NCBI GenBank assembly: GCA_903853805.1
Contig: CAINUN010000069.1
Location: 1-64,000 of the forward strand
Direction: 5' to 3'
Length of the DNA stretch: 64,000 bases
Origin: an uncultured Bacteroidota bacterium
Lineage (GTDB): Bacteria; Bacteroidota; Bacteroidia; Chitinophagales; Chitinophagaceae
The position numbers were made by a program, and so were the translations under genes. Position 1 is the stretch's first letter. Each line of letters begins with the position of its first letter. Under the pieces are notes generated by a model. The model was not told the origin of the DNA. It made no database searches and was given only the letters and a program-made list of their open reading frames with translations. Of this stretch, positions 1-64,000 are shown piece by piece.

Positions 1-277
1 AAATAACAGCTGAAAAGAGGGCAAAAAAGCCCTCTAAAGCAATAAAAGTGAATACAAAACTAAAAATAGCAGCTAAATCTAACTAAAAATAGACGAAATG
101 TTAATGGATGCAGGTGCGGTTTTGTTTTGCAATGGTCTTATGGTATTAATGATGGGTGTGAATTGGCTTATACCATTGCCCAAAATATACTATACCATTT
201 CCTCAAATGGACTATGTCATTTTGATATAGGGGGTAATCTCTTTCCTAAAAGCAACTAATAATTTTGAATAATAGCT
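1..277. other. intergenic region left of the metH fragment
   Basis: No coding frame of convincing length is seen here. The only structured element is a hairpin at 16-35. Two imperfect copies of a TATACCATT-containing motif lie near 169-202, about 21-22 bases apart. No B12-binding or activation domain of MetH is encoded in this stretch. Confidence 0.5.
16..35. terminator. perfect 7-bp hairpin, probable terminator
   Basis: AGAGGGC and GCCCTCT flank a six-A loop. The hairpin lies near the window edge and could end a transcript coming from the left or the metH transcript on the minus strand. No strong U-tract is seen on the plus side. Confidence 0.45.
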
Positions 278-1297
278 TTAACTCAGTAAAACTTCACCAA
301 CTATTCTTGGCTGAATTTGCTTCATGACTTTGGCTATTGCTCGAATATGATCGGGTGTTGTTCCACAACAGCCACCCACTAAATTCAACCAACCTTCTTT
401 AGCAAAGCTGCCAACTATTTCAGCCATTTCTTCGGCAGTTTCATCATATTCACCCATTGCATTAGGCAAGCCAGCATTTGGATAGCAGCTAACGTAGCAA
501 TCAGCAAGAGAAGCCAACTCTTCAACGTGTGGGCGCATTTGTTCTGCACCGAGTGCACAATTTAAACCAATACTAATTGGATTGGCATGCATAACAGAGA
601 TAAAAAAAGCTTCGAGTGTTTGTCCACTCAAAGTTCGTCCAGAGGCATCGGTAATTGTGCCTGAAATCATTATAGGCAACTCAATATTTTGCTCGCGGGA
701 ATATTTTTTGATGGCAAAAATGGCTGCCTTTGCATTAAGGGTATCAAAGATGGTTTCAACTAAAAGAATATCTACACCACCTTTTACTAATGCATCAATT
801 TGCTCATAATAAGCACTCGCCACTTCGTCAAAAGTTATAGCACGGTAACCTGGCTGATTGACATCGGGTGAAAGTGAAAGCGTTTTGTTCATAGGACCAA
901 TAGCCCCTGCAACAAATTTTTGTTCGTTTGGATAATCAGCAAGATATTCATCTACTGCTTGACGTGCAAGAGAGGCAGCAGCGTCATTAATTTCAAATGC
1001 AAGTGATTCCATTTGATAGTCTGCTAATGAAACTCGTTGTGCATTGAAGGTATTGGTTTCGATAATATCAGCTCCAGCATCAAGGTATTCTCTGTGAATG
1101 TCTTTTATTATTTGAGGTTGAGTAAGACATAGCAAATCATTATTTCCTTTGAGGTCTAGCTGCCAGTTTTTAAAACGTTCACCGCGATAATCAGCTTCAA
1201 AAAGTTTGTGACGTTGAATCATAGTTCCCATAGCACCATCAATCATCATGATGTGCTTGTCTAGAATTTTTTTCAGTCCTTCTTTACAACTTTTCAT
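278..1297 (-). CDS. metH: homocysteine-binding domain of methionine synthase (split MetH)
   Basis: This encodes a 339-residue homocysteine S-methyltransferase domain, equivalent to the N-terminal module of cobalamin-dependent methionine synthase. It should bind homocysteine through zinc. The three zinc ligands are visible as Cys247 (in LNCALG) and Cys310-Cys311 (in GGCCGTTP), the same numbers as in E. coli MetH. The GAMGTMIQ motif near residue 20 is also typical of MetH. The folate, cobalamin and activation modules are absent, because the frame stops at 278 and nothing related follows before the window edge. Split MetH, with the other modules on a separate gene, is known in Bacteroidota, so a partner elsewhere in the genome is inferred. 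The next gene upstream on this strand ends only 15 bases before the ATG. A betaine-homocysteine methyltransferase is less likely from the MetH-like motifs. Confidence 0.85.
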
Positions 1298-1312
1298 AGA
1301 GCTACAAATATT

Positions 1313-4300
1313 TTATCTTACTAAAATTACTTCACCTTTCTTCTCAAATAATTCATCCGTTCCACAAGAATAGCGCAAGAAATAGAAATAGGTTCCCATG
1401 TCTTGCTCTGCGCCATTAGAAGTTCCGTCCCAGCCTATCTCTGGATTAGCTGTTTCAAATAGCGTTTGTCCCCAACGATTAACAACTCGGAAAACAGAAA
1501 TAGTTTGTTTCCCTTGAGAAATGATTCTAAAAAAGTCATTTTTACCATCATGATTAGGAGTAAAAGCTGTAGGCAATGAAACATTGCAGCAATTTTCAGC
1601 ATTGACATACATGCTGTCTATTCCTACGCAACCAAATTGGTCAATTACACTAAGTTTTACCATATCGGGTGCGCGCATGATTGCAACTGCTTCTGGTAAA
1701 CCATTTATTGGGAAGAATTCATTTGGAGTCCAAGTGTAGGAGTAATTAGGATAAGTTGTTCCTTGCATTTTGAAATGAATAGAATCATCTTTACAAATTA
1801 TTCCTGAGTTTAAGAGTTCAATTTTAGCGTAGGGGTAATCATGAATATTAATCGTGTCAAAATAGGGCCAAGAATAGCAACCATTGATTTGTGTTTTCAA
1901 GGTCACAAAGTGTAAACCAGGGGTTGTAAATTTAATTTTGTAAGCACCTGCACCACTTGCCTGATTCATTACTATAGCGTCAGTAAAATCCCAATAATAA
2001 TCTGTTGCTGTCATTGAGTTCCATGCAGCTTGAACATACATTGGTTCATTGATACAAGCATCATTTTTTAGTTCAAAGTCTCCAAGTGGAGATGGTTTAA
2101 CAAACAGTGTGTCATCATCTGTTGCTGTGCAAGTAAAGTTGCCTACTGAAACACTAATTTTTTTATGACCTGGTACATCCCATCTAACCTGCCAAGGACC
2201 ACCCCCTGTTCCACTAATGACAACACCACCATCAAAATCCCAAACATAATTAGCAGTAGTAGGGTTTGACGGAGAAGTTGCAATGTTGTTGATAATTATT
2301 GTGTCATATTGACAAATGATATGGTTGACAATTGAAACTTCAGCCTTGACATTTTCATGAACAATAACTTCTACACGTGAACGATCGCTTTCACAATTAT
2401 TTCCTGCGGTTTGGGATACATAATATACAGTCGTTCCTGCCACACTAGTATTTATTGTTGGAGGAGTAGAGGAGCCAAAAGTAGAGATAGGAGAAGTGTA
2501 CCATTTTAATTGTGTGCCTTGTGCTGAAACAAAAGCATTGGTTTGACTCACACAAAACTGAAATGGATTATTAACTTTAGGGGTATCAGGTTTAGCTAAT
2601 ACAGTGTAACTGATAGTTGTACGATTGCTTTCACAACCATTCAATGATTGGCTAACATAAAAAGTTGAAGTGCCCAAAATTGAAGTGTTTGGCGTTGGAG
2701 CAGATGAAGCACCAGTCCCACCAGATGGGCTTGAATACCATAATAAATTTTGACCACTTGCTGTTAATGGTACAGCAGTATTGTATTGACAATAAAGTAC
2801 TACAGGTGGATTAACGGTAGGCGGTTGTGGAGTAGGCTTTACCAACACAGAAATAGGTTGTTTCAAACTTTGACAACCAGAATCAGATTGAGTTACATAC
2901 CAAGTAAATGTTCCGGTATTGGCGCTAGAAGGGGTCGGAGCATTTGGTGAACCATTGATTGCTGAAGGAGAATTATACCATAACAAATTTTGTCCAATTG
3001 CACTCAAAGGAATTGTAGTTGCGTACTGACAAAAAGTATCATTAACAACACTTGGTTTTTGAGGCACTAAATGTACCGCAACTGACAAAGAACCAGTAGT
3101 TGATTGGCAGCCATTGGCTATAGTGTACAAGTAATAGGTCCCAGAGAGTGAAACTGTTGCATTGCTAAATAAAGGATTTTGAGTAGTTGATGAGAAGCCA
3201 TTCGGTCCACTCCAATGATAAGTTGCAGAAGGAACATTTGCAGCGGACAACTGTAATGTTCCTCCAGCACAAGCAGGATTATTGTAGCTGATACTTGGTG
3301 GTGGTGGAGCATTGTTTATTAATACAGAAATAGTATCAGGAATAGACACGCAATTGTTCACAGTAACAGTGACGTAGTAATTCCCTGCATTTGCAGTATT
3401 AACACTGCTGATTACAGGATTTTGTTGAGTTGAAGAAAAACCACCTGGTCCAATCCAAGAATAGGTCCCATTTGTAACTGTGTTTGTAAATAAGTTTAAT
3501 GTTCCTCCAGTGCAAACAGGAGTGTTACTGGAAGCATTTGGTTGTGCAGGATTAGGAGGATTTACGAGCCATACACCAGAAGGAAATACAGCAGAAATAC
3601 ATCCATGAATTGAATCTTTAGCTGAAATGGCATTGTAAAAACCAGCAATCAAATTTGGCACAATCAAATTCCCAAGACTATTAGAGATCAAGGTATTAGA
3701 AGGTTGTGTTGTGCTATAATAACTATAGTTAACAATGTAGGTAGTGTTCGGTTGTAACCCTTGCAAAGTGAATGAACCATTTGAATAGCCACAACCTGTT
3801 GGGTTTTGAATGCTAATAGCGTTAATGACAGGATTTGGATAAATAGTAACAAGTGTCGTAGCAGCAGTTGAAGTACAACCGTTGGCTGTTACAGTTACAT
3901 AATAAGTTCCGCTATTGGCAATTGTAGTAGAGTTAATTGTAGGGTTTTGTTGAGTTGATGTAAAGCCACCAGGTCCTGACCATAAATAAGTAGCACTAGA
4001 ACTTGGGCTGCTTGCATTCAGCGTAAGGTTATTTCCAGCACAAGTTGGACCATTATTTGAAGCAGAAGGAGGATTGGTTAGCGGGGCACTTAAAGAATAG
4101 GGACCCATATTGGTTGAAGAACATCCACCAATTGAAACATTGATATTATTGTATGTTCCAGCACCTAAATTTGAAATAGTAATGATACCCGAGCCATTAG
4201 AGGTAAGAGAAACATTAATTGGGTTACTGTTGTAAGTATAGCTCACACTATACAAAGTGTTAGATGTTAATCCTGTTAAGGAAAGTGAACCATTACTACT

Positions 4301-6001
4301 TCCACAGGCTGTTGGGTTTGTTGTGTTCACCTGATTGATTACTGGTGTTGCAACTTGAGTAACTGATGTAGAACCATAGACACTATAGTTGTTCCCATAA
4401 GTTGTAACTGTAACTGAATAAGTGCCAAGATTTGAAGATGTTGGATTATTAATTATAGGGTTTTGTGCAGATGAGGTAAACCCATTTGGACCTGTCCATG
4501 CAAAAACTGGACAACCCATACCCGCCGTTGGATTGGCAAATAATTGTAAGGTAGTTGCAGTTGAAAGACAAAGTGGACCAGAATTACTTGTAGTTACTGA
4601 TTGTGTTGTTGCTGGTCTAATCAAAACAGTGTAATCTTCAGTTTCTCCTTTTGTATAACTATTAGAGCAAGAGTTTACTGTTGTTGCACTTCCTCCTTCT
4701 ACAAATACCAATCTCATTTTGGTATAGCCAAGTGTAGTTGTAGTAGGAATTGAAAGAGTTCCCGAAATTGAATTTGGTGTTGACGGAGTTCCAGCAGCAC
4801 TTGACGCACCACTGTTTACTTGCTCACCTGCGTCAGTAAAATCACCATCTCTATTTAAGTCAATATACACTTTTAAGTATGCAGACGTTTGAGTTGCAGT
4901 TGAATTGATTTGTGTTATATAATATGCAGCAGGTAAACTACCAGGTATAACTTGCAATGGGGTTACGTAGGAATAATCTGTGTATTGCTTGTTCGCAGCA
5001 CTGTTATTTACATATTGTGTTGTTGATGTAGGGTTTGAAAATGAAACAAAACCATTAATAAAAACATAACCAATATCAGCGCCAGACGAACTTGAAGCCT
5101 CAGATTGGCAATAACAGGCTGGGTAAATATTGACTACATTACTGAATGCACTTAAACTACTTCCTGTACAAGTGATTTTTACACGATAATCATTTGCAGT
5201 AGTTATTGCAGGAATAAAATAATTTGCAGTTGTGGCACCACCAATATCAGTAAAAGCATTTCCTGTACACGCAGCTCTTGATTGCCATTGATAAGTATAA
5301 CCTGAACTGAGGGTTCCTGGCGTTGCGGTTAATATAGGATTGGTAGTTGCAGTAGTGCAATAGTTGTAGGAGTTAGCAGCAATTGAAACAGTTGGAGCTC
5401 CACTACAAGCAGATAAAAGTGTTCCCTTCACAACTATATCATCTACTGTCCAACCCTGAATATTATGTGTGTTATCGCCATTTACTCGAAAACGAATTTG
5501 AATATTTCCTGTTACTCCTGTGAGTGATTGATTTGTAACAGTGTTATTATAAGAAAGACTTAGACTATTATTGTTGTCATATGTTATAAGTGTTGTCCAT
5601 GTTGAAGAGCCCACAGATTTATACTCAACTTTAAATTCTTCCTGAGTATGAGGCGTTATTGGCGGCCAATATTCGTAGTGCATCTTAAAACTCAGAGTAA
5701 GGTTATTATAACTTGCACTTTGAATAATTGGGCTAACAAGTGAATTAGTATAACTAGTGTTTATTTGGGGTGCCCAAAAGAAAAGAGCACATGGCGAGCT
5801 AGCACCAGTTGGGATGTATGCTGTTGAATCCTTCCAGTTAGTAATTTGGTTAGGCGAAAAAGTCCAATTATTTGCACTAAAATTTCCCGAACTCCAGTCC
5901 TCAGAAAACAAAATTGTTTGTGCCATCGAATGAAATGACAACAGCAGAATATGGATAAACAGGAAAAAGATTATTCGCTTTATCCTTAAGATTGATTTCA
6001 T
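1313..6001 (-). CDS. giant secreted protein with GEVED and Ig-like repeats, T9SS type B sorting domain
   Basis: This is a protein of about 1,562 residues with an N-terminal signal peptide (hydrophobic run ending near SMAQ). After a jelly-roll-like N-terminal region comes a GEVED domain around residues 300-465, with DLNRDGDF and KGETEDYT. A long array of Ig-like modules follows, several sharing the form WxGPxGFSSTxQNP. Two PKD-like segments with YVWDFDGG and YYWDFTD come next. The end is a gliding-associated C-terminal (type B, CHU_C-like) domain with LPTAFTPNHDGKNDFFRI and NRWGQTLFE, the signal for export by the type IX system. A surface adhesin or matrix protein is the likely role; no catalytic motif was seen. 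The ATG at 6001, preceded by GAGGAA, is chosen over a TTG 15 bases upstream. Confidence 0.85.
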   Translation of the reverse strand: MKSILRIKRIIFFLFIHILLLSFHSMAQTILFSEDWSSGNFSANNWTFSPNQITNWKDSTAYIPTGASSPCALFFWAPQINTSYTNSLVSPIIQSASYNNLTLSFKMHYEYWPPITPHTQEEFKVEYKSVGSSTWTTLITYDNNNSLSLSYNNTVTNQSLTGVTGNIQIRFRVNGDNTHNIQGWTVDDIVVKGTLLSACSGAPTVSIAANSYNYCTTATTNPILTATPGTLSSGYTYQWQSRAACTGNAFTDIGGATTANYFIPAITTANDYRVKITCTGSSLSAFSNVVNIYPACYCQSEASSSSGADIGYVFINGFVSFSNPTSTTQYVNNSAANKQYTDYSYVTPLQVIPGSLPAAYYITQINSTATQTSAYLKVYIDLNRDGDFTDAGEQVNSGASSAAGTPSTPNSISGTLSIPTTTTLGYTKMRLVFVEGGSATTVNSCSNSYTKGETEDYTVLIRPATTQSVTTSNSGPLCLSTATTLQLFANPTAGMGCPVFAWTGPNGFTSSAQNPIINNPTSSNLGTYSVTVTTYGNNYSVYGSTSVTQVATPVINQVNTTNPTACGSSNGSLSLTGLTSNTLYSVSYTYNSNPINVSLTSNGSGIITISNLGAGTYNNINVSIGGCSSTNMGPYSLSAPLTNPPSASNNGPTCAGNNLTLNASSPSSSATYLWSGPGGFTSTQQNPTINSTTIANSGTYYVTVTANGCTSTAATTLVTIYPNPVINAISIQNPTGCGYSNGSFTLQGLQPNTTYIVNYSYYSTTQPSNTLISNSLGNLIVPNLIAGFYNAISAKDSIHGCISAVFPSGVWLVNPPNPAQPNASSNTPVCTGGTLNLFTNTVTNGTYSWIGPGGFSSTQQNPVISSVNTANAGNYYVTVTVNNCVSIPDTISVLINNAPPPPSISYNNPACAGGTLQLSAANVPSATYHWSGPNGFSSTTQNPLFSNATVSLSGTYYLYTIANGCQSTTGSLSVAVHLVPQKPSVVNDTFCQYATTIPLSAIGQNLLWYNSPSAINGSPNAPTPSSANTGTFTWYVTQSDSGCQSLKQPISVLVKPTPQPPTVNPPVVLYCQYNTAVPLTASGQNLLWYSSPSGGTGASSAPTPNTSILGTSTFYVSQSLNGCESNRTTISYTVLAKPDTPKVNNPFQFCVSQTNAFVSAQGTQLKWYTSPISTFGSSTPPTINTSVAGTTVYYVSQTAGNNCESDRSRVEVIVHENVKAEVSIVNHIICQYDTIIINNIATSPSNPTTANYVWDFDGGVVISGTGGGPWQVRWDVPGHKKISVSVGNFTCTATDDDTLFVKPSPLGDFELKNDACINEPMYVQAAWNSMTATDYYWDFTDAIVMNQASGAGAYKIKFTTPGLHFVTLKTQINGCYSWPYFDTINIHDYPYAKIELLNSGIICKDDSIHFKMQGTTYPNYSYTWTPNEFFPINGLPEAVAIMRAPDMVKLSVIDQFGCVGIDSMYVNAENCCNVSLPTAFTPNHDGKNDFFRIISQGKQTISVFRVVNRWGQTLFETANPEIGWDGTSNGAEQDMGTYFYFLRYSCGTDELFEKKGEVILVR

Positions 6002-6038
6002 AAAAGTATTCCTCAAAAATTGAGTTTTAAATAAGTTT

Positions 6039-6046
6039 CAAATTTA
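6039..6046 (-). promoter_or_regulatory. Bacteroidota -7 element (TAAATTTG)
   Basis: On the minus strand this reads TAAATTTG, matching the Bacteroidota -7 consensus TAnnTTTG. A TTG lies about 25 bases further upstream, slightly beyond the usual spacing. It would place a start site about 30 bases before the ATG at 6001 of the giant T9SS cargo gene. Confidence 0.4.
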
Positions 6047-6140
6047 CAGAAAATAGACAGCCTTTTTTCTGCAAAAGTTATGAAGCTGGTATAAATTCAG
6101 ATAATATCATGTAACCATAACATTAAACCGAATTTACTAA

Positions 6141-9100
6141 TTACATATTCCGCCTATATTGTCCGCCAACTTCAAATAATGCTTTGGAGATTTGTCCAAG
6201 CGTACACCACTTCACAGTTTCCATTAGTTCTTCAAAAACATTTCCGTTATGAATGGCTACTTGTTGTAGTTTTTTCAATGCTGAGGCACCTTTATCACCG
6301 CTACGATTCCAAATTGCTTGAACATTGGCAATTTGTTGTTCTTTCTCTTCAGTAGTAGAACGAATGACTTCCGAAGGAAGAATGGTTGGTGATCCTTTTG
6401 AACTCAAGAATGTATTCACACCAATAATTGGATATTCACCGGTGTGTTTAAGTGTTTCGTAGTAAAGGCTTTCTTCTTGAATTTTACTGCGTTGATACAT
6501 GGTTTCCATTGCACCTAAAACACCACCACGTTCAGTGATTCTATCAAACTCAGCATACACTGCTTCTTCAACTAATTCTGTCAATTCTTCTATGATGAAG
6601 GAGCCTTGTAATGGGTTTTCGTTTTTCGATAAACCTAATTCTTTATTGATGATGAGCTGAATGGCCATTGCCCTACGCACACTTTCTTCCGTTGGTGTAG
6701 TAATGGCTTCATCGTAAGCGTTTGTGTGAAGCGAATTGCAATTGTCGTATATAGCATATAAAGCTTGTAGCGTCGTGCGAATGTCATTGAAGTCAATTTC
6801 TTGAGCGTGCAAGGAACGACCTGAAGTTTGAATGTGGTATTTAAGCATTTGCGAACGTTCGTTGCCACCATATTTCAACTTCATTGCTTTTGCCCAAATT
6901 CTTCTTGCTACACGACCAATCACACTATATTCAGGGTCAACGCCATTTGAGAAAAAGAAGGAAAGATTCGGCGCAAAATCGTCAATGTGCATGCCACGAC
7001 TGAGGTAGTATTCTACAAACGTAAAGCCATTGGAAATGGTGAATGCTAACTGCGAAATTGGATTGGCTCCTGCTTCAGCAATATGATAACCGGAAATGGA
7101 AACTGAGTAGAAGTTTCTTACGCCTTCGTTGATAAAATATTGTTGCACATCACCCATTACGCGCAGTGAAAATTCTGTAGAGAAGATGCAAGTGTTTTGT
7201 GCTTGGTCTTCTTTTAAAATATCTGCCTGAACAGTTCCGCGAACTTGCTTAAGGGTATCTATTTTTATTTTTTGATAAACATCTTGAGGTAAAACCATGT
7301 CGCCGGTTACACCTAAAAGCATTAAACCCAAACCTTCATTGCCTTCCGGCAAAACTCCTGCTGCTCCACCACCAAAAACAGAAGCATTATATACAGGTCT
7401 TGCCATGCCCTTTGCTTTGAAGATGTCTTCTATTTTTTGACTCACATCTTCTTGCAAACCATTTTGCTTAATATAAATCTCGCATTGTTGGTCAATGGCA
7501 GCATTCATAAAAAAGGCTGTGATAGTAGGTGCCGGACCGTTGATGGTCATAGACACCGAAGTCTTAGGGTCAGCTAGGTTGAAACCACTATAGAGTTTCT
7601 TCGCATCATCCAATGTTGGAACGCTCACACCAGAGTTACCAATCTTTCCATAAATATCCGGACGATGGTCAGGGTCTTGACCATAAAGCGTTACCGAATC
7701 AAAGGCTGTTGATAAACGTTTTGCAGGCATACCTAAAGAAACATAGTGAAAGCGTTTGTTTGTTCTTTCAGGTCCGCCTTCGCCGGCAAACATGCGGGTT
7801 GGGTCCTCGCCTTCTCGCTTGAAGGGATAAATGCCCGCAGCATAAGGAAATTCTCCAGGAAAGTTTTCACTTAAAGCCCATTTCAAAATTTCGCCCCAAG
7901 CTTCAAACTTGGGCACTGCAACTTTTGGTATTTGACTGTGAGAAAGCGATTCGGAGTGCGTGAGTATTTTCAGCTCTTTATTGCGCACTCGATAAATATA
8001 AAACTCGTCTTGATATTGACGTTTCTTAGCTTCCCAGTTTTGAAGAATAAGTAGGTTTTTAGGGTCGAGGTCTAGTGCAATAGTTGCATAAACTTCTTCC
8101 AAACTTTTGATTAATCTATCCTTGTCTTCAATTTTTGATTCTTGTAAAGTATCTATGGTTTTACGAATGCCAAATAGCTTTTGTGCTACTTCGCTTTGCT
8201 TGCCCACCCACTTATCGTAGTTGCGATTGTTTTCCGTGATTTCGCTGAGGTAACGTGTGCGATTGGGTGGGATGATGTAAATCTTCTCACTCATTTCATC
8301 GGAAATCAAAAAGCTTGACTGCAAAGCTTTTATACCCGTTTTATGAACAATTGTGTCCATTAATGCCTTGTACATCGTATTGGTTCCCGGGTCGTTGAAC
8401 TGAGAAGCAATCGTACCATATACCGGCATATCATCCGGAAGTTTTTCAAAGAGTTTATGATTGCGTTGGTATTGTTTTTTCACATCGCGCAGCGCATCCA
8501 TAGCTCCGCGTTTGTCAAATTTGTTGATGACAACAATATCTGCAAAGTCGAGCATGTCTATCTTTTCGAGCTGTGTAGCAGCACCATATTCAGGCGTCAT
8601 CACATAAAGGCTCATGTCGCTGTAATCCGTGATTTGCGTGTCGCTTTGACCAATGCCCGAGGTTTCGAGAATGATTAAATCATAGTGCGCAGCCTTCAAA
8701 ATATTGACTGCATCAAGAATGTATTTCGATACGGCAAGATTGCTTTGACGGGTTGCCATCGAGCGCATATAAACCCGGTTGTTGCGAATGGCATTCATGC
8801 GAATTCTATCGCCCAACAAAGCACCGCCTGTTTTCTTTTTAGAAGGATCGACAGAGATGATGCCGATGTTTTTATCTTTAAAATCAATAAGAAATCGGCG
8901 AACAATTTCATCTACCAAACTACTTTTTCCTGCACCGCCTGTTCCTGTAATGCCCAACACAGGTGTTTTCGATTTGGCTGCTTTTTCAGCCACTTTATGA
9001 AGAATGGTTTTAGTTTCCGGTAGGTCGCTAAAGTTTTCAGCTGCAGAAATAAGCCTTGCAATGGATTTCGGGTCTTTGTCTAGTAAATGCCCGGCTTCTC

Positions 9101-9545
9101 CATTAAGATGATTGCCTGTTGGGTAATCGCTTTGCTCAATCAATTCATCAATCATGCCTTGCAATCCCATAGCACGACCGTCATCAGGAGAATAGATGCG
9201 GGCAATACCATATTCATGCAATTCCTTCATTTCATCGGGCAAAATAACGCCGCCGCCGCCGCCAAATATTTTGATGTGCCCACATCCTTTTTCTTTCAAA
9301 AGGTCGTGCATGTATTTAAAGTATTCCATGTGCCCGCCTTGGTAAGACGTGATGGCAATGGCATTGGCATCTTCTTGAACGGCACAATCCACGATATCTT
9401 GCACACTACGGTCATGACCCAAATGAATCACTTCCACACCGCTCGATTGCATCACCCGACGCATTATATTGATTGAAGCATCGTGACCATCAAACAAAGA
9501 GGCTGCGGTGACAATGCGGATTTTATTTATTGGTGTATATGACAT
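6141..9545 (-). CDS. icmF: fused isobutyryl-CoA mutase IcmF (B12 domain, G-protein chaperone, mutase)
   Basis: This 1,134-residue protein carries, in order, a B12-binding domain (FDGHDAS with His21 as predicted cobalt ligand, GGGGG near 95-99), a MeaB-type GTPase (P-loop [12 protein letters not shown] at about 198-209, [10 protein letters not shown] later) and an adenosylcobalamin-dependent acyl-CoA mutase domain from about residue 560. This order is that of IcmF, which interconverts isobutyryl-CoA and n-butyryl-CoA and carries its own G-protein chaperone. The mutase segments [10 protein letters not shown] and [11 protein letters not shown] are IcmF-like rather than methylmalonyl-CoA mutase-like. 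The ATG at 9545 is preferred to a TTG 30 bases upstream. The substrate (isobutyryl-, pivalyl- or isovaleryl-CoA) cannot be fixed by eye. Confidence 0.88.
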
Positions 9546-9572
9546 AGACAAATGCTTTGATGAAAAGACGGG

Positions 9573-9580
9573 CAAAAATA
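9573..9580 (-). promoter_or_regulatory. -7 element (TATTTTTG) for icmF
   Basis: The minus strand reads TATTTTTG, a match to TAnnTTTG, 28 bases before the icmF ATG. A TTG at the expected -33 distance is not clear; one lies about 14 bases upstream. Confidence 0.35.
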
Positions 9581-9671
9581 CACTATTAATTGCTCAATGG
9601 GAATGCAGCCAAAGGGTATTGCGAGCATGGGTGTTTTTGCGTTTTTGTGGCTTAGTTTTTTTGGAAGAAAA

Positions 9672-9701
9672 TGAAAAAGCCGCTTCAGTTCGAGGCGGCT
9701 T
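9672..9701 (-). terminator. rho-independent terminator
   Basis: On the minus strand AAGCCGC and GCGGCTT form a stem that is followed directly by a run of five T. It sits 16 bases past the stop of the small basic protein gene, so it should end that transcript before icmF. Confidence 0.8.
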
Positions 9702-9716
9702 ATGCTATTCTATCAA

Positions 9717-10085
9717 TCATTTCCCATCTTTCTTTGGGCGACCACCGGGTTTTTTGTACTCCGATTTCTTTTTTCTGCCCATCGATTGAATTTCATCACT
9801 ATCATCATCATACTGCGCCAACACTTGGTTTTTGACGCCAATTATGATGTTGTGAAAAGCCCATTCGGCAGCGTTGGCGGCATCTCGCTTTTTCATAGCC
9901 ACTTTTTCTGCCTGAGTTTCTTCATCCTGAGCATCATCCATAGCCTTTCTTGCCGCTGCAACTTTATCGGCAGTAAACTTTTTGTTGCTTGGATTGTAAT
10001 CAGTCAATGCCTTCAATGCTGCATGTGCATCTTTATCGGCTTGAATGTCGGAAGGACGAAGTCTTTCATTTTGATTCTTTGCCAT
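9717..10085 (-). CDS. small basic Ala/Lys-rich hypothetical protein
   Basis: This encodes a 122-residue protein of unknown function. It is rich in Lys, Ala, Asp and Asn, probably helical through the middle (long KVAAARKAMDDAQDEE-type stretch), and ends in a strongly basic tail containing GRKKK and GGRPKK, which resembles an AT-hook and may bind nucleic acid. No signal peptide or membrane segment is seen. The ATG at 10085 is preferred over an in-frame TTG nine bases earlier. A good terminator follows the gene, which supports it being expressed. The AT-hook reading is inference from a few residues only. Confidence 0.65.
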   Translation of the reverse strand: MAKNQNERLRPSDIQADKDAHAALKALTDYNPSNKKFTADKVAAARKAMDDAQDEETQAEKVAMKKRDAANAAEWAFHNIIIGVKNQVLAQYDDDSDEIQSMGRKKKSEYKKPGGRPKKDGK

Positions 10086-10094
10086 TTTAATCAA

Positions 10095-10425
10095 TTTTGG
10101 TTGGTTTAAAATTAATAAAAAAAGTTTTGTTCACGCCAAAATAATTAAAGAAACTTTTCAAAGAAGTCTTAACCCGATGCACCGGGTTAAGACTTCTTTA
10201 CACCGGGTTAAGCCTTCGATACTCCGTTTCGTTAATTCTTTATCAAGAGATAAGCCTTCGGCATAATGTTTTATTAATTCATGACAATGTTTCTTTAATT
10301 CTTTTAAAAGAGATAAGCCTTCCGCGTCTGCTTACTTTATTTCTTTAGGAAGCGTAGATACAATCTACGCTCAACAGGGGAAATGCTTAAAGCGTGATTT
10401 TTATAACTTATCATTATTCAACCCC
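10095..10425. repeat. repeat-rich non-coding island with two strong hairpins
   Basis: No protein frame is supported here. At 10160-10199 a perfect 17-bp inverted repeat (AAAGAAGTCTTAACCCG and its complement) surrounds a six-base loop. Right after it the motif CACCGGGTTAAG occurs again. A 36-base segment at 10227-10262 recurs imperfectly at 10290-10325, a 63-base spacing, each copy ending in GATAAGCCTTC. At 10351-10371 AGCGTAGAT-ACA-ATCTACGCT makes a 9-bp stem with a 3-base loop. The region lies between the 5' side of the small basic gene and the 3' end of the RDD gene. Confidence 0.6.
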
Positions 10426-11007
10426 CTAAAACTTCTTAATCACCACAGTTCCTCCAATTCTATCATGCAATGATCTTTTTTTAGAATCGGACGAAAGCAT
10501 AATGCCTTCGACTATGCAAATAATAAGAAAGATTAACATCAATCTCGCATTATAGTGGTTGGCAGTTTGCATTTTATTATAGTCAATAGATTTATGAATT
10601 TCTTGAAATTTCGGATCTAAGTATTTACATATTGTGATGATGGCGAGAATTAATCTATATGCAATGAAAAAAATATTTCTACCAACAATTTTTAAAAGAC
10701 TTGCTTTTTTTAAATCATAACCCACCACTTTGAGGTTGGTTGCCATCTTGCCAATAGTAGCACCAAACTTATACTCCATAAAAAGTTTGTAGCAAATTCC
10801 AAACAGGAATATCAAGAAAATCATCCCAAAACTTTTCCATGAGGTATTATTATAACGTTCAAGTATAATTATTGAAGCAAGAAATATTCCGTCAATAAAT
10901 AATGCCCCAAACCTTACCCAAAAACCACCATATTCTACAGGATGTATATCTACGCTTTCAAAAATTTCTTGTGAGGTATCTATTGTTTCAGTCATTGTCC
11001 ATAACAT
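10426..11007 (-). CDS. RDD family membrane protein
   Basis: This encodes a 193-residue integral membrane protein. The RDD family signature is visible as FWVRFGALFIDGI near residues 30-42 (Arg and Asp of the motif) and KFGATIGKMATNLKVV near 80-95. Four or so hydrophobic segments are seen, including ones around residues 38-50, 58-72 and 150-170. RDD proteins are inner membrane proteins; some have been proposed to transport ions or compatible solutes, but no role can be assigned from the sequence. Two in-frame ATGs (11007 and 10995) are possible; the inner one, MTETID, is equally plausible. There is no obvious operon partner. Confidence 0.7.
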   Translation of the reverse strand: MLWTMTETIDTSQEIFESVDIHPVEYGGFWVRFGALFIDGIFLASIIILERYNNTSWKSFGMIFLIFLFGICYKLFMEYKFGATIGKMATNLKVVGYDLKKASLLKIVGRNIFFIAYRLILAIITICKYLDPKFQEIHKSIDYNKMQTANHYNARLMLIFLIICIVEGIMLSSDSKKRSLHDRIGGTVVIKKF

Positions 11008-11063
11008 TTAATGTAGAATGAGGTGAAATTAAAGTTTTTTAGAAAACTGTTATCCCATTCCGC

Positions 11064-11095
11064 AAAAAAAGCCATGGCATTTACCACGGCTTTTT
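11064..11095. terminator. hairpin, left copy of a duplicated 32-base element
   Basis: Seven A, GCCATGG and CCACGGC, then five T form an imperfect stem (one A-C mismatch on plus, a G-U pair on minus). The same element, with two loop changes, recurs at 11785-11816. This copy lies between the 5' ends of the divergent RDD and antitoxin genes, where a terminator is not expected. Confidence 0.6.
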
Positions 11096-11106
11096 ACTTT
11101 ATTAGT

Positions 11107-11114
11107 TAGTTTTG
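11107..11114 (+). promoter_or_regulatory. -7 element (TAGTTTTG) for the toxin-antitoxin pair
   Basis: TAGTTTTG matches TAnnTTTG and lies 23 bases before the antitoxin ATG, just after the left hairpin. No clear TTG is found at the -33 position, so this is a half match. Confidence 0.35.
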
Positions 11115-11137
11115 TGAAAAGAAAAGTTTTTTAGAAA

Positions 11138-11383
11138 ATGCCAGAATTAACTATCAAATACAAAAACAAGAAAACCTTGGACATCCTGATGGATATTGCT
11201 AAGTATTTCGACTTTTCTATTGCTAAACCAGCCAAAAAGAGCAAAGGAAAAAACACCCATGTCAATGGTGTAACCCTTATTCCTGCCGATAGTTCTGTTG
11301 ATACCACCGAGTTGCAAAACATTTTCACCAACAAAGGTCTTGATGCTCAACAATTAAGGAAAGAAGCATGGCAAAGAAGCTAG
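11138..11383 (+). CDS. putative antitoxin of a VapBC-type pair
   Basis: This is an 81-residue protein with no recognised DNA-binding domain by eye, called an antitoxin from position. It directly precedes and overlaps a PIN-domain toxin frame by 16 bases, the usual arrangement of a translationally coupled antitoxin-toxin operon. The sequence begins with a short beta-like stretch, MPELTIKYKNKKTLDIL, then a Lys-rich segment with KPAKKSKGK, and ends QQLRKEAWQRS, a helix of the kind that often wraps the toxin. The frame is intact. Because the toxin is interrupted, this gene may be a remnant or may act as an orphan regulator. Confidence 0.6.
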   Translation: MPELTIKYKNKKTLDILMDIAKYFDFSIAKPAKKSKGKNTHVNGVTLIPADSSVDTTELQNIFTNKGLDAQQLRKEAWQRS

Positions 11384-11772
11384 TAGTTTGCGACACCGAC
11401 ATCATGATTGATTACTGGGATGTTTCGAGCAAAAGGCATCTTCAAACCAAGAGCATTATTGAAGAATAAATAGGGCTCGACAACATCATTATTTCCGCAA
11501 TTACAAGAATGGAATTATTGATGGGCGCAAAGAACAAAACTGAAGAAAATAAAATCAAGAAGAATCTTTTGCGCTTCAGCACGGCATTGATAAATAATGA
11601 AATTACACTCGCTGCATTCGAGCTGTTTGAACAATATCGTTTGAGTCATCATCTAGCCATTCCCGATTGTTTAATTGCTGCAACTGCTCGTACACTCGAT
11701 GTAGAATTGTTTACTTACAACCTTAGAGATTTCAAATTCATCAACAAACTAAAGTTGTTTGAGGTGAAATAG
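11368..11772 (+). pseudogene. VapC-like PIN-domain toxin with an in-frame stop
   Basis: Read through one stop codon, this is a normal-length PIN-domain ribonuclease of 134 codons. The acidic residues expected for metal binding are present: Asp in CDTDIMIDYW at the start, Glu in RMELLMGA and Asp in IPDCLIAATA. A TAA at 11467-11469 (codon 34) interrupts the frame, with no shift, since the reading frame resumes unchanged after it. A single substitution from CAA, AAA or GAA could have produced it. The downstream part from ATG 11509 (87 residues) lacks the first catalytic Asp and would probably be inactive. A sequencing error or stop readthrough are the alternatives. Confidence 0.8.
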
Positions 11773-11784
11773 GTTTCCCCCCCC

Positions 11785-11816
11785 AAAAAAAGCCATGGCA
11801 TCAACCACGGCTTTTT
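11785..11816. terminator. bidirectional terminator, right copy of the duplicated element
   Basis: This hairpin of AAAAAGCC and GGCTTTTT arms sits between the convergent toxin frame and murF-alr and can serve both strands; on minus the stem gains a G-U pair and ends in T-runs. It differs from the copy at 11064-11095 at two loop bases only. Confidence 0.75.
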
Positions 11817-11886
11817 CTATAAAACTTTGCGCCTAAGCGCTTTTGCTGTAAAAAAAACTTAGAGTTTAGCACTTCGTATTTCTTGC

Positions 11887-14376
11887 TTACTCCTCATTCA
11901 CATACACCCGCTTCACGCGTTGCGAAATGCCGGTCATGATTTCATAGCTAATGGTGTTGCTCCAAGCTGCTATTTGAGTAAGCGGTAGTTCTGCACCAAA
12001 GACAATCACTTCATCGCCCTCTTGTGCATCGGGAATGTGGGTGATGTCCACCATGCACATATCCATGCACACGGTGCCCACAAGAGTTGCTTTTTTCCCA
12101 TGAATCATTACATAGCCCATGCCATTGCCCATTGCACGAGGATAGCCATCGGCATAGCCTATGCTAATAGTGGCAATGCGTTTGTTGGACGCTAGGTTTG
12201 CTTTGTGTCCATAGCTCACCGTTTCGCCCTGTTTTACTTCACGAATTTGAGCAATTGTGGTTTGAAGGGTGCCAATTTGTTGCAACTGATTTTGTAAAGC
12301 GCCGCTACCATCAATACCATAAAGCCCTAATCCAAGCCGTACCATATCAAAATGCAAAGCTTTATGCCTTGCTATGCCCGCTGAATTGCAAATATGAAGC
12401 ATGGGTTTTGAGCCAGTTTTTTCTTTGATGCAAGCAGCCATTTTTACAAGCCTATCTGCTTGCAATTGGGTGAATGCATCTTGAGCGGCATCATCACTAG
12501 CTACTAAATGACTAAAAATACTTGCCACTTTCAGAAGATGATTGCCATGTAAAACAGCAACTAACTCATCCAAATCTTTTTCTTCAAAACCAAGGCGGTG
12601 CATGCCTGTGTCTAACTTTATGTGAACTGGATAAGTTTTTACTTGTAGGGTTTCTGCCATCTTCAAAAAGGCATGAAGACTGCGCAGGTTATACAACTCG
12701 GGCTCCAACTTCCAAGCAATCATTCTGTCGAAGGAATCAATATCAGGACTCATCACCATGATGGGTAAATGAATGCCAGCTTTGCGCAAAGCAACGCCTT
12801 CGTCGGTATAAGCAACAGTAAGGTAATCGACGCCTGCATATTGAAGTACATGAGCAATTTCATGGCTGCCACTACCATAAGAAAAAGCTTTTACCATTGC
12901 CATGGTTTTTACCCGGGGTTGCAAGAGACTTCTAAACAAATTGAGGTTGTGCACCAAAGAAGAAAGATTGATGGTGAGCACTGTTTGATGCACATTTTGT
13001 TCGAGCAGCAAACCGAGTTTTTCAAACGCAAAAGTTCGAGACCCCTTCAACAAAATGGCTTCTTTATTGAAAGAAAGTTTGGGGATTTTACGGAGTAATT
13101 CTTCAGTAGATTTATAGAAGGAACAATGGATTGATTTGAGATTTTTAAACAAGGCTTTGTGCGAGTTTAACGCTTGACCTACGCCAATAAAACGATGAAT
13201 ATTCTTGGCAGCAATCATTGAAGCTACTTGTTGGTATAATTCTTCATCGCTCTTACCAAACTGAAAAAGGTCGGAAAGAATAATGGTTTTATGTTCATGT
13301 TGCGATTGTTGCGCCAAATAATCCAAAGCAATTTGCAAAGAATTGAGGTCGGCATTATAAACGTCATCAATGACGGTACAATCATTTATCCCCTTCCTTA
13401 ATTGCAAACGCATAGCAACGGGGTGAAGCGCTGCCATCTTTGTTTGAATGACCTCTTGCTTCATTCCCATAATCAACAACAAACACCAACAATGAATGGC
13501 GTTTTCCACCGAAGCTTTATCGGAAAAAGGAATTTCGATGGCAATTGTTTGAGCATGATAATTGGCCCTGATAAGTGTTTTGTTTTTAGAAATAGTTTCC
13601 ACAGCTTCCACTTTCAAAGTAGCTGCATGATGAAACGACCAATTGAAAACTTCAAGCGAAGGATTTTGTAATTGCAAATCATGAAGAGCTTGCTCTAATT
13701 CAAGATAATCGCTACAATAAATCAATTTCTTAACACTGGAAAAGAGTAAAAGCTTTTCTTTTATTTTTTCAGCATGATTCGTAAAACCTTCGTTGTGAGC
13801 TTCGCCAATGTTGGAGAAGATGCCAATGGTTGGTTGGATTATTTTTTCCAACTTGTACATCTCCTCTTTTTGCGAAATGCCTGCTTCAAAAAGTGCAAGA
13901 TTGTGTGCTTCATTCATTTGCCAAACAGAAAGCGGCACACCAATTTGAGAATTGAAACTTTTAGGGCTACGAACAATATTAAACGCATCTCCCATCAACT
14001 GAAACAACCATTCTTTGACAATTGTTTTGCCATTGCTACCAGTAATTCCAATTACAGGGAAATCAAATTGCTTTCTGTGTTGCGTAGCTATTTTTTGAAG
14101 TGCATCGAGCGTATCATTTACATAAATGAAATTGGCATTGACAAAAGATGAAGTGTTGAGTTTCTTGCTAATTAAAAAATTGCGCACCCCTTTTTCGTAA
14201 GCGCTTTCAATAAAATCATGTCCATCACGTCTTGAAGAAACTAAGGCTATAAAAAGTGAATGTTGAGGCTGCGTAATTTTTCTACTGTCAATTACAAGAA
14301 GCTGAATGGAACTGTTTTCGTGAAAAGCAAAGAAACTGCCATTGCACCAATTTTTTATTTGTTCCAGGCTGTTCAT
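11887..14376 (-). CDS. murF-alr: MurF-alanine racemase fusion
   Basis: This 829-residue protein joins two peptidoglycan enzymes. The N-terminal half is a Mur ligase like MurF, which adds D-Ala-D-Ala to UDP-MurNAc-tripeptide; its ATP loop GITGSNGKT lies at about residues 109-117. The C-terminal half, from about residue 455, is a PLP-dependent alanine racemase with the PLP lysine in MAMVKAFSYG (about residue 496) and the catalytic tyrosine region TISYEIMTGIS near the end. It would make D-Ala and use the resulting dipeptide in one pathway. Such fusions are widespread in Bacteroidota. It is the last gene of the minus-strand run gldF-gldG-DUF4340. The ATG at 14376 is chosen; a TTG 21 bases upstream is possible. 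Confidence 0.92.
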   Translation of the reverse strand: MNSLEQIKNWCNGSFFAFHENSSIQLLVIDSRKITQPQHSLFIALVSSRRDGHDFIESAYEKGVRNFLISKKLNTSSFVNANFIYVNDTLDALQKIATQHRKQFDFPVIGITGSNGKTIVKEWLFQLMGDAFNIVRSPKSFNSQIGVPLSVWQMNEAHNLALFEAGISQKEEMYKLEKIIQPTIGIFSNIGEAHNEGFTNHAEKIKEKLLLFSSVKKLIYCSDYLELEQALHDLQLQNPSLEVFNWSFHHAATLKVEAVETISKNKTLIRANYHAQTIAIEIPFSDKASVENAIHCWCLLLIMGMKQEVIQTKMAALHPVAMRLQLRKGINDCTVIDDVYNADLNSLQIALDYLAQQSQHEHKTIILSDLFQFGKSDEELYQQVASMIAAKNIHRFIGVGQALNSHKALFKNLKSIHCSFYKSTEELLRKIPKLSFNKEAILLKGSRTFAFEKLGLLLEQNVHQTVLTINLSSLVHNLNLFRSLLQPRVKTMAMVKAFSYGSGSHEIAHVLQYAGVDYLTVAYTDEGVALRKAGIHLPIMVMSPDIDSFDRMIAWKLEPELYNLRSLHAFLKMAETLQVKTYPVHIKLDTGMHRLGFEEKDLDELVAVLHGNHLLKVASIFSHLVASDDAAQDAFTQLQADRLVKMAACIKEKTGSKPMLHICNSAGIARHKALHFDMVRLGLGLYGIDGSGALQNQLQQIGTLQTTIAQIREVKQGETVSYGHKANLASNKRIATISIGYADGYPRAMGNGMGYVMIHGKKATLVGTVCMDMCMVDITHIPDAQEGDEVIVFGAELPLTQIAAWSNTISYEIMTGISQRVKRVYVNEE

Positions 14377-14397
14377 GCTGTAGAGGAGTGGAAGCAA

Positions 14398-15426
14398 TTA
14401 TTTGTGAACAGAGGATTGAACACTGTCGCTCACAAAAAACTCTTCGGCTGTTCTAAAAAATTTATCGAAACTAAGATACTGAATTACTGCGGTGTCTTTA
14501 TGATTGTTGAAAACGGCATAAAGTCTGTCATGATCGAACTTTCCTAAAATGGCTGTACCAGGACTTTTACTTCTTTTGTTTAGTAACATGTAGTAAACAT
14601 CTGCTTCTTTAGTCATCCCTTTTTTGTCAGTGACTTTAATGTTACACAATTTAGGAACCATAGCAATGATGCTATCAATACCAGGAATGTTTGTTAGGTA
14701 ACCTTCACAATTGACATCATTAAAAAAACCTAGAAAGACTTTTGCTCTTCTTTCATTTAAGGGATTGTTTTTCGATGCTGATTTATCTGCAATTAATTTT
14801 ATGGCTTTATCCTGCTGAATCGTAAATGATTTTAGAGGTTCATTAGGGTAGGTGATTGTAGCTTGAGCAATATTTTCTGTTGGAACATTGAACACATTTC
14901 TAGAACGCCAGTCGTCTAAATTAGTGCTGTAAATAGAAGAAAGACAACCATCAAAGTTGGGAATTTGAGCGAAGAAAATTCTTTTAGCACCTTCGTTATA
15001 AAGATAGGTACCAAATGCTTTTTCTTCATCAGGACCTACATAAAACTTAGTCATCACCTTGCCAGTCAAATCATATACTTCCACTTTCACACTATTGCCC
15101 GACATGCTTTTGACAATATAATTGTGTTGTTTTTCTGAAACGGGATAACGTGCTACTTGCTTGTGCAATATTCTTAGTAAAGAACTTACAGTAGATGTAC
15201 GTGATGGGTAAATGTCGTTTGTTGTCCAACCGCTTGAAGTTCTTTTCAAGTCAATGAATTGTCCGCTTGTTCTTACCATAAATATCCTTCCAACTGTGGC
15301 GGTATCTTTAATGGTAAAATTGGTTTCCTCTTCACTAAAGGTTCTGTCTTTATCTTTAAAAACAAAATAGTAAACACCAAAACCGACAAGTAGTAAAATC
15401 AGTAAGTAAAACAGGTTTTTTTTCAT
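14398..15426 (-). CDS. DUF4340-like membrane-anchored protein of the gldFG cluster
   Basis: This encodes a 342-residue protein with one N-terminal membrane segment (about residues 4-23) and a large predicted periplasmic part. It resembles DUF4340 proteins, which often follow GldG-type ABC transporter components, and it lies 24 bases after gldG on the same strand. Its likely role is as an accessory part of that transporter, but this is inference from position. No catalytic motif was recognised. A conserved-looking region, with YPVSEKQHNYIVKSM and later KFYVGPDEE and GTYLYN, is typical of the family. The gap to murF-alr is about 20 bases, consistent with one transcript. Confidence 0.7.
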   Translation of the reverse strand: MKKNLFYLLILLLVGFGVYYFVFKDKDRTFSEEETNFTIKDTATVGRIFMVRTSGQFIDLKRTSSGWTTNDIYPSRTSTVSSLLRILHKQVARYPVSEKQHNYIVKSMSGNSVKVEVYDLTGKVMTKFYVGPDEEKAFGTYLYNEGAKRIFFAQIPNFDGCLSSIYSTNLDDWRSRNVFNVPTENIAQATITYPNEPLKSFTIQQDKAIKLIADKSASKNNPLNERRAKVFLGFFNDVNCEGYLTNIPGIDSIIAMVPKLCNIKVTDKKGMTKEADVYYMLLNKRSKSPGTAILGKFDHDRLYAVFNNHKDTAVIQYLSFDKFFRTAEEFFVSDSVQSSVHK

Positions 15427-15450
15427 TGCAAGAATTTAAACTGATAGAGA

Positions 15451-17184
15451 TCAAACTGACTTTTCGTAACGACGTTTTCTGAAAAAAAGATATGCAGAAG
15501 CAAACGCTAACACCAACAAGATAGGAACACCTAAATTTATAAACTGCCATTTATGTTCTTCCTCTTTTGCTCTTTTTTGATCAAGCAAACGAAGCTTCAC
15601 ATCTTTGGAGCGTGCTTCCAATAAACTGTTTGAGTCTGTCAAATATTCTAAACAATTCAAGATAAAGTTTTTGTTGGCAAAAAGCGATTGAGTGTATTTC
15701 CAATAGCCCATTTCTTCCATCCCGTTACTTTGCGAATAATTATTCAAGAGCAAATCACCATCGCTTATTACAATCATGCTTGAACTTTTGTCTGTAGAAC
15801 CCTTGAAAGGATATTTCAAAGAGTCTTGTAAAATGTGTAAGAAATTTGGTGCAAGTTGGTTCTGATACAAAGAACTAAAGTTGCCTTCTATCAATACAGC
15901 TACAGGTTTATATGGCTTATTAAAGAGTTTTGGATCTGGGTCATACTTCATCATACTTAAGCTCACTCTTACAGGGTTGAATGCTGAACGACTATAATTG
16001 GAGGATTGAAGTAAAATTGTTTTGCGGGTAGTTTTATTGTCAATAGTATCAATGCTGTTCGCAAATTTTGACAAAACTGCATCCATGTTGTTGACAATTG
16101 TATGCTTCGAATTTGGAATTAAAATAGGTAGAAATGACCAAGGTCTTAATTCAATTTGAGGCTGTCCATTGTCCATCTTCCCTGTAATAAGTGGCACCTG
16201 TGCACAGTTCACGTCTTCTATCAAATCTGTGTTTATGCGTACGCCATACTTAAACAATTGGTCATCGAGATTTAGCCCGGTTTCTGACGTAATGAATTGA
16301 CCTGTTTTTTGAAGACTATCTAAAGGAGTATTCAACATGTCAATTGTCCAAAGGACTTTGCCTCCACGCATTACATACTGGTCAATTTTGTATTTTTCTT
16401 TATCATCAAAAGGAAGTGTGGGTTTGTTGATAATGATAGCATTATACCTTGCATCGCTTATGTGGTATTCATGGGGCAGGTCTAAAGTGTCAACCTTATA
16501 ATACTTTGAGATGGTTGTAAGTAAGTCAAAAGTATGAGCGCCTAATTGTTCTCCATGTCCCATGATATAACCAATAGTTGGTTTCTCAGGAATCTGTAGT
16601 TGATGTATCCCATTGGCAAGTTTATATTCTAACAAGGATTCGGAATAATTCAACACTTCAAGTGGGCTCATTCCCAAATGATTTTCCAAAAGTTTTACTG
16701 CATGTGTTTTTCCTTTGTATTGAATAAGGGCATATGGAAAAACAATTTGAGAAGAGGTGTTCCTATCTCCTTTTACGTTCAGGTTCATTGGCTCAACTCC
16801 TTTTTCATATAAGGTTTGAGCGATTTTCTCTTTCTCTGCTTCAGCCACTCCTTCAAATGGATCTGCAAAATGATAGACAACTTTGTTGCCTCCATATTCT
16901 TTGAAAGACTTAAGGCGTTCTCTAGTTGTTTCACTAAGGCGTTGAAATCCTGCTGGGAATTTCCCTTGTAAATAAACATCTACAACTACCACCTCTTCAA
17001 GATTGCGCAACATCTTCTTTGTTGCTTCCGAGAGCGTAAATCTCTTTTCTTTAGTGAGGTCAAATCCTTTATGAAATCTTGAAGCAAGTATGTTGATGCC
17101 TACTAGAATTACTGCAATCAAAATAATGCCAACACCTGCTTGTCGTTGTTGTTGTTTTCTTTTATTTGAAGCTGTTTGGGTCAT
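15451..17184 (-). CDS. gldG: gliding-associated ABC transporter component GldG
   Basis: This 577-residue protein has one membrane helix near the N terminus (about 15-33), a long extracytoplasmic ABC_transp_aux domain, and a C-terminal helix (about 545-567) followed by a basic tail. This is the architecture of GldG, the substrate-binding-like partner of GldF and GldA in Flavobacterium gliding. A segment, GYIMGHGEQLGAHTFDLL, is typical of the family. The gene begins three bases after the end of gldF. In Flavobacterium, GldA/F/G supports gliding, yet these genes occur in non-gliding Bacteroidota too, so motility is not proven here. No GldA ATPase gene was found in the window. Confidence 0.88.
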   Translation of the reverse strand: MTQTASNKRKQQQRQAGVGIILIAVILVGINILASRFHKGFDLTKEKRFTLSEATKKMLRNLEEVVVVDVYLQGKFPAGFQRLSETTRERLKSFKEYGGNKVVYHFADPFEGVAEAEKEKIAQTLYEKGVEPMNLNVKGDRNTSSQIVFPYALIQYKGKTHAVKLLENHLGMSPLEVLNYSESLLEYKLANGIHQLQIPEKPTIGYIMGHGEQLGAHTFDLLTTISKYYKVDTLDLPHEYHISDARYNAIIINKPTLPFDDKEKYKIDQYVMRGGKVLWTIDMLNTPLDSLQKTGQFITSETGLNLDDQLFKYGVRINTDLIEDVNCAQVPLITGKMDNGQPQIELRPWSFLPILIPNSKHTIVNNMDAVLSKFANSIDTIDNKTTRKTILLQSSNYSRSAFNPVRVSLSMMKYDPDPKLFNKPYKPVAVLIEGNFSSLYQNQLAPNFLHILQDSLKYPFKGSTDKSSSMIVISDGDLLLNNYSQSNGMEEMGYWKYTQSLFANKNFILNCLEYLTDSNSLLEARSKDVKLRLLDQKRAKEEEHKWQFINLGVPILLVLAFASAYLFFRKRRYEKSV

Positions 17185-17187
17185 AGT

Positions 17188-17937
17188 TTAGTCTTGTTTT
17201 GAAGTGTCCCAAGAACGACGGTTTAGAGAGGTTCGTGTAAGCGCAACAAAGAGCACAACTACCGAAACGAAATACACAACATCGCGTGTGTCAATCACAC
17301 CACGACTTATAGAATTGTAATGAAAAGACATGCCTACCATGCTCAAGTAATAATCTATTCCTCCTGTGAATGAAGGGATCTTACTTAGTGCTTCAAAGCC
17401 GCTATGAAAAAGATAGCAAGCAAATAATGCAATAAGAAATGCCACTACTTGATTGCTTGTCAATGACGAACAAAAAACACCTACAGCAGTAAATCCGGAG
17501 GCTAATAATAATAGCCCAATATAAGATCCAATGATAGCGCCTGTGTCTAAGTTATCTGGGATGGCAGAAAGACTGCTAACGGTAAGTATATATACTAATG
17601 TAGGTAGCAATGCAAAAGAAACAAGACTCAATGCTGCAAAGTACTTACCAAGAATGATGTTGAGATCCGTAATGGGTTTAGTAGAAAGCCATTCAATAGT
17701 GCCACCTCGAAATTCATCTGCAAATGACCGCATCGTTACTGCTGGAATGAGCAGAATTAAAAACCAAGGAGCCATTTCAAAAAAACGGTCGAGGTTGGCA
17801 TATCCATAATCGAGGATGCTTGTGTCGGGAATGATCCATAAAAATAAACCACAGGCAATGAGGAAAATAAGAATGGCTACATAGCCCACTATGGAGCTGA
17901 AAAATGAATTAATCTCTTTGATGAAAATACTTCGCAT
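17188..17937 (-). CDS. gldF: ABC-2 type permease GldF
   Basis: This 249-residue polytopic inner membrane protein has about six hydrophobic segments and the early sequence EINSFFSSIVGYVAILIF, typical of ABC-2 permeases of the GldF type. The cytoplasmic motif RSFADEFRGGTIEWLSTKPI, between the second and third helices, is a hallmark of this family. It would form the channel part of the GldAFG transporter. It is the first gene of a probable operon with gldG, the DUF4340 gene and murF-alr, and a near-perfect -7 element lies about 30 bases before its ATG. Confidence 0.88.
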   Translation of the reverse strand: MRSIFIKEINSFFSSIVGYVAILIFLIACGLFLWIIPDTSILDYGYANLDRFFEMAPWFLILLIPAVTMRSFADEFRGGTIEWLSTKPITDLNIILGKYFAALSLVSFALLPTLVYILTVSSLSAIPDNLDTGAIIGSYIGLLLLASGFTAVGVFCSSLTSNQVVAFLIALFACYLFHSGFEALSKIPSFTGGIDYYLSMVGMSFHYNSISRGVIDTRDVVYFVSVVVLFVALTRTSLNRRSWDTSKQD

Positions 17938-17963
17938 GAAGAAACCTGCTGTTGGAAGGTGGG

Positions 17964-17971
17964 CAAATATA
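17964..17971 (-). promoter_or_regulatory. -7 element (TATATTTG) for the gldF operon
   Basis: The minus strand reads TATATTTG, a full match to TAnnTTTG, and predicts a short leader of about 20 bases before the gldF ATG. The -33 TTG was not found at standard spacing. Confidence 0.45.
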
Positions 17972-18039
17972 GGTGTTGTTGAAATTAGCTATTCTATTTT
18001 AGCATGATGAAATGGAGATTTTAGCTTTTCAAATCAACC

Positions 18040-18540
18040 TTAATGTTTTCTTGAAAAAATTTTTATCTTTATCGTATTTGCTGCCAAATGTACTTCTCGT
18101 AAGAAAAATGATAACCCACCTACTAATGCTACTGTAGAAAGCATAAAAAGCGCTCCAATTATCCAATTTAAAGGAATATTGAGCATCGCTTCCGTAAATA
18201 ATGCAAAGATTACCAAACAAACCAATAGCGCAGAAACTGTACACATTGTGATAGCTATACTTGTAACTTTTCTTCTTTTTTCTAAGGTCTGCAACTCTTC
18301 GCTCACCTCTTCTTTACTGTGTACAGCCACAACAGCGGTTCCTTCTGTTATGGCCCTGCCTCTATCAATAATTCTGGTAAGCCTCCCAGACATTACATTC
18401 AACAAACCCGCTACGCCTGTCAACAAAAACACAGGACCCAATGCCAGTTGAATAGCTTTTGAGATGTCGGATATATTTTCGGTATTGGCTTCCACAATTA
18501 ATAGATGTTGTTTGTTTGAAAAATTGCGTACAACAATCAA
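18040..18540 (-). CDS. DUF2721 family membrane protein
   Basis: This is a membrane protein of up to 166 residues with the DUF2721 hallmark ISKAIQLALGPVFLLTGVAGLLNVMSGRLTRIIDR-type region; three hydrophobic segments are visible (about residues 34-50, 96-115, 128-146). Function is unknown for the family. The start is uncertain: there is no ATG, and TTG at 18540 (six bases after the YHS gene) or GTG at 18495 could serve. The tight spacing to the upstream lipoprotein gene suggests translational coupling, which would favour the TTG. Confidence 0.7.
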   Translation of the reverse strand: MIVVRNFSNKQHLLIVEANTENISDISKAIQLALGPVFLLTGVAGLLNVMSGRLTRIIDRGRAITEGTAVVAVHSKEEVSEELQTLEKRRKVTSIAITMCTVSALLVCLVIFALFTEAMLNIPLNWIIGALFMLSTVALVGGLSFFLREVHLAANTIKIKIFSRKH

Positions 18541-18546
18541 TTTATT

Positions 18547-18873
18547 TTAGTCTTTTTTGCTAAGATATTGTTTCGGATTTTTCAAAAACTCGTCCTTACA
18601 ATCTTTGCTACAAAAGGCATAAATTTTTCCTTCGTAAGTTGTTGTGTCTTCCATATACTTCCTGACAGGCATATCGCACACTGGGTCTTTTTTGCTTGCA
18701 AGGTCGTCTTCGCCAAGCTCAATTTTCTTTACTGTGTCTTTCGAGTTCTGTGATTGATTGGCTGTGTCGGATGTTGCGCTTGTCTCATCGGCTATACTTG
18801 CCTCGTGTTGTTTGCAACCGATAAATACATTTACAGCAAAGAGTAGGACGATTAAATAGCCTATGTTTTTCAT
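18547..18873 (-). CDS. YHS-domain lipoprotein
   Basis: This 108-residue protein has a lipoprotein signal with predicted lipidated Cys20 (VFIGC), a Ser/Thr/Asp-rich linker, and a C-terminal YHS domain with the metal-binding-type cysteines in DPVCDMPV and AFCSKDCKDEF. YHS domains are found in copper and other heavy-metal proteins, so metal binding in the periplasm is plausible but not shown. It is followed after six bases by the DUF2721 gene. The ATG at 18873 gives a typical short signal peptide. Confidence 0.75.
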   Translation of the reverse strand: MKNIGYLIVLLFAVNVFIGCKQHEASIADETSATSDTANQSQNSKDTVKKIELGEDDLASKKDPVCDMPVRKYMEDTTTYEGKIYAFCSKDCKDEFLKNPKQYLSKKD

Positions 18874-18890
18874 TAGAAACTAATTTTTTT

Positions 18891-18898
18891 CAAAATTA
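18891..18898 (-). promoter_or_regulatory. -7 element (TAATTTTG) for the YHS lipoprotein gene
   Basis: The minus strand reads TAATTTTG, fitting TAnnTTTG, 17 bases before the ATG. That would give a leader of only about ten bases, and no -33 TTG is evident. Confidence 0.3.
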
Positions 18899-18974
18899 CC
18901 TTCTTTGGAGTTATTAAGATTGAATATTGACACGAAAATTGAAAATGACTTAAGCACTATTAACTGATTTAAAA

Positions 18975-19523
18975 TTATTCCTTTCTCAGTAACTTATAAA
19001 TCTTAATGGCGCTCATTATGACAATTATAAACACTATTAATCCTACAAAACCCCACACCCAACTCATGCTGTCTTTCACAGTAGCAAGCATGACAATGGG
19101 AATTAGGAAGATGGTTGCTACTTCATTCCAAATACGTAATTGTTGGCCAGAGTATTTATAGCGCCCTTTTTTCTGTTGGCTCACAATGCCTTGTAAAGTA
19201 AAATGATAGACATATAGCAGTGTAACGAAAATGAGTTTTATCAACAACCATTTACCTGGCTCTGCAAACACTGTATTATACCAACCGCTTTCTATCATCA
19301 ACCATGGACCGAAAATAAGTGTGAGCACTGCTGATGGCCAAGTGATGCCATACCAAAGTCTACTAATCATTAAGTTAAACTGATTGGTGAGAATTGATTT
19401 CTCTGGCTCGGATTTTTCTTGTGCTTCGGCATTGTAGATAAATAGACGAACGATATAAAACATACCGCTAAACCAGGTGACAATGAAAATTATATGGAGT
19501 GCTTTGAGATAGAGAGCTGTCAT
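18975..19523 (-). CDS. hemJ: HemJ-like protoporphyrinogen IX oxidase (CopD family)
   Basis: This is a 182-residue membrane protein with four or five helices. It matches the HemJ/UPF0093 pattern: YLKALHIIFIVTWFSGMFY with the conserved His10 near the start, FVYNAEA-type continuation (here LFIYNAEAQ), and a conserved Lys in KWLLIKLIFVTLLYVYH. HemJ oxidises protoporphyrinogen IX to protoporphyrin IX in heme synthesis and is the form used when HemG and HemY are absent. It lies between pckA and the YHS lipoprotein on the same strand but is separated from pckA by a terminator. A general CopD-family copper protein is the alternative. Confidence 0.75.
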   Translation of the reverse strand: MTALYLKALHIIFIVTWFSGMFYIVRLFIYNAEAQEKSEPEKSILTNQFNLMISRLWYGITWPSAVLTLIFGPWLMIESGWYNTVFAEPGKWLLIKLIFVTLLYVYHFTLQGIVSQQKKGRYKYSGQQLRIWNEVATIFLIPIVMLATVKDSMSWVWGFVGLIVFIIVIMSAIKIYKLLRKE

Positions 19524-19554
19524 AATTAGTCAAAAGTAAAGTTCAAAACTTAAA

Positions 19555-19588
19555 ACAGAAAGCCCCGAAATAACGAGGCTTTCTGTTT
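19555..19588 (-). terminator. terminator after pckA
   Basis: AACAGAAAGCC and GGCTTTCTGTT pair around a loop of about 13 bases. On the minus strand the stem is followed by a T-rich tract. It lies just past the pckA stop codon and before hemJ. Confidence 0.75.
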
Positions 19589-19612
19589 GATGAAGAAAAG
19601 AGATTCATATTA

Positions 19613-21226
19613 TTAAGAAACCTTTGGTGCAGCACTTAAGATTTCAGCATTGGCTTGGTCGGCATATTTTGCAAAGTTTTTCACAAACAAGCCTGCCAGT
19701 TCAGTAGCTTTTTTATCATAAGCTACTTTGTCGCTCCAAGTGTCACGCGGGTTAAGAATTTCAGCAGGTACATTAGGGCAAGATTGCGGTACTAATACGC
19801 TAAATACTGAATGCGAATTATAAGTAACGTCATTTAACTCGCCATTCATAGCAGCGGTAATCATAGCACGTGTATATTTCAAACTCATACGCTTTCCAGT
19901 GCCGTAAGCGCCACCACTCCATCCTGTGTTAATCAACCAAACATTTACATCGCTGTGTTGCTCGAGTTTTTTACCCAACAATTCAGCATATTTAGTAGGA
20001 TGCAACGGAAGGAACACACGACCGAAACAAGCAGAGAAAGTAGTTTGCGGCTCTGTAACACCCACCTCAGTTCCTGCAACTTTTGCAGTATAACCCGATA
20101 TGAAATGATACATAGCTTGAGCCTTAGTCAATTTTGAAATCGGAGGAAGGATACCAAATGCATCGCAAGTAAGGAAGAAAATATTTTTAGGGTCGCCACC
20201 GAAAGAAGGCTCCTTAGCATTTGGAATATGATAGATTGGATAAGCAGCACGCGTATTTTCAGTGATGCTTCCATCGGCATAATCAACAGACTTGGTACCT
20301 GCTTTGAAAATGATGTTTTCTAAGAGTGCGTTTGGCTTGATAGCTGCATAAATTTGAGGTTCTTTTTCTTCGGAAAGGTCAATCACTTTTGCATAACAAC
20401 CGCCTTCGAAATTAAATACAGAACCATCAGCCCATCCATGTTCATCATCACCAATCAAAGCACGATTGGTATCAGCAGAAAGTGTTGTTTTTCCTGTTCC
20501 TGAAAGACCAAAGAATAATGCTACATCACCATTCTTGCCTTCATTAGCAGAGCAGTGCATACTCAATACTTTGTGATCGTGAGGCAATACAAAATTCAAC
20601 ACACCAAAAATGCCTTTCTTCATTTCGCCAGTGTAAGCACTACCGCCAATCAATATGATTTTACGAGTAAAATTCACAGCTGTAAAGTTTCCTTTACCGT
20701 CAGCTCGTGTACCAAATGCGCCAGGAGTAGCCACATAACCAGGAGCTTGAAGTATCAACCAATCAGGGTTTTGGGTTTGAATTTCTTGAGCTGATGGGCG
20801 TAAGAACAAATCGTTACAGAAAAGATTAGCCCAAGGAGCTTCGTTTACCACCCGAATATTCAAACGGAATTTAGGGTCAGCGCAAGCATAAGCATCACGC
20901 ACCCAAACTTCTTTACCATTGAGGTATGAACAAACTTCTTTGTATAAACCATCAAAGTCATCAGGCGACATAGCAAAGTTTGGTTCACCCCAGCTTACAC
21001 TGTTTTCCGTGATAGCATCTTTTACTGTAAATTTATCTTTAGGAGAACGGCCTGTGAATTTTCCTGTACTTACGCAAAGCGCACCAGAGTCATTCAACTC
21101 GCCTTGTCCGAGTTCTAAAGTTTTCTTTACAAGCTCTTCAGGAGCAAGGTTCCAATGTGCGATTGCTACATTTAGTCCCAAATCAGCGAGGTTGGCTGCT
21201 GGGTTTTTCTTTCCAAATTCTTGCAT
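19613..21226 (-). CDS. pckA: ATP-dependent phosphoenolpyruvate carboxykinase
   Basis: This 537-residue enzyme interconverts oxaloacetate and PEP using ATP/ADP, the entry step of gluconeogenesis. Visible family motifs are GRSPKDKF (substrate arginine region, about residues 59-66), the P-loop GLSGTGKTTLS (about 242-252), and GDDEHGW (kinase-2 region). Length fits the ATP-type family. It forms its own transcription unit, with a -7 element before it and a terminator after it. Confidence 0.95.
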   Translation of the reverse strand: MQEFGKKNPAANLADLGLNVAIAHWNLAPEELVKKTLELGQGELNDSGALCVSTGKFTGRSPKDKFTVKDAITENSVSWGEPNFAMSPDDFDGLYKEVCSYLNGKEVWVRDAYACADPKFRLNIRVVNEAPWANLFCNDLFLRPSAQEIQTQNPDWLILQAPGYVATPGAFGTRADGKGNFTAVNFTRKIILIGGSAYTGEMKKGIFGVLNFVLPHDHKVLSMHCSANEGKNGDVALFFGLSGTGKTTLSADTNRALIGDDEHGWADGSVFNFEGGCYAKVIDLSEEKEPQIYAAIKPNALLENIIFKAGTKSVDYADGSITENTRAAYPIYHIPNAKEPSFGGDPKNIFFLTCDAFGILPPISKLTKAQAMYHFISGYTAKVAGTEVGVTEPQTTFSACFGRVFLPLHPTKYAELLGKKLEQHSDVNVWLINTGWSGGAYGTGKRMSLKYTRAMITAAMNGELNDVTYNSHSVFSVLVPQSCPNVPAEILNPRDTWSDKVAYDKKATELAGLFVKNFAKYADQANAEILSAAPKVS

Positions 21227-21257
21227 AACAAAATTATTTTGGTAAAAATTTTAGGGG

Positions 21258-21265
21258 CAAAAATA
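21258..21265 (-). promoter_or_regulatory. -7 element (TATTTTTG) for pckA
   Basis: The minus strand reads TATTTTTG, matching TAnnTTTG, about 32 bases before the ATG. No TTG at -33 distance was found. Confidence 0.35.
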
Positions 21266-21372
21266 AGATTTAATAGGTATGAAGGACACTAATTTTGGTC
21301 ATGTTTCCGGTTTTTATCCACTAGTATTCCTCTTTCTGAATGGTTGACATCTTATCTTAGCACCTCAAAACT

Positions 21373-22068
21373 ATGTTTATGAATAAATTCCTGTTATTGG
21401 CAATCCTTTTATTTAGCTTTCAAGCACGAGCTCAAATGCGGTTGACTAAAGATGATTTAGTCGAACTGAAAAACAGATTGGAAGGCAATTTTGATAGTCA
21501 GGAACAATCTCAGTTGGATAAAAATTTTAGCAACATTTCGTTGCATATCAAAGAGATTTCATTGAACAATAAAACAAAACCAAACCTTAAAACTAAGACA
21601 AAGACAAAATCTGTAAAACAATCTGAAGGTATTTATTTATATGTGGAACAAGCACCTATGGCAACACCTGAAAAGCCTTCACGTCAATGCGTTTATTTCT
21701 TAAGTCGCAAAGGGGATTCTGTATTGTCTTGTCAGGTTTTTGAAATGAAAGAACCAAATCGATTTGCAGGTGCTTGGGGCGAACCTAGTAAACTTAGTAA
21801 GCTGACACTTGATTCTTTAGTTGAAAAAGCTAATTGCATTTTGTTTTTCTACAAAAATGATGATGGTAATTATGTTGGTGCAACTAGATATAATGGTTGT
21901 GAAAACAACTTGAAAGGCGCCAATTATGCAACTACCGAGCTTTCTATCTATCCGAGTATGATTATTAGTCGTGTGCGTGGTTTCGACGCCAATGATAAAT
22001 TGGTTTGGGGTAATGAGAACTCGGGGTATCGTTATCGTAAGTTCATTCCTTTAAGAAGGAAAGACTAG
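21373..22068 (+). CDS. secreted CpcT/CpeT-like protein
   Basis: This 231-residue protein has a signal peptide (cleavage probably after ARA) and a CpcT/CpeT (chromophore lyase) type domain. The match rests on the pattern LEGNFDSQEQS, YLYVEQAP, PSRQCVYFLSRKGDS and NGCENNLKGANYAT, which follows the family order. In cyanobacteria these proteins attach bilins to phycobiliproteins. No phycobiliprotein is expected in a Bacteroidota, so the domain must do something else, and its export supports that. A Lys/Thr-rich insertion (about residues 67-83) separates the first strand from the rest. A second ATG lies six bases downstream. It is convergent with recJ, 32 bases away. Confidence 0.7.
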   Translation: MFMNKFLLLAILLFSFQARAQMRLTKDDLVELKNRLEGNFDSQEQSQLDKNFSNISLHIKEISLNNKTKPNLKTKTKTKSVKQSEGIYLYVEQAPMATPEKPSRQCVYFLSRKGDSVLSCQVFEMKEPNRFAGAWGEPSKLSKLTLDSLVEKANCILFFYKNDDGNYVGATRYNGCENNLKGANYATTELSIYPSMIISRVRGFDANDKLVWGNENSGYRYRKFIPLRRKD

Positions 22069-22100
22069 CTTAATTTCCTCTCTGTTTTAGAAGAAAGGAA

Positions 22101-23816
22101 TTATCCACGTTGTTCACTTTTTCTCACATCAACCACCTTCACCTGAATTTTATTCACACCGTTGTAGTTGCTTTCATCGAGGGAATAAACAATATCAAAG
22201 GCTCCGCTTTTGACAATGTCAATTTTTGATACCATGTTGAATCCTATGCCGTCTATCACATCTCCATTGTGTTGGTGAATGATGAATTTTATATGTTGTT
22301 CTTTTACCACTTTAGAATAGTCGCGATAGTCATAAACATTTCTGGAAATGAACACAGGGCGAAGGTTTGTTGGACCAAAAGGTTCGAATTGTTTGATGAT
22401 ATTGTAGAAAGCATGTTTGATGTCAGAAATTTTCAACTCAGCATCAATTTCAATTTCAGGAATCAACATTTCAGGCGCAATCGTTCTTGCTACTACGGTT
22501 TCAAATCTTTGGGTGAAAGCTTCCAATTTTTCAGGAAGTAACGTCATGCCTGCAGCGTAAAAATGCCCACCATAATTTTCAAGTAATTCATGGCATTCAT
22601 GCAATGCTTCATAAATATTAAAACCACGAACAGAACGAGCAGAACCTGTTACTTTTCCGTTGGATTGAGTGAGGACTATTGTAGGGCGATAGTAGTAGTC
22701 AATCAACCTTGAAGCAACGATACCTACAACGCCTTTGTGCCAATAATCTTTGTATAAAACGGTTGATTTACGTGCAATCATTACCGCATCATTTTGAATA
22801 AGGGCAATGGCTTCTTCTGTAATATTTTTATCCACTTCTTTGCGGTCATAATTATCTGATTGAAGTTGGTCAGCTAAAGAAATAATTTGTTCTGGATCTG
22901 TGGCAATAAATAATTCTACGGCTTTGCGTGCATCATCCATTCTACCGGCAGCATTCACGCGTGGACCAATCACAAACACTAAATCGGCAATAGAAATATC
23001 ACGATTTACACCCGAAATTTCTTTTAGTTTTTGAATGGCAAGACAAGGATTTGTGTTTGCTTTTTGCAAACCATAAAAAGCTAATACACGATTTTCACCA
23101 TCCATTGGCACAATGTCGGCAGCAATGCTTGTGGCTACAAGATCAAGATACTCCATCACTAAAGAGTCATCCATTTTCCAATGACGTGCCAAAGCAGTAA
23201 TCAATTTAAAGCCAATACCACAACCGCTTAGTTCTTTGAATGGATAAAGACAGTCACTTTGTTTTGGGTTGAGAATAGCATAAGCAGGTGGTAATTTCAC
23301 ATCAGGTGTGTGGTGGTCGCATACAATCACATCAATGCCTAATGATTGGGCATAATTAATCAATTCTACCGATTTGATACCACAATCCAAAGTAATCAGC
23401 AATGAGTAACCATTATTCTTGGCATATTCAATTCCTTCGCGCGATATTCCATAACCCTCCCGATAGCGATGAGGAATGTAAAAGCTGATATCACCACTAT
23501 ATTTTTTTTGCAGAAAAGAATAAACAACAGCCACAGAAGTAGTGCCATCCACATCATAATCGCCATACACCAAGATACGTTCGTGCCATTCGACGGCATC
23601 TGCTATTCTTTGTACAGCTTGCTTCATTCCTTTCATTATAAAAGGATCGTGAAGATGTGTTAACTGAGGGCGAAAAAAATCTTTAGCAGACTCAAAATCA
23701 GTTATCCCTCTAACGGCCAACAAACGACACAATGTAGGGTGAATTTTAAGGTCATCGCTGAGTTGTTGTGTGTGTGTTTCGTTAGCGTGTTTGAATGTCC
23801 AGCGTTTATTGATCAT
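22101..23816 (-). CDS. recJ: single-stranded DNA-specific exonuclease RecJ
   Basis: This 571-residue protein is a DHH-family 5'-3' exonuclease acting in recombination and repair. Motif I, GDYDVDGTTS, is at about residues 85-94; the DHH motif, CDHHTPD, is at 166-172; the DHHA1 domain carries GGHFYAAGMTL around residue 415; and an OB-like C-terminal domain follows. Length is normal. Its start overlaps the end of kmo by four bases (ATGA), so the two genes are co-transcribed and probably translationally coupled, although their functions are unrelated. Confidence 0.93.
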   Translation of the reverse strand: MINKRWTFKHANETHTQQLSDDLKIHPTLCRLLAVRGITDFESAKDFFRPQLTHLHDPFIMKGMKQAVQRIADAVEWHERILVYGDYDVDGTTSVAVVYSFLQKKYSGDISFYIPHRYREGYGISREGIEYAKNNGYSLLITLDCGIKSVELINYAQSLGIDVIVCDHHTPDVKLPPAYAILNPKQSDCLYPFKELSGCGIGFKLITALARHWKMDDSLVMEYLDLVATSIAADIVPMDGENRVLAFYGLQKANTNPCLAIQKLKEISGVNRDISIADLVFVIGPRVNAAGRMDDARKAVELFIATDPEQIISLADQLQSDNYDRKEVDKNITEEAIALIQNDAVMIARKSTVLYKDYWHKGVVGIVASRLIDYYYRPTIVLTQSNGKVTGSARSVRGFNIYEALHECHELLENYGGHFYAAGMTLLPEKLEAFTQRFETVVARTIAPEMLIPEIEIDAELKISDIKHAFYNIIKQFEPFGPTNLRPVFISRNVYDYRDYSKVVKEQHIKFIIHQHNGDVIDGIGFNMVSKIDIVKSGAFDIVYSLDESNYNGVNKIQVKVVDVRKSEQRG

Positions 23817-25186
23817 TTCCCAAAGTCGAGTTGTTTCACCGACTCATGGTAGGCGCTTACCCAAGTGTCGAGACTAGATTTAAATTCATTATTACTCTTA
23901 TTTTCAAAATAATTCCCTTTACTCATAATAGTATCCAAAAGTTGATTTTGAGCTTGAATACATTTTAATGCTGTATCGTATGGAATATGGCTAAAGGAAA
24001 CCATCTCATATACTGAAATAAACTGTGTAGGATATTCTTTGCCTAATTCTTTTTCTATTTTTTTTCTTTCTAAAAAAGCGGGTTCAGAAACCTTATCTCT
24101 CATCTCCACAAAATTCGTCAAAGCCAATTCTCTTACGGCATCTCCATTGGGTTTACGCATCACATCGTAATGCTTGAATATAGTTGCCCAATCATCACCA
24201 TATTGTTCCATCAGTTCAAACAACACAGAGCAATCTTCAAAGCCAGCATTCATACCTTGCCCGTAGAAGGGAACAATGGCATGTGCTGCATCACCAATCA
24301 AAGCGTTCTTATCTTGGAAATGCCAAGGCTTGATTTGAGTAGTAATAAGCGACGAAGTTGGGTTGGAAAAAAAGTCTTCAATGAGTGTTGGTATCAAGGG
24401 AACTGCATCTGGAAAATGAGTTTTGAAAAACTGCATAACATCTGCTTCTGTTTTTAGGGCTTCAAAAGAAATTGCTCCTTCAAATGGCAAAAACAAAGTG
24501 CAAGTGAAAGTGCCATCTGTATTTGGCAAAGCAATGAGCATAAAATTTTTGCGCGGCCAAATGTGTAAAGCATTTTTTTCCATGCGCATAGTTCCATCTT
24601 CAAATGGTGGAATGCATAATTCTTTATAGCCATGTTCGAGGTAAATATGTCCTGCATTTACCCTGTCCATTTGTACATAAGCAGCACGTAAAGCTGAAAA
24701 TGCGCCATCGGCTCCAAACAATAAATCTGCTTGAACTGTTTTTTCAACACCATCAGCTGTTTGAAAATGACAAACATTATCATTTACATCCACTTTTGCA
24801 CAACGATGCTCGAAATGAATCGCTGCACCTTCTTGCTCGGCCAACGTCATAAGTTTTCTATTCAATTCACCACGACTTACAGAATAAATGGCTTCATTGT
24901 TTTTGCCGTATTGTTGAAACGCAGCACTTCCATCTGCTTGATGTAAAGACCTACCAAACATAGGGATGGCAATTTCTTCTAGTTCGTTTCTAAGACCTGC
25001 AATTTCTAAACCTTTCCAACCTCGCGCGCTCATGGCAAGGTTAATAGATTTTCCTGCTGAAATAATATTGCTGCGCATGTCAGGTCTTCTTTCATACACA
25101 TTTACTTCATAGCCTTTTTTACGAAGGATTACAGCAAGCAAGGACCCCACAAGCCCTGCGCCTAAAATGGTAACGGAACGAGCCAT
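23813..25186 (-). CDS. kmo: kynurenine 3-monooxygenase
   Basis: This 457-residue FAD-dependent hydroxylase converts kynurenine to 3-hydroxykynurenine with NADPH and O2. The N-terminal dinucleotide fold (ILGAGLVGSLLA, about 7-18, ending in the acidic YERRPD), the internal ISRGELN-like segment (here VSRGELNRKLM) and the FAD motif GDAAHAIVPFYGQGMNAG near residue 300 all fit Kmo. In Bacteroidota, Kmo is part of tryptophan-to-quinolinate NAD synthesis; no other gene of that pathway is in the window. It heads a two-gene unit with recJ. Confidence 0.93.
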   Translation of the reverse strand: MARSVTILGAGLVGSLLAVILRKKGYEVNVYERRPDMRSNIISAGKSINLAMSARGWKGLEIAGLRNELEEIAIPMFGRSLHQADGSAAFQQYGKNNEAIYSVSRGELNRKLMTLAEQEGAAIHFEHRCAKVDVNDNVCHFQTADGVEKTVQADLLFGADGAFSALRAAYVQMDRVNAGHIYLEHGYKELCIPPFEDGTMRMEKNALHIWPRKNFMLIALPNTDGTFTCTLFLPFEGAISFEALKTEADVMQFFKTHFPDAVPLIPTLIEDFFSNPTSSLITTQIKPWHFQDKNALIGDAAHAIVPFYGQGMNAGFEDCSVLFELMEQYGDDWATIFKHYDVMRKPNGDAVRELALTNFVEMRDKVSEPAFLERKKIEKELGKEYPTQFISVYEMVSFSHIPYDTALKCIQAQNQLLDTIMSKGNYFENKSNNEFKSSLDTWVSAYHESVKQLDFGK

Positions 25187-25354
25187 CTTTTTCTTTTTTT
25201 ACGAAGGCAAGGTAAAAAATAATGCATCAATAAGGAAGGGGTTGTTTAATTGATTGTTATCAGGAGTTGATTTCTCTCAAAAACTATTAGCAAATCCTTA
25301 TGCAATTTCTGAAATTTTACTTCCTACTTTTACGCCTCAACATCTATTGAAACT

Positions 25355-26542
25355 ATGCGTCTTGCATTTTGGAAAAAGAAAGAAGAAACTACTAAAAAGA
25401 AAAAATCAGTTGGACGAGAATGGCTCGATGCTGCTGTTTTTGCCATTGTTGCAGCTACCCTTATTCGTACTTTTTTAGTAGAGGCTTATACTATTCCCAC
25501 TGGTTCCATGGAAGGAAGCTTGTTGGTGAGCGATTATCTCTTTGTTAGTAAATTGGCATATGGACCACGTGTGCCTATGACTCCACTTTCTGTACCATTA
25601 GTACATAATTCTTTACCCATCACTGGAGGAAAATCATATACTGAAGCTGTGAAATGGGGTTATCATCGTTGGTGGGGTTTTGGCAATATTCAACGATACG
25701 ATGTGGTTGTATTCAATTTCCCTCATGGTGATACTGTATTAGTAGAAGACCAAAATGCTGATTACCATACTAAAATAATTGAACAAGGACGCAGCTCTGT
25801 TTTGGCGCAATACAATATCATTACCAGACCAACAGATAAAAAGGACAATTACATTAAAAGATGTGTGGGAACACCTGGTGATGTTCTCCAAATTAAAGAT
25901 GCGATTCTTTATGTTAATGGTCAACCTGCCCCTGTATACCCGCACTCTAAAAGGTTATATCAGGTTATCACCAATGGTATTATTCCAGATGAATCGCTGG
26001 CAGATTATCATGCTGATATAGCTGCCGCTGGCAACAACATGTATTATCTTCATATAGAAAATAAGTTTGTAAACGATGTACAAAAACTCCCACAAGTAAT
26101 ACGCTTTATTCCTTTAGTGAAACTCGCTGGTGATGTGGGCAGTATAAACGAATGGACTTTCCCTCAAGATACCGCCAACTTTAAATGGAACCTAGACAAT
26201 TTTGGTCCAATGACTGTTCCTAAAAAAGGGATGACTGTTCCAATTGCTGCTAATAATATTGCACTTTACCGAAACATTATTGAAATGTATGAAGGCAATA
26301 AATTGGAAGAACGTGAAGGCAAGATTTTCATTAATGGAATAGAAGCCAACAATTATACGTTTAAGATGGACTATTATTGGATGATGGGCGACAACCGCCA
26401 CAATTCTCTTGATTCTCGTTTTTGGGGCTTTGTACCAGAAGACCATATGGTAGGAAAAGCTTGGTTTGTTTGGTTAAGCTACAGCTCAGATGGACTTCGT
26501 TGGGGAAGATTGTTAAGAAGTGTGAAGGCTTTAGAAAAATAG
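25355..26542 (+). CDS. lepB: signal peptidase I, large form
   Basis: This 395-residue inner membrane protease cleaves signal peptides of exported proteins. One membrane helix is at about residues 24-42. The catalytic serine is Ser51 in IPTGSMEGSL and the general-base lysine is Lys168 in YIKRCVGTPGD. Box E is MMGDNRHNSLDSRFWG near the C terminus. The protein is longer than E. coli LepB, with insertions between the two catalytic boxes and between residues 180 and 340, as is common in Bacteroidota. It is a single-gene unit with a hairpin terminator after it. Confidence 0.93.
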   Translation: MRLAFWKKKEETTKKKKSVGREWLDAAVFAIVAATLIRTFLVEAYTIPTGSMEGSLLVSDYLFVSKLAYGPRVPMTPLSVPLVHNSLPITGGKSYTEAVKWGYHRWWGFGNIQRYDVVVFNFPHGDTVLVEDQNADYHTKIIEQGRSSVLAQYNIITRPTDKKDNYIKRCVGTPGDVLQIKDAILYVNGQPAPVYPHSKRLYQVITNGIIPDESLADYHADIAAAGNNMYYLHIENKFVNDVQKLPQVIRFIPLVKLAGDVGSINEWTFPQDTANFKWNLDNFGPMTVPKKGMTVPIAANNIALYRNIIEMYEGNKLEEREGKIFINGIEANNYTFKMDYYWMMGDNRHNSLDSRFWGFVPEDHMVGKAWFVWLSYSSDGLRWGRLLRSVKALEK

Positions 26543-26544
26543 AT

Positions 26545-26588
26545 GAAATCAACCATCAAGTCTTAACAACAACTTGTTGATTTCTTTT
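26545..26588 (+). terminator. terminator after lepB
   Basis: GAAATCAAC and GTTGATTTC pair over a long loop that contains a second small stem (AAGT/ACTT). Four T follow. It lies right after the lepB stop codon and before the convergent ahpD gene. Confidence 0.6.
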
Positions 26589-26605
26589 CCATCTAAGATA
26601 CATAG

Positions 26606-27193
26606 TTACAAAACTATACACAAGCTTTTGATAACAGAAACTAAACGAATGGAATCATAAATTCTTGCTTCGGTAGCACCATGTTTTTTCACAGAATTTT
26701 CGTGAGAAGCTACGCAGCGTTCGCAGCCGTTTACCGCAGAAATTGCCATACTCATCAATTCAAAAAACTCTTTACCCAACACCGGATTCATCATTACATT
26801 CATCCGCAAGCCGGCAGGCGTTTTTTCATAGTATTCATTACCCACAGTGTAATGACGGAAGCGATAAAAAATATTATTAGTGTTCATCACAGCGGTGCAA
26901 GCAATGGTTTCAGCAATGTCCGCATCATTAGCTTCTTCTTTTCGGGCAAGGGCTTCAAAGGCATTTTGCAGGACTTCGTGTTTTTGATTGGTGGCGACTG
27001 CAAACGCAAGTAAATAGGCTTCTTTTTTGGTGAAGTTGCTGCTATTAAGAACACTTGCCACATTGAGTTTAAGATCACGAAGGAAACGACTGTCGGTAGC
27101 AACTAATTTTTCGAGTGGATAGCTTGTGTGAGTTGCCGGAATCCCGAGTTCGTTAAAGAAATTGGCAATGGTTTCGTTTTGTATGATGCTCAT
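26606..27193 (-). CDS. AhpD-like alkylhydroperoxidase (carboxymuconolactone decarboxylase family)
   Basis: This is a 195-residue protein with the AhpD core motif: Cys157 and Cys160 in GCERCVASHEN, plus His164, the redox-active trio of the family. AhpD reduces AhpC by thiol exchange and can act on peroxides itself. The peroxiredoxin gene lies directly upstream on the same strand, which supports the pairing, with a terminator-like hairpin in between. The C terminus is short and ends at ...SLCIVL. The family also includes decarboxylases, but the CxxC with a following His argues for the AhpD type. Confidence 0.85.
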   Translation of the reverse strand: MSIIQNETIANFFNELGIPATHTSYPLEKLVATDSRFLRDLKLNVASVLNSSNFTKKEAYLLAFAVATNQKHEVLQNAFEALARKEEANDADIAETIACTAVMNTNNIFYRFRHYTVGNEYYEKTPAGLRMNVMMNPVLGKEFFELMSMAISAVNGCERCVASHENSVKKHGATEARIYDSIRLVSVIKSLCIVL

Positions 27194-27221
27194 TATTTTT
27201 TCTTTTTTGAGATAAAAGAAA

Positions 27222-27251
27222 AAAGTCCATCCTTGTTGAAGAATGGACTTT
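27222..27251 (-). terminator. terminator or attenuator between the AhpC and AhpD genes
   Basis: AAAGTCCAT and ATGGACTTT form a 9-bp stem. On the minus strand it is followed by TTTT and a T-rich tract. It lies nine bases past the end of the peroxiredoxin gene and about 30 bases before ahpD, so it should limit ahpD expression relative to the first gene. Confidence 0.8.
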
Positions 27252-27259
27252 CGGTTTAT

Positions 27260-27823
27260 TTAGACTTTAGATAATTGTTGTGTAAGTGTTTCTTCGCCTT
27301 TTGTCCAGTTACATGGGCAAAGTTCGTCGGTTTGAAGTGCATCTAAAACACGCAAAACTTCGGCAACATTTCTTCCTACAGATAGGTCATTGATGTTTAC
27401 CCAACGAACAATTCCTTCTGGGTCAATAATAAAAGTTGCACGGTAAGCAACTTTATCTCCACCAGTAAGAATGCCTAATTCTTCAGCAAGGCTTTTGGAA
27501 GTATCTGCAATCATAGGGAAGCGAAGGTCGCGAAGGTCGGCATGTTCTCTTCTCCATGCTGCATGAACAAATTCGCTATCAGTTGAAGCACCTAAAAGAA
27601 GTGTGTCCCGGTCTTGAAAGTTGCTAAAGTTATTATTGAACTCAGCAATTTCGGTAGGGCAAACAAAAGTGAAATCTTTTGGCCACCAAAACATTACCGC
27701 CCATTTTCCATTCATGTCGGCATTGGAGATTTGTTGAAACTCTTTTCCTTTCTCAATGGAAACAACAGATTTTTTGTTGAAGTCGGGAAATTTCATTCCT
27801 ACGGTTACAAATTGGCTATTCAT
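27260..27823 (-). CDS. ahpC: AhpC/TSA-type peroxiredoxin
   Basis: This 187-residue thioredoxin-fold peroxidase reduces hydroperoxides. The peroxidatic cysteine is Cys55 in FTFVCPTEIAEF. Cys169 and Cys171 in DELCPCNW near the C terminus are candidate resolving cysteines, a C-terminal arrangement seen in AhpC enzymes that work with AhpD. The AhpD-like gene follows on the same strand, supporting AhpC-AhpD function instead of AhpF. No typical leader or signal peptide is present, so it is cytoplasmic. Confidence 0.9.
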   Translation of the reverse strand: MNSQFVTVGMKFPDFNKKSVVSIEKGKEFQQISNADMNGKWAVMFWWPKDFTFVCPTEIAEFNNNFSNFQDRDTLLLGASTDSEFVHAAWRREHADLRDLRFPMIADTSKSLAEELGILTGGDKVAYRATFIIDPEGIVRWVNINDLSVGRNVAEVLRVLDALQTDELCPCNWTKGEETLTQQLSKV

Positions 27824-27976
27824 AATTCTAATTTTAGTTTAAATGAAGATTGCAAATGTCGGTGAATGTTTTTTGAAAAACTTATCCCGCTTGATTTTTA
27901 TCCTTATCAAAAAATAGAACATTTCAATCGGAAATAAAAAAGGTTAGTTTTTAAAACCAGTTTTTACCTAAGGTCA

Positions 27977-28849
27977 TTAAGAAAGATATTCCTTTATCTT
28001 TTTGAGCGTTCCTTCGGAAACAGGCACTAATGGCAATCGAAGATAGTTTTTGCAAATGCCCATTTCACTCAATACTGCTTTAACACCTCCAGGATTTCCT
28101 TCGACAAAAAGTAGATTGATGCCTTGCAGCATTTTGTAGTGTAGATGGCGTGCAATTTCGAAGTCATTTTTCAATGCAGCATTTACCATGTTGGTGAAAT
28201 CTTTGGTAAAACAATTGGCAGCAACAGAAATAACCCCTTTTATCCCCATAGCAATTTGTGGTAAAACCAAATCATCATCACCGGAAAGTATGGCAAAATG
28301 AGCGGGTGCACCCTGTACCAATTCCATACAAGCGGTCATGCTCCCACTGGCTTCTTTTATAGCAATAATGTTTTTGAATTCATTTGCCAAGCGAAGCGAG
28401 GTTGCAGGCAGCATGTTTCCCCCTGTTCTTCCTGGCACATTATAAAGAATGATGTCTTTATCCGTTGCTTGTGCAATAGCTTTGAAGTGTTGATACAGAC
28501 CTTCTTGAATAGGTTTATTATAATATGGAACTACAGATAATAAACCAGCAACCTTAGTTAGTTCATATTCTTTAAGTTGAGCTAAAACTTCAGCGGTATT
28601 ATTACCACCAATGCCACAAACTACATGAACTCTACTAGCTGCTTTTTCAATTACAAAAGCCAATATTTCTTTTTTCTCTTTTGTAGAAAGTGTTGGTGTT
28701 TCGGCAGTTGTTCCTAAAGCCACGAGGTAATCAACACCATTATCAATAACATGATGAATCAACGTTTCGAGTGAAGGGAAATCAATGCTCCCATCTTCAT
28801 GAAAAGGGGTAATAAGGGCAACGCCACTACCTTGAAATTTGTGTGTCAT
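27977..28849 (-). CDS. dapA: 4-hydroxy-tetrahydrodipicolinate synthase
   Basis: This 290-residue (beta/alpha)8 barrel aldolase condenses pyruvate with aspartate semialdehyde in lysine and diaminopimelate synthesis. The Schiff-base lysine is Lys165 in AIKEASG, Tyr136 lies in LYNVPGRTG, and the threonine pair is in LGTTAETPTL (about 46-55). Length and motifs are standard. It follows accA on the same strand with a gap of about 33 bases, so the two may share a transcript. Confidence 0.94.
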   Translation of the reverse strand: MTHKFQGSGVALITPFHEDGSIDFPSLETLIHHVIDNGVDYLVALGTTAETPTLSTKEKKEILAFVIEKAASRVHVVCGIGGNNTAEVLAQLKEYELTKVAGLLSVVPYYNKPIQEGLYQHFKAIAQATDKDIILYNVPGRTGGNMLPATSLRLANEFKNIIAIKEASGSMTACMELVQGAPAHFAILSGDDDLVLPQIAMGIKGVISVAANCFTKDFTNMVNAALKNDFEIARHLHYKMLQGINLLFVEGNPGGVKAVLSEMGICKNYLRLPLVPVSEGTLKKIKEYLS

Positions 28850-28882
28850 TATTTAAAAATTTTGCTTTCGCAAATAGAATAA

Positions 28883-29851
28883 TTAAGAATGAGCAACTTG
28901 ATCTTCATAAAAGCCCATTTTTGAGAACTTATCAATTCTCTGGTTGATGCGTTTATCAGCATTAATAGGAGTTAATTCTTTTAAAGCACCAAGAATATAT
29001 TGTTTAAGAATAGTTGCCATTTCATCTGGTTTCGCGTGAGCACCACCCAATGGCTCAGGGATGACATCATCCACTAATCCAAAGCCTTTCATGTCAGTGG
29101 AAGTAAGCTTGAGTTGCTCCGCAGCTTTTTCTTTATTTTCCCAATTATGCCATAGAATAGAGGAACATGATTCAGGCGAAATCACAGTGTACCAAGTGTT
29201 TTCAAGCATAGCTACTTTATCACCAATGCCAATGCCCAATGCGCCACCTGATGCCCCTTCGCCAATGATGATACAAATAACTGGTACTTTAAGATTGGTC
29301 ATTTCAAATAGATTTCGTGCTATTGCTTCTCCCTGACCACGTTCTTCAGCTTCTAAGCCTGGATAAGCACCAGGAGTGTCGATTAATGTAATGATTGGAC
29401 GATTGAATTTTTCAGCCAGTTTCATCATACGCAACGCTTTACGATATCCTTCAGGATTAGCCATTCCAAAGTTGCGCATCTGACGAGATTTTGTGTTGGT
29501 TCCTTTTTGCTGACCAAGTACCATTACGGGTATTCCATCAATTTCAGCCATGCCACCCACCATTGCTTTATCGTCTTTCACCTGTCGGTCACCAAAAATT
29601 TCAACAAAATTGTTGAATAATCGGCTAATATAAAAAAGTGTATATGGTCGTTCAGGATGTCTGCTTAATTGAACGCGTTGCCAAGGGGTGAGATGTTCGT
29701 AAACTTTAGCTCTGGTAATTTCTATAGAATCCTCTAGTTCTTTGATTGCGTTAGAAACATCTACTTTGTCATTCTTAGCATGAACTTCTTTCAGCTTATC
29801 CATTTGATGAAATAGTTCTTCCAACGGTTTTTCAAAATCTAAAAACTGCAT
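28883..29851 (-). CDS. accA: acetyl-CoA carboxylase carboxyltransferase subunit alpha
   Basis: This 322-residue protein is the alpha half of the carboxyltransferase that makes malonyl-CoA for fatty acid synthesis. The N-terminal part contains a coiled-coil-like segment (residues 1-50), then LTPWQRVQLSRHPERPYT, the GQQKGTNTKSR region near residue 113, TLIDTPGAYPGLEAEERGQGEA (split here by eye as TLIDTPGAYPG and AEERGQGEA) and GEGASGGALGIG, all typical of AccA. The beta subunit gene is not in the window. Confidence 0.95.
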   Translation of the reverse strand: MQFLDFEKPLEELFHQMDKLKEVHAKNDKVDVSNAIKELEDSIEITRAKVYEHLTPWQRVQLSRHPERPYTLFYISRLFNNFVEIFGDRQVKDDKAMVGGMAEIDGIPVMVLGQQKGTNTKSRQMRNFGMANPEGYRKALRMMKLAEKFNRPIITLIDTPGAYPGLEAEERGQGEAIARNLFEMTNLKVPVICIIIGEGASGGALGIGIGDKVAMLENTWYTVISPESCSSILWHNWENKEKAAEQLKLTSTDMKGFGLVDDVIPEPLGGAHAKPDEMATILKQYILGALKELTPINADKRINQRIDKFSKMGFYEDQVAHS

Positions 29852-29873
29852 GTTGTTGTTTTTTTTAGAGGGA

Positions 29874-29881
29874 CAAATGTA
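29874..29881 (-). promoter_or_regulatory. -7 element (TACATTTG) for accA-dapA
   Basis: The minus strand reads TACATTTG, matching TAnnTTTG, 23 bases before the accA ATG. No -33 TTG stands at the usual distance. Confidence 0.4.
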
Positions 29882-29954
29882 AGTGCAAAATGCGTGAAAG
29901 TGTTGGCTTTTAATACTCAGTAATACTCAGCGAAAAAATAATTTCAGAGAATAT

Positions 29955-29986
29955 TTGCAGCTTTGAAACTTATGTCTTTATATTTG
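29955..29986 (+). promoter_or_regulatory. promoter of tRNA-Asp
   Basis: TTG at 29955-29957 and TATATTTG at 29979-29986, spaced 21 bases apart, fit the Bacteroidota -33/-7 promoter (TTG, 17-23 bases, TAnnTTTG). The start site would fall about ten bases before the mature tRNA. This is the only full two-box match I identified in the window. Confidence 0.7.
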
Positions 29987-30003
29987 CAGCCCAAACTGAA
30001 AAA

Positions 30004-30077
30004 GGATCGGTAGTTCAGTTGGTTAGAATGCCGCCCTGTCACGGCGGAGGTCGCGGGTTCGAGTCCCGTCCGGTCCG
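30004..30077 (+). tRNA. tRNA-Asp (GTC)
   Basis: This 74-base cloverleaf has acceptor arms GGATCGG and CCGGTCC (one T-G wobble), a D arm with AGTTCAGTTGGTTAGA, an anticodon stem CCGCC/GGCGG with loop CTGTCAC and anticodon GTC at 30038-30040, and a T arm with GGGTTCGAGTCCC. The discriminator base is G, as for tRNA-Asp. The CCA end is not encoded. It stands alone between accA and a secreted-protein gene, with its own promoter and terminator. Confidence 0.97.
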
Positions 30078-30078
30078 C

Positions 30079-30106
30079 AAAGCCACCCTTATGGGTGGCT
30101 TTTTTT
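30079..30106 (+). terminator. rho-independent terminator of tRNA-Asp
   Basis: AAGCCACCC and GGGTGGCTT form a 9-bp stem with a TTAT loop, followed by a T run. It begins two bases after the tRNA. Confidence 0.92.
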
Positions 30107-30201
30107 GACTTATAAATAGTTAACATCTCAACTACAGTTTGTGTAATTTCTAATAGGCTATATTTACAAATTACAATCCCCTACTTTTACAACCTTTATT
30201 T

Positions 30202-30705
30202 ATGAAAGGACAGTTGAATCTCTTTTTGTTCGTTTTTATAGTTGCCTTAACCTTTGGTTGTTCCTTTGCACAGAAAAAAAGTACTGTAAACTATAAACAA
30301 CTGGCATTATTACTTGATGCTACTTCGCAGACTACTTTCCCTGGTGTGCAAGGAGCAGCGGTAGAAACTAAATTTGAGTTTTCTTTGATCTGGAAAAATA
30401 ATATTACTCCTCAATCCATTTTTTGGAGAAATGGCAATACTTGGATGACCACTCAAGTGATAAAGATTACTAGAAAAAACCGTGCATCAGACGAAGCTCC
30501 CTTACAAAAGGATATTGATCTTTCGGAAATGAAACAAGGTGATAGTCTAATTATCATTCCAATTTACAAAAGTAAAGATGTAATGCCTAATGCCGTTAGA
30601 AATTCTAAAGAAAAAGTTGCCCTTTTTTTTCAAATGAATAATAAAGCTTGGGAATATTTATCAATAAAAAAAATTACAAAAAGGCCAGATTTGCTTCTGC
30701 CCTAA
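30202..30705 (+). CDS. secreted hypothetical protein
   Basis: This 167-residue protein has a signal peptide ending near SFAQ and a mostly beta-looking body. I do not recognise a family. Features are the segment FEFSLIWKNNITPQSIFWRNGN and the C-terminal VALFFQMNNKAWEYLSIKKI. It is followed after 12 bases by the BNR-repeat T9SS cargo gene on the same strand, so the two are probably one transcript. A Cys (Cys20) sits in the signal region but the residues before it (LTFG) do not make a good lipobox. The ATG at 30202 is the only sensible start. Confidence 0.65.
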   Translation: MKGQLNLFLFVFIVALTFGCSFAQKKSTVNYKQLALLLDATSQTTFPGVQGAAVETKFEFSLIWKNNITPQSIFWRNGNTWMTTQVIKITRKNRASDEAPLQKDIDLSEMKQGDSLIIIPIYKSKDVMPNAVRNSKEKVALFFQMNNKAWEYLSIKKITKRPDLLLP

Positions 30706-30717
30706 TTCTTGATCCTT

Positions 30718-33303
30718 ATGAAAAAGATTTTTTTCCTAACACTTATGTTTTTTTTTCAAAATGACATTGATGCACAACAATGGAATGATGCGCTTCAACA
30801 TACGAGAAATTTAAAGGAAATTAAAGAATATATAGATGGCTTAAAAGAAGATAATAAGGGAACATCTAGACTTGAAGAAGACGACAATTATCATTTTGGA
30901 CGGTGGTTATACTACCAAGAAAATCACTTAGACGAAAATGGAAATGTTGTAAGTGGTGTGAAAACATTTGATGAATGGATTAATGCTAAAAGGACATTTT
31001 CTCAACTTCAACTTAAAACTACAAGTAACCAAAGCCAATGGACATTTCAAGGTCCTACATCGTCACCTGGAGGATATAATGGAGTTGGTAGAATCAACAC
31101 AATTGCTTTTCACCCGACAGACTCAGATACTTACATAATTGGAAGTGCTGGCGGAGGTGCATGGCGAACGACAGATGCTGGCTTAACATGGACATCTCTA
31201 TATAATAATCTACCTGTATTAGGCGTTTCGGATATTGACTACAATCCTCAGAATCCTAACACCATTTTTCTTTGTACAGGAGACCATGATGGTAGCGATA
31301 CTTATAGCGTTGGGCTACTAAAATCTGTAAATGGCGGTAATACTTGGGACACTACTGGTTTAAAGTTCGATGTCACTAATTTTATGCTTATCCATAAATT
31401 ACTCATAAACGCAGTGGATACAAATTCTTTACTTATAGCCACCAACTACAACCTAATAAAATCTTTTGACGGAGGGCACAATTGGGTAAACGTTGCTTAT
31501 GGTAACTTTAAAGATATTGTTTACAACCCTACAGACACTAATATTATTTATGCTACCGCTAATGGGAATGGAAACGCTAATATTTTTCGTTCGGTTGATG
31601 GAGGTATGACATGGACCATTGTTAAGAGTTTTTCAGATGGTGGAAGAATAGCTCTTGCAGTTTCACCTATTGACCCAGCAACTGTTAAAGCTGTTGTTGC
31701 TAAATCGAGTACAAATGGATTGTTTGGTGTTTATAATTCGGTTGATGCTGGACAAACATTTTCAAGGATTTTTGGTGATGATACCTCTTGTACTAAGAAT
31801 ATCTTAAGTAGCTCTTTGAACTTGAGCTTTACAACTTGTAGTGGGCAAAGTTGGTACGACCTATGTATCACAATAAACCCAACAAATGCTAATCAAGTTT
31901 TAATTGGTGGTGTTAATACTTATCAATCTTTGGATGGGGGCTATACTTGGACAAGAGTAACACAGTGGTATAACGGATCTCCTGGTATCAAAACGGTGCA
32001 TGCTGATAAACATTTTTTAGGATTCAACCCATTAATGCAAAATACTCTCTTTGAAGGGAACGATGGCGGAATTTATAGAACCACCAGTCCGTCAAGCCTG
32101 ATTTGGAATGATTTGTCAAATGGATTAGGAATTACTCAGTTTTACAGAAATGCAGTTGCTAACAATGCCTCTTTTGTAATTGGAGGAGCACAAGATAATG
32201 GTACTAAAAGAGTCCGATTGTCAGGAGTATTTAATGAACTAACTGGTGGTGACGGAATGGATTGTCAGTTAGATTATTCTGACTCTTCTACATTTTATAC
32301 CTCAAGCCAATATGGACATATTAATATTACGACCGATGGTGGGAACAATTTTACCAACATCAGCAATAACATTCCAGGAAACCCTTCTGGTGCATGGGTA
32401 ACTCCTTTTGTTATACACCCTATTTATCCGCAAATATTATTTGCAGGTTATGACCATCTTTTCTCTTCAACTGATCAAGGAAATAGTTGGACAGATATTT
32501 CTCCTAACTTTCCTACAAGTGGTTATCAATTGAAAAGGATAGCAACAACATGTTTAAATCAACATATGATTGTTGTTTTAGGCGGTACAAGTACAATTAA
32601 TTACACTAAAGATTATGGTCAAAATTGGAATGGCTTTCCAACTGGTTTTTCTGGAACTATTTCAGACATTGCTATTGACCCATGGAACGAAGATGCGATT
32701 TGGGTGACTTACAGTGGATATGGAAATGCCAAAGTTTCTAAATACACCATTGGGAGCGGATGGTCATTGCAAAATGATAGTCTTCCAAATATTCCGGTCA
32801 ATTGTATAGTAATTGATTCTTCTAATGGGACGAAATATATTGGAACTGATGTTGCTATTTATTTCAGAGACACGAGTATGAATACATGGCAATTGTACAA
32901 TACTGGGTTGCCATGTATTACTGTAAATGATTTAGGAGTCAATTATTACACTAATGAAATTTGGGCGGCAACATTTGGTCGTGGAATGTGGAAATCTCCA
33001 AGACATATTACTCAGCCTCCTGTGAAAATTGAAACAATTCCATTTGTTATGGATAATATTGTTTTAGCACCCAATCCCAATAGGGGTTCATTTGAAATTT
33101 ACTTAAAGAATCCTTTTTTAGTAAAAGGAGATATAGATGTGAGTGTCATCAATTACAAAGGGGAAATAGTATTTAAAACAGAGCATCTTATTGCTACTGC
33201 TGGCAAAATTCAAATCAATACCTCATTACCACAGGGAAACTATGTTGTAGAAGTTTTTAAAGAAGGATTAATTTTTGCTAAAGAGAAAATAACACTGTAC
33301 TAA
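30718..33303 (+). CDS. secreted BNR-repeat (sortilin-like propeller) protein with T9SS type A sorting domain
   Basis: This 861-residue protein has a signal peptide and several Asp-box repeats of the form DxGxTW, seen as DAGLTW, NGGNTW, DGGHNW, DGGMTW, DGGYTW and DQGNSW, spread from about residue 145 to 600. They indicate a beta-propeller like sialidases and sortilin/VPS10 proteins. The last 80 residues, from VLAPNPNRGSFEIYL to the end (KITLY), are a T9SS type A C-terminal sorting domain. No sialidase catalytic set was recognised, so a binding or unknown hydrolytic role is left open. The ATG at 30718 is preferred over a TTG nine bases earlier. The gene ends three bases from the convergent PorG-like gene. 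Confidence 0.85.
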   Translation: MKKIFFLTLMFFFQNDIDAQQWNDALQHTRNLKEIKEYIDGLKEDNKGTSRLEEDDNYHFGRWLYYQENHLDENGNVVSGVKTFDEWINAKRTFSQLQLKTTSNQSQWTFQGPTSSPGGYNGVGRINTIAFHPTDSDTYIIGSAGGGAWRTTDAGLTWTSLYNNLPVLGVSDIDYNPQNPNTIFLCTGDHDGSDTYSVGLLKSVNGGNTWDTTGLKFDVTNFMLIHKLLINAVDTNSLLIATNYNLIKSFDGGHNWVNVAYGNFKDIVYNPTDTNIIYATANGNGNANIFRSVDGGMTWTIVKSFSDGGRIALAVSPIDPATVKAVVAKSSTNGLFGVYNSVDAGQTFSRIFGDDTSCTKNILSSSLNLSFTTCSGQSWYDLCITINPTNANQVLIGGVNTYQSLDGGYTWTRVTQWYNGSPGIKTVHADKHFLGFNPLMQNTLFEGNDGGIYRTTSPSSLIWNDLSNGLGITQFYRNAVANNASFVIGGAQDNGTKRVRLSGVFNELTGGDGMDCQLDYSDSSTFYTSSQYGHINITTDGGNNFTNISNNIPGNPSGAWVTPFVIHPIYPQILFAGYDHLFSSTDQGNSWTDISPNFPTSGYQLKRIATTCLNQHMIVVLGGTSTINYTKDYGQNWNGFPTGFSGTISDIAIDPWNEDAIWVTYSGYGNAKVSKYTIGSGWSLQNDSLPNIPVNCIVIDSSNGTKYIGTDVAIYFRDTSMNTWQLYNTGLPCITVNDLGVNYYTNEIWAATFGRGMWKSPRHITQPPVKIETIPFVMDNIVLAPNPNRGSFEIYLKNPFLVKGDIDVSVINYKGEIVFKTEHLIATAGKIQINTSLPQGNYVVEVFKEGLIFAKEKITLY

Positions 33304-33306
33304 TTT

Positions 33307-34167
33307 CTACCAAAATAATCTTGGACATTTAGACTGCCAGTAATCTCGAACATTGCCAAAAGCGTCAAGATAGAGCGATACAGATAAACCGCCAAACCAA
33401 TACCAGTCATTACGCTTACTATCACCTCTTTGGAATCCGTAATTAGGATAAGGAGTCGCCTCGCCGCCGGGTAATTCATCACTTCGGAAAGAAAGATCAA
33501 CAGCCTGCTGACTACGATAATCAAAAAGGTCTTTTGCATTAACATAAGAGCGGCTAACATCATCAATATAGTCGGTAGTGGTGTACCTGAAACCAACTTC
33601 AGTACAAACCATTAAAGTTTTACCAATAAAAAATTTCATGCCACCGCCAACTGGAAAAGACATGTTCACTAAGTTATATTGCTTTCTATCAGGGTAAGTT
33701 GGTAACCCTTGGCCTTCAGTACTTAATGGTCTTAGGAATACCTTTTCTCCTTTCATCCCATCAGTATAAGGGTTGGTATAAAACATAGCTATTCCACCAA
33801 AAATATAAGGGCTTACCTTGGCACGGTTCCAGTCAACAGCAAGTAGATTCAATTCAATTCCTCCGTGAACTTCAAACAACCCGGTTTCAAAGCGTAGGTT
33901 GCGGATTTTGTTTACAGGAATATCCGAAAGGCTATCGGCCGCTGTAAGTCTTGAATAGTTGCATCCAAATCGAAAACCAACACGAGGGTGAACAAAAAAT
34001 TTATAAATAATACCAGCGTTTGGCTTATATCCGTAGGAAGGGAACCATTGGTCCTGAAGGTCTCCGTAATAATTGCTAACGCCAGCAAAAACACCAATTT
34101 CATGATGAGATTGAGCTTGAGAAAAAAATGGAATCAACAACAATAAAGACGTAATTATCCGTTTCAA
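33307..34167 (-). CDS. outer membrane beta-barrel protein, PorG-like (DUF6089)
   Basis: This 286-residue protein has a signal peptide (ending FFSQAQ) and alternating aromatic/polar strands typical of an outer membrane beta-barrel. The start of the mature part, HHEIGVFAGVSNYYGDL, and the internal VRFGCNYSRL-like segment (here GFRFGCNYSRL) fit the DUF6089 family, which includes the T9SS component PorG. PorG is reported to associate with the PorK/PorN ring in Porphyromonas. The PorU2-PorV2 genes directly upstream on the same strand make a T9SS role plausible. General outer membrane barrel is the alternative. Confidence 0.65.
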   Translation of the reverse strand: MKRIITSLLLLIPFFSQAQSHHEIGVFAGVSNYYGDLQDQWFPSYGYKPNAGIIYKFFVHPRVGFRFGCNYSRLTAADSLSDIPVNKIRNLRFETGLFEVHGGIELNLLAVDWNRAKVSPYIFGGIAMFYTNPYTDGMKGEKVFLRPLSTEGQGLPTYPDRKQYNLVNMSFPVGGGMKFFIGKTLMVCTEVGFRYTTTDYIDDVSRSYVNAKDLFDYRSQQAVDLSFRSDELPGGEATPYPNYGFQRGDSKRNDWYWFGGLSVSLYLDAFGNVRDYWQSKCPRLFW

Positions 34168-34225
34168 ATCACTAAATTTTAAGAGAATACAGCGAAAGGT
34201 AAAAACAATTTTTGAATTACAAAAT

Positions 34226-34233
34226 CAAAGGTA
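34226..34233 (-). promoter_or_regulatory. -7 element (TACCTTTG) for the PorG-like gene
   Basis: The minus strand reads TACCTTTG, matching TAnnTTTG, in the gap between PorU2's stop and the PorG-like ATG, about 60 bases upstream of that ATG. No -33 box was found. Confidence 0.35.
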
Positions 34234-34239
34234 AAATAT

Positions 34240-37200
34240 CTAGCGTATAATATACATCTTGCCGTATCCGTTTTTTAAAAATCGGTCTGTATTATTGTTT
34301 GAAGAATTGGTTTCAAAATCGTTTCTATGTTCCATTCCACGCCCATTAATTGAAGTAATTACACGATAAAAATAAACACCATTTCCAAGCACTTGTCCAA
34401 ATTGGTCTTTACCATCCCATTTATATTCTGTGATATTTCTGCCGATATAAATGGCACCTAATTCTTCCTTTATAATTTCTCGAACTACCTTTCCTGAAAC
34501 CGTAAAAATCTGAATTTTGAATTGAGTCGGTATTTCAGAGCCAGTTAATGTGAATACGAATGCTGTAGATGTTGAAAAGGGATTGGGGTAATTAAAAACA
34601 TTAGTAATTGTTGATTTGGAAACAACATTGAAAGAAGTTTTATAATCATTGGAACCAGCAACATTTCCAGATTTATCTTTCCCACTAACAACAAGTTCAT
34701 ATATGCCATCATCTGTGAAATTGGGTTTATATTCAATGCTAGCTTCATTTTTATTTCCATTTGCAGGAATGAGCTTAGTGGTCACACCATCAAACAAAAT
34801 GTTGCGAAAAGCATTAATGTCATTTGGGTATTTTATTTTTAAAGAAAAAAGACTTGTGTCGTCAAGTTTCAAGTATTTGTTTTCATCTCGAAGAACAATT
34901 TGAATAAAAGGTTTTGAAGAAATAATATCTCGGTCGAGAATATGCCTTCCATCAAATGTAACATCAAGCAAAGGGTTGGTTTGATCAACAGTCACATTGA
35001 GTTTAATAAAGCCCAAATTATTAGGATGATATTGTTCAGGTTGGTCGTTGTCTGGATTGGCTTCAACGAATAAAACATTAGTACCTGGATAGTTTTTGGG
35101 GTCAAAAGAAACACTTGCATGAAGCGTATCATTGCCGCTCAGTTTTTTGTAACGAAAGCTACCTAGATTATGAGTAACACTATTCGCATCAATCAGTTTG
35201 TAGTGCACCAACATGCTATCCATTGTTAAATCAGTAAGGTTTTCAACAGCAACAATAAGGTTTGCATTTTGTCCCACTTGCAAAGTGTCTTTGAAGCTCA
35301 AATAAGCAGCTGGATTCAAAGCTGCTTCAGGAACAGGGTCAAACAAAACACGCCAAAAATCAAGCTGCGGACTTGTAAGATTTATTGTGTCATTGCAATG
35401 CCAAACGATATTTAGGTTTGGATATTTTTTGGCATCAATCCAACTTAAAGAAGTGTCTATGGAATTCGTAACTAAAAGTTGTACTTGATTTTTGTTTGAG
35501 TCAATCCCAAGAATTGTAACTGATGCAAAATCATGTTGAATAGAATCTTTAGCACTTATTCTCCATTTCAATTCTTTCCATTGTAAAGATGGTCCAATGA
35601 TTGTGCTAGTCATATTTCCGCTTTTCCCAAAAGAAGAAATAACAAATTCTCGTTCTAAAGTATCTTGTAAGGTGTTGCCGTAACTCTGATAAACTGGATA
35701 AGCATTATCACCTTTTTTACGGAAGAAAATGAAAATGCGTTTCTGTGTAAAAGAATCAATTAAATTAAAACCAAGAGACTGCATTGATTTGTAAAGCGAA
35801 GGATTTGAGCTCAAAGTATCAGGCTTCCAATCATCAACAAAAGAAGGGGTGTATGCGCCAAGATTAATGAGGTTGCGAATCATTATATAATTGCCAGTAG
35901 GAATGCTGTCTAAAAAATGTGCAGCATTGTCTCGCCCCTGTTTATTAGCCACAGGAAATTCAAAAGCATAAACATTGCGGTTGATGAGGCAAGTAGGGTA
36001 AGCCCCAGAAGAGCCTTGTGGATTATTTTGCCACATAGCATTTGTTGCAGAATCAAACACCATAATTTGTATGGTTCCATCCCAAGGTTGACAACCCAAA
36101 CGCTGAACATCTGTTCCATTAAACATCACTTTTGCAAAATCAGCAGTATTCCATGGCGTTGTTCCATCTTCACTATAAACAGCATTGGAAACGCTCACAG
36201 TGTTGTTTCCTTTTGAAAAACGAAAAGATCTATCTGCATCCATATGGAGCTTAGAAAATCCTCCCTTCAAATACTGGTAATAATGTGATTGATTCCAACC
36301 GGAACTGACATTAGAAAGATAAATAAAAGAACTGCCAGACCATTGGTAATCTCCATTTACCAAACTATCCAAAGTAGCACGCCAGTAATAAACCGTACTG
36401 TCTTTGTAAACAATATTTGGAGTCCATTTTATTACTCCTCCGATGCTTATAATTGATGTTTGCTTTTTTATAGGGCTATTGAAAAGCTCTGTTGTATCAA
36501 GTTCCATTTTATATCGTGCTAAACTCCTAAATGGATTCAGCGTTGAAGCTTTCAAAGTTGGCGTCTGATTAACTATTGAAAACTCATTTGGATATACTGG
36601 AACAAGATTGTCGGAGTAAATAAATAAGTCAAATTCAGCAGTGTTATTCGTTTCGCTTAATTCATCAATACCGTTATCGTCATCAATTGTTACTTTGTAT
36701 TTATTGAGTCCGAGGTCATTGACTTTATCAACGGCGACATTTATCAACAAAGAGTCTGAATTATATAAGTTAGTAAATGAAACTTTTCGAACAAGGTTTG
36801 TAATGCCTGATGGATTTAAATGCACTACTTTCAGACTAACATTATTGTTCATTGCCATTCCAAGATTGTAAACTGCAATGCGGAGTGTAAATGAATCTTG
36901 AGCAATATTTACATTCAATGGAATGCTCGTAATACTATTGTTAGCAACATGATAATCGGGTAAAGTAGGACTGAATATTTTTGTAGCTGGATCCCCTTCT
37001 AAAAACAAACTTTCCAAGTGGAAATAATAAAAATCGGTATCGTAATTATTAGCATTGAGTAAGCTAAATGTTCTCAAACTATCATAAACAAAACGTTGAT
37101 GATCGCCGATTGTTTTGCCATAATTTCTAGATGAAATACTTTGGTAAAAAGCTGGTAAATATTTTGCATGAAAATCAGAGAATTGAAGATTGTTACTAGC

Positions 37201-39315
37201 AATCATACTGACCGAACCACCATTAGTTGCATTAATAAATCGTTCGCTTACAGTTCTCAATGTTGAGTTAAGATTGTAAATCTGTGCAACATCGCATCCC
37301 AATCCAATGAAGTGAGGTAATCTTGGAGCGCTGTTGTATTGCTCTGGATTATTAAGGTTCAATTCAAACCCATTAGGTGTGGCATGACCGTGAAATGTTA
37401 TTATTGACAAACCATTATTTACTAGACTGTCAATGGCTTTGCTGTTGATTTGGTCAATGGGAACGGTCGTGTTTTTTTTGATAGTTGTTACTTGTGCGCC
37501 GAAATTTATGTTGCTGATAATGCCTGCTGCATTTGACATGGTTTGTGCAAGTGCATCTTGTTCTCCAATAGTTTTTCCGCCAACTATATGCAAGACCTGC
37601 TTTTTCCAAAAATCCGTTTCATGAGTTGGATTGGTATTTGTTTTTAAAGCCGCTTCAAAATCTGAAATCTTTTGAAGATAATCGCCTACTTCTTGTGTTG
37701 TCCAAGCTGAAAGTCTGCCAACATTCATTGCTTGCATTTTTTGTGGCAAAAAATTTACAAAGTCAATGTCAGAACCAATATCGCCAAAGGTTGGAACAAC
37801 CCCTTCGTAAGGATAAGCAGTAGGGTCCTGTAGGTAATTGCGAATCTTATGATAAAGCAACCCTTTGCCTATGAGAAAAGCATTTTCTGGAGTTGTTGAC
37901 CATTGAGTTTTTGCAAACTGCAAAAAGTGTTTAATCGCTTGTGGATGCATTGAATAACCATAACCAAACTCATCATACAAAGTTTCAACATCGGCAACTA
38001 TAACATTGTAATTCCCTCCAGAAATAGAACTTCGGTAGTTTTTGTAATCAAGTATATAGTTGTGACCATTGGTTATGGTTTCATAATTTTTATGCGTGAT
38101 GATGATGTAGTTTCCTTGATTGTTTGCTAGGTTATAATCAATAAAGTTGACCGATTGTAAAGAAGTTATTTGATTGATGTTGGCACTGTTTTCTGAATAG
38201 AGAATAAATTCATTTTCTGTTGAAGAAGCATCAAGATAAAAACGTGCTTTCCCAGCTACAGTCAAATCACCCAAATACCATTTATTATTGGTGAGGTCGT
38301 AGAGTTTTACAGTTGAACTTCCATTGCTGAAATTGGAGAACTCTAGGTATTGCTGATTGTTATTTGCTGGAAGTTTGAAAGAGAAATAATTCAAACCACT
38401 TACATCGTAATTTCTAGGATAAACTACTTCCAAATAAGAAATGCCATAAAAATCACTAGTACTTGTTCCGCCAGGGGTTATGGTGATGTCATTGGAATTG
38501 TTGAACAAGGTAGAATTAGCATTCAAACTGAAATGCTTAGTTGCATCCGCAGCAATAGTTGAATCTGTTATTAGGTTTCCATTGATTGAAATCTGAAAGG
38601 AAATTGGATTGTTGTCGTAAGAATATCTTAAAATGGAAAGGTTGAGTTGGGCATTGTAGGTTGTTGCAATTGCATTCGGTGTTTGCAGGGAATAATGAAT
38701 TGGTGTTGTACTTAAAACCTTTTGGTCAACATATCCTTCTCCATTATCAAAAACCGAAGACTGAATTTCAAACCCCGGAACTACTTTTCTTCCAGGCATA
38801 AATGTGGAAGTGAAATAATTGCCAACAGTAGCTAAACAAAAAGGTTCCGGTGTGGGTGGATTGGTGGGGATATTATTGGGTGTCGATGAATACCTCAAAT
38901 GATTGGTGTTGTTGCCATAAGTCAGAAAATAGGTTGCTGAATCGGTAAACAAACAAATCCGATCATCTGATTGGTATTCAGGTTTTACAAAAAGCGCTTT
39001 ATCTAATTTTCCACTAGCTGTTTTTCCTAAAAATTCAACATAGTCGTTGCTATTCAAAACGCCATTGTTCGAAACATAAATAGGAATCTCTACACCATCT
39101 CTAAACATTTGAAATTGTGCACCTGTAACATTGGCTGGAATTCCCGCTGCTTGTAATGTGGACAATGGTATTCTATAAACACCTTCTTTACCAACCTTTG
39201 TTTTGAAGTATGTCTTGCTAAAATCTATCCACTCATTTCCATAGGTTTGACTCATTGCTTGTAAGGCAAAAAACTGAATCAAAAAACTGAAAATAAATTG
39301 TAGTCTTTGCTTCAT
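34240..39315 (-). CDS. porU2: T9SS C-terminal signal peptidase-like sortase PorU2 (peptidase C25)
   Basis: This is a 1,691-residue protein with a signal peptide ending near AMSQ. A gingipain-type C25 peptidase domain lies in the middle: the predicted catalytic pair is His642 in TFHGHATPNGF and Cys674 in GLGCDVAQI, 32 residues apart, close to the spacing in gingipain R. A CARDB-like region follows, and the C terminus (from about 1575) is a FlgD-like Ig fold with FNYPNPFS. It resembles the PorU2 variant, which is distinct from the core sortase PorU. The start shares one base with the porV2 stop (TAATG), so it is translationally coupled to porV2. It would cut sorting signals of T9SS cargo at the cell surface. 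Confidence 0.85.
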   Translation of the reverse strand: MKQRLQFIFSFLIQFFALQAMSQTYGNEWIDFSKTYFKTKVGKEGVYRIPLSTLQAAGIPANVTGAQFQMFRDGVEIPIYVSNNGVLNSNDYVEFLGKTASGKLDKALFVKPEYQSDDRICLFTDSATYFLTYGNNTNHLRYSSTPNNIPTNPPTPEPFCLATVGNYFTSTFMPGRKVVPGFEIQSSVFDNGEGYVDQKVLSTTPIHYSLQTPNAIATTYNAQLNLSILRYSYDNNPISFQISINGNLITDSTIAADATKHFSLNANSTLFNNSNDITITPGGTSTSDFYGISYLEVVYPRNYDVSGLNYFSFKLPANNNQQYLEFSNFSNGSSTVKLYDLTNNKWYLGDLTVAGKARFYLDASSTENEFILYSENSANINQITSLQSVNFIDYNLANNQGNYIIITHKNYETITNGHNYILDYKNYRSSISGGNYNVIVADVETLYDEFGYGYSMHPQAIKHFLQFAKTQWSTTPENAFLIGKGLLYHKIRNYLQDPTAYPYEGVVPTFGDIGSDIDFVNFLPQKMQAMNVGRLSAWTTQEVGDYLQKISDFEAALKTNTNPTHETDFWKKQVLHIVGGKTIGEQDALAQTMSNAAGIISNINFGAQVTTIKKNTTVPIDQINSKAIDSLVNNGLSIITFHGHATPNGFELNLNNPEQYNSAPRLPHFIGLGCDVAQIYNLNSTLRTVSERFINATNGGSVSMIASNNLQFSDFHAKYLPAFYQSISSRNYGKTIGDHQRFVYDSLRTFSLLNANNYDTDFYYFHLESLFLEGDPATKIFSPTLPDYHVANNSITSIPLNVNIAQDSFTLRIAVYNLGMAMNNNVSLKVVHLNPSGITNLVRKVSFTNLYNSDSLLINVAVDKVNDLGLNKYKVTIDDDNGIDELSETNNTAEFDLFIYSDNLVPVYPNEFSIVNQTPTLKASTLNPFRSLARYKMELDTTELFNSPIKKQTSIISIGGVIKWTPNIVYKDSTVYYWRATLDSLVNGDYQWSGSSFIYLSNVSSGWNQSHYYQYLKGGFSKLHMDADRSFRFSKGNNTVSVSNAVYSEDGTTPWNTADFAKVMFNGTDVQRLGCQPWDGTIQIMVFDSATNAMWQNNPQGSSGAYPTCLINRNVYAFEFPVANKQGRDNAAHFLDSIPTGNYIMIRNLINLGAYTPSFVDDWKPDTLSSNPSLYKSMQSLGFNLIDSFTQKRIFIFFRKKGDNAYPVYQSYGNTLQDTLEREFVISSFGKSGNMTSTIIGPSLQWKELKWRISAKDSIQHDFASVTILGIDSNKNQVQLLVTNSIDTSLSWIDAKKYPNLNIVWHCNDTINLTSPQLDFWRVLFDPVPEAALNPAAYLSFKDTLQVGQNANLIVAVENLTDLTMDSMLVHYKLIDANSVTHNLGSFRYKKLSGNDTLHASVSFDPKNYPGTNVLFVEANPDNDQPEQYHPNNLGFIKLNVTVDQTNPLLDVTFDGRHILDRDIISSKPFIQIVLRDENKYLKLDDTSLFSLKIKYPNDINAFRNILFDGVTTKLIPANGNKNEASIEYKPNFTDDGIYELVVSGKDKSGNVAGSNDYKTSFNVVSKSTITNVFNYPNPFSTSTAFVFTLTGSEIPTQFKIQIFTVSGKVVREIIKEELGAIYIGRNITEYKWDGKDQFGQVLGNGVYFYRVITSINGRGMEHRNDFETNSSNNNTDRFLKNGYGKMYIIR

Positions 39316-40472
39316 TACGGATTGGAAATGGTAGTTGGTTTCATTTCGGTTTTTGTGGCTGATGATTTAGGTTTATCAAACAATAAACGCAAGGAAACAA
39401 TGTGGGTTAACAACGGATTCGATTGAGTTTGCAAACTTGTGAATGCATAATCAATCACTAGTTTATCAATCTTTAAGCCTATGCCCAATGAGGGTTGGAA
39501 AATGGTGTATTGTTTTTGATTGGTGGTATCGTTATCGTCTTTTACTTTTTGAATATTGCCAACACCTGCTCTGAAGAATAGGGTTTTCTTATAGCTTACT
39601 TCCAAGCCAAGATGTGGGTCAATGCTTATCGTTTTTCCCGAAATGAGCGTGTTCCTTTTTCCATCAGTTGTCAGGTCTAATCCTAATTCAGGAAGTAGTT
39701 GCCATGTTTTTCCAGCTTTAAATAGGTATTTGCCAAAGCCAACATTCAATCTTGGCAGCATCACTTCATAGGACTTGATAGGAATTTCATTGCCTGTTTG
39801 AAAGAAAACTTGCTTTTCATGTTCTGTTAGGTGAAAACTCCAAGCGGTGTAGGTAGTTGTTATGTCTTTTGCAATAGCGCCAAAAATCCATTGTTTGTAT
39901 TTTGCTTGAATGCCAAAGTCAATACCACCGCCCCAAGCATTGGCCATGCTTCCTAAGTGACGGTAAATAATTTTCATATTGCCCCCAATGCTCGTTTCTA
40001 TTTTTTGATGCTTAAATAGTTTCACGGGCTGTGCATACGAAAACAAAAAAGCATAGTCGCCGGCCGACATCGATTTTAATTTGCTTTCATCAAACGAGCC
40101 ATCAGGTTGAATAAAATCAATAGTGTTTGGAATATCATCAACCGCAAATCTTAACACAGAAAACCCAACTACTCTTTTCTGGTCTTTCAGTTTTTTCACA
40201 ATACTGCCAAAATCATACTTCGCATTTCCTGAAAAATATTCTGCGTGCATCAGTCCTATTTCAGTTTCATTAGTTAAATGAACAAAACCCGCAGGATTCC
40301 AAAAACCCGAAATTGCATCATTCGTACTTGCGACTTGCGAACCTGCCATTGCCAATCCTCTTCCACCAACGCCAATGTTCAAATACTCGTTCACATAAAT
40401 TCTGTTTTGTGCTGTGGTGTTTTGTAACAACAGCAAACAAAAAATAAGCAATACGGATAGCCTTTTCAACAT
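39315..40472 (-). CDS. porV2: T9SS outer membrane shuttle protein PorV2
   Basis: This 385-residue outer membrane barrel of the PorV/FadL-like type has a signal peptide (to TTAQ) and begins NEYLNIGVGGRGLAMAGSQVASTNDAISGFWNPAG, a hallmark of PorV proteins (only part quoted: GRGLAMAGSQVA). PorV carries T9SS cargo from the translocon to the sortase. The tight coupling to porU2 (TAATG) indicates a matched pair. The last 25 residues are an extra Lys/Thr/Ser-rich tail. No core T9SS genes (porK, L, M, N, sov) are in the window, so they must be elsewhere. Confidence 0.85.
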   Translation of the reverse strand: MLKRLSVLLIFCLLLLQNTTAQNRIYVNEYLNIGVGGRGLAMAGSQVASTNDAISGFWNPAGFVHLTNETEIGLMHAEYFSGNAKYDFGSIVKKLKDQKRVVGFSVLRFAVDDIPNTIDFIQPDGSFDESKLKSMSAGDYAFLFSYAQPVKLFKHQKIETSIGGNMKIIYRHLGSMANAWGGGIDFGIQAKYKQWIFGAIAKDITTTYTAWSFHLTEHEKQVFFQTGNEIPIKSYEVMLPRLNVGFGKYLFKAGKTWQLLPELGLDLTTDGKRNTLISGKTISIDPHLGLEVSYKKTLFFRAGVGNIQKVKDDNDTTNQKQYTIFQPSLGIGLKIDKLVIDYAFTSLQTQSNPLLTHIVSLRLLFDKPKSSATKTEMKPTTISNP

Positions 40473-40542
40473 GCAATGATGGTTTCTGAGGTCTTAAAAT
40501 TAAGGCATAAATATCTCTCTGCATTCTTTGCAGTTTCAACCC

Positions 40543-40550
40543 TATTTTTG
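40543..40550 (+). promoter_or_regulatory. -7 element (TATTTTTG) for tyrS
   Basis: TATTTTTG fits TAnnTTTG and lies 22 bases before the tyrS ATG at 40572. A TTG is found 12 bases upstream, closer than usual. Confidence 0.4.
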
Positions 40551-40571
40551 TCGCTCACAATTTTTTATAGA

Positions 40572-41852
40572 ATGAATCTGATTGCCGAACTGAAAGCAAG
40601 AAACTTAGTGCATGATGTAATGCCCGGAACCGATGAACAACTAAGCAAGGAAATGACTTCGGGCTATATTGGTTTCGACCCAACAGGCGACAGTTTGCAT
40701 ATCGGAAATCTATTGCAGGTCACTTTGTTGCGTCGGCTTCAGTTGGCAGGTCATAAACCTTATGCCTTGGTGGGCGGTGCTACAGGCATGATTGGCGACC
40801 CTTCAGGGAAATCGGCAGAGCGCAATTTGCTGGACATGGACACGATTGCCAAAAATTGTGAAGCACAGAAAAAGCAATTGGAAAAATTCCTCGATTTCGA
40901 TCCTTCAAAACCTAATTGTGCTGAGTTGGTCAACAATTATGATTGGCTGCGCGATTTTACTTTTCTCGATTTCATCCGTGATATTGGTAAGCACATCACG
41001 GTGGGGTATATGCTCTCTAAAGACTCTGTTCAAAAGCGTTTGGAAACAGGTTTGTCTTTCACCGAGTTTACTTACCAACTCATTCAAGGCTACGATTTTT
41101 ATTACCTCAACCAACATAAAAATGTGAAGTTGCAAATGGGCGGTGCCGACCAATGGGGAAATATTGTGACGGGCACAGAACTCATTCGTAGAAAGGGTGG
41201 TAGCGATGCCTTTGCACTTACTAGTCCTTTGATTACCAAAGCCGATGGCACCAAGTTTGGCAAAACCGAAACCGGTACTATTTGGCTCGATGCCAATAAA
41301 ACTTCTCCTTATCAGTTCTATCAATATTGGTTGAAACTGAGTGATGTGGATGCTGAAAAGTCTGCCCTTTCTTTCTCTTTCAAATCTGTAGAAGAAATTT
41401 TGGCACTGATAGCAACCCACCAACAAGGACCTCATCTCCGTCAATTGCAAAAAGCAGTGGCAGAAGAAATTACTTTGATGGTGCATGGTGCGGAAGAATT
41501 ATTGTTTGCTCAAAAAGCCTCTGAAATTCTATTCGGACAAGCGCCTATTGAAGCACTTAAATCTTTAAACGAGAAACAATTGTTGGAAGTGATGGATGGG
41601 GTGCCTCAAGTGAGTTATCCTAAAGAAAGTTTGCACAACGAAGGCATGGACCTGCTCACTTTTCTTGCCGAAACCAAAATCTTTCCTTCAAAAGGCGAAG
41701 CAAGAAAAATGGTGCAAAACGGCGGCTTGAGTGTGAACAAAGAAAAGGTGACCGCTATTGATTTTAAGATTCAAGAAACACAGTTATTGAACGGCAGTTA
41801 CCTCCTCATTCAAAAAGGAAAGTCGAATTATACGCTAGCGAGGTTTGCGTGA
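40572..41852 (+). CDS. tyrS: tyrosyl-tRNA synthetase
   Basis: This 426-residue class I synthetase charges tRNA-Tyr. The HIGH-type motif is HIGN at residues 43-46 in DSLHIGNLLQ, and the KMSKS counterpart is KFGKT near residue 228 in TKFGKTETG. The tyrosine pocket motif TYQLIQGYDF and GGADQWGN are present, and an S4 RNA-binding domain forms the C-terminal 80 residues. An open frame continues 96 bases upstream, but that part runs through the promoter and does not look like TyrS, so the ATG at 40572 is chosen. Confidence 0.95.
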   Translation: MNLIAELKARNLVHDVMPGTDEQLSKEMTSGYIGFDPTGDSLHIGNLLQVTLLRRLQLAGHKPYALVGGATGMIGDPSGKSAERNLLDMDTIAKNCEAQKKQLEKFLDFDPSKPNCAELVNNYDWLRDFTFLDFIRDIGKHITVGYMLSKDSVQKRLETGLSFTEFTYQLIQGYDFYYLNQHKNVKLQMGGADQWGNIVTGTELIRRKGGSDAFALTSPLITKADGTKFGKTETGTIWLDANKTSPYQFYQYWLKLSDVDAEKSALSFSFKSVEEILALIATHQQGPHLRQLQKAVAEEITLMVHGAEELLFAQKASEILFGQAPIEALKSLNEKQLLEVMDGVPQVSYPKESLHNEGMDLLTFLAETKIFPSKGEARKMVQNGGLSVNKEKVTAIDFKIQETQLLNGSYLLIQKGKSNYTLARFA

Positions 41853-41909
41853 TGCGCAGCTATTCTGTTTTTTAATAAATGCACACATCTCATACACTAC
41901 TCTACAAAA

Positions 41910-42065
41910 TTACTTCGGTTGAGGCGGCGCGGTGCCTCCATCTTTCTTACTCGTTTTCTTACTCAGCATATTGTTGTAGTTATCAATCACCCCATTAAAG
42001 TCGACGAGGGCTTTGGGAAAATCGCCCGATGCTTTTTTATGCCATTTATAAAAAAGATTTCCCAT
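41910..42065 (-). CDS. small hypothetical protein, start set by a 42-bp repeat
   Basis: The core is 51 residues, MGNLFYKWHKKASGDFPKAL and onwards to a Lys-rich and Pro-rich tail (KKTSKKDGG, PPQPK). No family is recognised; a short helix with VDFNGVIDNYNNML is likely. The frame stays open upstream through all 42-bp repeats to 42233, and each repeat supplies an in-frame ATG, so the protein could carry zero to four 14-residue units of the type MESIPRKERKQSTW. I set the start at the ATG nearest the unique part. That this is a real gene is not certain. Confidence 0.4.
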   Translation of the reverse strand: MGNLFYKWHKKASGDFPKALVDFNGVIDNYNNMLSKKTSKKDGGTAPPQPK

Positions 42066-42244
42066 CCATGTGGATTGCTTGCGTTTCTTCCATGGAATGC
42101 TTCCCATACATGTGGATTGCTTGCGTTCCTTCCGAGGAATGCTTTCCATCCAAGTGGATTGCTTGCGTTCCTTCCGAGGAATGCTTTCCATCCATTTGGA
42201 TTGCCTTCGTTCCTTCGGCGGAATGCGCTCCATCCACGTGGATG
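42061..42244. repeat. 42-bp tandem repeat, four units plus a partial fifth
   Basis: Units lie at 42061-42102, 42103-42144, 42145-42186 and 42187-42228, with a 16-base partial copy at 42229-42244 that is the perfect palindrome CATCCACGTGGATG at its end. The middle two units are most alike. Within each unit, GCGTTCCT and AGGAATGC can pair around a TCCG loop in the better copies, so every unit can form a small hairpin. The unit length is a multiple of three and lacks stops in several frames, which is why long open frames run through it on both strands. Confidence 0.9.
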
Positions 42245-42486
42245 AATAGTTTTTTTTAGAAAAAGGCAGGCAAAGTATTTGTTTTTAATTATTTGTTTGG
42301 AAAGAGTGCCTTTATTTTTCTAAAAACTAAGATTATGATGAAAAAATCCTCTTTGTGGCGGTGATGATGGAGTTGGTGAAGAGCGAGAAAATAATCTTAA
42401 ACCGCTAAGTCGGAGAGGCGCATAGGCGTAAAGAATCCACCCTTTACAACTTTGCGACTTCACCACTTTACAAAATAGAAAAGGAA
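42245..42486. other. intergenic stretch between the repeat and chrA
   Basis: No supported gene is seen. It is A/T-rich with a few G-rich patches (TGATGATGGAG, GTCGGAGAGGCGCATAGGCG). No clear hairpin terminator for chrA was found. An open frame on the minus strand over 42320-42616 has no codon or motif support. Confidence 0.4.
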
Positions 42487-43731
42487 TTAAATACTCAAAT
42501 TCACCAAGTTCATCATCAACCCCATTATCAGCCAACCAAGCACAATAAAGGGCGCAGGTATTTTGGTAAATCGTAATAGGCAAAAGGTGACGATGACCAC
42601 CAAAAGATTCATCCAATTAAAATGAGTGGGGTTTAAGTTAAGTGCCTGAAACAACACAATGCCCGAAGCCCAAATGAAGCCAACTACTGCTGCATTAAAG
42701 CCTTCCAACGCACGAAAGATGATGGCATGTTGACGTAAGTTTTGATAGATAGGGAAAAGAAAAAACAACATCATGGTGCTTGGTGTAAAAACAGCAATTG
42801 TAGCTACTATACAACCTAGAAACTGCCACCCCCAACCATAAGGACTCATGACCATTCCGCCCACAAAACTGCATATAGAAAAAACAGGACCGGGCACTGC
42901 CTGCACCAATCCATAACCAGAAAGCAAATCGGTAGAAGAAAGAAGCGCTTGAGAGCCATGAGCTTTTGGCAAATCCACAAACTGATAAAGCATCATGGGA
43001 AGAAGGGTTTGTCCGCCTCCAAAAACAAAAGAACCAAAGCGATAAAAGTTTTCAAACAAGTTGAAAATCCTTCTCATTTCCCAATGATGAATACGCGCAG
43101 TTTCGGAAAGAATACCGGCAATAATAAACACCAAAGCAAACAGCCAAAGATTGATCCAAGAAACGGGTTGCGGTTTGCCTTGTGATTCAGGAATACGCTT
43201 ATTACTAAAGTTGCTCACCACACCCGAAACCACCAACACCAAAGGAAAGACCCAAGGCGAGTGTACCAACAAAGTGATGACTAAAGCCCCAATCATGATG
43301 CCCCACGTTGCAAGGTGTTTTACGCTTCCCTTCAACATTTTATTAGCCGCAAAAAACACAAAACCAACCGACATGGGTTGCACGAAAAGAAACAAATTGG
43401 TTTGGATGTCTTTGATGTTGATGTAGTAAAACAAAAAAGAAAAAATGCCCATGATAAAAGCAGCTGGCAACACCCAAATCAAGAGGGTCAAAAGCGCCAA
43501 AGGAATGCCACCTCTTTTCATGGCAATGAGCATCACCGTTTGTGTGGAAGAAGGTCCAGGCAACATTTGGCAAAAAGCATTGTACTCCAGTAATTCTTCT
43601 TCTGAAAGGTCTTTTCTTCTTTGCACAAAAGTGCGAGCCATCATACCTATATGACCTTGAGGGCCACCAAAAGCAGTTAGTGCATACCAATACACCGCTT
43701 TGAGGAAAGGAATATGACGTTTGATGGACAA
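42487..43731 (-). CDS. chrA: chromate transporter-like protein ChrA
   Basis: This 414-residue membrane protein has two CHR halves. The first carries ALTAFGGPQGHIGMM and QMLPGPSSTQT, the second carries GGGQTLLPMMLYQFVD and QAVPGPVFSICSFVGG. This two-domain form is the long-chain ChrA type, which expels chromate from the cytoplasm in characterised members; substrates in other members are not settled. About ten to twelve membrane segments are present. The start is TTG at 43731: reading upstream in frame reaches a stop without any ATG. It is divergent from the small membrane gene at 43834. Confidence 0.8.
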   Translation of the reverse strand: MSIKRHIPFLKAVYWYALTAFGGPQGHIGMMARTFVQRRKDLSEEELLEYNAFCQMLPGPSSTQTVMLIAMKRGGIPLALLTLLIWVLPAAFIMGIFSFLFYYINIKDIQTNLFLFVQPMSVGFVFFAANKMLKGSVKHLATWGIMIGALVITLLVHSPWVFPLVLVVSGVVSNFSNKRIPESQGKPQPVSWINLWLFALVFIIAGILSETARIHHWEMRRIFNLFENFYRFGSFVFGGGQTLLPMMLYQFVDLPKAHGSQALLSSTDLLSGYGLVQAVPGPVFSICSFVGGMVMSPYGWGWQFLGCIVATIAVFTPSTMMLFFLFPIYQNLRQHAIIFRALEGFNAAVVGFIWASGIVLFQALNLNPTHFNWMNLLVVIVTFCLLRFTKIPAPFIVLGWLIMGLMMNLVNLSI

Positions 43732-43833
43732 TTCTTGAAAATATCCCGAAAAATAAAAACAAAATCGGCAAAAACCACCAATTTCATTTCACGCCAATGT
43801 TTTATCTTGCACCACAAAGAAAAAAGTCCCGCA

Positions 43834-43977
43834 ATGAAAGGATTGTTATTAAACAAATTTTATGATGCCGTTCAATATGGAATTGGCGATATTCTAGTTT
43901 ATGTATTTGCTTTGCTTTTAGCCATTGAAATTATTTATGTAATGGCAAAATACTTGGGCGAAAGGACAGATAAATAA
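43834..43977 (+). CDS. 47-residue single-helix membrane protein
   Basis: A short frame from ATG 43834 encodes 47 residues, MKGLLLNKFYDAVQYG then one hydrophobic helix (about residues 18-38, with LVYVFALLLAIEIIYVMA) and a short basic end, KYLGERTDK. Nothing in sequence gives its function. It ends seven bases before the TTG start of pdxH, so it may be translated together with it. An upstream open extension is unlikely because the leader there lies opposite the chrA start. Small membrane proteins of this kind are often missed by annotation. Confidence 0.5.
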   Translation: MKGLLLNKFYDAVQYGIGDILVYVFALLLAIEIIYVMAKYLGERTDK

Positions 43978-43984
43978 ACCTAAA

Positions 43985-44638
43985 TTGTCTTCGTCTCACG
44001 GTTATAATATTGCCAACACCCGCACCGATTATTTACAATCATCACTTGATGAAGAAAAAACCGGTGACAATCCCATAGCTTTTTTTAAACATTGGTATGG
44101 TGAAGCAACCAATGCCATGGTGAATGAAATCAACGCTATGACTTTGGCCACTATTGGTGAAGACGGAAAGCCACATGCAAGAATTGTATTGCTCAAAGCC
44201 GTCGACGATGATGGGTTTGTTTTTTTTACCAATTATAACAGCCGAAAAGGAAAAGATTTAGTTGCACATCCGCATGCTGCGCTCGTTTTCTTTTGGAATG
44301 AATTGGAAAGACAGGTAAAAATTGAAGGCAGGGTAGAGAAAATATCAGAAGAAGAAAGTATAGCCTATTTCGAATCACGACCAGAAGGCAGTCGAATTGG
44401 TGCCTGGGCATCGCCACAAAGTAGTGAAATAGAAAACCGTGATATTCTTGAGGAAAATTATCAATATTACTCAGAGAAGTTTAAAGACGGTAAAATTCCT
44501 AAGCCCCCGCATTGGGGTGGTTTTCGGGTAATTGCTGAAAAAGTTGAGTTTTGGCAAGGTCGCAGTAGCCGAATGCACGATCGCATTCAGTTTTTTCTTG
44601 ACCGTTCTATTTGGAAAAAGAGAAGATTGGCGCCCTAA
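43985..44638 (+). CDS. pdxH: pyridoxamine 5'-phosphate oxidase
   Basis: This 217-residue FMN enzyme oxidises pyridoxamine or pyridoxine phosphate to PLP. Motifs are PHARIVLLKAVDDDGFVFFTNYNSRKGKDL near residues 58-90, the SRIGAWASPQS segment, and the C-terminal PHWGGFRVIAEKVEFWQGRSSRMHDR with the final RRLAP, typical of PdxH. The start is TTG at 43985 (TTG TCT TCG); no in-frame ATG exists early enough. Length fits the family. Confidence 0.93.
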   Translation: MSSSHGYNIANTRTDYLQSSLDEEKTGDNPIAFFKHWYGEATNAMVNEINAMTLATIGEDGKPHARIVLLKAVDDDGFVFFTNYNSRKGKDLVAHPHAALVFFWNELERQVKIEGRVEKISEEESIAYFESRPEGSRIGAWASPQSSEIENRDILEENYQYYSEKFKDGKIPKPPHWGGFRVIAEKVEFWQGRSSRMHDRIQFFLDRSIWKKRRLAP

Positions 44639-44819
44639 AAGATCTAATCCGCCTCCAATTTCAATTTCTATTTTCCACAGCTGTGCATAAACATCGTTAA
44701 AAGTTCATTTACAAGCCTTTAACAGACGTTGTTAATGAGTTGCAAATCTTGTAAAAGAAATACCACAAGTGTTTATTAAAAGACATTTTTACTCTCCAAA
44801 ATGATAATAAAGGAACGTT
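44639..44819 (+). promoter_or_regulatory. upstream region of the polysaccharide locus
   Basis: This gap must hold the promoter of the polysaccharide operon. No match to TAnnTTTG was seen. The ribosome-binding site is visible as AAAGGA followed by ACGTT and the ATG at 44820, one of the better Shine-Dalgarno-like sequences in the window. Confidence 0.4.
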
Positions 44820-45653
44820 ATGAGGAATAAAATTGTACTAATCTTACTGGGCTTTCTCGCTTTAGGTGCTTGTAATGTGCCTCGAGAAACCCTGTATTTT
44901 AAAGACAATAGGAGAACAGATACTTCTATCGTACGAACACCAATTCCACCTTACCAACAAAGTCTAATTGCATCAGACGATATTCTTGCTGTAGAGATTT
45001 CAAGTATCTCTGATTTTACGTCTAAAGACCCAGTTAGAATATTTAATGAAGGTGGTATTTTGTATAACCTAACACCATCCAGTGGTAGTCAGGGTTCGGG
45101 TGGTGGTAATTCAGGATCAAATCTAAAAGGTTATTTAGTCGATCCTGATGGGTATATTGACTATCCTGTTATTGGAAAATTGAAAGTTGCAGGGTTAACT
45201 CTTAGAGAAATAAAAACATTATTGGCTAACCGTTTGGCATCAGATTATGTAAAGGATCCTGTAGTTGAAGTTCGTATTTTGAATTACAAGGTTACGGTAA
45301 TGGGTGAGGTTAGATATCCGGGTGTGGTTATTGCCCCAAATCATAGAATGAATGTTTTAGAAGCTATAGCTGCCTCCGGTGACATTAACTTAACTGGTAG
45401 AAAAGATAACGTAATGGTGATTAGAGAGGTTAATGGACACAGAGAATTTGCAACTGTTAATCTGAATAGTCGCAACGTTTTTACTAATCCTTATTTTGTA
45501 TTGAAGCAAAATGATATAGTATATGTACAGGCTGGCAGAGCTGTAAGAGAGAATACTGCCAATATATTTGTGAGGTTCTATTTACCGGTTCTTGCAACTG
45601 TTCTTTCAGTTACAGCTGCAATTATTGCCTTTTCATTAATGAACAAAAATTAA
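44820..45653 (+). CDS. Wza-like outer membrane polysaccharide export lipoprotein
   Basis: This 277-residue OPX protein has a lipoprotein signal with predicted lipidated Cys18 (LALGAC). The Poly_export domain contains SDDILAVEI and PDGYIDYPVIGKLKVAGLTLREIK, followed by an SLBB-like domain with VTVMGEVRYPGVV and the C-terminal helix LPVLATVLSVTAAIIAF. Such proteins form the outer membrane exit pore for capsule or exopolysaccharide. It is the first gene of the locus and is followed after 12 bases by the Wzc-like gene, its usual partner. Confidence 0.9.
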   Translation: MRNKIVLILLGFLALGACNVPRETLYFKDNRRTDTSIVRTPIPPYQQSLIASDDILAVEISSISDFTSKDPVRIFNEGGILYNLTPSSGSQGSGGGNSGSNLKGYLVDPDGYIDYPVIGKLKVAGLTLREIKTLLANRLASDYVKDPVVEVRILNYKVTVMGEVRYPGVVIAPNHRMNVLEAIAASGDINLTGRKDNVMVIREVNGHREFATVNLNSRNVFTNPYFVLKQNDIVYVQAGRAVRENTANIFVRFYLPVLATVLSVTAAIIAFSLMNKN

Positions 45654-45665
45654 AATTGACCAATT

Positions 45666-48047
45666 ATGGATTATAATCAATTAGTCAATAAGAAGCAAGT
45701 AAACAAATCGAGTGGAGTAACATTTGATTACAAGCGCCTTATAGGTTCCATGCTAGGACACTGGTATTGGTTCTTATTATCTCTGCTTTTAGCATTGATA
45801 ATAGGATTCATATACTTACAGTTGGCCAAACCACAGTATGTTATTAAAGGTACTATTCTTGTTGACAATCAAGAGGAGACAAACAGTACGGAGATACTGG
45901 ACAAGCTTAACATCGTTAAGAAAACACCCGTAAATTTCTATAACGAAATCAATGCGCTACACTCCGAAGATTTAGTATTGCAAACTGTGGACACCCTTGG
46001 GTTGTACATTAAGTATTTTGCTGCTACTAAACTTAGACAAGTAGAGCTTTATAAAAATAGTCCTATAAAGATTGTTTTTGACACAGCGGGTTACACTGGG
46101 ACGTATTCTGATTTATCTCTTAAGTATGTTACAGATGGTCATTTTGATATGAAGGAAGGGGAACGTGTAACTGATGTCCTATACGACACATGGATAAAAA
46201 GACCATATGGAAGATTTAAAATTAAATACACTTATAATCCAGAGTCGGATGATAAGAGTTATTTACTTAATGAAATAAAAGTCGAGATCCGCAATAAGAA
46301 TAGTGTTGCTCAGGCGATTATGAGCGATTATAAAGTTACATCCCCTGACGGAAGAACTAGTGTGGTTGATCTAACATATGTTGATAACATTCCTGCTCGT
46401 GGAGTTGATTTTCTCAATACACTCATTAGAATTTATCTAAGAACAAAAGCCGGAAGTGCCGGATTATCAACCCAGGCTGCTCGTGATTTTATTGATAAAA
46501 ATAAAGCCGACTTGATGAACGGTTTGAATGGGATTGACTCAAGCGTAGAAAATATCAAATCAACTAATAACATTGTTGCCGACCCAGAAAAACAAAGCGC
46601 TAACGTTACTACTGAACAAACTGTTGTAAAGAATCATTTGGATGAGCTTTACTCTAAAAAGAAAGCACTCATTAACTTGAGGAACTTGTTGCTCAATAGT
46701 AGTTATCAAATCCTAGTACCGATTGGCATTGATGACCAAATTTTAATAGGGTTAGTTACTCAATACAATGCTCTCGTTCAACGTCTTGGTACTCAAGAAA
46801 AAGTTCAAGAATTGGGAACTGAAAACCCGTTCTTGCTACAAACTATAGTTGAGTTAGAGAATTTGAAACGTAGGATTTTGGATGTATTGAAGCGTATTAC
46901 AGAAAACGTGGATACTGACATTGTTACTACTACACGTAATGAAGCTAAGAACCTTGATAATGCCAAAACACTTTCTACCGTTGACCGTAAGATTAGTCAG
47001 GTAAGACGTGGTTATGATGTGCTTCAGAACATGTATTTGTATCTCTTTCAAAAAGGAATTGAGAACGAATTACAAGGCTATAATGAATCTACAAAAGCAA
47101 GATTGTTGGTTTCTCCTTATGCTGGAAGTTTACCAATTAGTCCTATAAAAAATGCTGTGTTAACACTTGCCTTATTACTTGGACTGTTGCTACCAATTTT
47201 ATTACTTGCCTTACGCGAATTATTGTCTAAGCGAGTTTATAATGAAGGTGATATTACTTCTATTACTAGTATCCCAATTGCAGGATCAATTAGCAAAGTT
47301 TCTAACTCTGAAATGCGCAATGATTCATTAGCAATTAATCCTGGAGTAAGAACAAGTGTTGCAGAACAATTCCGTGTGTTGAGAGCTAACTTAGAACACT
47401 CAGAGTTTACTGAAGGGAAGAAAATTATTTCCATTATGTCCTCAAATATGGAAGAAGGGAAAACCTTTACAGCATTAAATCTTGGAGTCATTCTCGCATT
47501 AAGTACTAAGCGTGTTATTGTTGTTGAGTTTGATCTTAGACGCCCGAGAATGGCAGAAATCCTCAATCTCGATAATACCGTTGGTGTAAGCGATTATTTG
47601 TCTGGAAATACGAGTGTGAAGAATATTATTCGAACTTCAGGTATTCACTCCAACCTATATGTTGCAAGTTGCGGAAGAATTCCTGCGAATCCTGGCGATT
47701 TGTTGTCGTATCCTTCAACCAAACAGTTAATTCAGGAATTGAGCGAAATGTTTGATGTAGTAATTCTCGACACTGCTCCTATCAATTTTGTTTCGGATGC
47801 ATTGATTCTTTCTAAGTTTTCAGGCATGAATATTCTTGTCACTCGTCAAGCAGTTACCTTTAAGAAAGATGTAATTGAATTTGACAACTTACACAAACAA
47901 GGAAAGATTGATAATCCTCAAATTGTATTCAACTATGTTGAGTATCTAAGGAAATACGGTTATTATTCTAACCCGAATAAGAGCTATGAAGCACAGTTGG
48001 TGGCAAGCACTAACAACAACAATGTTCTTTCTTTCTTTAAAAAATAA
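45666..48047 (+). CDS. Wzc-like polysaccharide co-polymerase and BY-kinase
   Basis: This 793-residue inner membrane protein has a Wzz-like N-terminal part with helix 1 at about residues 31-53, a long periplasmic region, helix 2 near 503-525 and a C-terminal tyrosine autokinase domain. The Walker A motif is SSNMEEGKTF near residue 592 (Ser-x4-Gly-Lys-Thr form, with Met-Glu instead of the more usual Pro-Gly), Walker A' is VEFDLRRPRM near 621 and Walker B is VVILDTAPI near 698. The C-terminal tyrosine cluster is short: YLRKYGYY. It pairs with the Wza-like gene and would regulate chain length and export. Confidence 0.9.
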   Translation: MDYNQLVNKKQVNKSSGVTFDYKRLIGSMLGHWYWFLLSLLLALIIGFIYLQLAKPQYVIKGTILVDNQEETNSTEILDKLNIVKKTPVNFYNEINALHSEDLVLQTVDTLGLYIKYFAATKLRQVELYKNSPIKIVFDTAGYTGTYSDLSLKYVTDGHFDMKEGERVTDVLYDTWIKRPYGRFKIKYTYNPESDDKSYLLNEIKVEIRNKNSVAQAIMSDYKVTSPDGRTSVVDLTYVDNIPARGVDFLNTLIRIYLRTKAGSAGLSTQAARDFIDKNKADLMNGLNGIDSSVENIKSTNNIVADPEKQSANVTTEQTVVKNHLDELYSKKKALINLRNLLLNSSYQILVPIGIDDQILIGLVTQYNALVQRLGTQEKVQELGTENPFLLQTIVELENLKRRILDVLKRITENVDTDIVTTTRNEAKNLDNAKTLSTVDRKISQVRRGYDVLQNMYLYLFQKGIENELQGYNESTKARLLVSPYAGSLPISPIKNAVLTLALLLGLLLPILLLALRELLSKRVYNEGDITSITSIPIAGSISKVSNSEMRNDSLAINPGVRTSVAEQFRVLRANLEHSEFTEGKKIISIMSSNMEEGKTFTALNLGVILALSTKRVIVVEFDLRRPRMAEILNLDNTVGVSDYLSGNTSVKNIIRTSGIHSNLYVASCGRIPANPGDLLSYPSTKQLIQELSEMFDVVILDTAPINFVSDALILSKFSGMNILVTRQAVTFKKDVIEFDNLHKQGKIDNPQIVFNYVEYLRKYGYYSNPNKSYEAQLVASTNNNNVLSFFKK

Positions 48048-48083
48048 GAACAAGTTTCTTTCTAAATAGCTGTTATTTAATAC

Positions 48084-48123
48084 TTTTAAGGGCAGTTCAT
48101 CAAAAGGTGAACTGCCCTTAAAA
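48084..48123. other. 16-bp perfect inverted repeat between wzc and the ABC exporter
   Basis: TTTTAAGGGCAGTTCA and TGAACTGCCCTTAAAA surround an eight-base loop. It is symmetric and lacks a strong U-tract past the stem, so it is not an ideal terminator on either strand. It may act as a partial terminator, an RNA-processing stem or an operator. It separates the Wza/Wzc pair from Wzm/Wzt. Confidence 0.7.
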
Positions 48124-48155
48124 ATAAAATCACGACTTACAACTTTTTGAAGTCA

Positions 48156-49019
48156 ATGGAAATTGCAGAAATAAAACAAAACGAAAATTGGACTGAGGTC
48201 ATCGAACCACGTACCCATTTTCTCGATTTACACTTAAAAGATGTGTGGCGATACCGCGATTTACTTATGCTTTTCGTAAGAAGAGATTTTGTAGCCACTT
48301 ACAAACAAACCATTTTGGGTCCTGTTTGGTTTTTTTTACAACCAGTATTAACAACACTCACTTTCACTCTCGTTTTCGGAAAGATTGCAGGTATTTCAAC
48401 AGATGGTTTGCCAATGGTGTTATTTTACCTTGCAGGCATCACACTATGGAATTATTTTTCAGAATGTCTTAACCGTACTGCCACAGTACTAAAAGATAAT
48501 GCCCCAATTTTTGGTAAAGTATATTTTCCTCGTTTGGTAATGCCGCTTTCCATTATCGTTTCCAATCTTGTAAAATTGGCAATCCAGTTTGCTTTATTTC
48601 TCTGCTTTTGGGGGTATTTTTTAGGTACATCATCTGTGGTTCATCCCAATGTATTAATGTTATTATTTCCGCTGCTTGTCATCATCATGGGTGGGTTAGG
48701 ACTTGGTTTTGGACTAGTGATTACTGCAATGACAACAAAGTATCGTGATTTGATTTTTCTTTTGACTTTTGGCGTTCAACTGTTGATGTATGCAACACCT
48801 GTTATTTATCCATTGTCAACTATAGGTGAAAAATACAAGATCTTCATTTTAGCAAATCCAATGACTTCAATAATTGAAACTTTTAGATATTCTTTTCTAG
48901 GAACTGGAACTTTTAGTTGGATGATGTTGGGTTATAGTTTTCTTTTTATGCTTGTGGTCATGTTTTTCGGGGTTATTATTTTTAATCGAGTGGAAAGAAG
49001 TTTCATGGACACGGTATAA
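48156..49019 (+). CDS. ABC-2 polysaccharide exporter permease (Wzm-like)
   Basis: This 287-residue inner membrane protein has six hydrophobic segments and the ABC-2 permease signature YKQTILGPVWFFLQPVLTTL (about residues 47-66). With the ATPase gene that follows 14 bases later it should form an exporter of completed, lipid-linked polysaccharide, as in O-antigen or teichoic acid export. The ATG at 48156 is chosen over TTG at 48147 nine bases earlier. Confidence 0.88.
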   Translation: MEIAEIKQNENWTEVIEPRTHFLDLHLKDVWRYRDLLMLFVRRDFVATYKQTILGPVWFFLQPVLTTLTFTLVFGKIAGISTDGLPMVLFYLAGITLWNYFSECLNRTATVLKDNAPIFGKVYFPRLVMPLSIIVSNLVKLAIQFALFLCFWGYFLGTSSVVHPNVLMLLFPLLVIIMGGLGLGFGLVITAMTTKYRDLIFLLTFGVQLLMYATPVIYPLSTIGEKYKIFILANPMTSIIETFRYSFLGTGTFSWMMLGYSFLFMLVVMFFGVIIFNRVERSFMDTV

Positions 49020-49033
49020 ACCCAAAACAAACA

Positions 49034-50299
49034 ATGAGTCAAACGAACATCAGAGTAGAAAACATAAGCAAACTTTACCGACTTGGTGAAGTAGGAACAG
49101 GAACTTTAAGCCATGACCTTAATAGATGGTGGGCAAAAATGCGTGGTAAAGAAGACCCTTTTGCAAAAGTAGGTGAAGTAAATGACCGCACTAAGAAAAG
49201 CGATAGTGAATTTGTGTGGGCGGTGAAAGACATTAGTTTTGATGTGAAGCAAGGAGAAGTGATTGGAATAATTGGTAGAAACGGCGCAGGAAAATCTACG
49301 CTACTCAAAATTCTTTCAAAAGTTACGCAACCAACAACAGGCAATATTAAACTCAAAGGTCGCATTGCTTCTTTGCTTGAAGTGGGAACTGGATTTCATC
49401 CGGAACTCACGGGTAGAGAAAACATTTTTCTAAATGGAGCTTTATTGGGAATGACTAAGTCAGAAATTCATTCAAAGTTTGATGCAATTGTTGACTTTGC
49501 AGGCGTTGAAAGATATATAGATACGCCCGTGAAACGATATAGCAGTGGTATGTATGTACGTTTGGCATTTGCTGTAGCTGCATTTCTAGAACCTGAGATT
49601 TTGATTGTGGATGAAGTACTTGCAGTTGGTGATACTGAGTTTCAAAATAAATGTCTAGGGCGAATGAAAGATGTGAGCGTGAATGATGGTAGAACAGTAC
49701 TGTTTGTAAGTCATAACCTTCCCTCATTGAAAGCCATTTGTCAACGTGGAATTCTTTTACAAAATGGTCAACTTGTTAGTGATGGAACAATCAACGATAT
49801 CATTGAACAATACTCATCTCAACACCTTGCTGAAGAAAAAATGGTGGACTGTATTCACTATTTTTCTGAGAACTTGAAAATTGTAGAATTACGTGTTAAT
49901 GGGAATGATAGAAATACATTTTCTTTGGAAAAAGACGAGTTGAATATTTATGTGAAAATGGCGTTGAAAATAAAAACACCTTATGAACTAGATGTTCATT
50001 TTAAAGCTGATGATTTTTTTGTTGCCAGCTATTCTAATTTTGTGAGAAATGATTCACCAACTTTAGAGCCGGGTGTTTATGAAATGAATTACAAAATCAA
50101 ATTGCCAGAATTGCGATCAGGCAAATACAAAATGGACTTTTACTTCACAGTTCCTTTTGCAAGTTGGTTTGCAATTTTGACCAATTCTGTTATTGTAGAT
50201 GTTATTAACAACAAAGTGAGTACATTTTTGACACACCCTACCCTAAATTGGGGTCGTATTTTATTAGAGGGTGATGTCAATACAAAAAAAATTGACTAA
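49034..50299 (+). CDS. ABC exporter ATPase with Wzt-type C-terminal domain
   Basis: This 421-residue protein has an ATPase domain with P-loop GIIGRNGAGKSTLLK (about 77-91), signature YSSGMYVRLAFA (about 168-179) and Walker B ILIVDEVLAVGD (about 189-200). The last 150 residues, with several beta strands, correspond to the C-terminal domain that in Wzt binds the modified end of the polysaccharide and sets its length. It is coupled to the permease gene. The presence of this extension suggests a chain-end modification step, for which the methyltransferase in this locus is a candidate. Confidence 0.88.
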   Translation: MSQTNIRVENISKLYRLGEVGTGTLSHDLNRWWAKMRGKEDPFAKVGEVNDRTKKSDSEFVWAVKDISFDVKQGEVIGIIGRNGAGKSTLLKILSKVTQPTTGNIKLKGRIASLLEVGTGFHPELTGRENIFLNGALLGMTKSEIHSKFDAIVDFAGVERYIDTPVKRYSSGMYVRLAFAVAAFLEPEILIVDEVLAVGDTEFQNKCLGRMKDVSVNDGRTVLFVSHNLPSLKAICQRGILLQNGQLVSDGTINDIIEQYSSQHLAEEKMVDCIHYFSENLKIVELRVNGNDRNTFSLEKDELNIYVKMALKIKTPYELDVHFKADDFFVASYSNFVRNDSPTLEPGVYEMNYKIKLPELRSGKYKMDFYFTVPFASWFAILTNSVIVDVINNKVSTFLTHPTLNWGRILLEGDVNTKKID

Positions 50300-50334
50300 C
50301 CGTTTCGATATAAAACAAACGAAACAAACAAGAC

Positions 50335-51270
50335 TTGACTGCGTATACAAACAAAATAAACATTCACTTAGGCATTGCTTTCGACAATAATTATTTGTCG
50401 CCTTTCTATGCTTTAGCCGCTTCTATCTTCGACTATAATCGAAAGAACAAGATTGTTATTCATGCCATAGCTACAGGTCTAGATATGCTGGTATTGAATG
50501 AAATTGAAGATTATGTTCATCGCCACAATCACGAAATATTCTTTTACACTATTGACGAATCCATGTTGTCCAACATTGTGTTAGTCAACAAATGGACGCA
50601 TGCTGTTTATTATCGTTTGCTTTTCCCTCAATTAGTTCCTGCTAATATTGGACGTTTATTATACATAGACACTGATACGTTGGTTGTCAATGATTTAAAA
50701 GAATTGTATGAACATCCATTACATCATCACCCTGTTGGTGCAGTGTATGACAACTATGTTATTAATCATGCAGAGATTGGTATTGAAGGAACTGGTAATT
50801 ATTTCAACTCTGGTGTCTTGTTGATGGACTTAAACATTTGGAAAGAGCAAAAAATATCTGAAAAGGCGTTTGATTTTTTGAATAATTTCCCTGAGAAAAT
50901 TGTGTATGTTGATCAAGACGCATTGAATGTTGTTTTGAAGGATAACTGGGAAAAAATGGCGTATAAGTACAATGTGTTATTCTCTTACATCCCGCAAACA
51001 TTACCGTTTAATGAACAAAAAGTTTTTTTAAAAGATAAAGTGATTTTACACTTCACTTTGCAACGACCTTGGAGTTGCATTTCAAAAAACCGATTCAGAA
51101 CATTGTATCATTACTACCTTAAAAATTCACCAGCTCCTGAAAAAAGAAAATATATTGATTGGAGCGGTTCAAAAATAATTCCTGCCGTAAGGCTCCGAAT
51201 GCTAGAGTTTTATTTTGATAGTCCTTCCTTGCAAAAAGCATGGAAAAAAATAAGTCCTTCAAAAATTTAG
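50335..51270 (+). CDS. glycosyltransferase family 8
   Basis: This 311-residue GT-A fold enzyme matches GT8: the DxD motif YIDTDTLV (about residue 109), FNSGVLLMDLNIW near 160 and YVDQDALNVVL near 200. GT8 members transfer glucose, galactose or similar sugars in LPS and capsule assembly; the donor and acceptor here are unknown. The start is TTG at 50335; no nearby ATG exists. It follows wzt by 35 bases and overlaps the methyltransferase gene at its 3' end. Confidence 0.85.
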   Translation: MTAYTNKINIHLGIAFDNNYLSPFYALAASIFDYNRKNKIVIHAIATGLDMLVLNEIEDYVHRHNHEIFFYTIDESMLSNIVLVNKWTHAVYYRLLFPQLVPANIGRLLYIDTDTLVVNDLKELYEHPLHHHPVGAVYDNYVINHAEIGIEGTGNYFNSGVLLMDLNIWKEQKISEKAFDFLNNFPEKIVYVDQDALNVVLKDNWEKMAYKYNVLFSYIPQTLPFNEQKVFLKDKVILHFTLQRPWSCISKNRFRTLYHYYLKNSPAPEKRKYIDWSGSKIIPAVRLRMLEFYFDSPSLQKAWKKISPSKI

Positions 51271-52031
51271 TAACAACAAAATCAAACCAAATGATTCAAC
51301 GAATCCTCAACAAAATTTTTGGCAACAACAGCAATCAAAACACACATTTTCCTGTTTTGAATGAAATCCCAGGTGCACAACTTTCGGTAATCGTTCCCAC
51401 TGAATCATGGAATGCATACCCAACGGATCGTTTACTAGATGTTGGGTTAACAGCTGCACAAAAAGCACGTTCAGTTGACCACACTGATATTGTTTCCAAG
51501 ATGAAAGAATATCCACACTGGCCAAACATGAATCCCGGTGAACACTACAAGCTGCTTACAGGTTTAGTTCAAGTCATTCAACCAAAGTTGATTATTGAAA
51601 TCGGGACAGCGACAGGTTATTCTTCTCTTGCAATGAAAAAAGTATTAGCACCTGATGCTAAAATTGTTTCATTTGACATCGTTCCATGGAAACAATTTTC
51701 AAACTGCATTTTGCAAGACGGTGATTTTGCTGATGGTAGATTGGTTCAAGAAATTGCAGACCTTACTCAAATTTCGGTGATGGATAAATACAGATCTCTG
51801 CTTGAAATGGCTGATTTTATTTTTATCGATGCAGCAAAAGATGGTATTCAAGAACAAGTGTTTATTGACAATTTCAAAACAGTGAAATTTGCTACCAAAC
51901 CAATTTTTATGTTTGATGATATCCGTCTATGGAACATGATTAAGATTTGGAACCAATTGGATAAACCAAAATTAGACATGACTACGTTTGGCCATTGGGC
52001 AGGCACTGGTCTTGTTGATTGGGAAGGATAA
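51240..52031 (+). CDS. class I SAM-dependent methyltransferase
   Basis: This protein of up to 263 residues has the SAM-binding motif IIEIGTATGYSSLAM (about residues 118-132) and the acidic FIFIDAAKDG segment, as in O-methyltransferases. In the polysaccharide locus it may methylate a sugar, possibly the chain end. The start is uncertain: ATG 51240 overlaps the GT8 gene by 31 bases, while ATG 51291 (MIQRIL) would avoid the overlap and shorten the protein by 17 residues. I keep the longer form. Confidence 0.75.
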   Translation: MEKNKSFKNLVTTKSNQMIQRILNKIFGNNSNQNTHFPVLNEIPGAQLSVIVPTESWNAYPTDRLLDVGLTAAQKARSVDHTDIVSKMKEYPHWPNMNPGEHYKLLTGLVQVIQPKLIIEIGTATGYSSLAMKKVLAPDAKIVSFDIVPWKQFSNCILQDGDFADGRLVQEIADLTQISVMDKYRSLLEMADFIFIDAAKDGIQEQVFIDNFKTVKFATKPIFMFDDIRLWNMIKIWNQLDKPKLDMTTFGHWAGTGLVDWEG

Positions 52032-52046
52032 TTTTCAAAAAAGAAC

Positions 52047-53045
52047 ATGGTCAATCTTGTTGTACAATCCTTTGGGAAAGAATATGAATTGAAACGAGCT
52101 ACTCTTGCTATTCTCAGTTTCTTTGCACATACATCAATTGATAAGATGGATGCACAGGTTTTTCTGTTTACTGACAAGCCTGAATATTTCAAAGAATATC
52201 TTCAAGGACTTCCAGTGAAATTCATGTTGTTGACACCTCAAAAAGTGAAGCTGATGCGTGGGAAAATTGATTTTCTCCATCGCATGAAAATAGCTTTGAT
52301 TGAAGAGTCTTTTTTGAATTCCGAAGGTGATTTGCTCTACTTTGATTCTGATGCTTTTTTCATTGCAGATCCAATGCCGTTGATGAAAAAATTGTCACCT
52401 GAAATGAGTTTTATGCATTTACATGAATATCATTTTGAGGAGATGAAAAATTTTCCTTTGCCTGGTGGAGCTACTTTTCAAGCTTATCTCAAACATATCG
52501 AACAAAACAGTTTCAAACTTACAGATGGTTCTGATTTTACAATCAGCCCAAAACTTTCTTCATGGAATGCAGGTGTGATGATGTTGCACAGAACACATGC
52601 AATGTTTCTACCGGATGTATATGCTTTGACAGAACAGACATACCCACAAACAAAAAACCATGCCAGCGAACAATATGCTTTTTCTATTGTCTTGGAAACA
52701 AGAACAAAATTGCAAACTTGTGATACGGTAATTTATCATTACTGGTACAGGATTAAAAAGCAAATCATTGACGAATTTTTAAAAGAACAATTCAATGATG
52801 GTTTTTCAAAAAAATTGCTTGATGAAAAAATTGCCATAGTCAAAAAATGGACAGAAGAACTGCCAAAAGTTTTTGAAAACCATGTATTAACGCTTCGTGA
52901 TAATGCAGTGCAGAAGTTGAATGAAAACAAATATGGTGAAGGTTATGTGTGGGCTGCAAAAGCAATATTCAAAGCACCTTTGAGTGACGGAAAGTTTATT
53001 AAAGATGTGATATACCACTTAAAAAGACAATTGAAAGGTGGCTAA
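52047..53045 (+). CDS. glycosyltransferase-like protein, GT-A fold
   Basis: This 332-residue protein has the features of a nucleotide-sugar transferase: LLYFDSDAFFIADP (DxD near residue 107) and SSWNAGVMMLHRTH near 172. The closest named family is not certain, so function is given only as likely sugar transfer. It has a Lys-rich C-terminal helical region. The next gene starts eight bases before its stop codon. Confidence 0.65.
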   Translation: MVNLVVQSFGKEYELKRATLAILSFFAHTSIDKMDAQVFLFTDKPEYFKEYLQGLPVKFMLLTPQKVKLMRGKIDFLHRMKIALIEESFLNSEGDLLYFDSDAFFIADPMPLMKKLSPEMSFMHLHEYHFEEMKNFPLPGGATFQAYLKHIEQNSFKLTDGSDFTISPKLSSWNAGVMMLHRTHAMFLPDVYALTEQTYPQTKNHASEQYAFSIVLETRTKLQTCDTVIYHYWYRIKKQIIDEFLKEQFNDGFSKKLLDEKIAIVKKWTEELPKVFENHVLTLRDNAVQKLNENKYGEGYVWAAKAIFKAPLSDGKFIKDVIYHLKRQLKGG

Positions 53046-53931
53046 ATCCAATGAAATAAAAGTTGGTTTTTGCGTAGCATATGACTGGGAGTTTCTCAGA
53101 ATTTCATTGCCGCTTATTTATCCTTATGCTGATAAAGTTTGTCTTTCTATTGATAAAGAAAGGATGAGCTGGACAAAACAGAAATTTACTATTAATGATG
53201 CTGCATTTTATGCTTTTGTGAAAGAGATAGACACAAGAGACATCATCGATATTTACGAAGATGATTTTCATCAACCAGACTTAACACCGATGGAAAACGA
53301 AGTGCGTCAACGAAAGCTGATATCTTCAAGATTGGGAATAAGTGGGTGGCATTTGCAATTGGATACAGATGAATTCTTTGTTGATTTCGAAGGGTTTGTA
53401 GCTTACTTGAAACAATATAAATCCAATAAGAAAGTCAACATTACTTGCCCTTGGTATACGATGTACAAGCAAGTGAAAAACGGTTGCTTGTTTATTTCTG
53501 AAGATGAAAAAGAACTGGAGTTTATTCCAATAGCAACAAGATTTCCTCATTATGACTTTGGAAGAAGAAATGGTTATTTCAACATCAAAACACCTTTTGT
53601 CATTTTGCATCAATCATGGGCAAGAAGCGAACAAGAAATTCTTCAAAAGATTAGTAATTGGGGACACAAAGAAGACTTTGATGTAATGCAATATTATAAG
53701 AGATGGCAATCATTGAATGAATCCAATTTCAAAGACTACACCAACTTCCATCCTATTCATCCTGAAATATGGAAGCGACTTGAAATGAAAGAGGGTAAAG
53801 ACATACCAGCAATGGTTGCCAATTTAAAAATCAACCCACCTTTCAAAATTGATTACCGAAAACTAAGCAAAGAAAACTCAGTTTGGCGTTCAAGAATCAA
53901 ACATTATTTCAATAAAATTAAGATGACATAA
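53038..53931 (+). CDS. glycosyltransferase-like protein (GT2-related)
   Basis: This 297-residue protein begins with VGFCVAYDWEFLRISLPLI and contains WHLQLDTDEFFVDFEGF near residue 105, a DxD-type motif found in GT2-related and Glyco_tranf_2_4-like proteins. A Trp/Tyr-rich middle (NITCPWYTMYKQ) follows. The start is GTG at 53038, overlapping the preceding gene by eight bases, so it is likely translated by coupling. The stop TAA shares its last A with the next ATG (TAATG). Confidence 0.65.
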   Translation: MAKSNEIKVGFCVAYDWEFLRISLPLIYPYADKVCLSIDKERMSWTKQKFTINDAAFYAFVKEIDTRDIIDIYEDDFHQPDLTPMENEVRQRKLISSRLGISGWHLQLDTDEFFVDFEGFVAYLKQYKSNKKVNITCPWYTMYKQVKNGCLFISEDEKELEFIPIATRFPHYDFGRRNGYFNIKTPFVILHQSWARSEQEILQKISNWGHKEDFDVMQYYKRWQSLNESNFKDYTNFHPIHPEIWKRLEMKEGKDIPAMVANLKINPPFKIDYRKLSKENSVWRSRIKHYFNKIKMT

Positions 53932-54740
53932 TGGATGTTTCAATCGTCATTATCAACTATAATACTTATGAACTTACGTGTGATTGTGTTTGTTCAGTAA
54001 TTGAATTCACTAATAGTATTTCCTACGAGATTATTGTTGTGGACAATGCTTCAAAAGAATTCAATGAAGCAGATTTTAGAACAAGATTTCCTCAAGTGAA
54101 ACTTATATTAAGTGAGCAAAATTTGGGTTTTGCAGGCGGCAATAATTTGGGTAATAACTACGCTATAGGAAAGTATATTTTGTTGCTGAATAGTGACACT
54201 TACCTAAGAGAAAATTCAGTTCTCAGTACTTTCAAATACTTGGAAGGAAGACCACAGGTTGGTGTTGTTTCCGCGCGGTTGATTTTTCCAGATGGAAGGC
54301 ACCAATCAGTTGCCCAAAGGTTTCCTTTTCCCAAATATTTGTTGATAGAATTATTTCGAATCCAAAAATTGATGTCGAAAAAAAATGCCGGGAAATTGCT
54401 TTTAGGTGCGTTTTTCAACCATCTCGAAAATGCTGAAGCAGATTGGGTTTGGGGCGCATATTTCATGTTTCGAAGAGAGATTTTGGATAGTCTTCCACAA
54501 AAGAAATTGGACGATTCTTACTTCATGTATTTTGAAGATATGCAATGGTGTTGGGATATTAAAAATTTGGGTTATGAAATTCATTTTTGTGCCGAGACAG
54601 AGGTTGTTCACATCATGGGAGGAAGCTTTGGGAGTAAAACAAAATTGATGGAACAATACGAGCCTGTATTTCTTGAAAGAAATTTTACAAAGACTGAAAT
54701 ATGGTTGATACAAAAACTTAAAAAAATGCTAACATCTTGA
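53931..54740 (+). CDS. family 2 glycosyltransferase (rhamnosyltransferase-like)
   Basis: This 269-residue GT2 enzyme has VSIVIINYNTYELT at the N terminus, the EIIVVDNASKE strand, NLGFAGGNNLG and LLLNSDTYL (DxD-like), then MYFEDMQWCWDI. This set is typical of rhamnosyltransferase-like GT2 proteins in O-antigen loci; the sugar is not known. The start (TAATG) overlaps the previous gene and the end overlaps the next TTG (TTGA). Confidence 0.85.
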   Translation: MDVSIVIINYNTYELTCDCVCSVIEFTNSISYEIIVVDNASKEFNEADFRTRFPQVKLILSEQNLGFAGGNNLGNNYAIGKYILLLNSDTYLRENSVLSTFKYLEGRPQVGVVSARLIFPDGRHQSVAQRFPFPKYLLIELFRIQKLMSKKNAGKLLLGAFFNHLENAEADWVWGAYFMFRREILDSLPQKKLDDSYFMYFEDMQWCWDIKNLGYEIHFCAETEVVHIMGGSFGSKTKLMEQYEPVFLERNFTKTEIWLIQKLKKMLTS

Positions 54741-55654
54741 CTGTAGCGGTTATCATACCAACTTACAATGGGGCTCATAAAATTATGACTGCACTCAAAG
54801 CTTTGGAACAACAAAATTTCAAAGCCGATGAAGTTATTGTGGTAGTTGATGGTTCTACTGATAATACTGTTGAATTACTTAACAACTACCAATTTTCTTT
54901 AAATAATTTTAAAGTTATTGATCAAGAAAATCAAGGAAGAGCAGGTGTTAGAAACTCGGGAGCAAAAGTTGCCAAATCAGATTTGTTGGTATTTATGGAC
55001 GATGATATGAAGCCAGAATCTAATTGGTTGAATGCTCATAATGAACACCATACAAAACATAATGATTCTATTCTAACGGCTGCTGCTATTGATATTCCAG
55101 TAAAAAATGGTACTGACTATCAAGATTTTAGAGCAAACTTGAGCGTAACTTGGGCTAAAGAATTAGAAATTTATAATAATCAACCTATTCCTAAAGAAAA
55201 GGTATTTATTACTGCCGCCAATTTTTCTTTGTCCAAAAAGACATTTGAAAAAACAAATGGATTTGATATAATTTTGAATGATGGGGAAGATTATGATTTA
55301 GCTATTCGCGCAACGAAATTAAATATTCCTATTTATTACAATAGCAGTGCTTGTGCATGGCATTTAGAAAAAAACTCATGTGCCTATAATATTAAAAGAA
55401 CAAGGGGATATTATCATGCGGGAAGAGTTTTATTGGAACAACGCCCTGAAATTTACGAACCAATATTTGGAAACAGAAGAAACATGACAAAAGGTTTTAA
55501 AGCAAAAGCATTTTTAGTTTTTTGTCGTTCGTTTTGGATAAAAAGCATTGACCAAGATTTTTGGAAATGGCTTCCCAAACGATTGAGATACAAGCTTTAT
55601 GATTTAGTGATAACTGCAAATGGCATTTTCTTTCCTGAAAAAGTAAAGTTGTGA
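54737..55654 (+). CDS. family 2 glycosyltransferase
   Basis: This 305-residue GT2 enzyme has VAVIIPTYNGAHKI, EVIVVVDGSTDNT and VFMDDDMKPE (DxD), then LNDGEDYDLAIRA. The C-terminal 60 residues are basic and aromatic, suggesting membrane association. It starts at TTG 54737, within the stop of the preceding gene, so translation is likely coupled. Donor and acceptor are unknown. Confidence 0.85.
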   Translation: MTVAVIIPTYNGAHKIMTALKALEQQNFKADEVIVVVDGSTDNTVELLNNYQFSLNNFKVIDQENQGRAGVRNSGAKVAKSDLLVFMDDDMKPESNWLNAHNEHHTKHNDSILTAAAIDIPVKNGTDYQDFRANLSVTWAKELEIYNNQPIPKEKVFITAANFSLSKKTFEKTNGFDIILNDGEDYDLAIRATKLNIPIYYNSSACAWHLEKNSCAYNIKRTRGYYHAGRVLLEQRPEIYEPIFGNRRNMTKGFKAKAFLVFCRSFWIKSIDQDFWKWLPKRLRYKLYDLVITANGIFFPEKVKL

Positions 55655-55658
55655 AACC

Positions 55659-56555
55659 ATGAAAGTTACTGTTCAAATACCAACATATAACCAGGAAAAG
55701 TTCATTGGTAAAACCATTGAAAGTGCCTTACAACAAGACTATACAGACTTGGAAATTGTGGTATTAGATGATTGCAGTCCTGATAATACTTTTGAAGTTG
55801 CGAAAAAATACGAAAGTGAAAAGGTTAGGGTTTTTAAAAATGAAAAAAACATTGGAAGAGCATTTAACTATCATAAACTTTTATATGAATTAGATACCGG
55901 AGAATATATAGTAAATCTTGATGGGGATGACTATTTCTGCGATAGTCATTTTATTTCACGAGCAATTGAAAAAATAAAACAAAATGTAGGTGTACTTTTC
56001 TATCAATCATGCATCATGAGCAAAGGTGAGGGAAGCGAATTTCGTTTTCAACACAAGCTTTTAGGAGATAAGTCAGAAGGTGTTATGGATGGAAAAGAAT
56101 ATTTCAAAAGATTTCATAAAAATGATTTTTTTGGACATCTTTCCACTGTTTATAATGCTATGAAAGCCAAAGAAATAGGCTTTTATAAATATAATAATAT
56201 AACTGCTGATTCAGAATCGCTTCTTAAACTTGCTCTGAATGGAAAAGTTTTTTTAGATAATAAAATAACTGGCATTTGGAATATTCATGATGGCAATGAA
56301 TCAAAATCTATGCTTACTAAAAATAGTGCTATCATAGATGCCTTTGGACGAATTAGAGATTATTCTATTTCATTTATAGGTATCGAAGATGCTAAAAAGT
56401 GGCATGAAGAAGCCATGAATATAAATAGAAAAAGCTTTACAGAATTAGTAGCAAAACATGATTTTTCAAAGTTTCTACAAGAATCTCAGTTTTCGGATTA
56501 TCTTTCTGCAAGTTTTTGGAAATTGGTTACCAAGAAGTTGATAGGAAGAATTTAA
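55659..56555 (+). CDS. family 2 glycosyltransferase
   Basis: This 298-residue GT2 enzyme begins VTVQIPTYNQEKFI and has DLEIVVLDDCSPDNT and IVNLDGDDYFC (DxD-type), followed by the acceptor domain with LSTVYNAMK and SESLLKLAL. It starts four bases after the previous stop codon. Specificity is unknown. Confidence 0.85.
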   Translation: MKVTVQIPTYNQEKFIGKTIESALQQDYTDLEIVVLDDCSPDNTFEVAKKYESEKVRVFKNEKNIGRAFNYHKLLYELDTGEYIVNLDGDDYFCDSHFISRAIEKIKQNVGVLFYQSCIMSKGEGSEFRFQHKLLGDKSEGVMDGKEYFKRFHKNDFFGHLSTVYNAMKAKEIGFYKYNNITADSESLLKLALNGKVFLDNKITGIWNIHDGNESKSMLTKNSAIIDAFGRIRDYSISFIGIEDAKKWHEEAMNINRKSFTELVAKHDFSKFLQESQFSDYLSASFWKLVTKKLIGRI

Positions 56556-56585
56556 AAATAATAATAATATAAACAAACAAAGCGT

Positions 56586-58037
56586 ATGAAACCACTTAAG
56601 GTTCGCATTTTTTTAGCAATCACAGTGTTTTTGATTGTCATTAAATCCGTCATCGGCTTCATGATGTTTCATTATGAAAACGACAAAATAGTTTACAAGT
56701 TAAGTTTTAAACAAAATTTTGGTGAGCAATATAGTGGCGATGAAATGGAGATTGTTCGCTCAGCTTTCTATTATAACAAGTATGGGAAAATTATGACCGA
56801 TTCTCCGTTTCATAGTTTTGGTCGGCCACGGGTTCGTGATGCTGGTTTGTATGTAACGGCATTTCGTCCAAAAGCACAAATCATGAACCATGTATTTGGA
56901 TTGAGATTGGCTGAAAACCTATCTGGGAAAAAAATGGAAACTATTGATGACATTCCGAAGAGTTATTTGCATTGGTTTGGTTTAATAATGTGCATTTTAA
57001 AGACACTTGTTTTTCCGTTTAGTGTTTTGTTTTTCTACAAGATTTTAAAAATATTAGACCTAAATGAATTGACCATTCAAGTGGGAACTTGGGCATATAT
57101 ATTAATTCCATCAGTATTTATTTTTATTGGATGGTTTGATACCTGGGAAAATGTTGCGCTATATTGTTTTTTAATTAATTTTTACTTTGTTTTAGGTGAA
57201 GTGCGAAAAGTGGATTTGCCAAATTCTCGTTTTTGGCTAATGCCACTGCTCACAGCTGTTTCTGCATTAACTCGACCACATTTATTGATGTTTTACGCAG
57301 CAGTTTATGGCTTTTTAATTTGTATTACGTTGTTTCGAGCATTTAGGAATAAATTAAACTATATTCAAACTATATCTAAGTCTGCTCTAATATCATTGTT
57401 TTTTTTGTTGATTGTTCATATTCCCATTTTCATACAGAATAAAGAATATTTTGGTAAATACACTTTAAGCACACAGTCAAAATTTGAATTTTTTCAGGGA
57501 CATAATCCTTTTGCAAGAGGTAGCTGGTATCCAGCTGTATATATGAATAACAAAGTATATTTTGATTCAGTTTTTTTACAAAATCCTATTCCAAATAATG
57601 CATCAGAGTTGGTGGAAGCTGATGCCTATCAACATGTTGCTTTGAGTTGGATTAAGCACAACCCAATGAAAGAAGTGGAGTTAATTGCAAGAAAAGTTGC
57701 AGGTTATTTTCTTCCTTGGAATTTTATCAACCATCGCATAAATATATATTCAATAATCCTTCACCTTGCATTTTTTGCCTTTTGTGTACATTTTTTGCAA
57801 ACTACCTTTGTTAGAGGAAAATCACAAACATGGCCAACAGAAGCAATGATTTTATTGCCAGCAGCTATAAGTATAGCATTAACCGTTATGTTTTTTACAG
57901 GCGAACGTTGGCGCTACTTTGGTGAACCATTTTTCTTGATAATGCTGTTGTTGTTGTTAGATGATTATTTAATTAAGAAAGGGAAATTTGCATCATTAGA
58001 AAGGGAAGTAGAAAAACTGAAAACGGAAGAAGAATAA
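56586..58037 (+). CDS. GT-C-like polytopic membrane protein
   Basis: This 483-residue protein has a single N-terminal helix, a large loop with GDEMEIVRSAFYYNKYG (acidic residues early in the first loop, as in GT-C transferases), then about ten hydrophobic segments and a charged C-terminal tail with EREVEKLKTEEE. No polymerase (Wzy) signature was recognised. A lipid-linked sugar transferase, GT39 or GT83-like, is the best guess. It could instead be the unrecognised polymerase, but an ABC-dependent locus does not need one. Confidence 0.6.
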   Translation: MKPLKVRIFLAITVFLIVIKSVIGFMMFHYENDKIVYKLSFKQNFGEQYSGDEMEIVRSAFYYNKYGKIMTDSPFHSFGRPRVRDAGLYVTAFRPKAQIMNHVFGLRLAENLSGKKMETIDDIPKSYLHWFGLIMCILKTLVFPFSVLFFYKILKILDLNELTIQVGTWAYILIPSVFIFIGWFDTWENVALYCFLINFYFVLGEVRKVDLPNSRFWLMPLLTAVSALTRPHLLMFYAAVYGFLICITLFRAFRNKLNYIQTISKSALISLFFLLIVHIPIFIQNKEYFGKYTLSTQSKFEFFQGHNPFARGSWYPAVYMNNKVYFDSVFLQNPIPNNASELVEADAYQHVALSWIKHNPMKEVELIARKVAGYFLPWNFINHRINIYSIILHLAFFAFCVHFLQTTFVRGKSQTWPTEAMILLPAAISIALTVMFFTGERWRYFGEPFFLIMLLLLLDDYLIKKGKFASLEREVEKLKTEEE

Positions 58038-58038
58038 T

Positions 58039-59154
58039 TTGTCAAAGAAAGTTACATACATCATTTCTGATATTGATAGGGCACTCGCTTTTGAGTGGAT
58101 AGCAACTCATGTAGATTTGCAAAGAATTAGCTTGAGCTTTATTTTGCTTAATCCAAAAGATTCTGCTTTAAGTAGATTTCTTTTGGATAGAAAAATTCCA
58201 GTTCAAACTATTCAATGTCGTGGGAAAAAAGATTGGATAAGTGCCTTTTTAAAATTGTATGTAACTCTAAATAAAAGCAAACCTGATATAATTCATTGCC
58301 ATTTACAACAAGCTTGTGTTCTTGGTTTGTTTACAGCTAAACTTGCTGGAATTAAAACAAGAATATATACCCGTCATCATAGTTCATTGCATCATGTTTA
58401 TTTTCCAAAAGGAGTTTATTGGGACAAATGGTTTAATAAAATCGCTACTAGAATCATAGCCATTTCACAGCCTGTTAAAAACATACTTACTGAATGGGAA
58501 AATGTTTCAGAAGAGAAAATTGTACTCATTCCCCATGGTTTTCTATTCGAAACTTTCAAAAAAGTTGATAACAGTGCAATAGTTACTCTAAAACAAAAGT
58601 ATGAGCTTGCAAATGCTCAACCAATTGTTGGCGTTATCTCTAGGTTTACAGAATGGAAAGGTGTTCAATTTATCATCCCTGCGTTTCAAAAACTATTAAC
58701 TGATTTTCCGAATGCAGTGTTGATGTTATTTAATGCCAATGGGGATTATGAAAAAGAAATAAAGGCATTACTTGCTAAGCTTCCTGAAAAGCGTTTTCGA
58801 ACCATTAGCTTTGACCCAATGATTGCTTCCGCCTATCATCTTTTCAATATTTTTGTTCATACTCCAATTGATGAACATTCCGAAGCTTTCGGTCAAGTTT
58901 ATATTGAAGCAATGGTTGCAGGAGTACCTATGATTGCTACTAAATCTGGAATTGCAAATGATATTTTAGTTCACCAACATAACGCTTGGGTTGTTGATTA
59001 TAAAAACAGCGATTCTATATATTGTGGCATGAAAGAAGTGTTGACTAATAATACTCTTCGACAACAATTAATTGATAATGGTAAAATAACCGCTGAAGAT
59101 TATTCACTTGATAAAATGATTGAAGCGCTAACAAAATTGTATGAATCCAACTAA
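58039..59154 (+). CDS. family 4 glycosyltransferase
   Basis: This 371-residue GT-B enzyme has the N-terminal acceptor domain with IIHCHLQQACVLGLF and RHHSSLHH, and a C-terminal donor domain with GVISRFTEWKG near 197 and the Glu-x7-Glu motif EAFGQVYIEAMVAGVPMIA near residue 285 (first Glu in SEAFG). The start is TTG 58039 directly after the preceding stop. The last 14 bases overlap the next gene. Confidence 0.88.
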   Translation: MSKKVTYIISDIDRALAFEWIATHVDLQRISLSFILLNPKDSALSRFLLDRKIPVQTIQCRGKKDWISAFLKLYVTLNKSKPDIIHCHLQQACVLGLFTAKLAGIKTRIYTRHHSSLHHVYFPKGVYWDKWFNKIATRIIAISQPVKNILTEWENVSEEKIVLIPHGFLFETFKKVDNSAIVTLKQKYELANAQPIVGVISRFTEWKGVQFIIPAFQKLLTDFPNAVLMLFNANGDYEKEIKALLAKLPEKRFRTISFDPMIASAYHLFNIFVHTPIDEHSEAFGQVYIEAMVAGVPMIATKSGIANDILVHQHNAWVVDYKNSDSIYCGMKEVLTNNTLRQQLIDNGKITAEDYSLDKMIEALTKLYESN

Positions 59155-60031
59155 ACCATTTTTCAGCATTGTCATTCCTACATATAACAGGGCTTCTTTC
59201 TTAGAGGTGAATATTCCTTTGCTTTTAAATTTAAAATATGAATTTTATGAGTTGATAGTTGTAGATGATGGAAGTACGGATAACACAGAAGCTCTTTTAA
59301 ATTCAATAAAAGACACTAAACTTCATTACTATAAAAAATTAAACGCAGAGCGAGCCGCAGCAAGAAACTATGGTGCAGTTAGAGCAAAAGGGAACTACAT
59401 TACTTTTCTTGATTCTGATGATATATTATTTAATGATGCTCTAGAGAAAGCAGCCAATGTTATCCAAGATTATAATGAACCTTACTTTCTTCATTTAGGT
59501 TATGAGATAGGATCATCAACAAAAGTCAATAAGACAATCAATGGCATCAAGGATAATGATGTGACCATTTTTATTCAAGGCAATCCATTGAGTTGCATGG
59601 GTGTGTTTTTGAAAAAGGAAATTTTTCAAAAACATCTTTTTAATGAAGACCGCGAACTTTCAGCAAGTGAGGATTGGGAATTTTGGATAAGACTAGCAGC
59701 ACATTATGGAATAAGAACCAACGACCATATAATTGGTAGATTGATTGAACATGATAGCAGAAGTGTAATAAAAGCCAATGAAGAAAAATTAGTTCAAAGG
59801 AAAAACTTGGCAATGAAATACGCTTTTGAAGACGAAGCAGTAAAACGCGTTTTTGGAACTTACAAAAAATCAATTGCCTCTTATTGGGACACTTATATTT
59901 CCCTGCATTTAGCAATTGATGGATTGAAATCAAGAGCTTCACATCATTTAATTAACGGCTTGAAAAATGATTTTCGTTGTCTATTTACTAAAAGAGGTAT
60001 AGTCATTTTGAAACTGCTCTTGTTGTCCTAA
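59141..60031 (+). CDS. family 2 glycosyltransferase
   Basis: This 296-residue GT2 enzyme has FSIVIPTYNRASFL, ELIVVDDGSTDNTE and ITFLDSDDILF, then SASEDWEFWIRLA, the acceptor-side acidic motif. Its ATG lies 14 bases inside the preceding GT4 gene. Specificity is unknown. Confidence 0.87.
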   Translation: MNPTKPFFSIVIPTYNRASFLEVNIPLLLNLKYEFYELIVVDDGSTDNTEALLNSIKDTKLHYYKKLNAERAAARNYGAVRAKGNYITFLDSDDILFNDALEKAANVIQDYNEPYFLHLGYEIGSSTKVNKTINGIKDNDVTIFIQGNPLSCMGVFLKKEIFQKHLFNEDRELSASEDWEFWIRLAAHYGIRTNDHIIGRLIEHDSRSVIKANEEKLVQRKNLAMKYAFEDEAVKRVFGTYKKSIASYWDTYISLHLAIDGLKSRASHHLINGLKNDFRCLFTKRGIVILKLLLLS

Positions 60032-60057
60032 TTTTATTTCCAAAAAAGAAAACAATC

Positions 60058-61920
60058 ATGTGTGGAATAGCTGGTGCATTTAGTACGCAAGGTGTAAACG
60101 AACAGTTGATGAAACAAGCAACTGATGTGATGTTGCATCGCGGTCCTGATGCTGGTGGTTATTTCATAAACGAAGAAAAAAAGGTTATTCTTGGACATAG
60201 AAGATTGAGCATTATTGACCTTTCTACAGGAGCCAATCAACCAATGGCTTCTTCCTGTGGAAGATATATCATGGTTTACAATGGAGAGGTTTATAACTTT
60301 AAAGAATTAAGCAAAAAGTTGCCACATCATACTTGGAAAACACATGGTGATACTGAAGTTATTCTTGAGCTTTTTGCAAAATTTGGTAAAGATTCTTTTA
60401 CATGGTTGAACGGAATGTTTGCCTTGGCAATTTATGATCAAGATACTAAGAAAATTTACCTAAGCAGAGACAAGATAGGCATCAAACCCCTTTTTTATTT
60501 CTGGGATAATCAATCTTTTGTTTTTGCTTCTGAATTGAAGGTTATCAATGAATATTGTAGAAGTACAAGCATTAATCTTCAAATTAATCAAGAAACCATT
60601 CCCAACTTTTTACATCTTGGTTTTATTCCTGAACCCCAAACTATTTACAAGAATGTTTACAAGTTTCCATCAGGAAACCATGGTGAATTTGAAACTCTCA
60701 ATCCTAAGTTATCTATTCAAGAATTTTGGAAGGCTTCGTCTCATTTTCTAACGAACAGAATTTCGGATGAAAATAAAGCTTTAAAACAATACAAGGATTT
60801 ACTTTTTGCTTCGGTAAATGACCAAATGATTAGTGATGTTCCTCTCGGTACTTTTTTAAGTGGTGGAATCGATTCTTCATTAGTTACTGCCGTTGCTTCA
60901 AAATTATCTTCGCAAAAAGTAAAAACATTTAGTATTGGCTTCAATGAAGCAAAGTATGATGAGACTCAATATGCTGACGCTGTTGCTAAGCATTTAAATA
61001 CAGACCACCATATTTTTAAGGTGTCAGTAAATGATGTGATGGAATTGGTTCCTTCATTGTTGAAAGTGTATGATGAGCCTTATGCAGATTCTTCTGCATT
61101 TCCTACTATGCTTGTTTCACGTTTAGCAAGACAACATGTTACCGTTGTCCTTTCAGGTGATGGAGGTGATGAGTTTTTTCAAGGCTATGGAATGTACACT
61201 TGGGCTAATCGGTTACAGCAACCTTTTTTCAAAACATTTAGAAAGCCCGTTCATGGATTAACTCAATTAATGGGTAATCGAATGAAGCGTGGTGGAAATT
61301 TATTTAACTATCCTTCTGCTGATAGATTGCATACACACATTTTTTCTCAAGAACAATATTACTTCAGCGAAGTAGAATTGTCAGTGCTTATAAAAAATTG
61401 CACGTTTAACTTTTCTACTATTAACACCCTTGATGTTAGCAATGGTAATCCTGCTGAACAACAGGCTTATTGGGATTTGAAATATTACCTCAAAGACGAC
61501 TTATTGGTGAAGGTGGATAGAGCAAGTATGCAATATTCACTAGAGTCTAGGGTTCCTTTGCTTGACCAAAGAATTGTAGAGTTTGCCTTAAATCTCGATT
61601 ATCATTTAAAAATTAGCAAAGAATACGGCACAAAGCATTTGATGAAGAAAGTGCTTTATGAAATGATTCCAAGAACAATTTTCGAAAGACCTAAACGTGG
61701 TTTTGCAATTCCATTAAAAGAGTGGCTGCGTGGTCCGCTATATTTTTTGGTTAATGATTTTCTGAATAAAAAAGTTGTTGAAGAATTGGGTGTGGTTCAT
61801 TTTAATGAAGTTGAAAATCTAGTGAAAAGATTTATGGCAGGAGAAGATTTTCTCTACAATAGAATTTGGCTGCTTGTAGTGCTTCATTGGTGGCTAAAAA
61901 CAAATCAAGCATCTTCATGA
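60058..61920 (+). CDS. asnB: AsnB-type glutamine amidotransferase (asparagine synthase family)
   Basis: This 620-residue protein has an N-terminal class II glutaminase with Cys2 (MCGIAGAF) and a C-terminal synthetase with the PP-loop FLSGGIDSSLV near residue 268 and SGDGGDEFFQGYG near 370. It would use glutamine nitrogen and ATP to amidate a carboxyl group. In a polysaccharide locus the substrate could be a sugar acid instead of aspartate, but the sequence alone does not say. It lies in the middle of glycosyltransferase genes and its stop overlaps the next ATG (ATGA). Confidence 0.88.
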   Translation: MCGIAGAFSTQGVNEQLMKQATDVMLHRGPDAGGYFINEEKKVILGHRRLSIIDLSTGANQPMASSCGRYIMVYNGEVYNFKELSKKLPHHTWKTHGDTEVILELFAKFGKDSFTWLNGMFALAIYDQDTKKIYLSRDKIGIKPLFYFWDNQSFVFASELKVINEYCRSTSINLQINQETIPNFLHLGFIPEPQTIYKNVYKFPSGNHGEFETLNPKLSIQEFWKASSHFLTNRISDENKALKQYKDLLFASVNDQMISDVPLGTFLSGGIDSSLVTAVASKLSSQKVKTFSIGFNEAKYDETQYADAVAKHLNTDHHIFKVSVNDVMELVPSLLKVYDEPYADSSAFPTMLVSRLARQHVTVVLSGDGGDEFFQGYGMYTWANRLQQPFFKTFRKPVHGLTQLMGNRMKRGGNLFNYPSADRLHTHIFSQEQYYFSEVELSVLIKNCTFNFSTINTLDVSNGNPAEQQAYWDLKYYLKDDLLVKVDRASMQYSLESRVPLLDQRIVEFALNLDYHLKISKEYGTKHLMKKVLYEMIPRTIFERPKRGFAIPLKEWLRGPLYFLVNDFLNKKVVEELGVVHFNEVENLVKRFMAGEDFLYNRIWLLVVLHWWLKTNQASS

Positions 61921-63149
61921 GCAGCAAGAACACACTCTACATTTCTTATGACGGCATGACCGATTCTTTAGGTCAATCTCAAGTGTTGCCTTATCTGTGT
62001 GGACTTTCTAAGTGTGGTTATCAAATTACTTTGTTGAGTTGTGAAAAGCCTGAACGGTTTGAACAATTCAAACCAATTATTGAAAGTATTTGTAGATCTG
62101 CCAATATCAATTGGCAACCAATCATGTACCATGCAAAGCCACCTGTAATTTCTACTTTAAAAGACATCAAACATTTATACCAAAGGGCTTACTCACTTCA
62201 TCATCAATATCAGTTTTCCATTGTTCACTGCCGCAGCTATATTGCTGCTCTTGTAGGTTTGAGTATGAAGGAAAAGTTTGGAACAAAGTTCTTGTTTGAT
62301 ATGCGCGGTTTTTGGGCAGATGAACGTGTGGATGGCAATTTGTGGCGTCTTTCTAACCCTGTGTACAAAATTATTTACAACTATTTTAAAAAGAAAGAAA
62401 AGGTTTTTCTTATAGAAGCCGATCATATCATTTCTCTTACCAATGCTGCTAAAAATGAAATCGATTCATGGTCGTTGACATCAAAACCTTTACTTATTAC
62501 TGTTATTCCTTGTTGTGTGGACACAACATTGTTCAATGCTGAAAATGTTACCAATCTACAACAAGATGAATTACGCTTTGCATTAGGGTTAAAGCAAAGT
62601 GATTTTATAATTGGATATGTAGGTTCTATTGGTACTTGGTATTTGCTTACTGAGATGCTTGATTATTTAAAAACAGTGCTTCAAAAACAAAAAGCTATTT
62701 TTCTCTTTATCACTAATGAACCTGCATCTATGATATTGGAAGAAGCACAAAAGAAAAACATTCCAAAAGAAGTGTTTGTTATTCGGTCGGTAGCTAGAAA
62801 AGAGGTGCCTTTGTACATAAGCATCATGAACTACAGTTTGTTTTTCATTAAACCTTCTTTCTCCAAAATGGCTTCATCACCAACAAAGCAAGGAGAAATT
62901 ATGGCTATGGGAAAACCTGTAGTGTGCAACGCACGAGTGGGTGATACTGAGTTTGTTGTTAACCAATATCAATCGGGTGTAGTAGTCTCTGATTTTAAAA
63001 CAGTAGATTTTGATTGCGCTATAAATGCCATCAACAAACAAACATTTGATGCTGCAGCTATTCGTCGAGGAGCTATTGAATTTTACGGACTTGACAAAGG
63101 CATTGCTTTGTATGCTGGCATTTACGATCAACTAACATCTACTAAATAA
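61917..63149 (+). CDS. family 4 glycosyltransferase
   Basis: This 410-residue GT-B enzyme begins LYISYDGMTDSLGQSQVLPY. The donor domain carries GYVGSIGTWYLL near residue 240, and TKQGEIMAMGKPVVCN near 345 corresponds to the Glu-rich GT4 donor motif. The ATG at 61917 overlaps the asnB stop by four bases. A longer frame starts upstream at 61866, but the extra residues lie in asnB. Confidence 0.87.
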   Translation: MSSKNTLYISYDGMTDSLGQSQVLPYLCGLSKCGYQITLLSCEKPERFEQFKPIIESICRSANINWQPIMYHAKPPVISTLKDIKHLYQRAYSLHHQYQFSIVHCRSYIAALVGLSMKEKFGTKFLFDMRGFWADERVDGNLWRLSNPVYKIIYNYFKKKEKVFLIEADHIISLTNAAKNEIDSWSLTSKPLLITVIPCCVDTTLFNAENVTNLQQDELRFALGLKQSDFIIGYVGSIGTWYLLTEMLDYLKTVLQKQKAIFLFITNEPASMILEEAQKKNIPKEVFVIRSVARKEVPLYISIMNYSLFFIKPSFSKMASSPTKQGEIMAMGKPVVCNARVGDTEFVVNQYQSGVVVSDFKTVDFDCAINAINKQTFDAAAIRRGAIEFYGLDKGIALYAGIYDQLTSTK

Positions 63150-63155
63150 TTTTTC

Positions 63156-64000
63156 TTGAGCAAGCAAATTCTTTTCATCGTTCCTTACCCAGAAAAACAT
63201 GCGCCTTCGCAGCGTTTTAGGGTGGAGTTGTATGAGCAGTTTTTAAAAGAAAAAAATCTTGCTTACACCATTGCTCCTTTTATTGACGAAAAAACTTGGG
63301 ACATTTTATATAAAGGTGGCAGTGCATTTCAAAAAGGATTAGGCATTGTAAAAGGTTATTTGAAAAGATGGAAAACAGTTTTGTTCGACGCCCCTTTCTA
63401 TGAATACATTTTCATCCATCGCGAAGCAGCACCATTGGGTCCTCCGGTTTTTGAATGGTTATTGGCAAAGGTTTTTAGGAAGAAAATTATTTACGATTTT
63501 GATGATGCTATTTGGATTCCTAACACTACTAAAGAAAACAATTTAGTGGCTTGGTTCAAAGCATTTTGGAAGGTCAAGTTTATTTGCAAATGGTCTTATA
63601 AAGTGGTGGGTGGCAATGAATTTTTGTGTGCTTTTGCGCGTCAATTTGCACAAAAAGTGGTGCTCATTCCTACCTGTGTGGACGTGGTAAATGCACACAA
63701 CCAAACCAAAACGCCAAAGCCCCACACTATTGTCATTGGTTGGACGGGCAGTCATTCTACATTGGTTTATCTTGATGAAATCATTCCCGTTATCGAACAA
63801 CTGAACCAAGAATTTACATTCACATTTGCTGTTATAGCCAACAAAAACCCTCAATTAGCGCTTCCCAATTTTCAATTCATTCCTTGGCAAGAAATCACTG
63901 AAGTAGCTGATTTACTTTATTTCGATATTGGCATCATGCCCCTTACGCCCGACAAATGGAGCGAGGGAAAATGCGGCTTCAAACTCATTCAATACCTAGC
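63156..64000 (+). CDS. glycosyltransferase (GT4-like), cut by the right edge
   Basis: From TTG 63156 (no closer ATG) an open frame of about 281 codons runs off the window. It begins LFIVPYPEKHAPSQRFRVEL, has KIIYDFDDAIWIP near residue 110, and IVIGWTGSHSTLVYL near 192, then DIGIMPLTPDKWSEGKCGFK near 260, with the Glu-Gly-Lys-Cys-Gly-Phe-Lys segment of GT4-type transferases. The C terminus is missing. It follows the preceding GT4 gene by six bases and belongs to the same run. Confidence 0.75.
   Translation, partial: MSKQILFIVPYPEKHAPSQRFRVELYEQFLKEKNLAYTIAPFIDEKTWDILYKGGSAFQKGLGIVKGYLKRWKTVLFDAPFYEYIFIHREAAPLGPPVFEWLLAKVFRKKIIYDFDDAIWIPNTTKENNLVAWFKAFWKVKFICKWSYKVVGGNEFLCAFARQFAQKVVLIPTCVDVVNAHNQTKTPKPHTIVIGWTGSHSTLVYLDEIIPVIEQLNQEFTFTFAVIANKNPQLALPNFQFIPWQEITEVADLLYFDIGIMPLTPDKWSEGKCGFKLIQYL

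Follow-up and report, generated by a model that had tools for sequence, protein, structure and literature searches.

A tandem array of 42-bp units in the window (the whole 64,000-nt stretch analyzed here, part of contig C69 of a 3.5-Mb genome in 106 contigs) belongs to a class of arrays in which the unit sequence is private to the locus and the unit length is 41 or 42 bp (units of 21, 63 and 84 bp also occur in this genome). Arrays of this class lie upstream of genes of the DUF6261 family and of a second uncharacterized family for which we coined the label MEQY; some type IX secreted-protein genes of this genome are preceded by them too. We hold this descriptive part with high confidence. In the complete explanation, the window copy is an orphan of the class and an intact array serves as a helix-phased platform for a protein; we give this whole reading a probability of roughly 0.4. 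It is improbable that the 42-base repeats encode part of a small protein, the idea first raised in a sequence-only reading of the same DNA.

Arrays of fixed unit length upstream of DUF6261 and MEQY genes

DUF6261 matches were found in 12 of 395 genomes of a phylum sample (11 above cut-off), and MEQY matches in 31 of 396 genomes of the order. From 25 DUF6261 loci, with one locus listed for most places, we used 22, leaving out L199 and L204 for their short frames and L205 for falling below the cut-off; from 30 MEQY loci, about one per genome and taken from a much larger number of matches, we used 28, as L249 and L253 had no readable frame there. The genomes are of varied completeness and the gene starts are longest-frame guesses. 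A broad scan for lags of 30–55 in the 600 bp upstream of these 50 readable loci was passed by 40 of them, with the best lag at 42 in 23 loci, at 41 in 17 and at no other value, and the remaining 10 had no array by this test. Outside this genome 35 of 45 loci passed, and the passing arrays comprise 2.4–10.1 tandem units before the gene. Among control genes, 1 of 233 in DUF6261-bearing genomes (at lag 44), 0 of 173 in members of the bacterial family and 4 of 197 in congeners passed; the last four are two places, each counted from both neighbours, and both look by eye like groES coding sequence beside groEL. Genes neighbouring the target loci passed in 10 of 50 cases, at lags 41 and 42, which is taken to reflect the shared intergenic space. 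In a sample of this genome's own genes, 10 of 250 passed, seven of them at lag 42.

For DUF6261 a narrower test (350 bp upstream, lags 38–45) gave the same picture: 16 of 22 loci passed (12 of 18 outside this genome), none of 234 control genes in five DUF6261-bearing genomes did, and none of the 22 DUF6261 downstream regions rose above shuffles. Repeats elsewhere in those genomes are rare, with three of at least 60 bp in 400 kb (periods 22, 35 and 15). Relatives of the DUF6261 protein on contig C97 number four in this genome and none in six congeners, and all four DUF6261 genes of this genome have an array with a period of about 41 or 42, 86–183 bp upstream. MEQY genes have an upstream array at 20 of 28 readable loci (19 of 27 outside this genome) and a downstream array at none of the 28; several MEQY arrays are near-perfect and reach about ten units.

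The unit sequence follows different rules from the unit length. DUF6261 pairs with at least 70% protein identity had related arrays in six of six cases, compared with 3 of 147 at lower identity, and MEQY pairs in the one case above 90% identity and in none of 230 below it. These pairs indicate that array sequence is common mainly to close protein relatives while the unit length stays fixed. Two of the three low-identity DUF6261 exceptions pair this genome's C97 array with two arrays of one other genome. The L193 array matches the L206 and L211 arrays, which belong to DUF6261 loci of different bacterial families with proteins less than 50% identical; either common ancestry or convergence towards a TTTCGGGAA-like dyad could account for the match.

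Dyads are enriched in the units (18 of 40 at p < 0.05 versus 12 of 80 in control DNA) and far from universal. One subfamily has a dyad of 18 pairs that covers almost the complete unit, with 78.9% of cells paired versus 28.6–46.7% when slid; as high a covariation score arose in 1 of 500 shuffles, and as many pairs with two-sided changes in 181 of 500, the latter number not being unusual. The arm-versus-arm test in hairpin units, in which 142 of 2000 permutations scored as high, is only suggestive. Ten of 22 DUF6261 segments fold with z ≤ −4 on at least one strand, including that of L192, which has no array, and the other 12 do not. The common feature is the fixed length, not a fold. In the 120 bases leading up to the start codon, 13 of the 50 loci carry a TAnnTTTG box, the Bacteroidetes −7 motif (shuffles: mean 4.3, maximum 11), and a simple scan for a hairpin followed by a T-run found a terminator-like site between array and gene at only 1 of 40 loci; therefore the array tends to sit upstream of the promoter.

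Several neighbouring observations concern the families themselves. The array-less DUF6261 gene at L192 1411–2157 (genome G176) has one very long upstream hairpin (z −12.8), and its next frames resemble cas genes by eye. Searches for viral relatives of three proteins confirmed none, and turned up a 25% identical DUF6261-like stretch (L266 4253–4900) in MT837725.1, an unannotated 6.3-kb record of a phage of human faecal origin. A query with one DUF6261 protein returned no solved structure. A possible third array-linked family of about 230 residues, without a solid Pfam match, is found at L102 1035–1718, L103 559–1257 and L112 630–1319, with upstream arrays in L102 and L112.

A proposed helix-phased platform and its rivals

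Since 41 or 42 bp is close to four whole helical turns while the sequence is free, we favour a reading in which an intact array is a DNA platform immediately upstream of a promoter. With a period of about four turns (42 = 4 × 10.5; 21 = two turns), the units would all expose one and the same helix face. The product of the adjacent gene, or a partner of it, is the simplest candidate for a protein that would bind successive units on that face and thereby set the promoter output. The unit sequence may drift along with its binder and the unit length may not; the copy number would tune the output with the phase unchanged. The hint in the sequence-only reading that copy number might exert control over a neighbouring gene survives in altered form, with the array upstream of promoters; its main idea, start codons added to a small gene, is not supported. 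For the platform speak the lag of 41 or 42 at 40 of the 50 DUF6261 and MEQY loci, with controls near zero in DUF6261-bearing genomes and members of the bacterial family, the arrays before all four DUF6261 genes of this genome, the relatedness of arrays between close protein relatives, the excess of TAnnTTTG boxes and the strongest intergenic lags of this genome (given below); against it speak the 10 loci without an array, the many units without a dyad, the arrays that lie beside other genes or between convergent genes in this genome and whose sampled flanks show no further DUF6261 or MEQY relic, and the lack of any known DNA-binding domain above the cut-off in the DUF6261 and MEQY proteins scanned with Pfam, domain libraries holding described families only.

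This genome carries far more than the target loci. In 464 kb of it (the window plus 20 stretches of 20 kb) we counted 18 intergenic arrays of at least 80 bp, about one per 26 kb, and none in 383 kb of five congeners or 340 kb of four members of the bacterial family. The best TRF (Tandem Repeats Finder) period was 42, 63 or 84 in 13 of the arrays, 22 or 66 in three, 85 in one and 99 in one. The strongest intergenic lags are 42, 21, 84, 63, 126 and 105, the signal at lags 21 and 42 having z 11.5 and 14.5 here versus 2.5 and 2.4 in congeners, and the 21/42-bp signal persists after the arrays are masked. Among 24 own-genome arrays, six of which were taken from loci chosen for secreted-protein genes, the window array and its relative on contig C66 match each other and the rest are unrelated, so the unit sequence is otherwise private. 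When the flanks of the 18 sampled arrays were scanned for DUF6261 or MEQY relics, the sole match was the intact L130 gene, with the window's own stub (see below) too weak to pass. RAYT/IS200-like transposases were considered and discarded: the genome has five Y1_Tnp matches (four above cut-off), and the five fetched loci, some of them cut by contig ends, hold no 21/42-bp array. Rfam gave no matches at 12 loci.

One rival is a neutral origin, in which a replication or repair process specific to the lineage would yield duplications of two or four helical turns without selection. Unrelated units at one per ~26 kb sampled, beside many kinds of genes, fit it well, as does the signal left after array masking, which fits a mutational process and counts against the platform. 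As an account of this genome it is strong; for the two-family link elsewhere it is weak, leaving 40 of 50 loci versus 1 of 233 control genes unexplained in genomes where other repeats are as rare as given above. We consider a purely neutral origin unlikely, and together with an RNA antitoxin it forms the main rival to the platform.

In the RNA antitoxin alternative, modelled on type III toxin-antitoxin loci, the array would be transcribed, its repeat RNA cut once per unit, and the RNA would restrain the downstream protein. The layout of several tandem units before one gene at 40 of the 50 loci, the privacy of the arrays, the strong folds of some segments (the ten with z ≤ −4, array-less L192 among them) and the covarying dyad of one subfamily all suit such a locus; the near absence of terminator-like sites between array and gene (1 of 40), promoter-like boxes in that same interval, many arrays that fold no better than shuffles and a length locked at 41/42, which would be unexpected, do not. 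Moreover, no toxin of the ToxN, CptN or TenpN type scored above cut-off in the DUF6261 and MEQY proteins scanned with Pfam, PADLOC and NCBIfam, the one sub-threshold PADLOC match being PbeC (E 0.021). We regard this alternative as rather improbable. Still less probable is an insulator, in which hairpins or cruciforms upstream of the promoter would block read-through or absorb supercoiling: the position upstream of promoter boxes and the excess of dyads over control DNA would suit it, but many arrays have no clear dyad or fold, and a fixed period would be unnecessary.

Returning to the platform, a period locked to whole helical turns over unrelated sequences points to a physical ruler, and DUF6261 and MEQY, both without known function, gain a first handle in their close association with a repeat whose length is fixed while its sequence is free. 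With some reserve, we suggest that such loci may represent an undescribed kind found across the Bacteroidota, consisting of a gene of an uncharacterized family (DUF6261, MEQY and perhaps more) and a private upstream array with a length locked at 41/42 and a free sequence; such pairs with a four-turn ruler may be a device for self-recognition or DNA labelling rather than ordinary regulation, and this species would have spread 21-bp-phased arrays widely between its genes. A search of the open-licence literature found no description of private 41/42-bp arrays upstream of genes.

The window copy and its counterpart on contig C66

TRF recovered the roughly four and a third 42-bp units described by the sequence-only reading with 87% matches and a score of 266 (Table 1), and that reading was also right about the in-frame minus-strand ATG, which every full unit contains, and about the perfect palindrome of the last partial unit. 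Its hairpins hold as well: the five-base arms of ATCCA-NN-TGGAT are fully paired in nine of the ten full units of the window array and its C66 relative, and the window array folds more stably than its dinucleotide shuffles do (z −5.2 on the minus strand and −8.3 on the plus strand). With its head-to-tail period of 42 the array falls in the 41/42 class, and its units are contiguous and alike along the whole length, not the like repeats with unlike spacers of a CRISPR. A short intergenic repeat at window positions 169–222 (22 bp × 2.5) may belong to this class as a small member.

Table 1 Features of the window around the array
Feature	Positions	Strand	Basis
Open frame through the array, 107 residues, judged not a gene	41910..42233	-	Translation, comparison with C66, congeners, codon positions
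Probable DUF6261 C-terminal stub (end of the 51-residue frame)	41910..42028	-	HMM score, alignment, absence from C66
Array flank common to window and C66	42029..42061	.	Homology stops at 42029
Tandem array, 42-bp units × 4.3, judged non-coding	42062..42243	.	TRF, unit comparison, related C66 array (L004 8724-8992)
Perfect 14-base palindrome CATCCACGTGGATG, last partial array unit	42231..42244	.	Sequence reading
Leader from array to start of secreted-protein gene, likely promoter inside	42244..42334	+	42288-42370 recurs at other loci
Type IX secreted-protein gene remnant	42335..42408	+	First 36 and last 42 bases joined at common ATGG; stop after nine codons
3' flank of secreted-protein gene	42409..42485	+	Common to C66 and other loci of the genome

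A genome search for further copies, which the sequence-only reading had called for, found one other site, the 6.4-unit array on C66, and not many scattered copies; no related array was found in 98 relatives. A degenerate pattern of the unit matched one stretch among genome contigs, in a planctomycete record where the surroundings hold no array, and nothing among viral contigs. A mobile or dispersed repeat family is accordingly rejected, the single other site lying inside a longer duplicated segment. The window and C66 are homologous in two blocks, 42029–42370 (within it an alignment block at 42059–42370) and 42367–42485 in window coordinates. On C66 the array sits between intact genes, in the order MEQY gene (259 aa), array, leader and secreted-protein gene, and the product of the last has a type IX sorting domain (Por_Secre_tail, PF18962, E 1e-9).

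In the window, the array that on C66 precedes an intact MEQY gene precedes a weakly scored DUF6261-like stub only. Outside the repeat, the 51-residue frame resembles the DUF6261 C-terminus, scoring 10.6 bits (E 0.03) with an HMM of 23 family members, where the best of 2000 shuffles reached 5.5 bits; Pfam's own model (PF19775) gave no match to it. For so short a piece the score is modest evidence of a DUF6261 resemblance, and the frame looks like array sequence fused to a DUF6261 C-terminal stub, the remains of a partner that has probably been gutted. On the other side, the type IX secreted-protein gene is, judged from its joined ends, internally deleted. As both neighbours seem to be almost wholly gone, the window array is probably an orphan and a relic.

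The secreted-protein genes have features of their own, and type IX genes mark the organism as a member of the Bacteroidota. The paralogues at L004 7765–8634, L099, L100, L101 and L098 are nearly identical in leader and start, conserve a C-terminal domain and differ in their middles. The ends of contigs C89 and C8 hold an identical 126 bases upstream of the secreted-protein leader. Much as in the window, a further secreted-protein stub at the start of C93 (L098 361–470) has its beginning joined directly to its end, and it lies beside degenerate repeats. Arrays of 8-base units occur at a contig end or beside secreted-protein genes, namely CTACAAGC × 13.4 at L112 1–107, AGCCTACA × 5.1 at L103 143–183 and TTGTAAAG × 4 at L004 7700–7731.

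The weakest rival, in which copy number would alter the N-terminus of a small protein, rests on the minus-strand frame 42233..41910, which reads MERIPPKERRQSKW, MESIPRKERKQSTW, MESIPRKERKQSTC and MGSIPWKKRKQSTW before continuing as MGNLF. It has an ATG per unit, and the differences between the window and C66 arrays fall 2/4/8 on codon positions 1/2/3, a third-position lean (8 of 14) too small to serve as evidence. The following observations stand against it. First, all six frames of the array are open (column-shuffle mean 2.1), so openness singles out no coding frame and is weak evidence for coding; the in-frame ATGs are a by-product of a stop-free 42-base unit. Second, the tail of the frame outside the repeat resembles a gene stub and is missing at C66, where the frame is not kept but continues into different sequence, overlaps the start of the next gene and leads nowhere. 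Third, arrays of the same class exist with periods of 41, 43, 61, 22 or 85, which break any frame; with a period of 41 in the class a reading frame cannot be kept. At last, the regions downstream of tyrS in five congeners hold no comparable frame, and a search for relatives of the 51-residue peptide in 98 other genomes gave none scoring below E 0.003. The coding minisatellite is disfavoured and retains a very small probability, and of the other option in the sequence-only reading, a mobile repeat that merely happens to be open, the openness by chance is supported and the mobility is not. Some open repeats that resemble coding minisatellites can be explained simply by the array class.

Comparison with known systems

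The iterons of plasmid origins are direct repeats at whole-helical-turn spacing; they precede a gene, and its protein may bind to them. The arrays described here are likewise direct repeats of about whole turns upstream of a gene, with binding by its product putative. They differ from iterons in having a free unit sequence with a length of 41/42, and in their genes: the DUF6261 and MEQY proteins scanned have no Rep domain above cut-off, and 72,556 plasmid records searched with three of them gave no match. Type III toxin-antitoxin loci (ToxIN, CptIN and TenpIN) carry several tandem repeats before one gene, private to the locus. The array class has the same arrangement and the same privacy, unlike them in that 39 of 40 loci have no terminator-like site between repeats and gene, no toxin domain was matched, and the fold is not general. 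Variable-number tandem repeats upstream of promoters place tandem units in the position seen here, and a difference in unit number, as between the window and C66 copies (4.3 versus 6.4), is shared with them; in contrast, the array class holds a length of 41/42 across unrelated sequences. Sets of intergenic TAACTGA heptamer repeats are described ahead of numerous unrelated genes, some Bacteroidetes included (PMC4679880). They repeat one fixed 7-base sequence (PMC4679880), whereas the present arrays keep their unit length and leave the sequence free.
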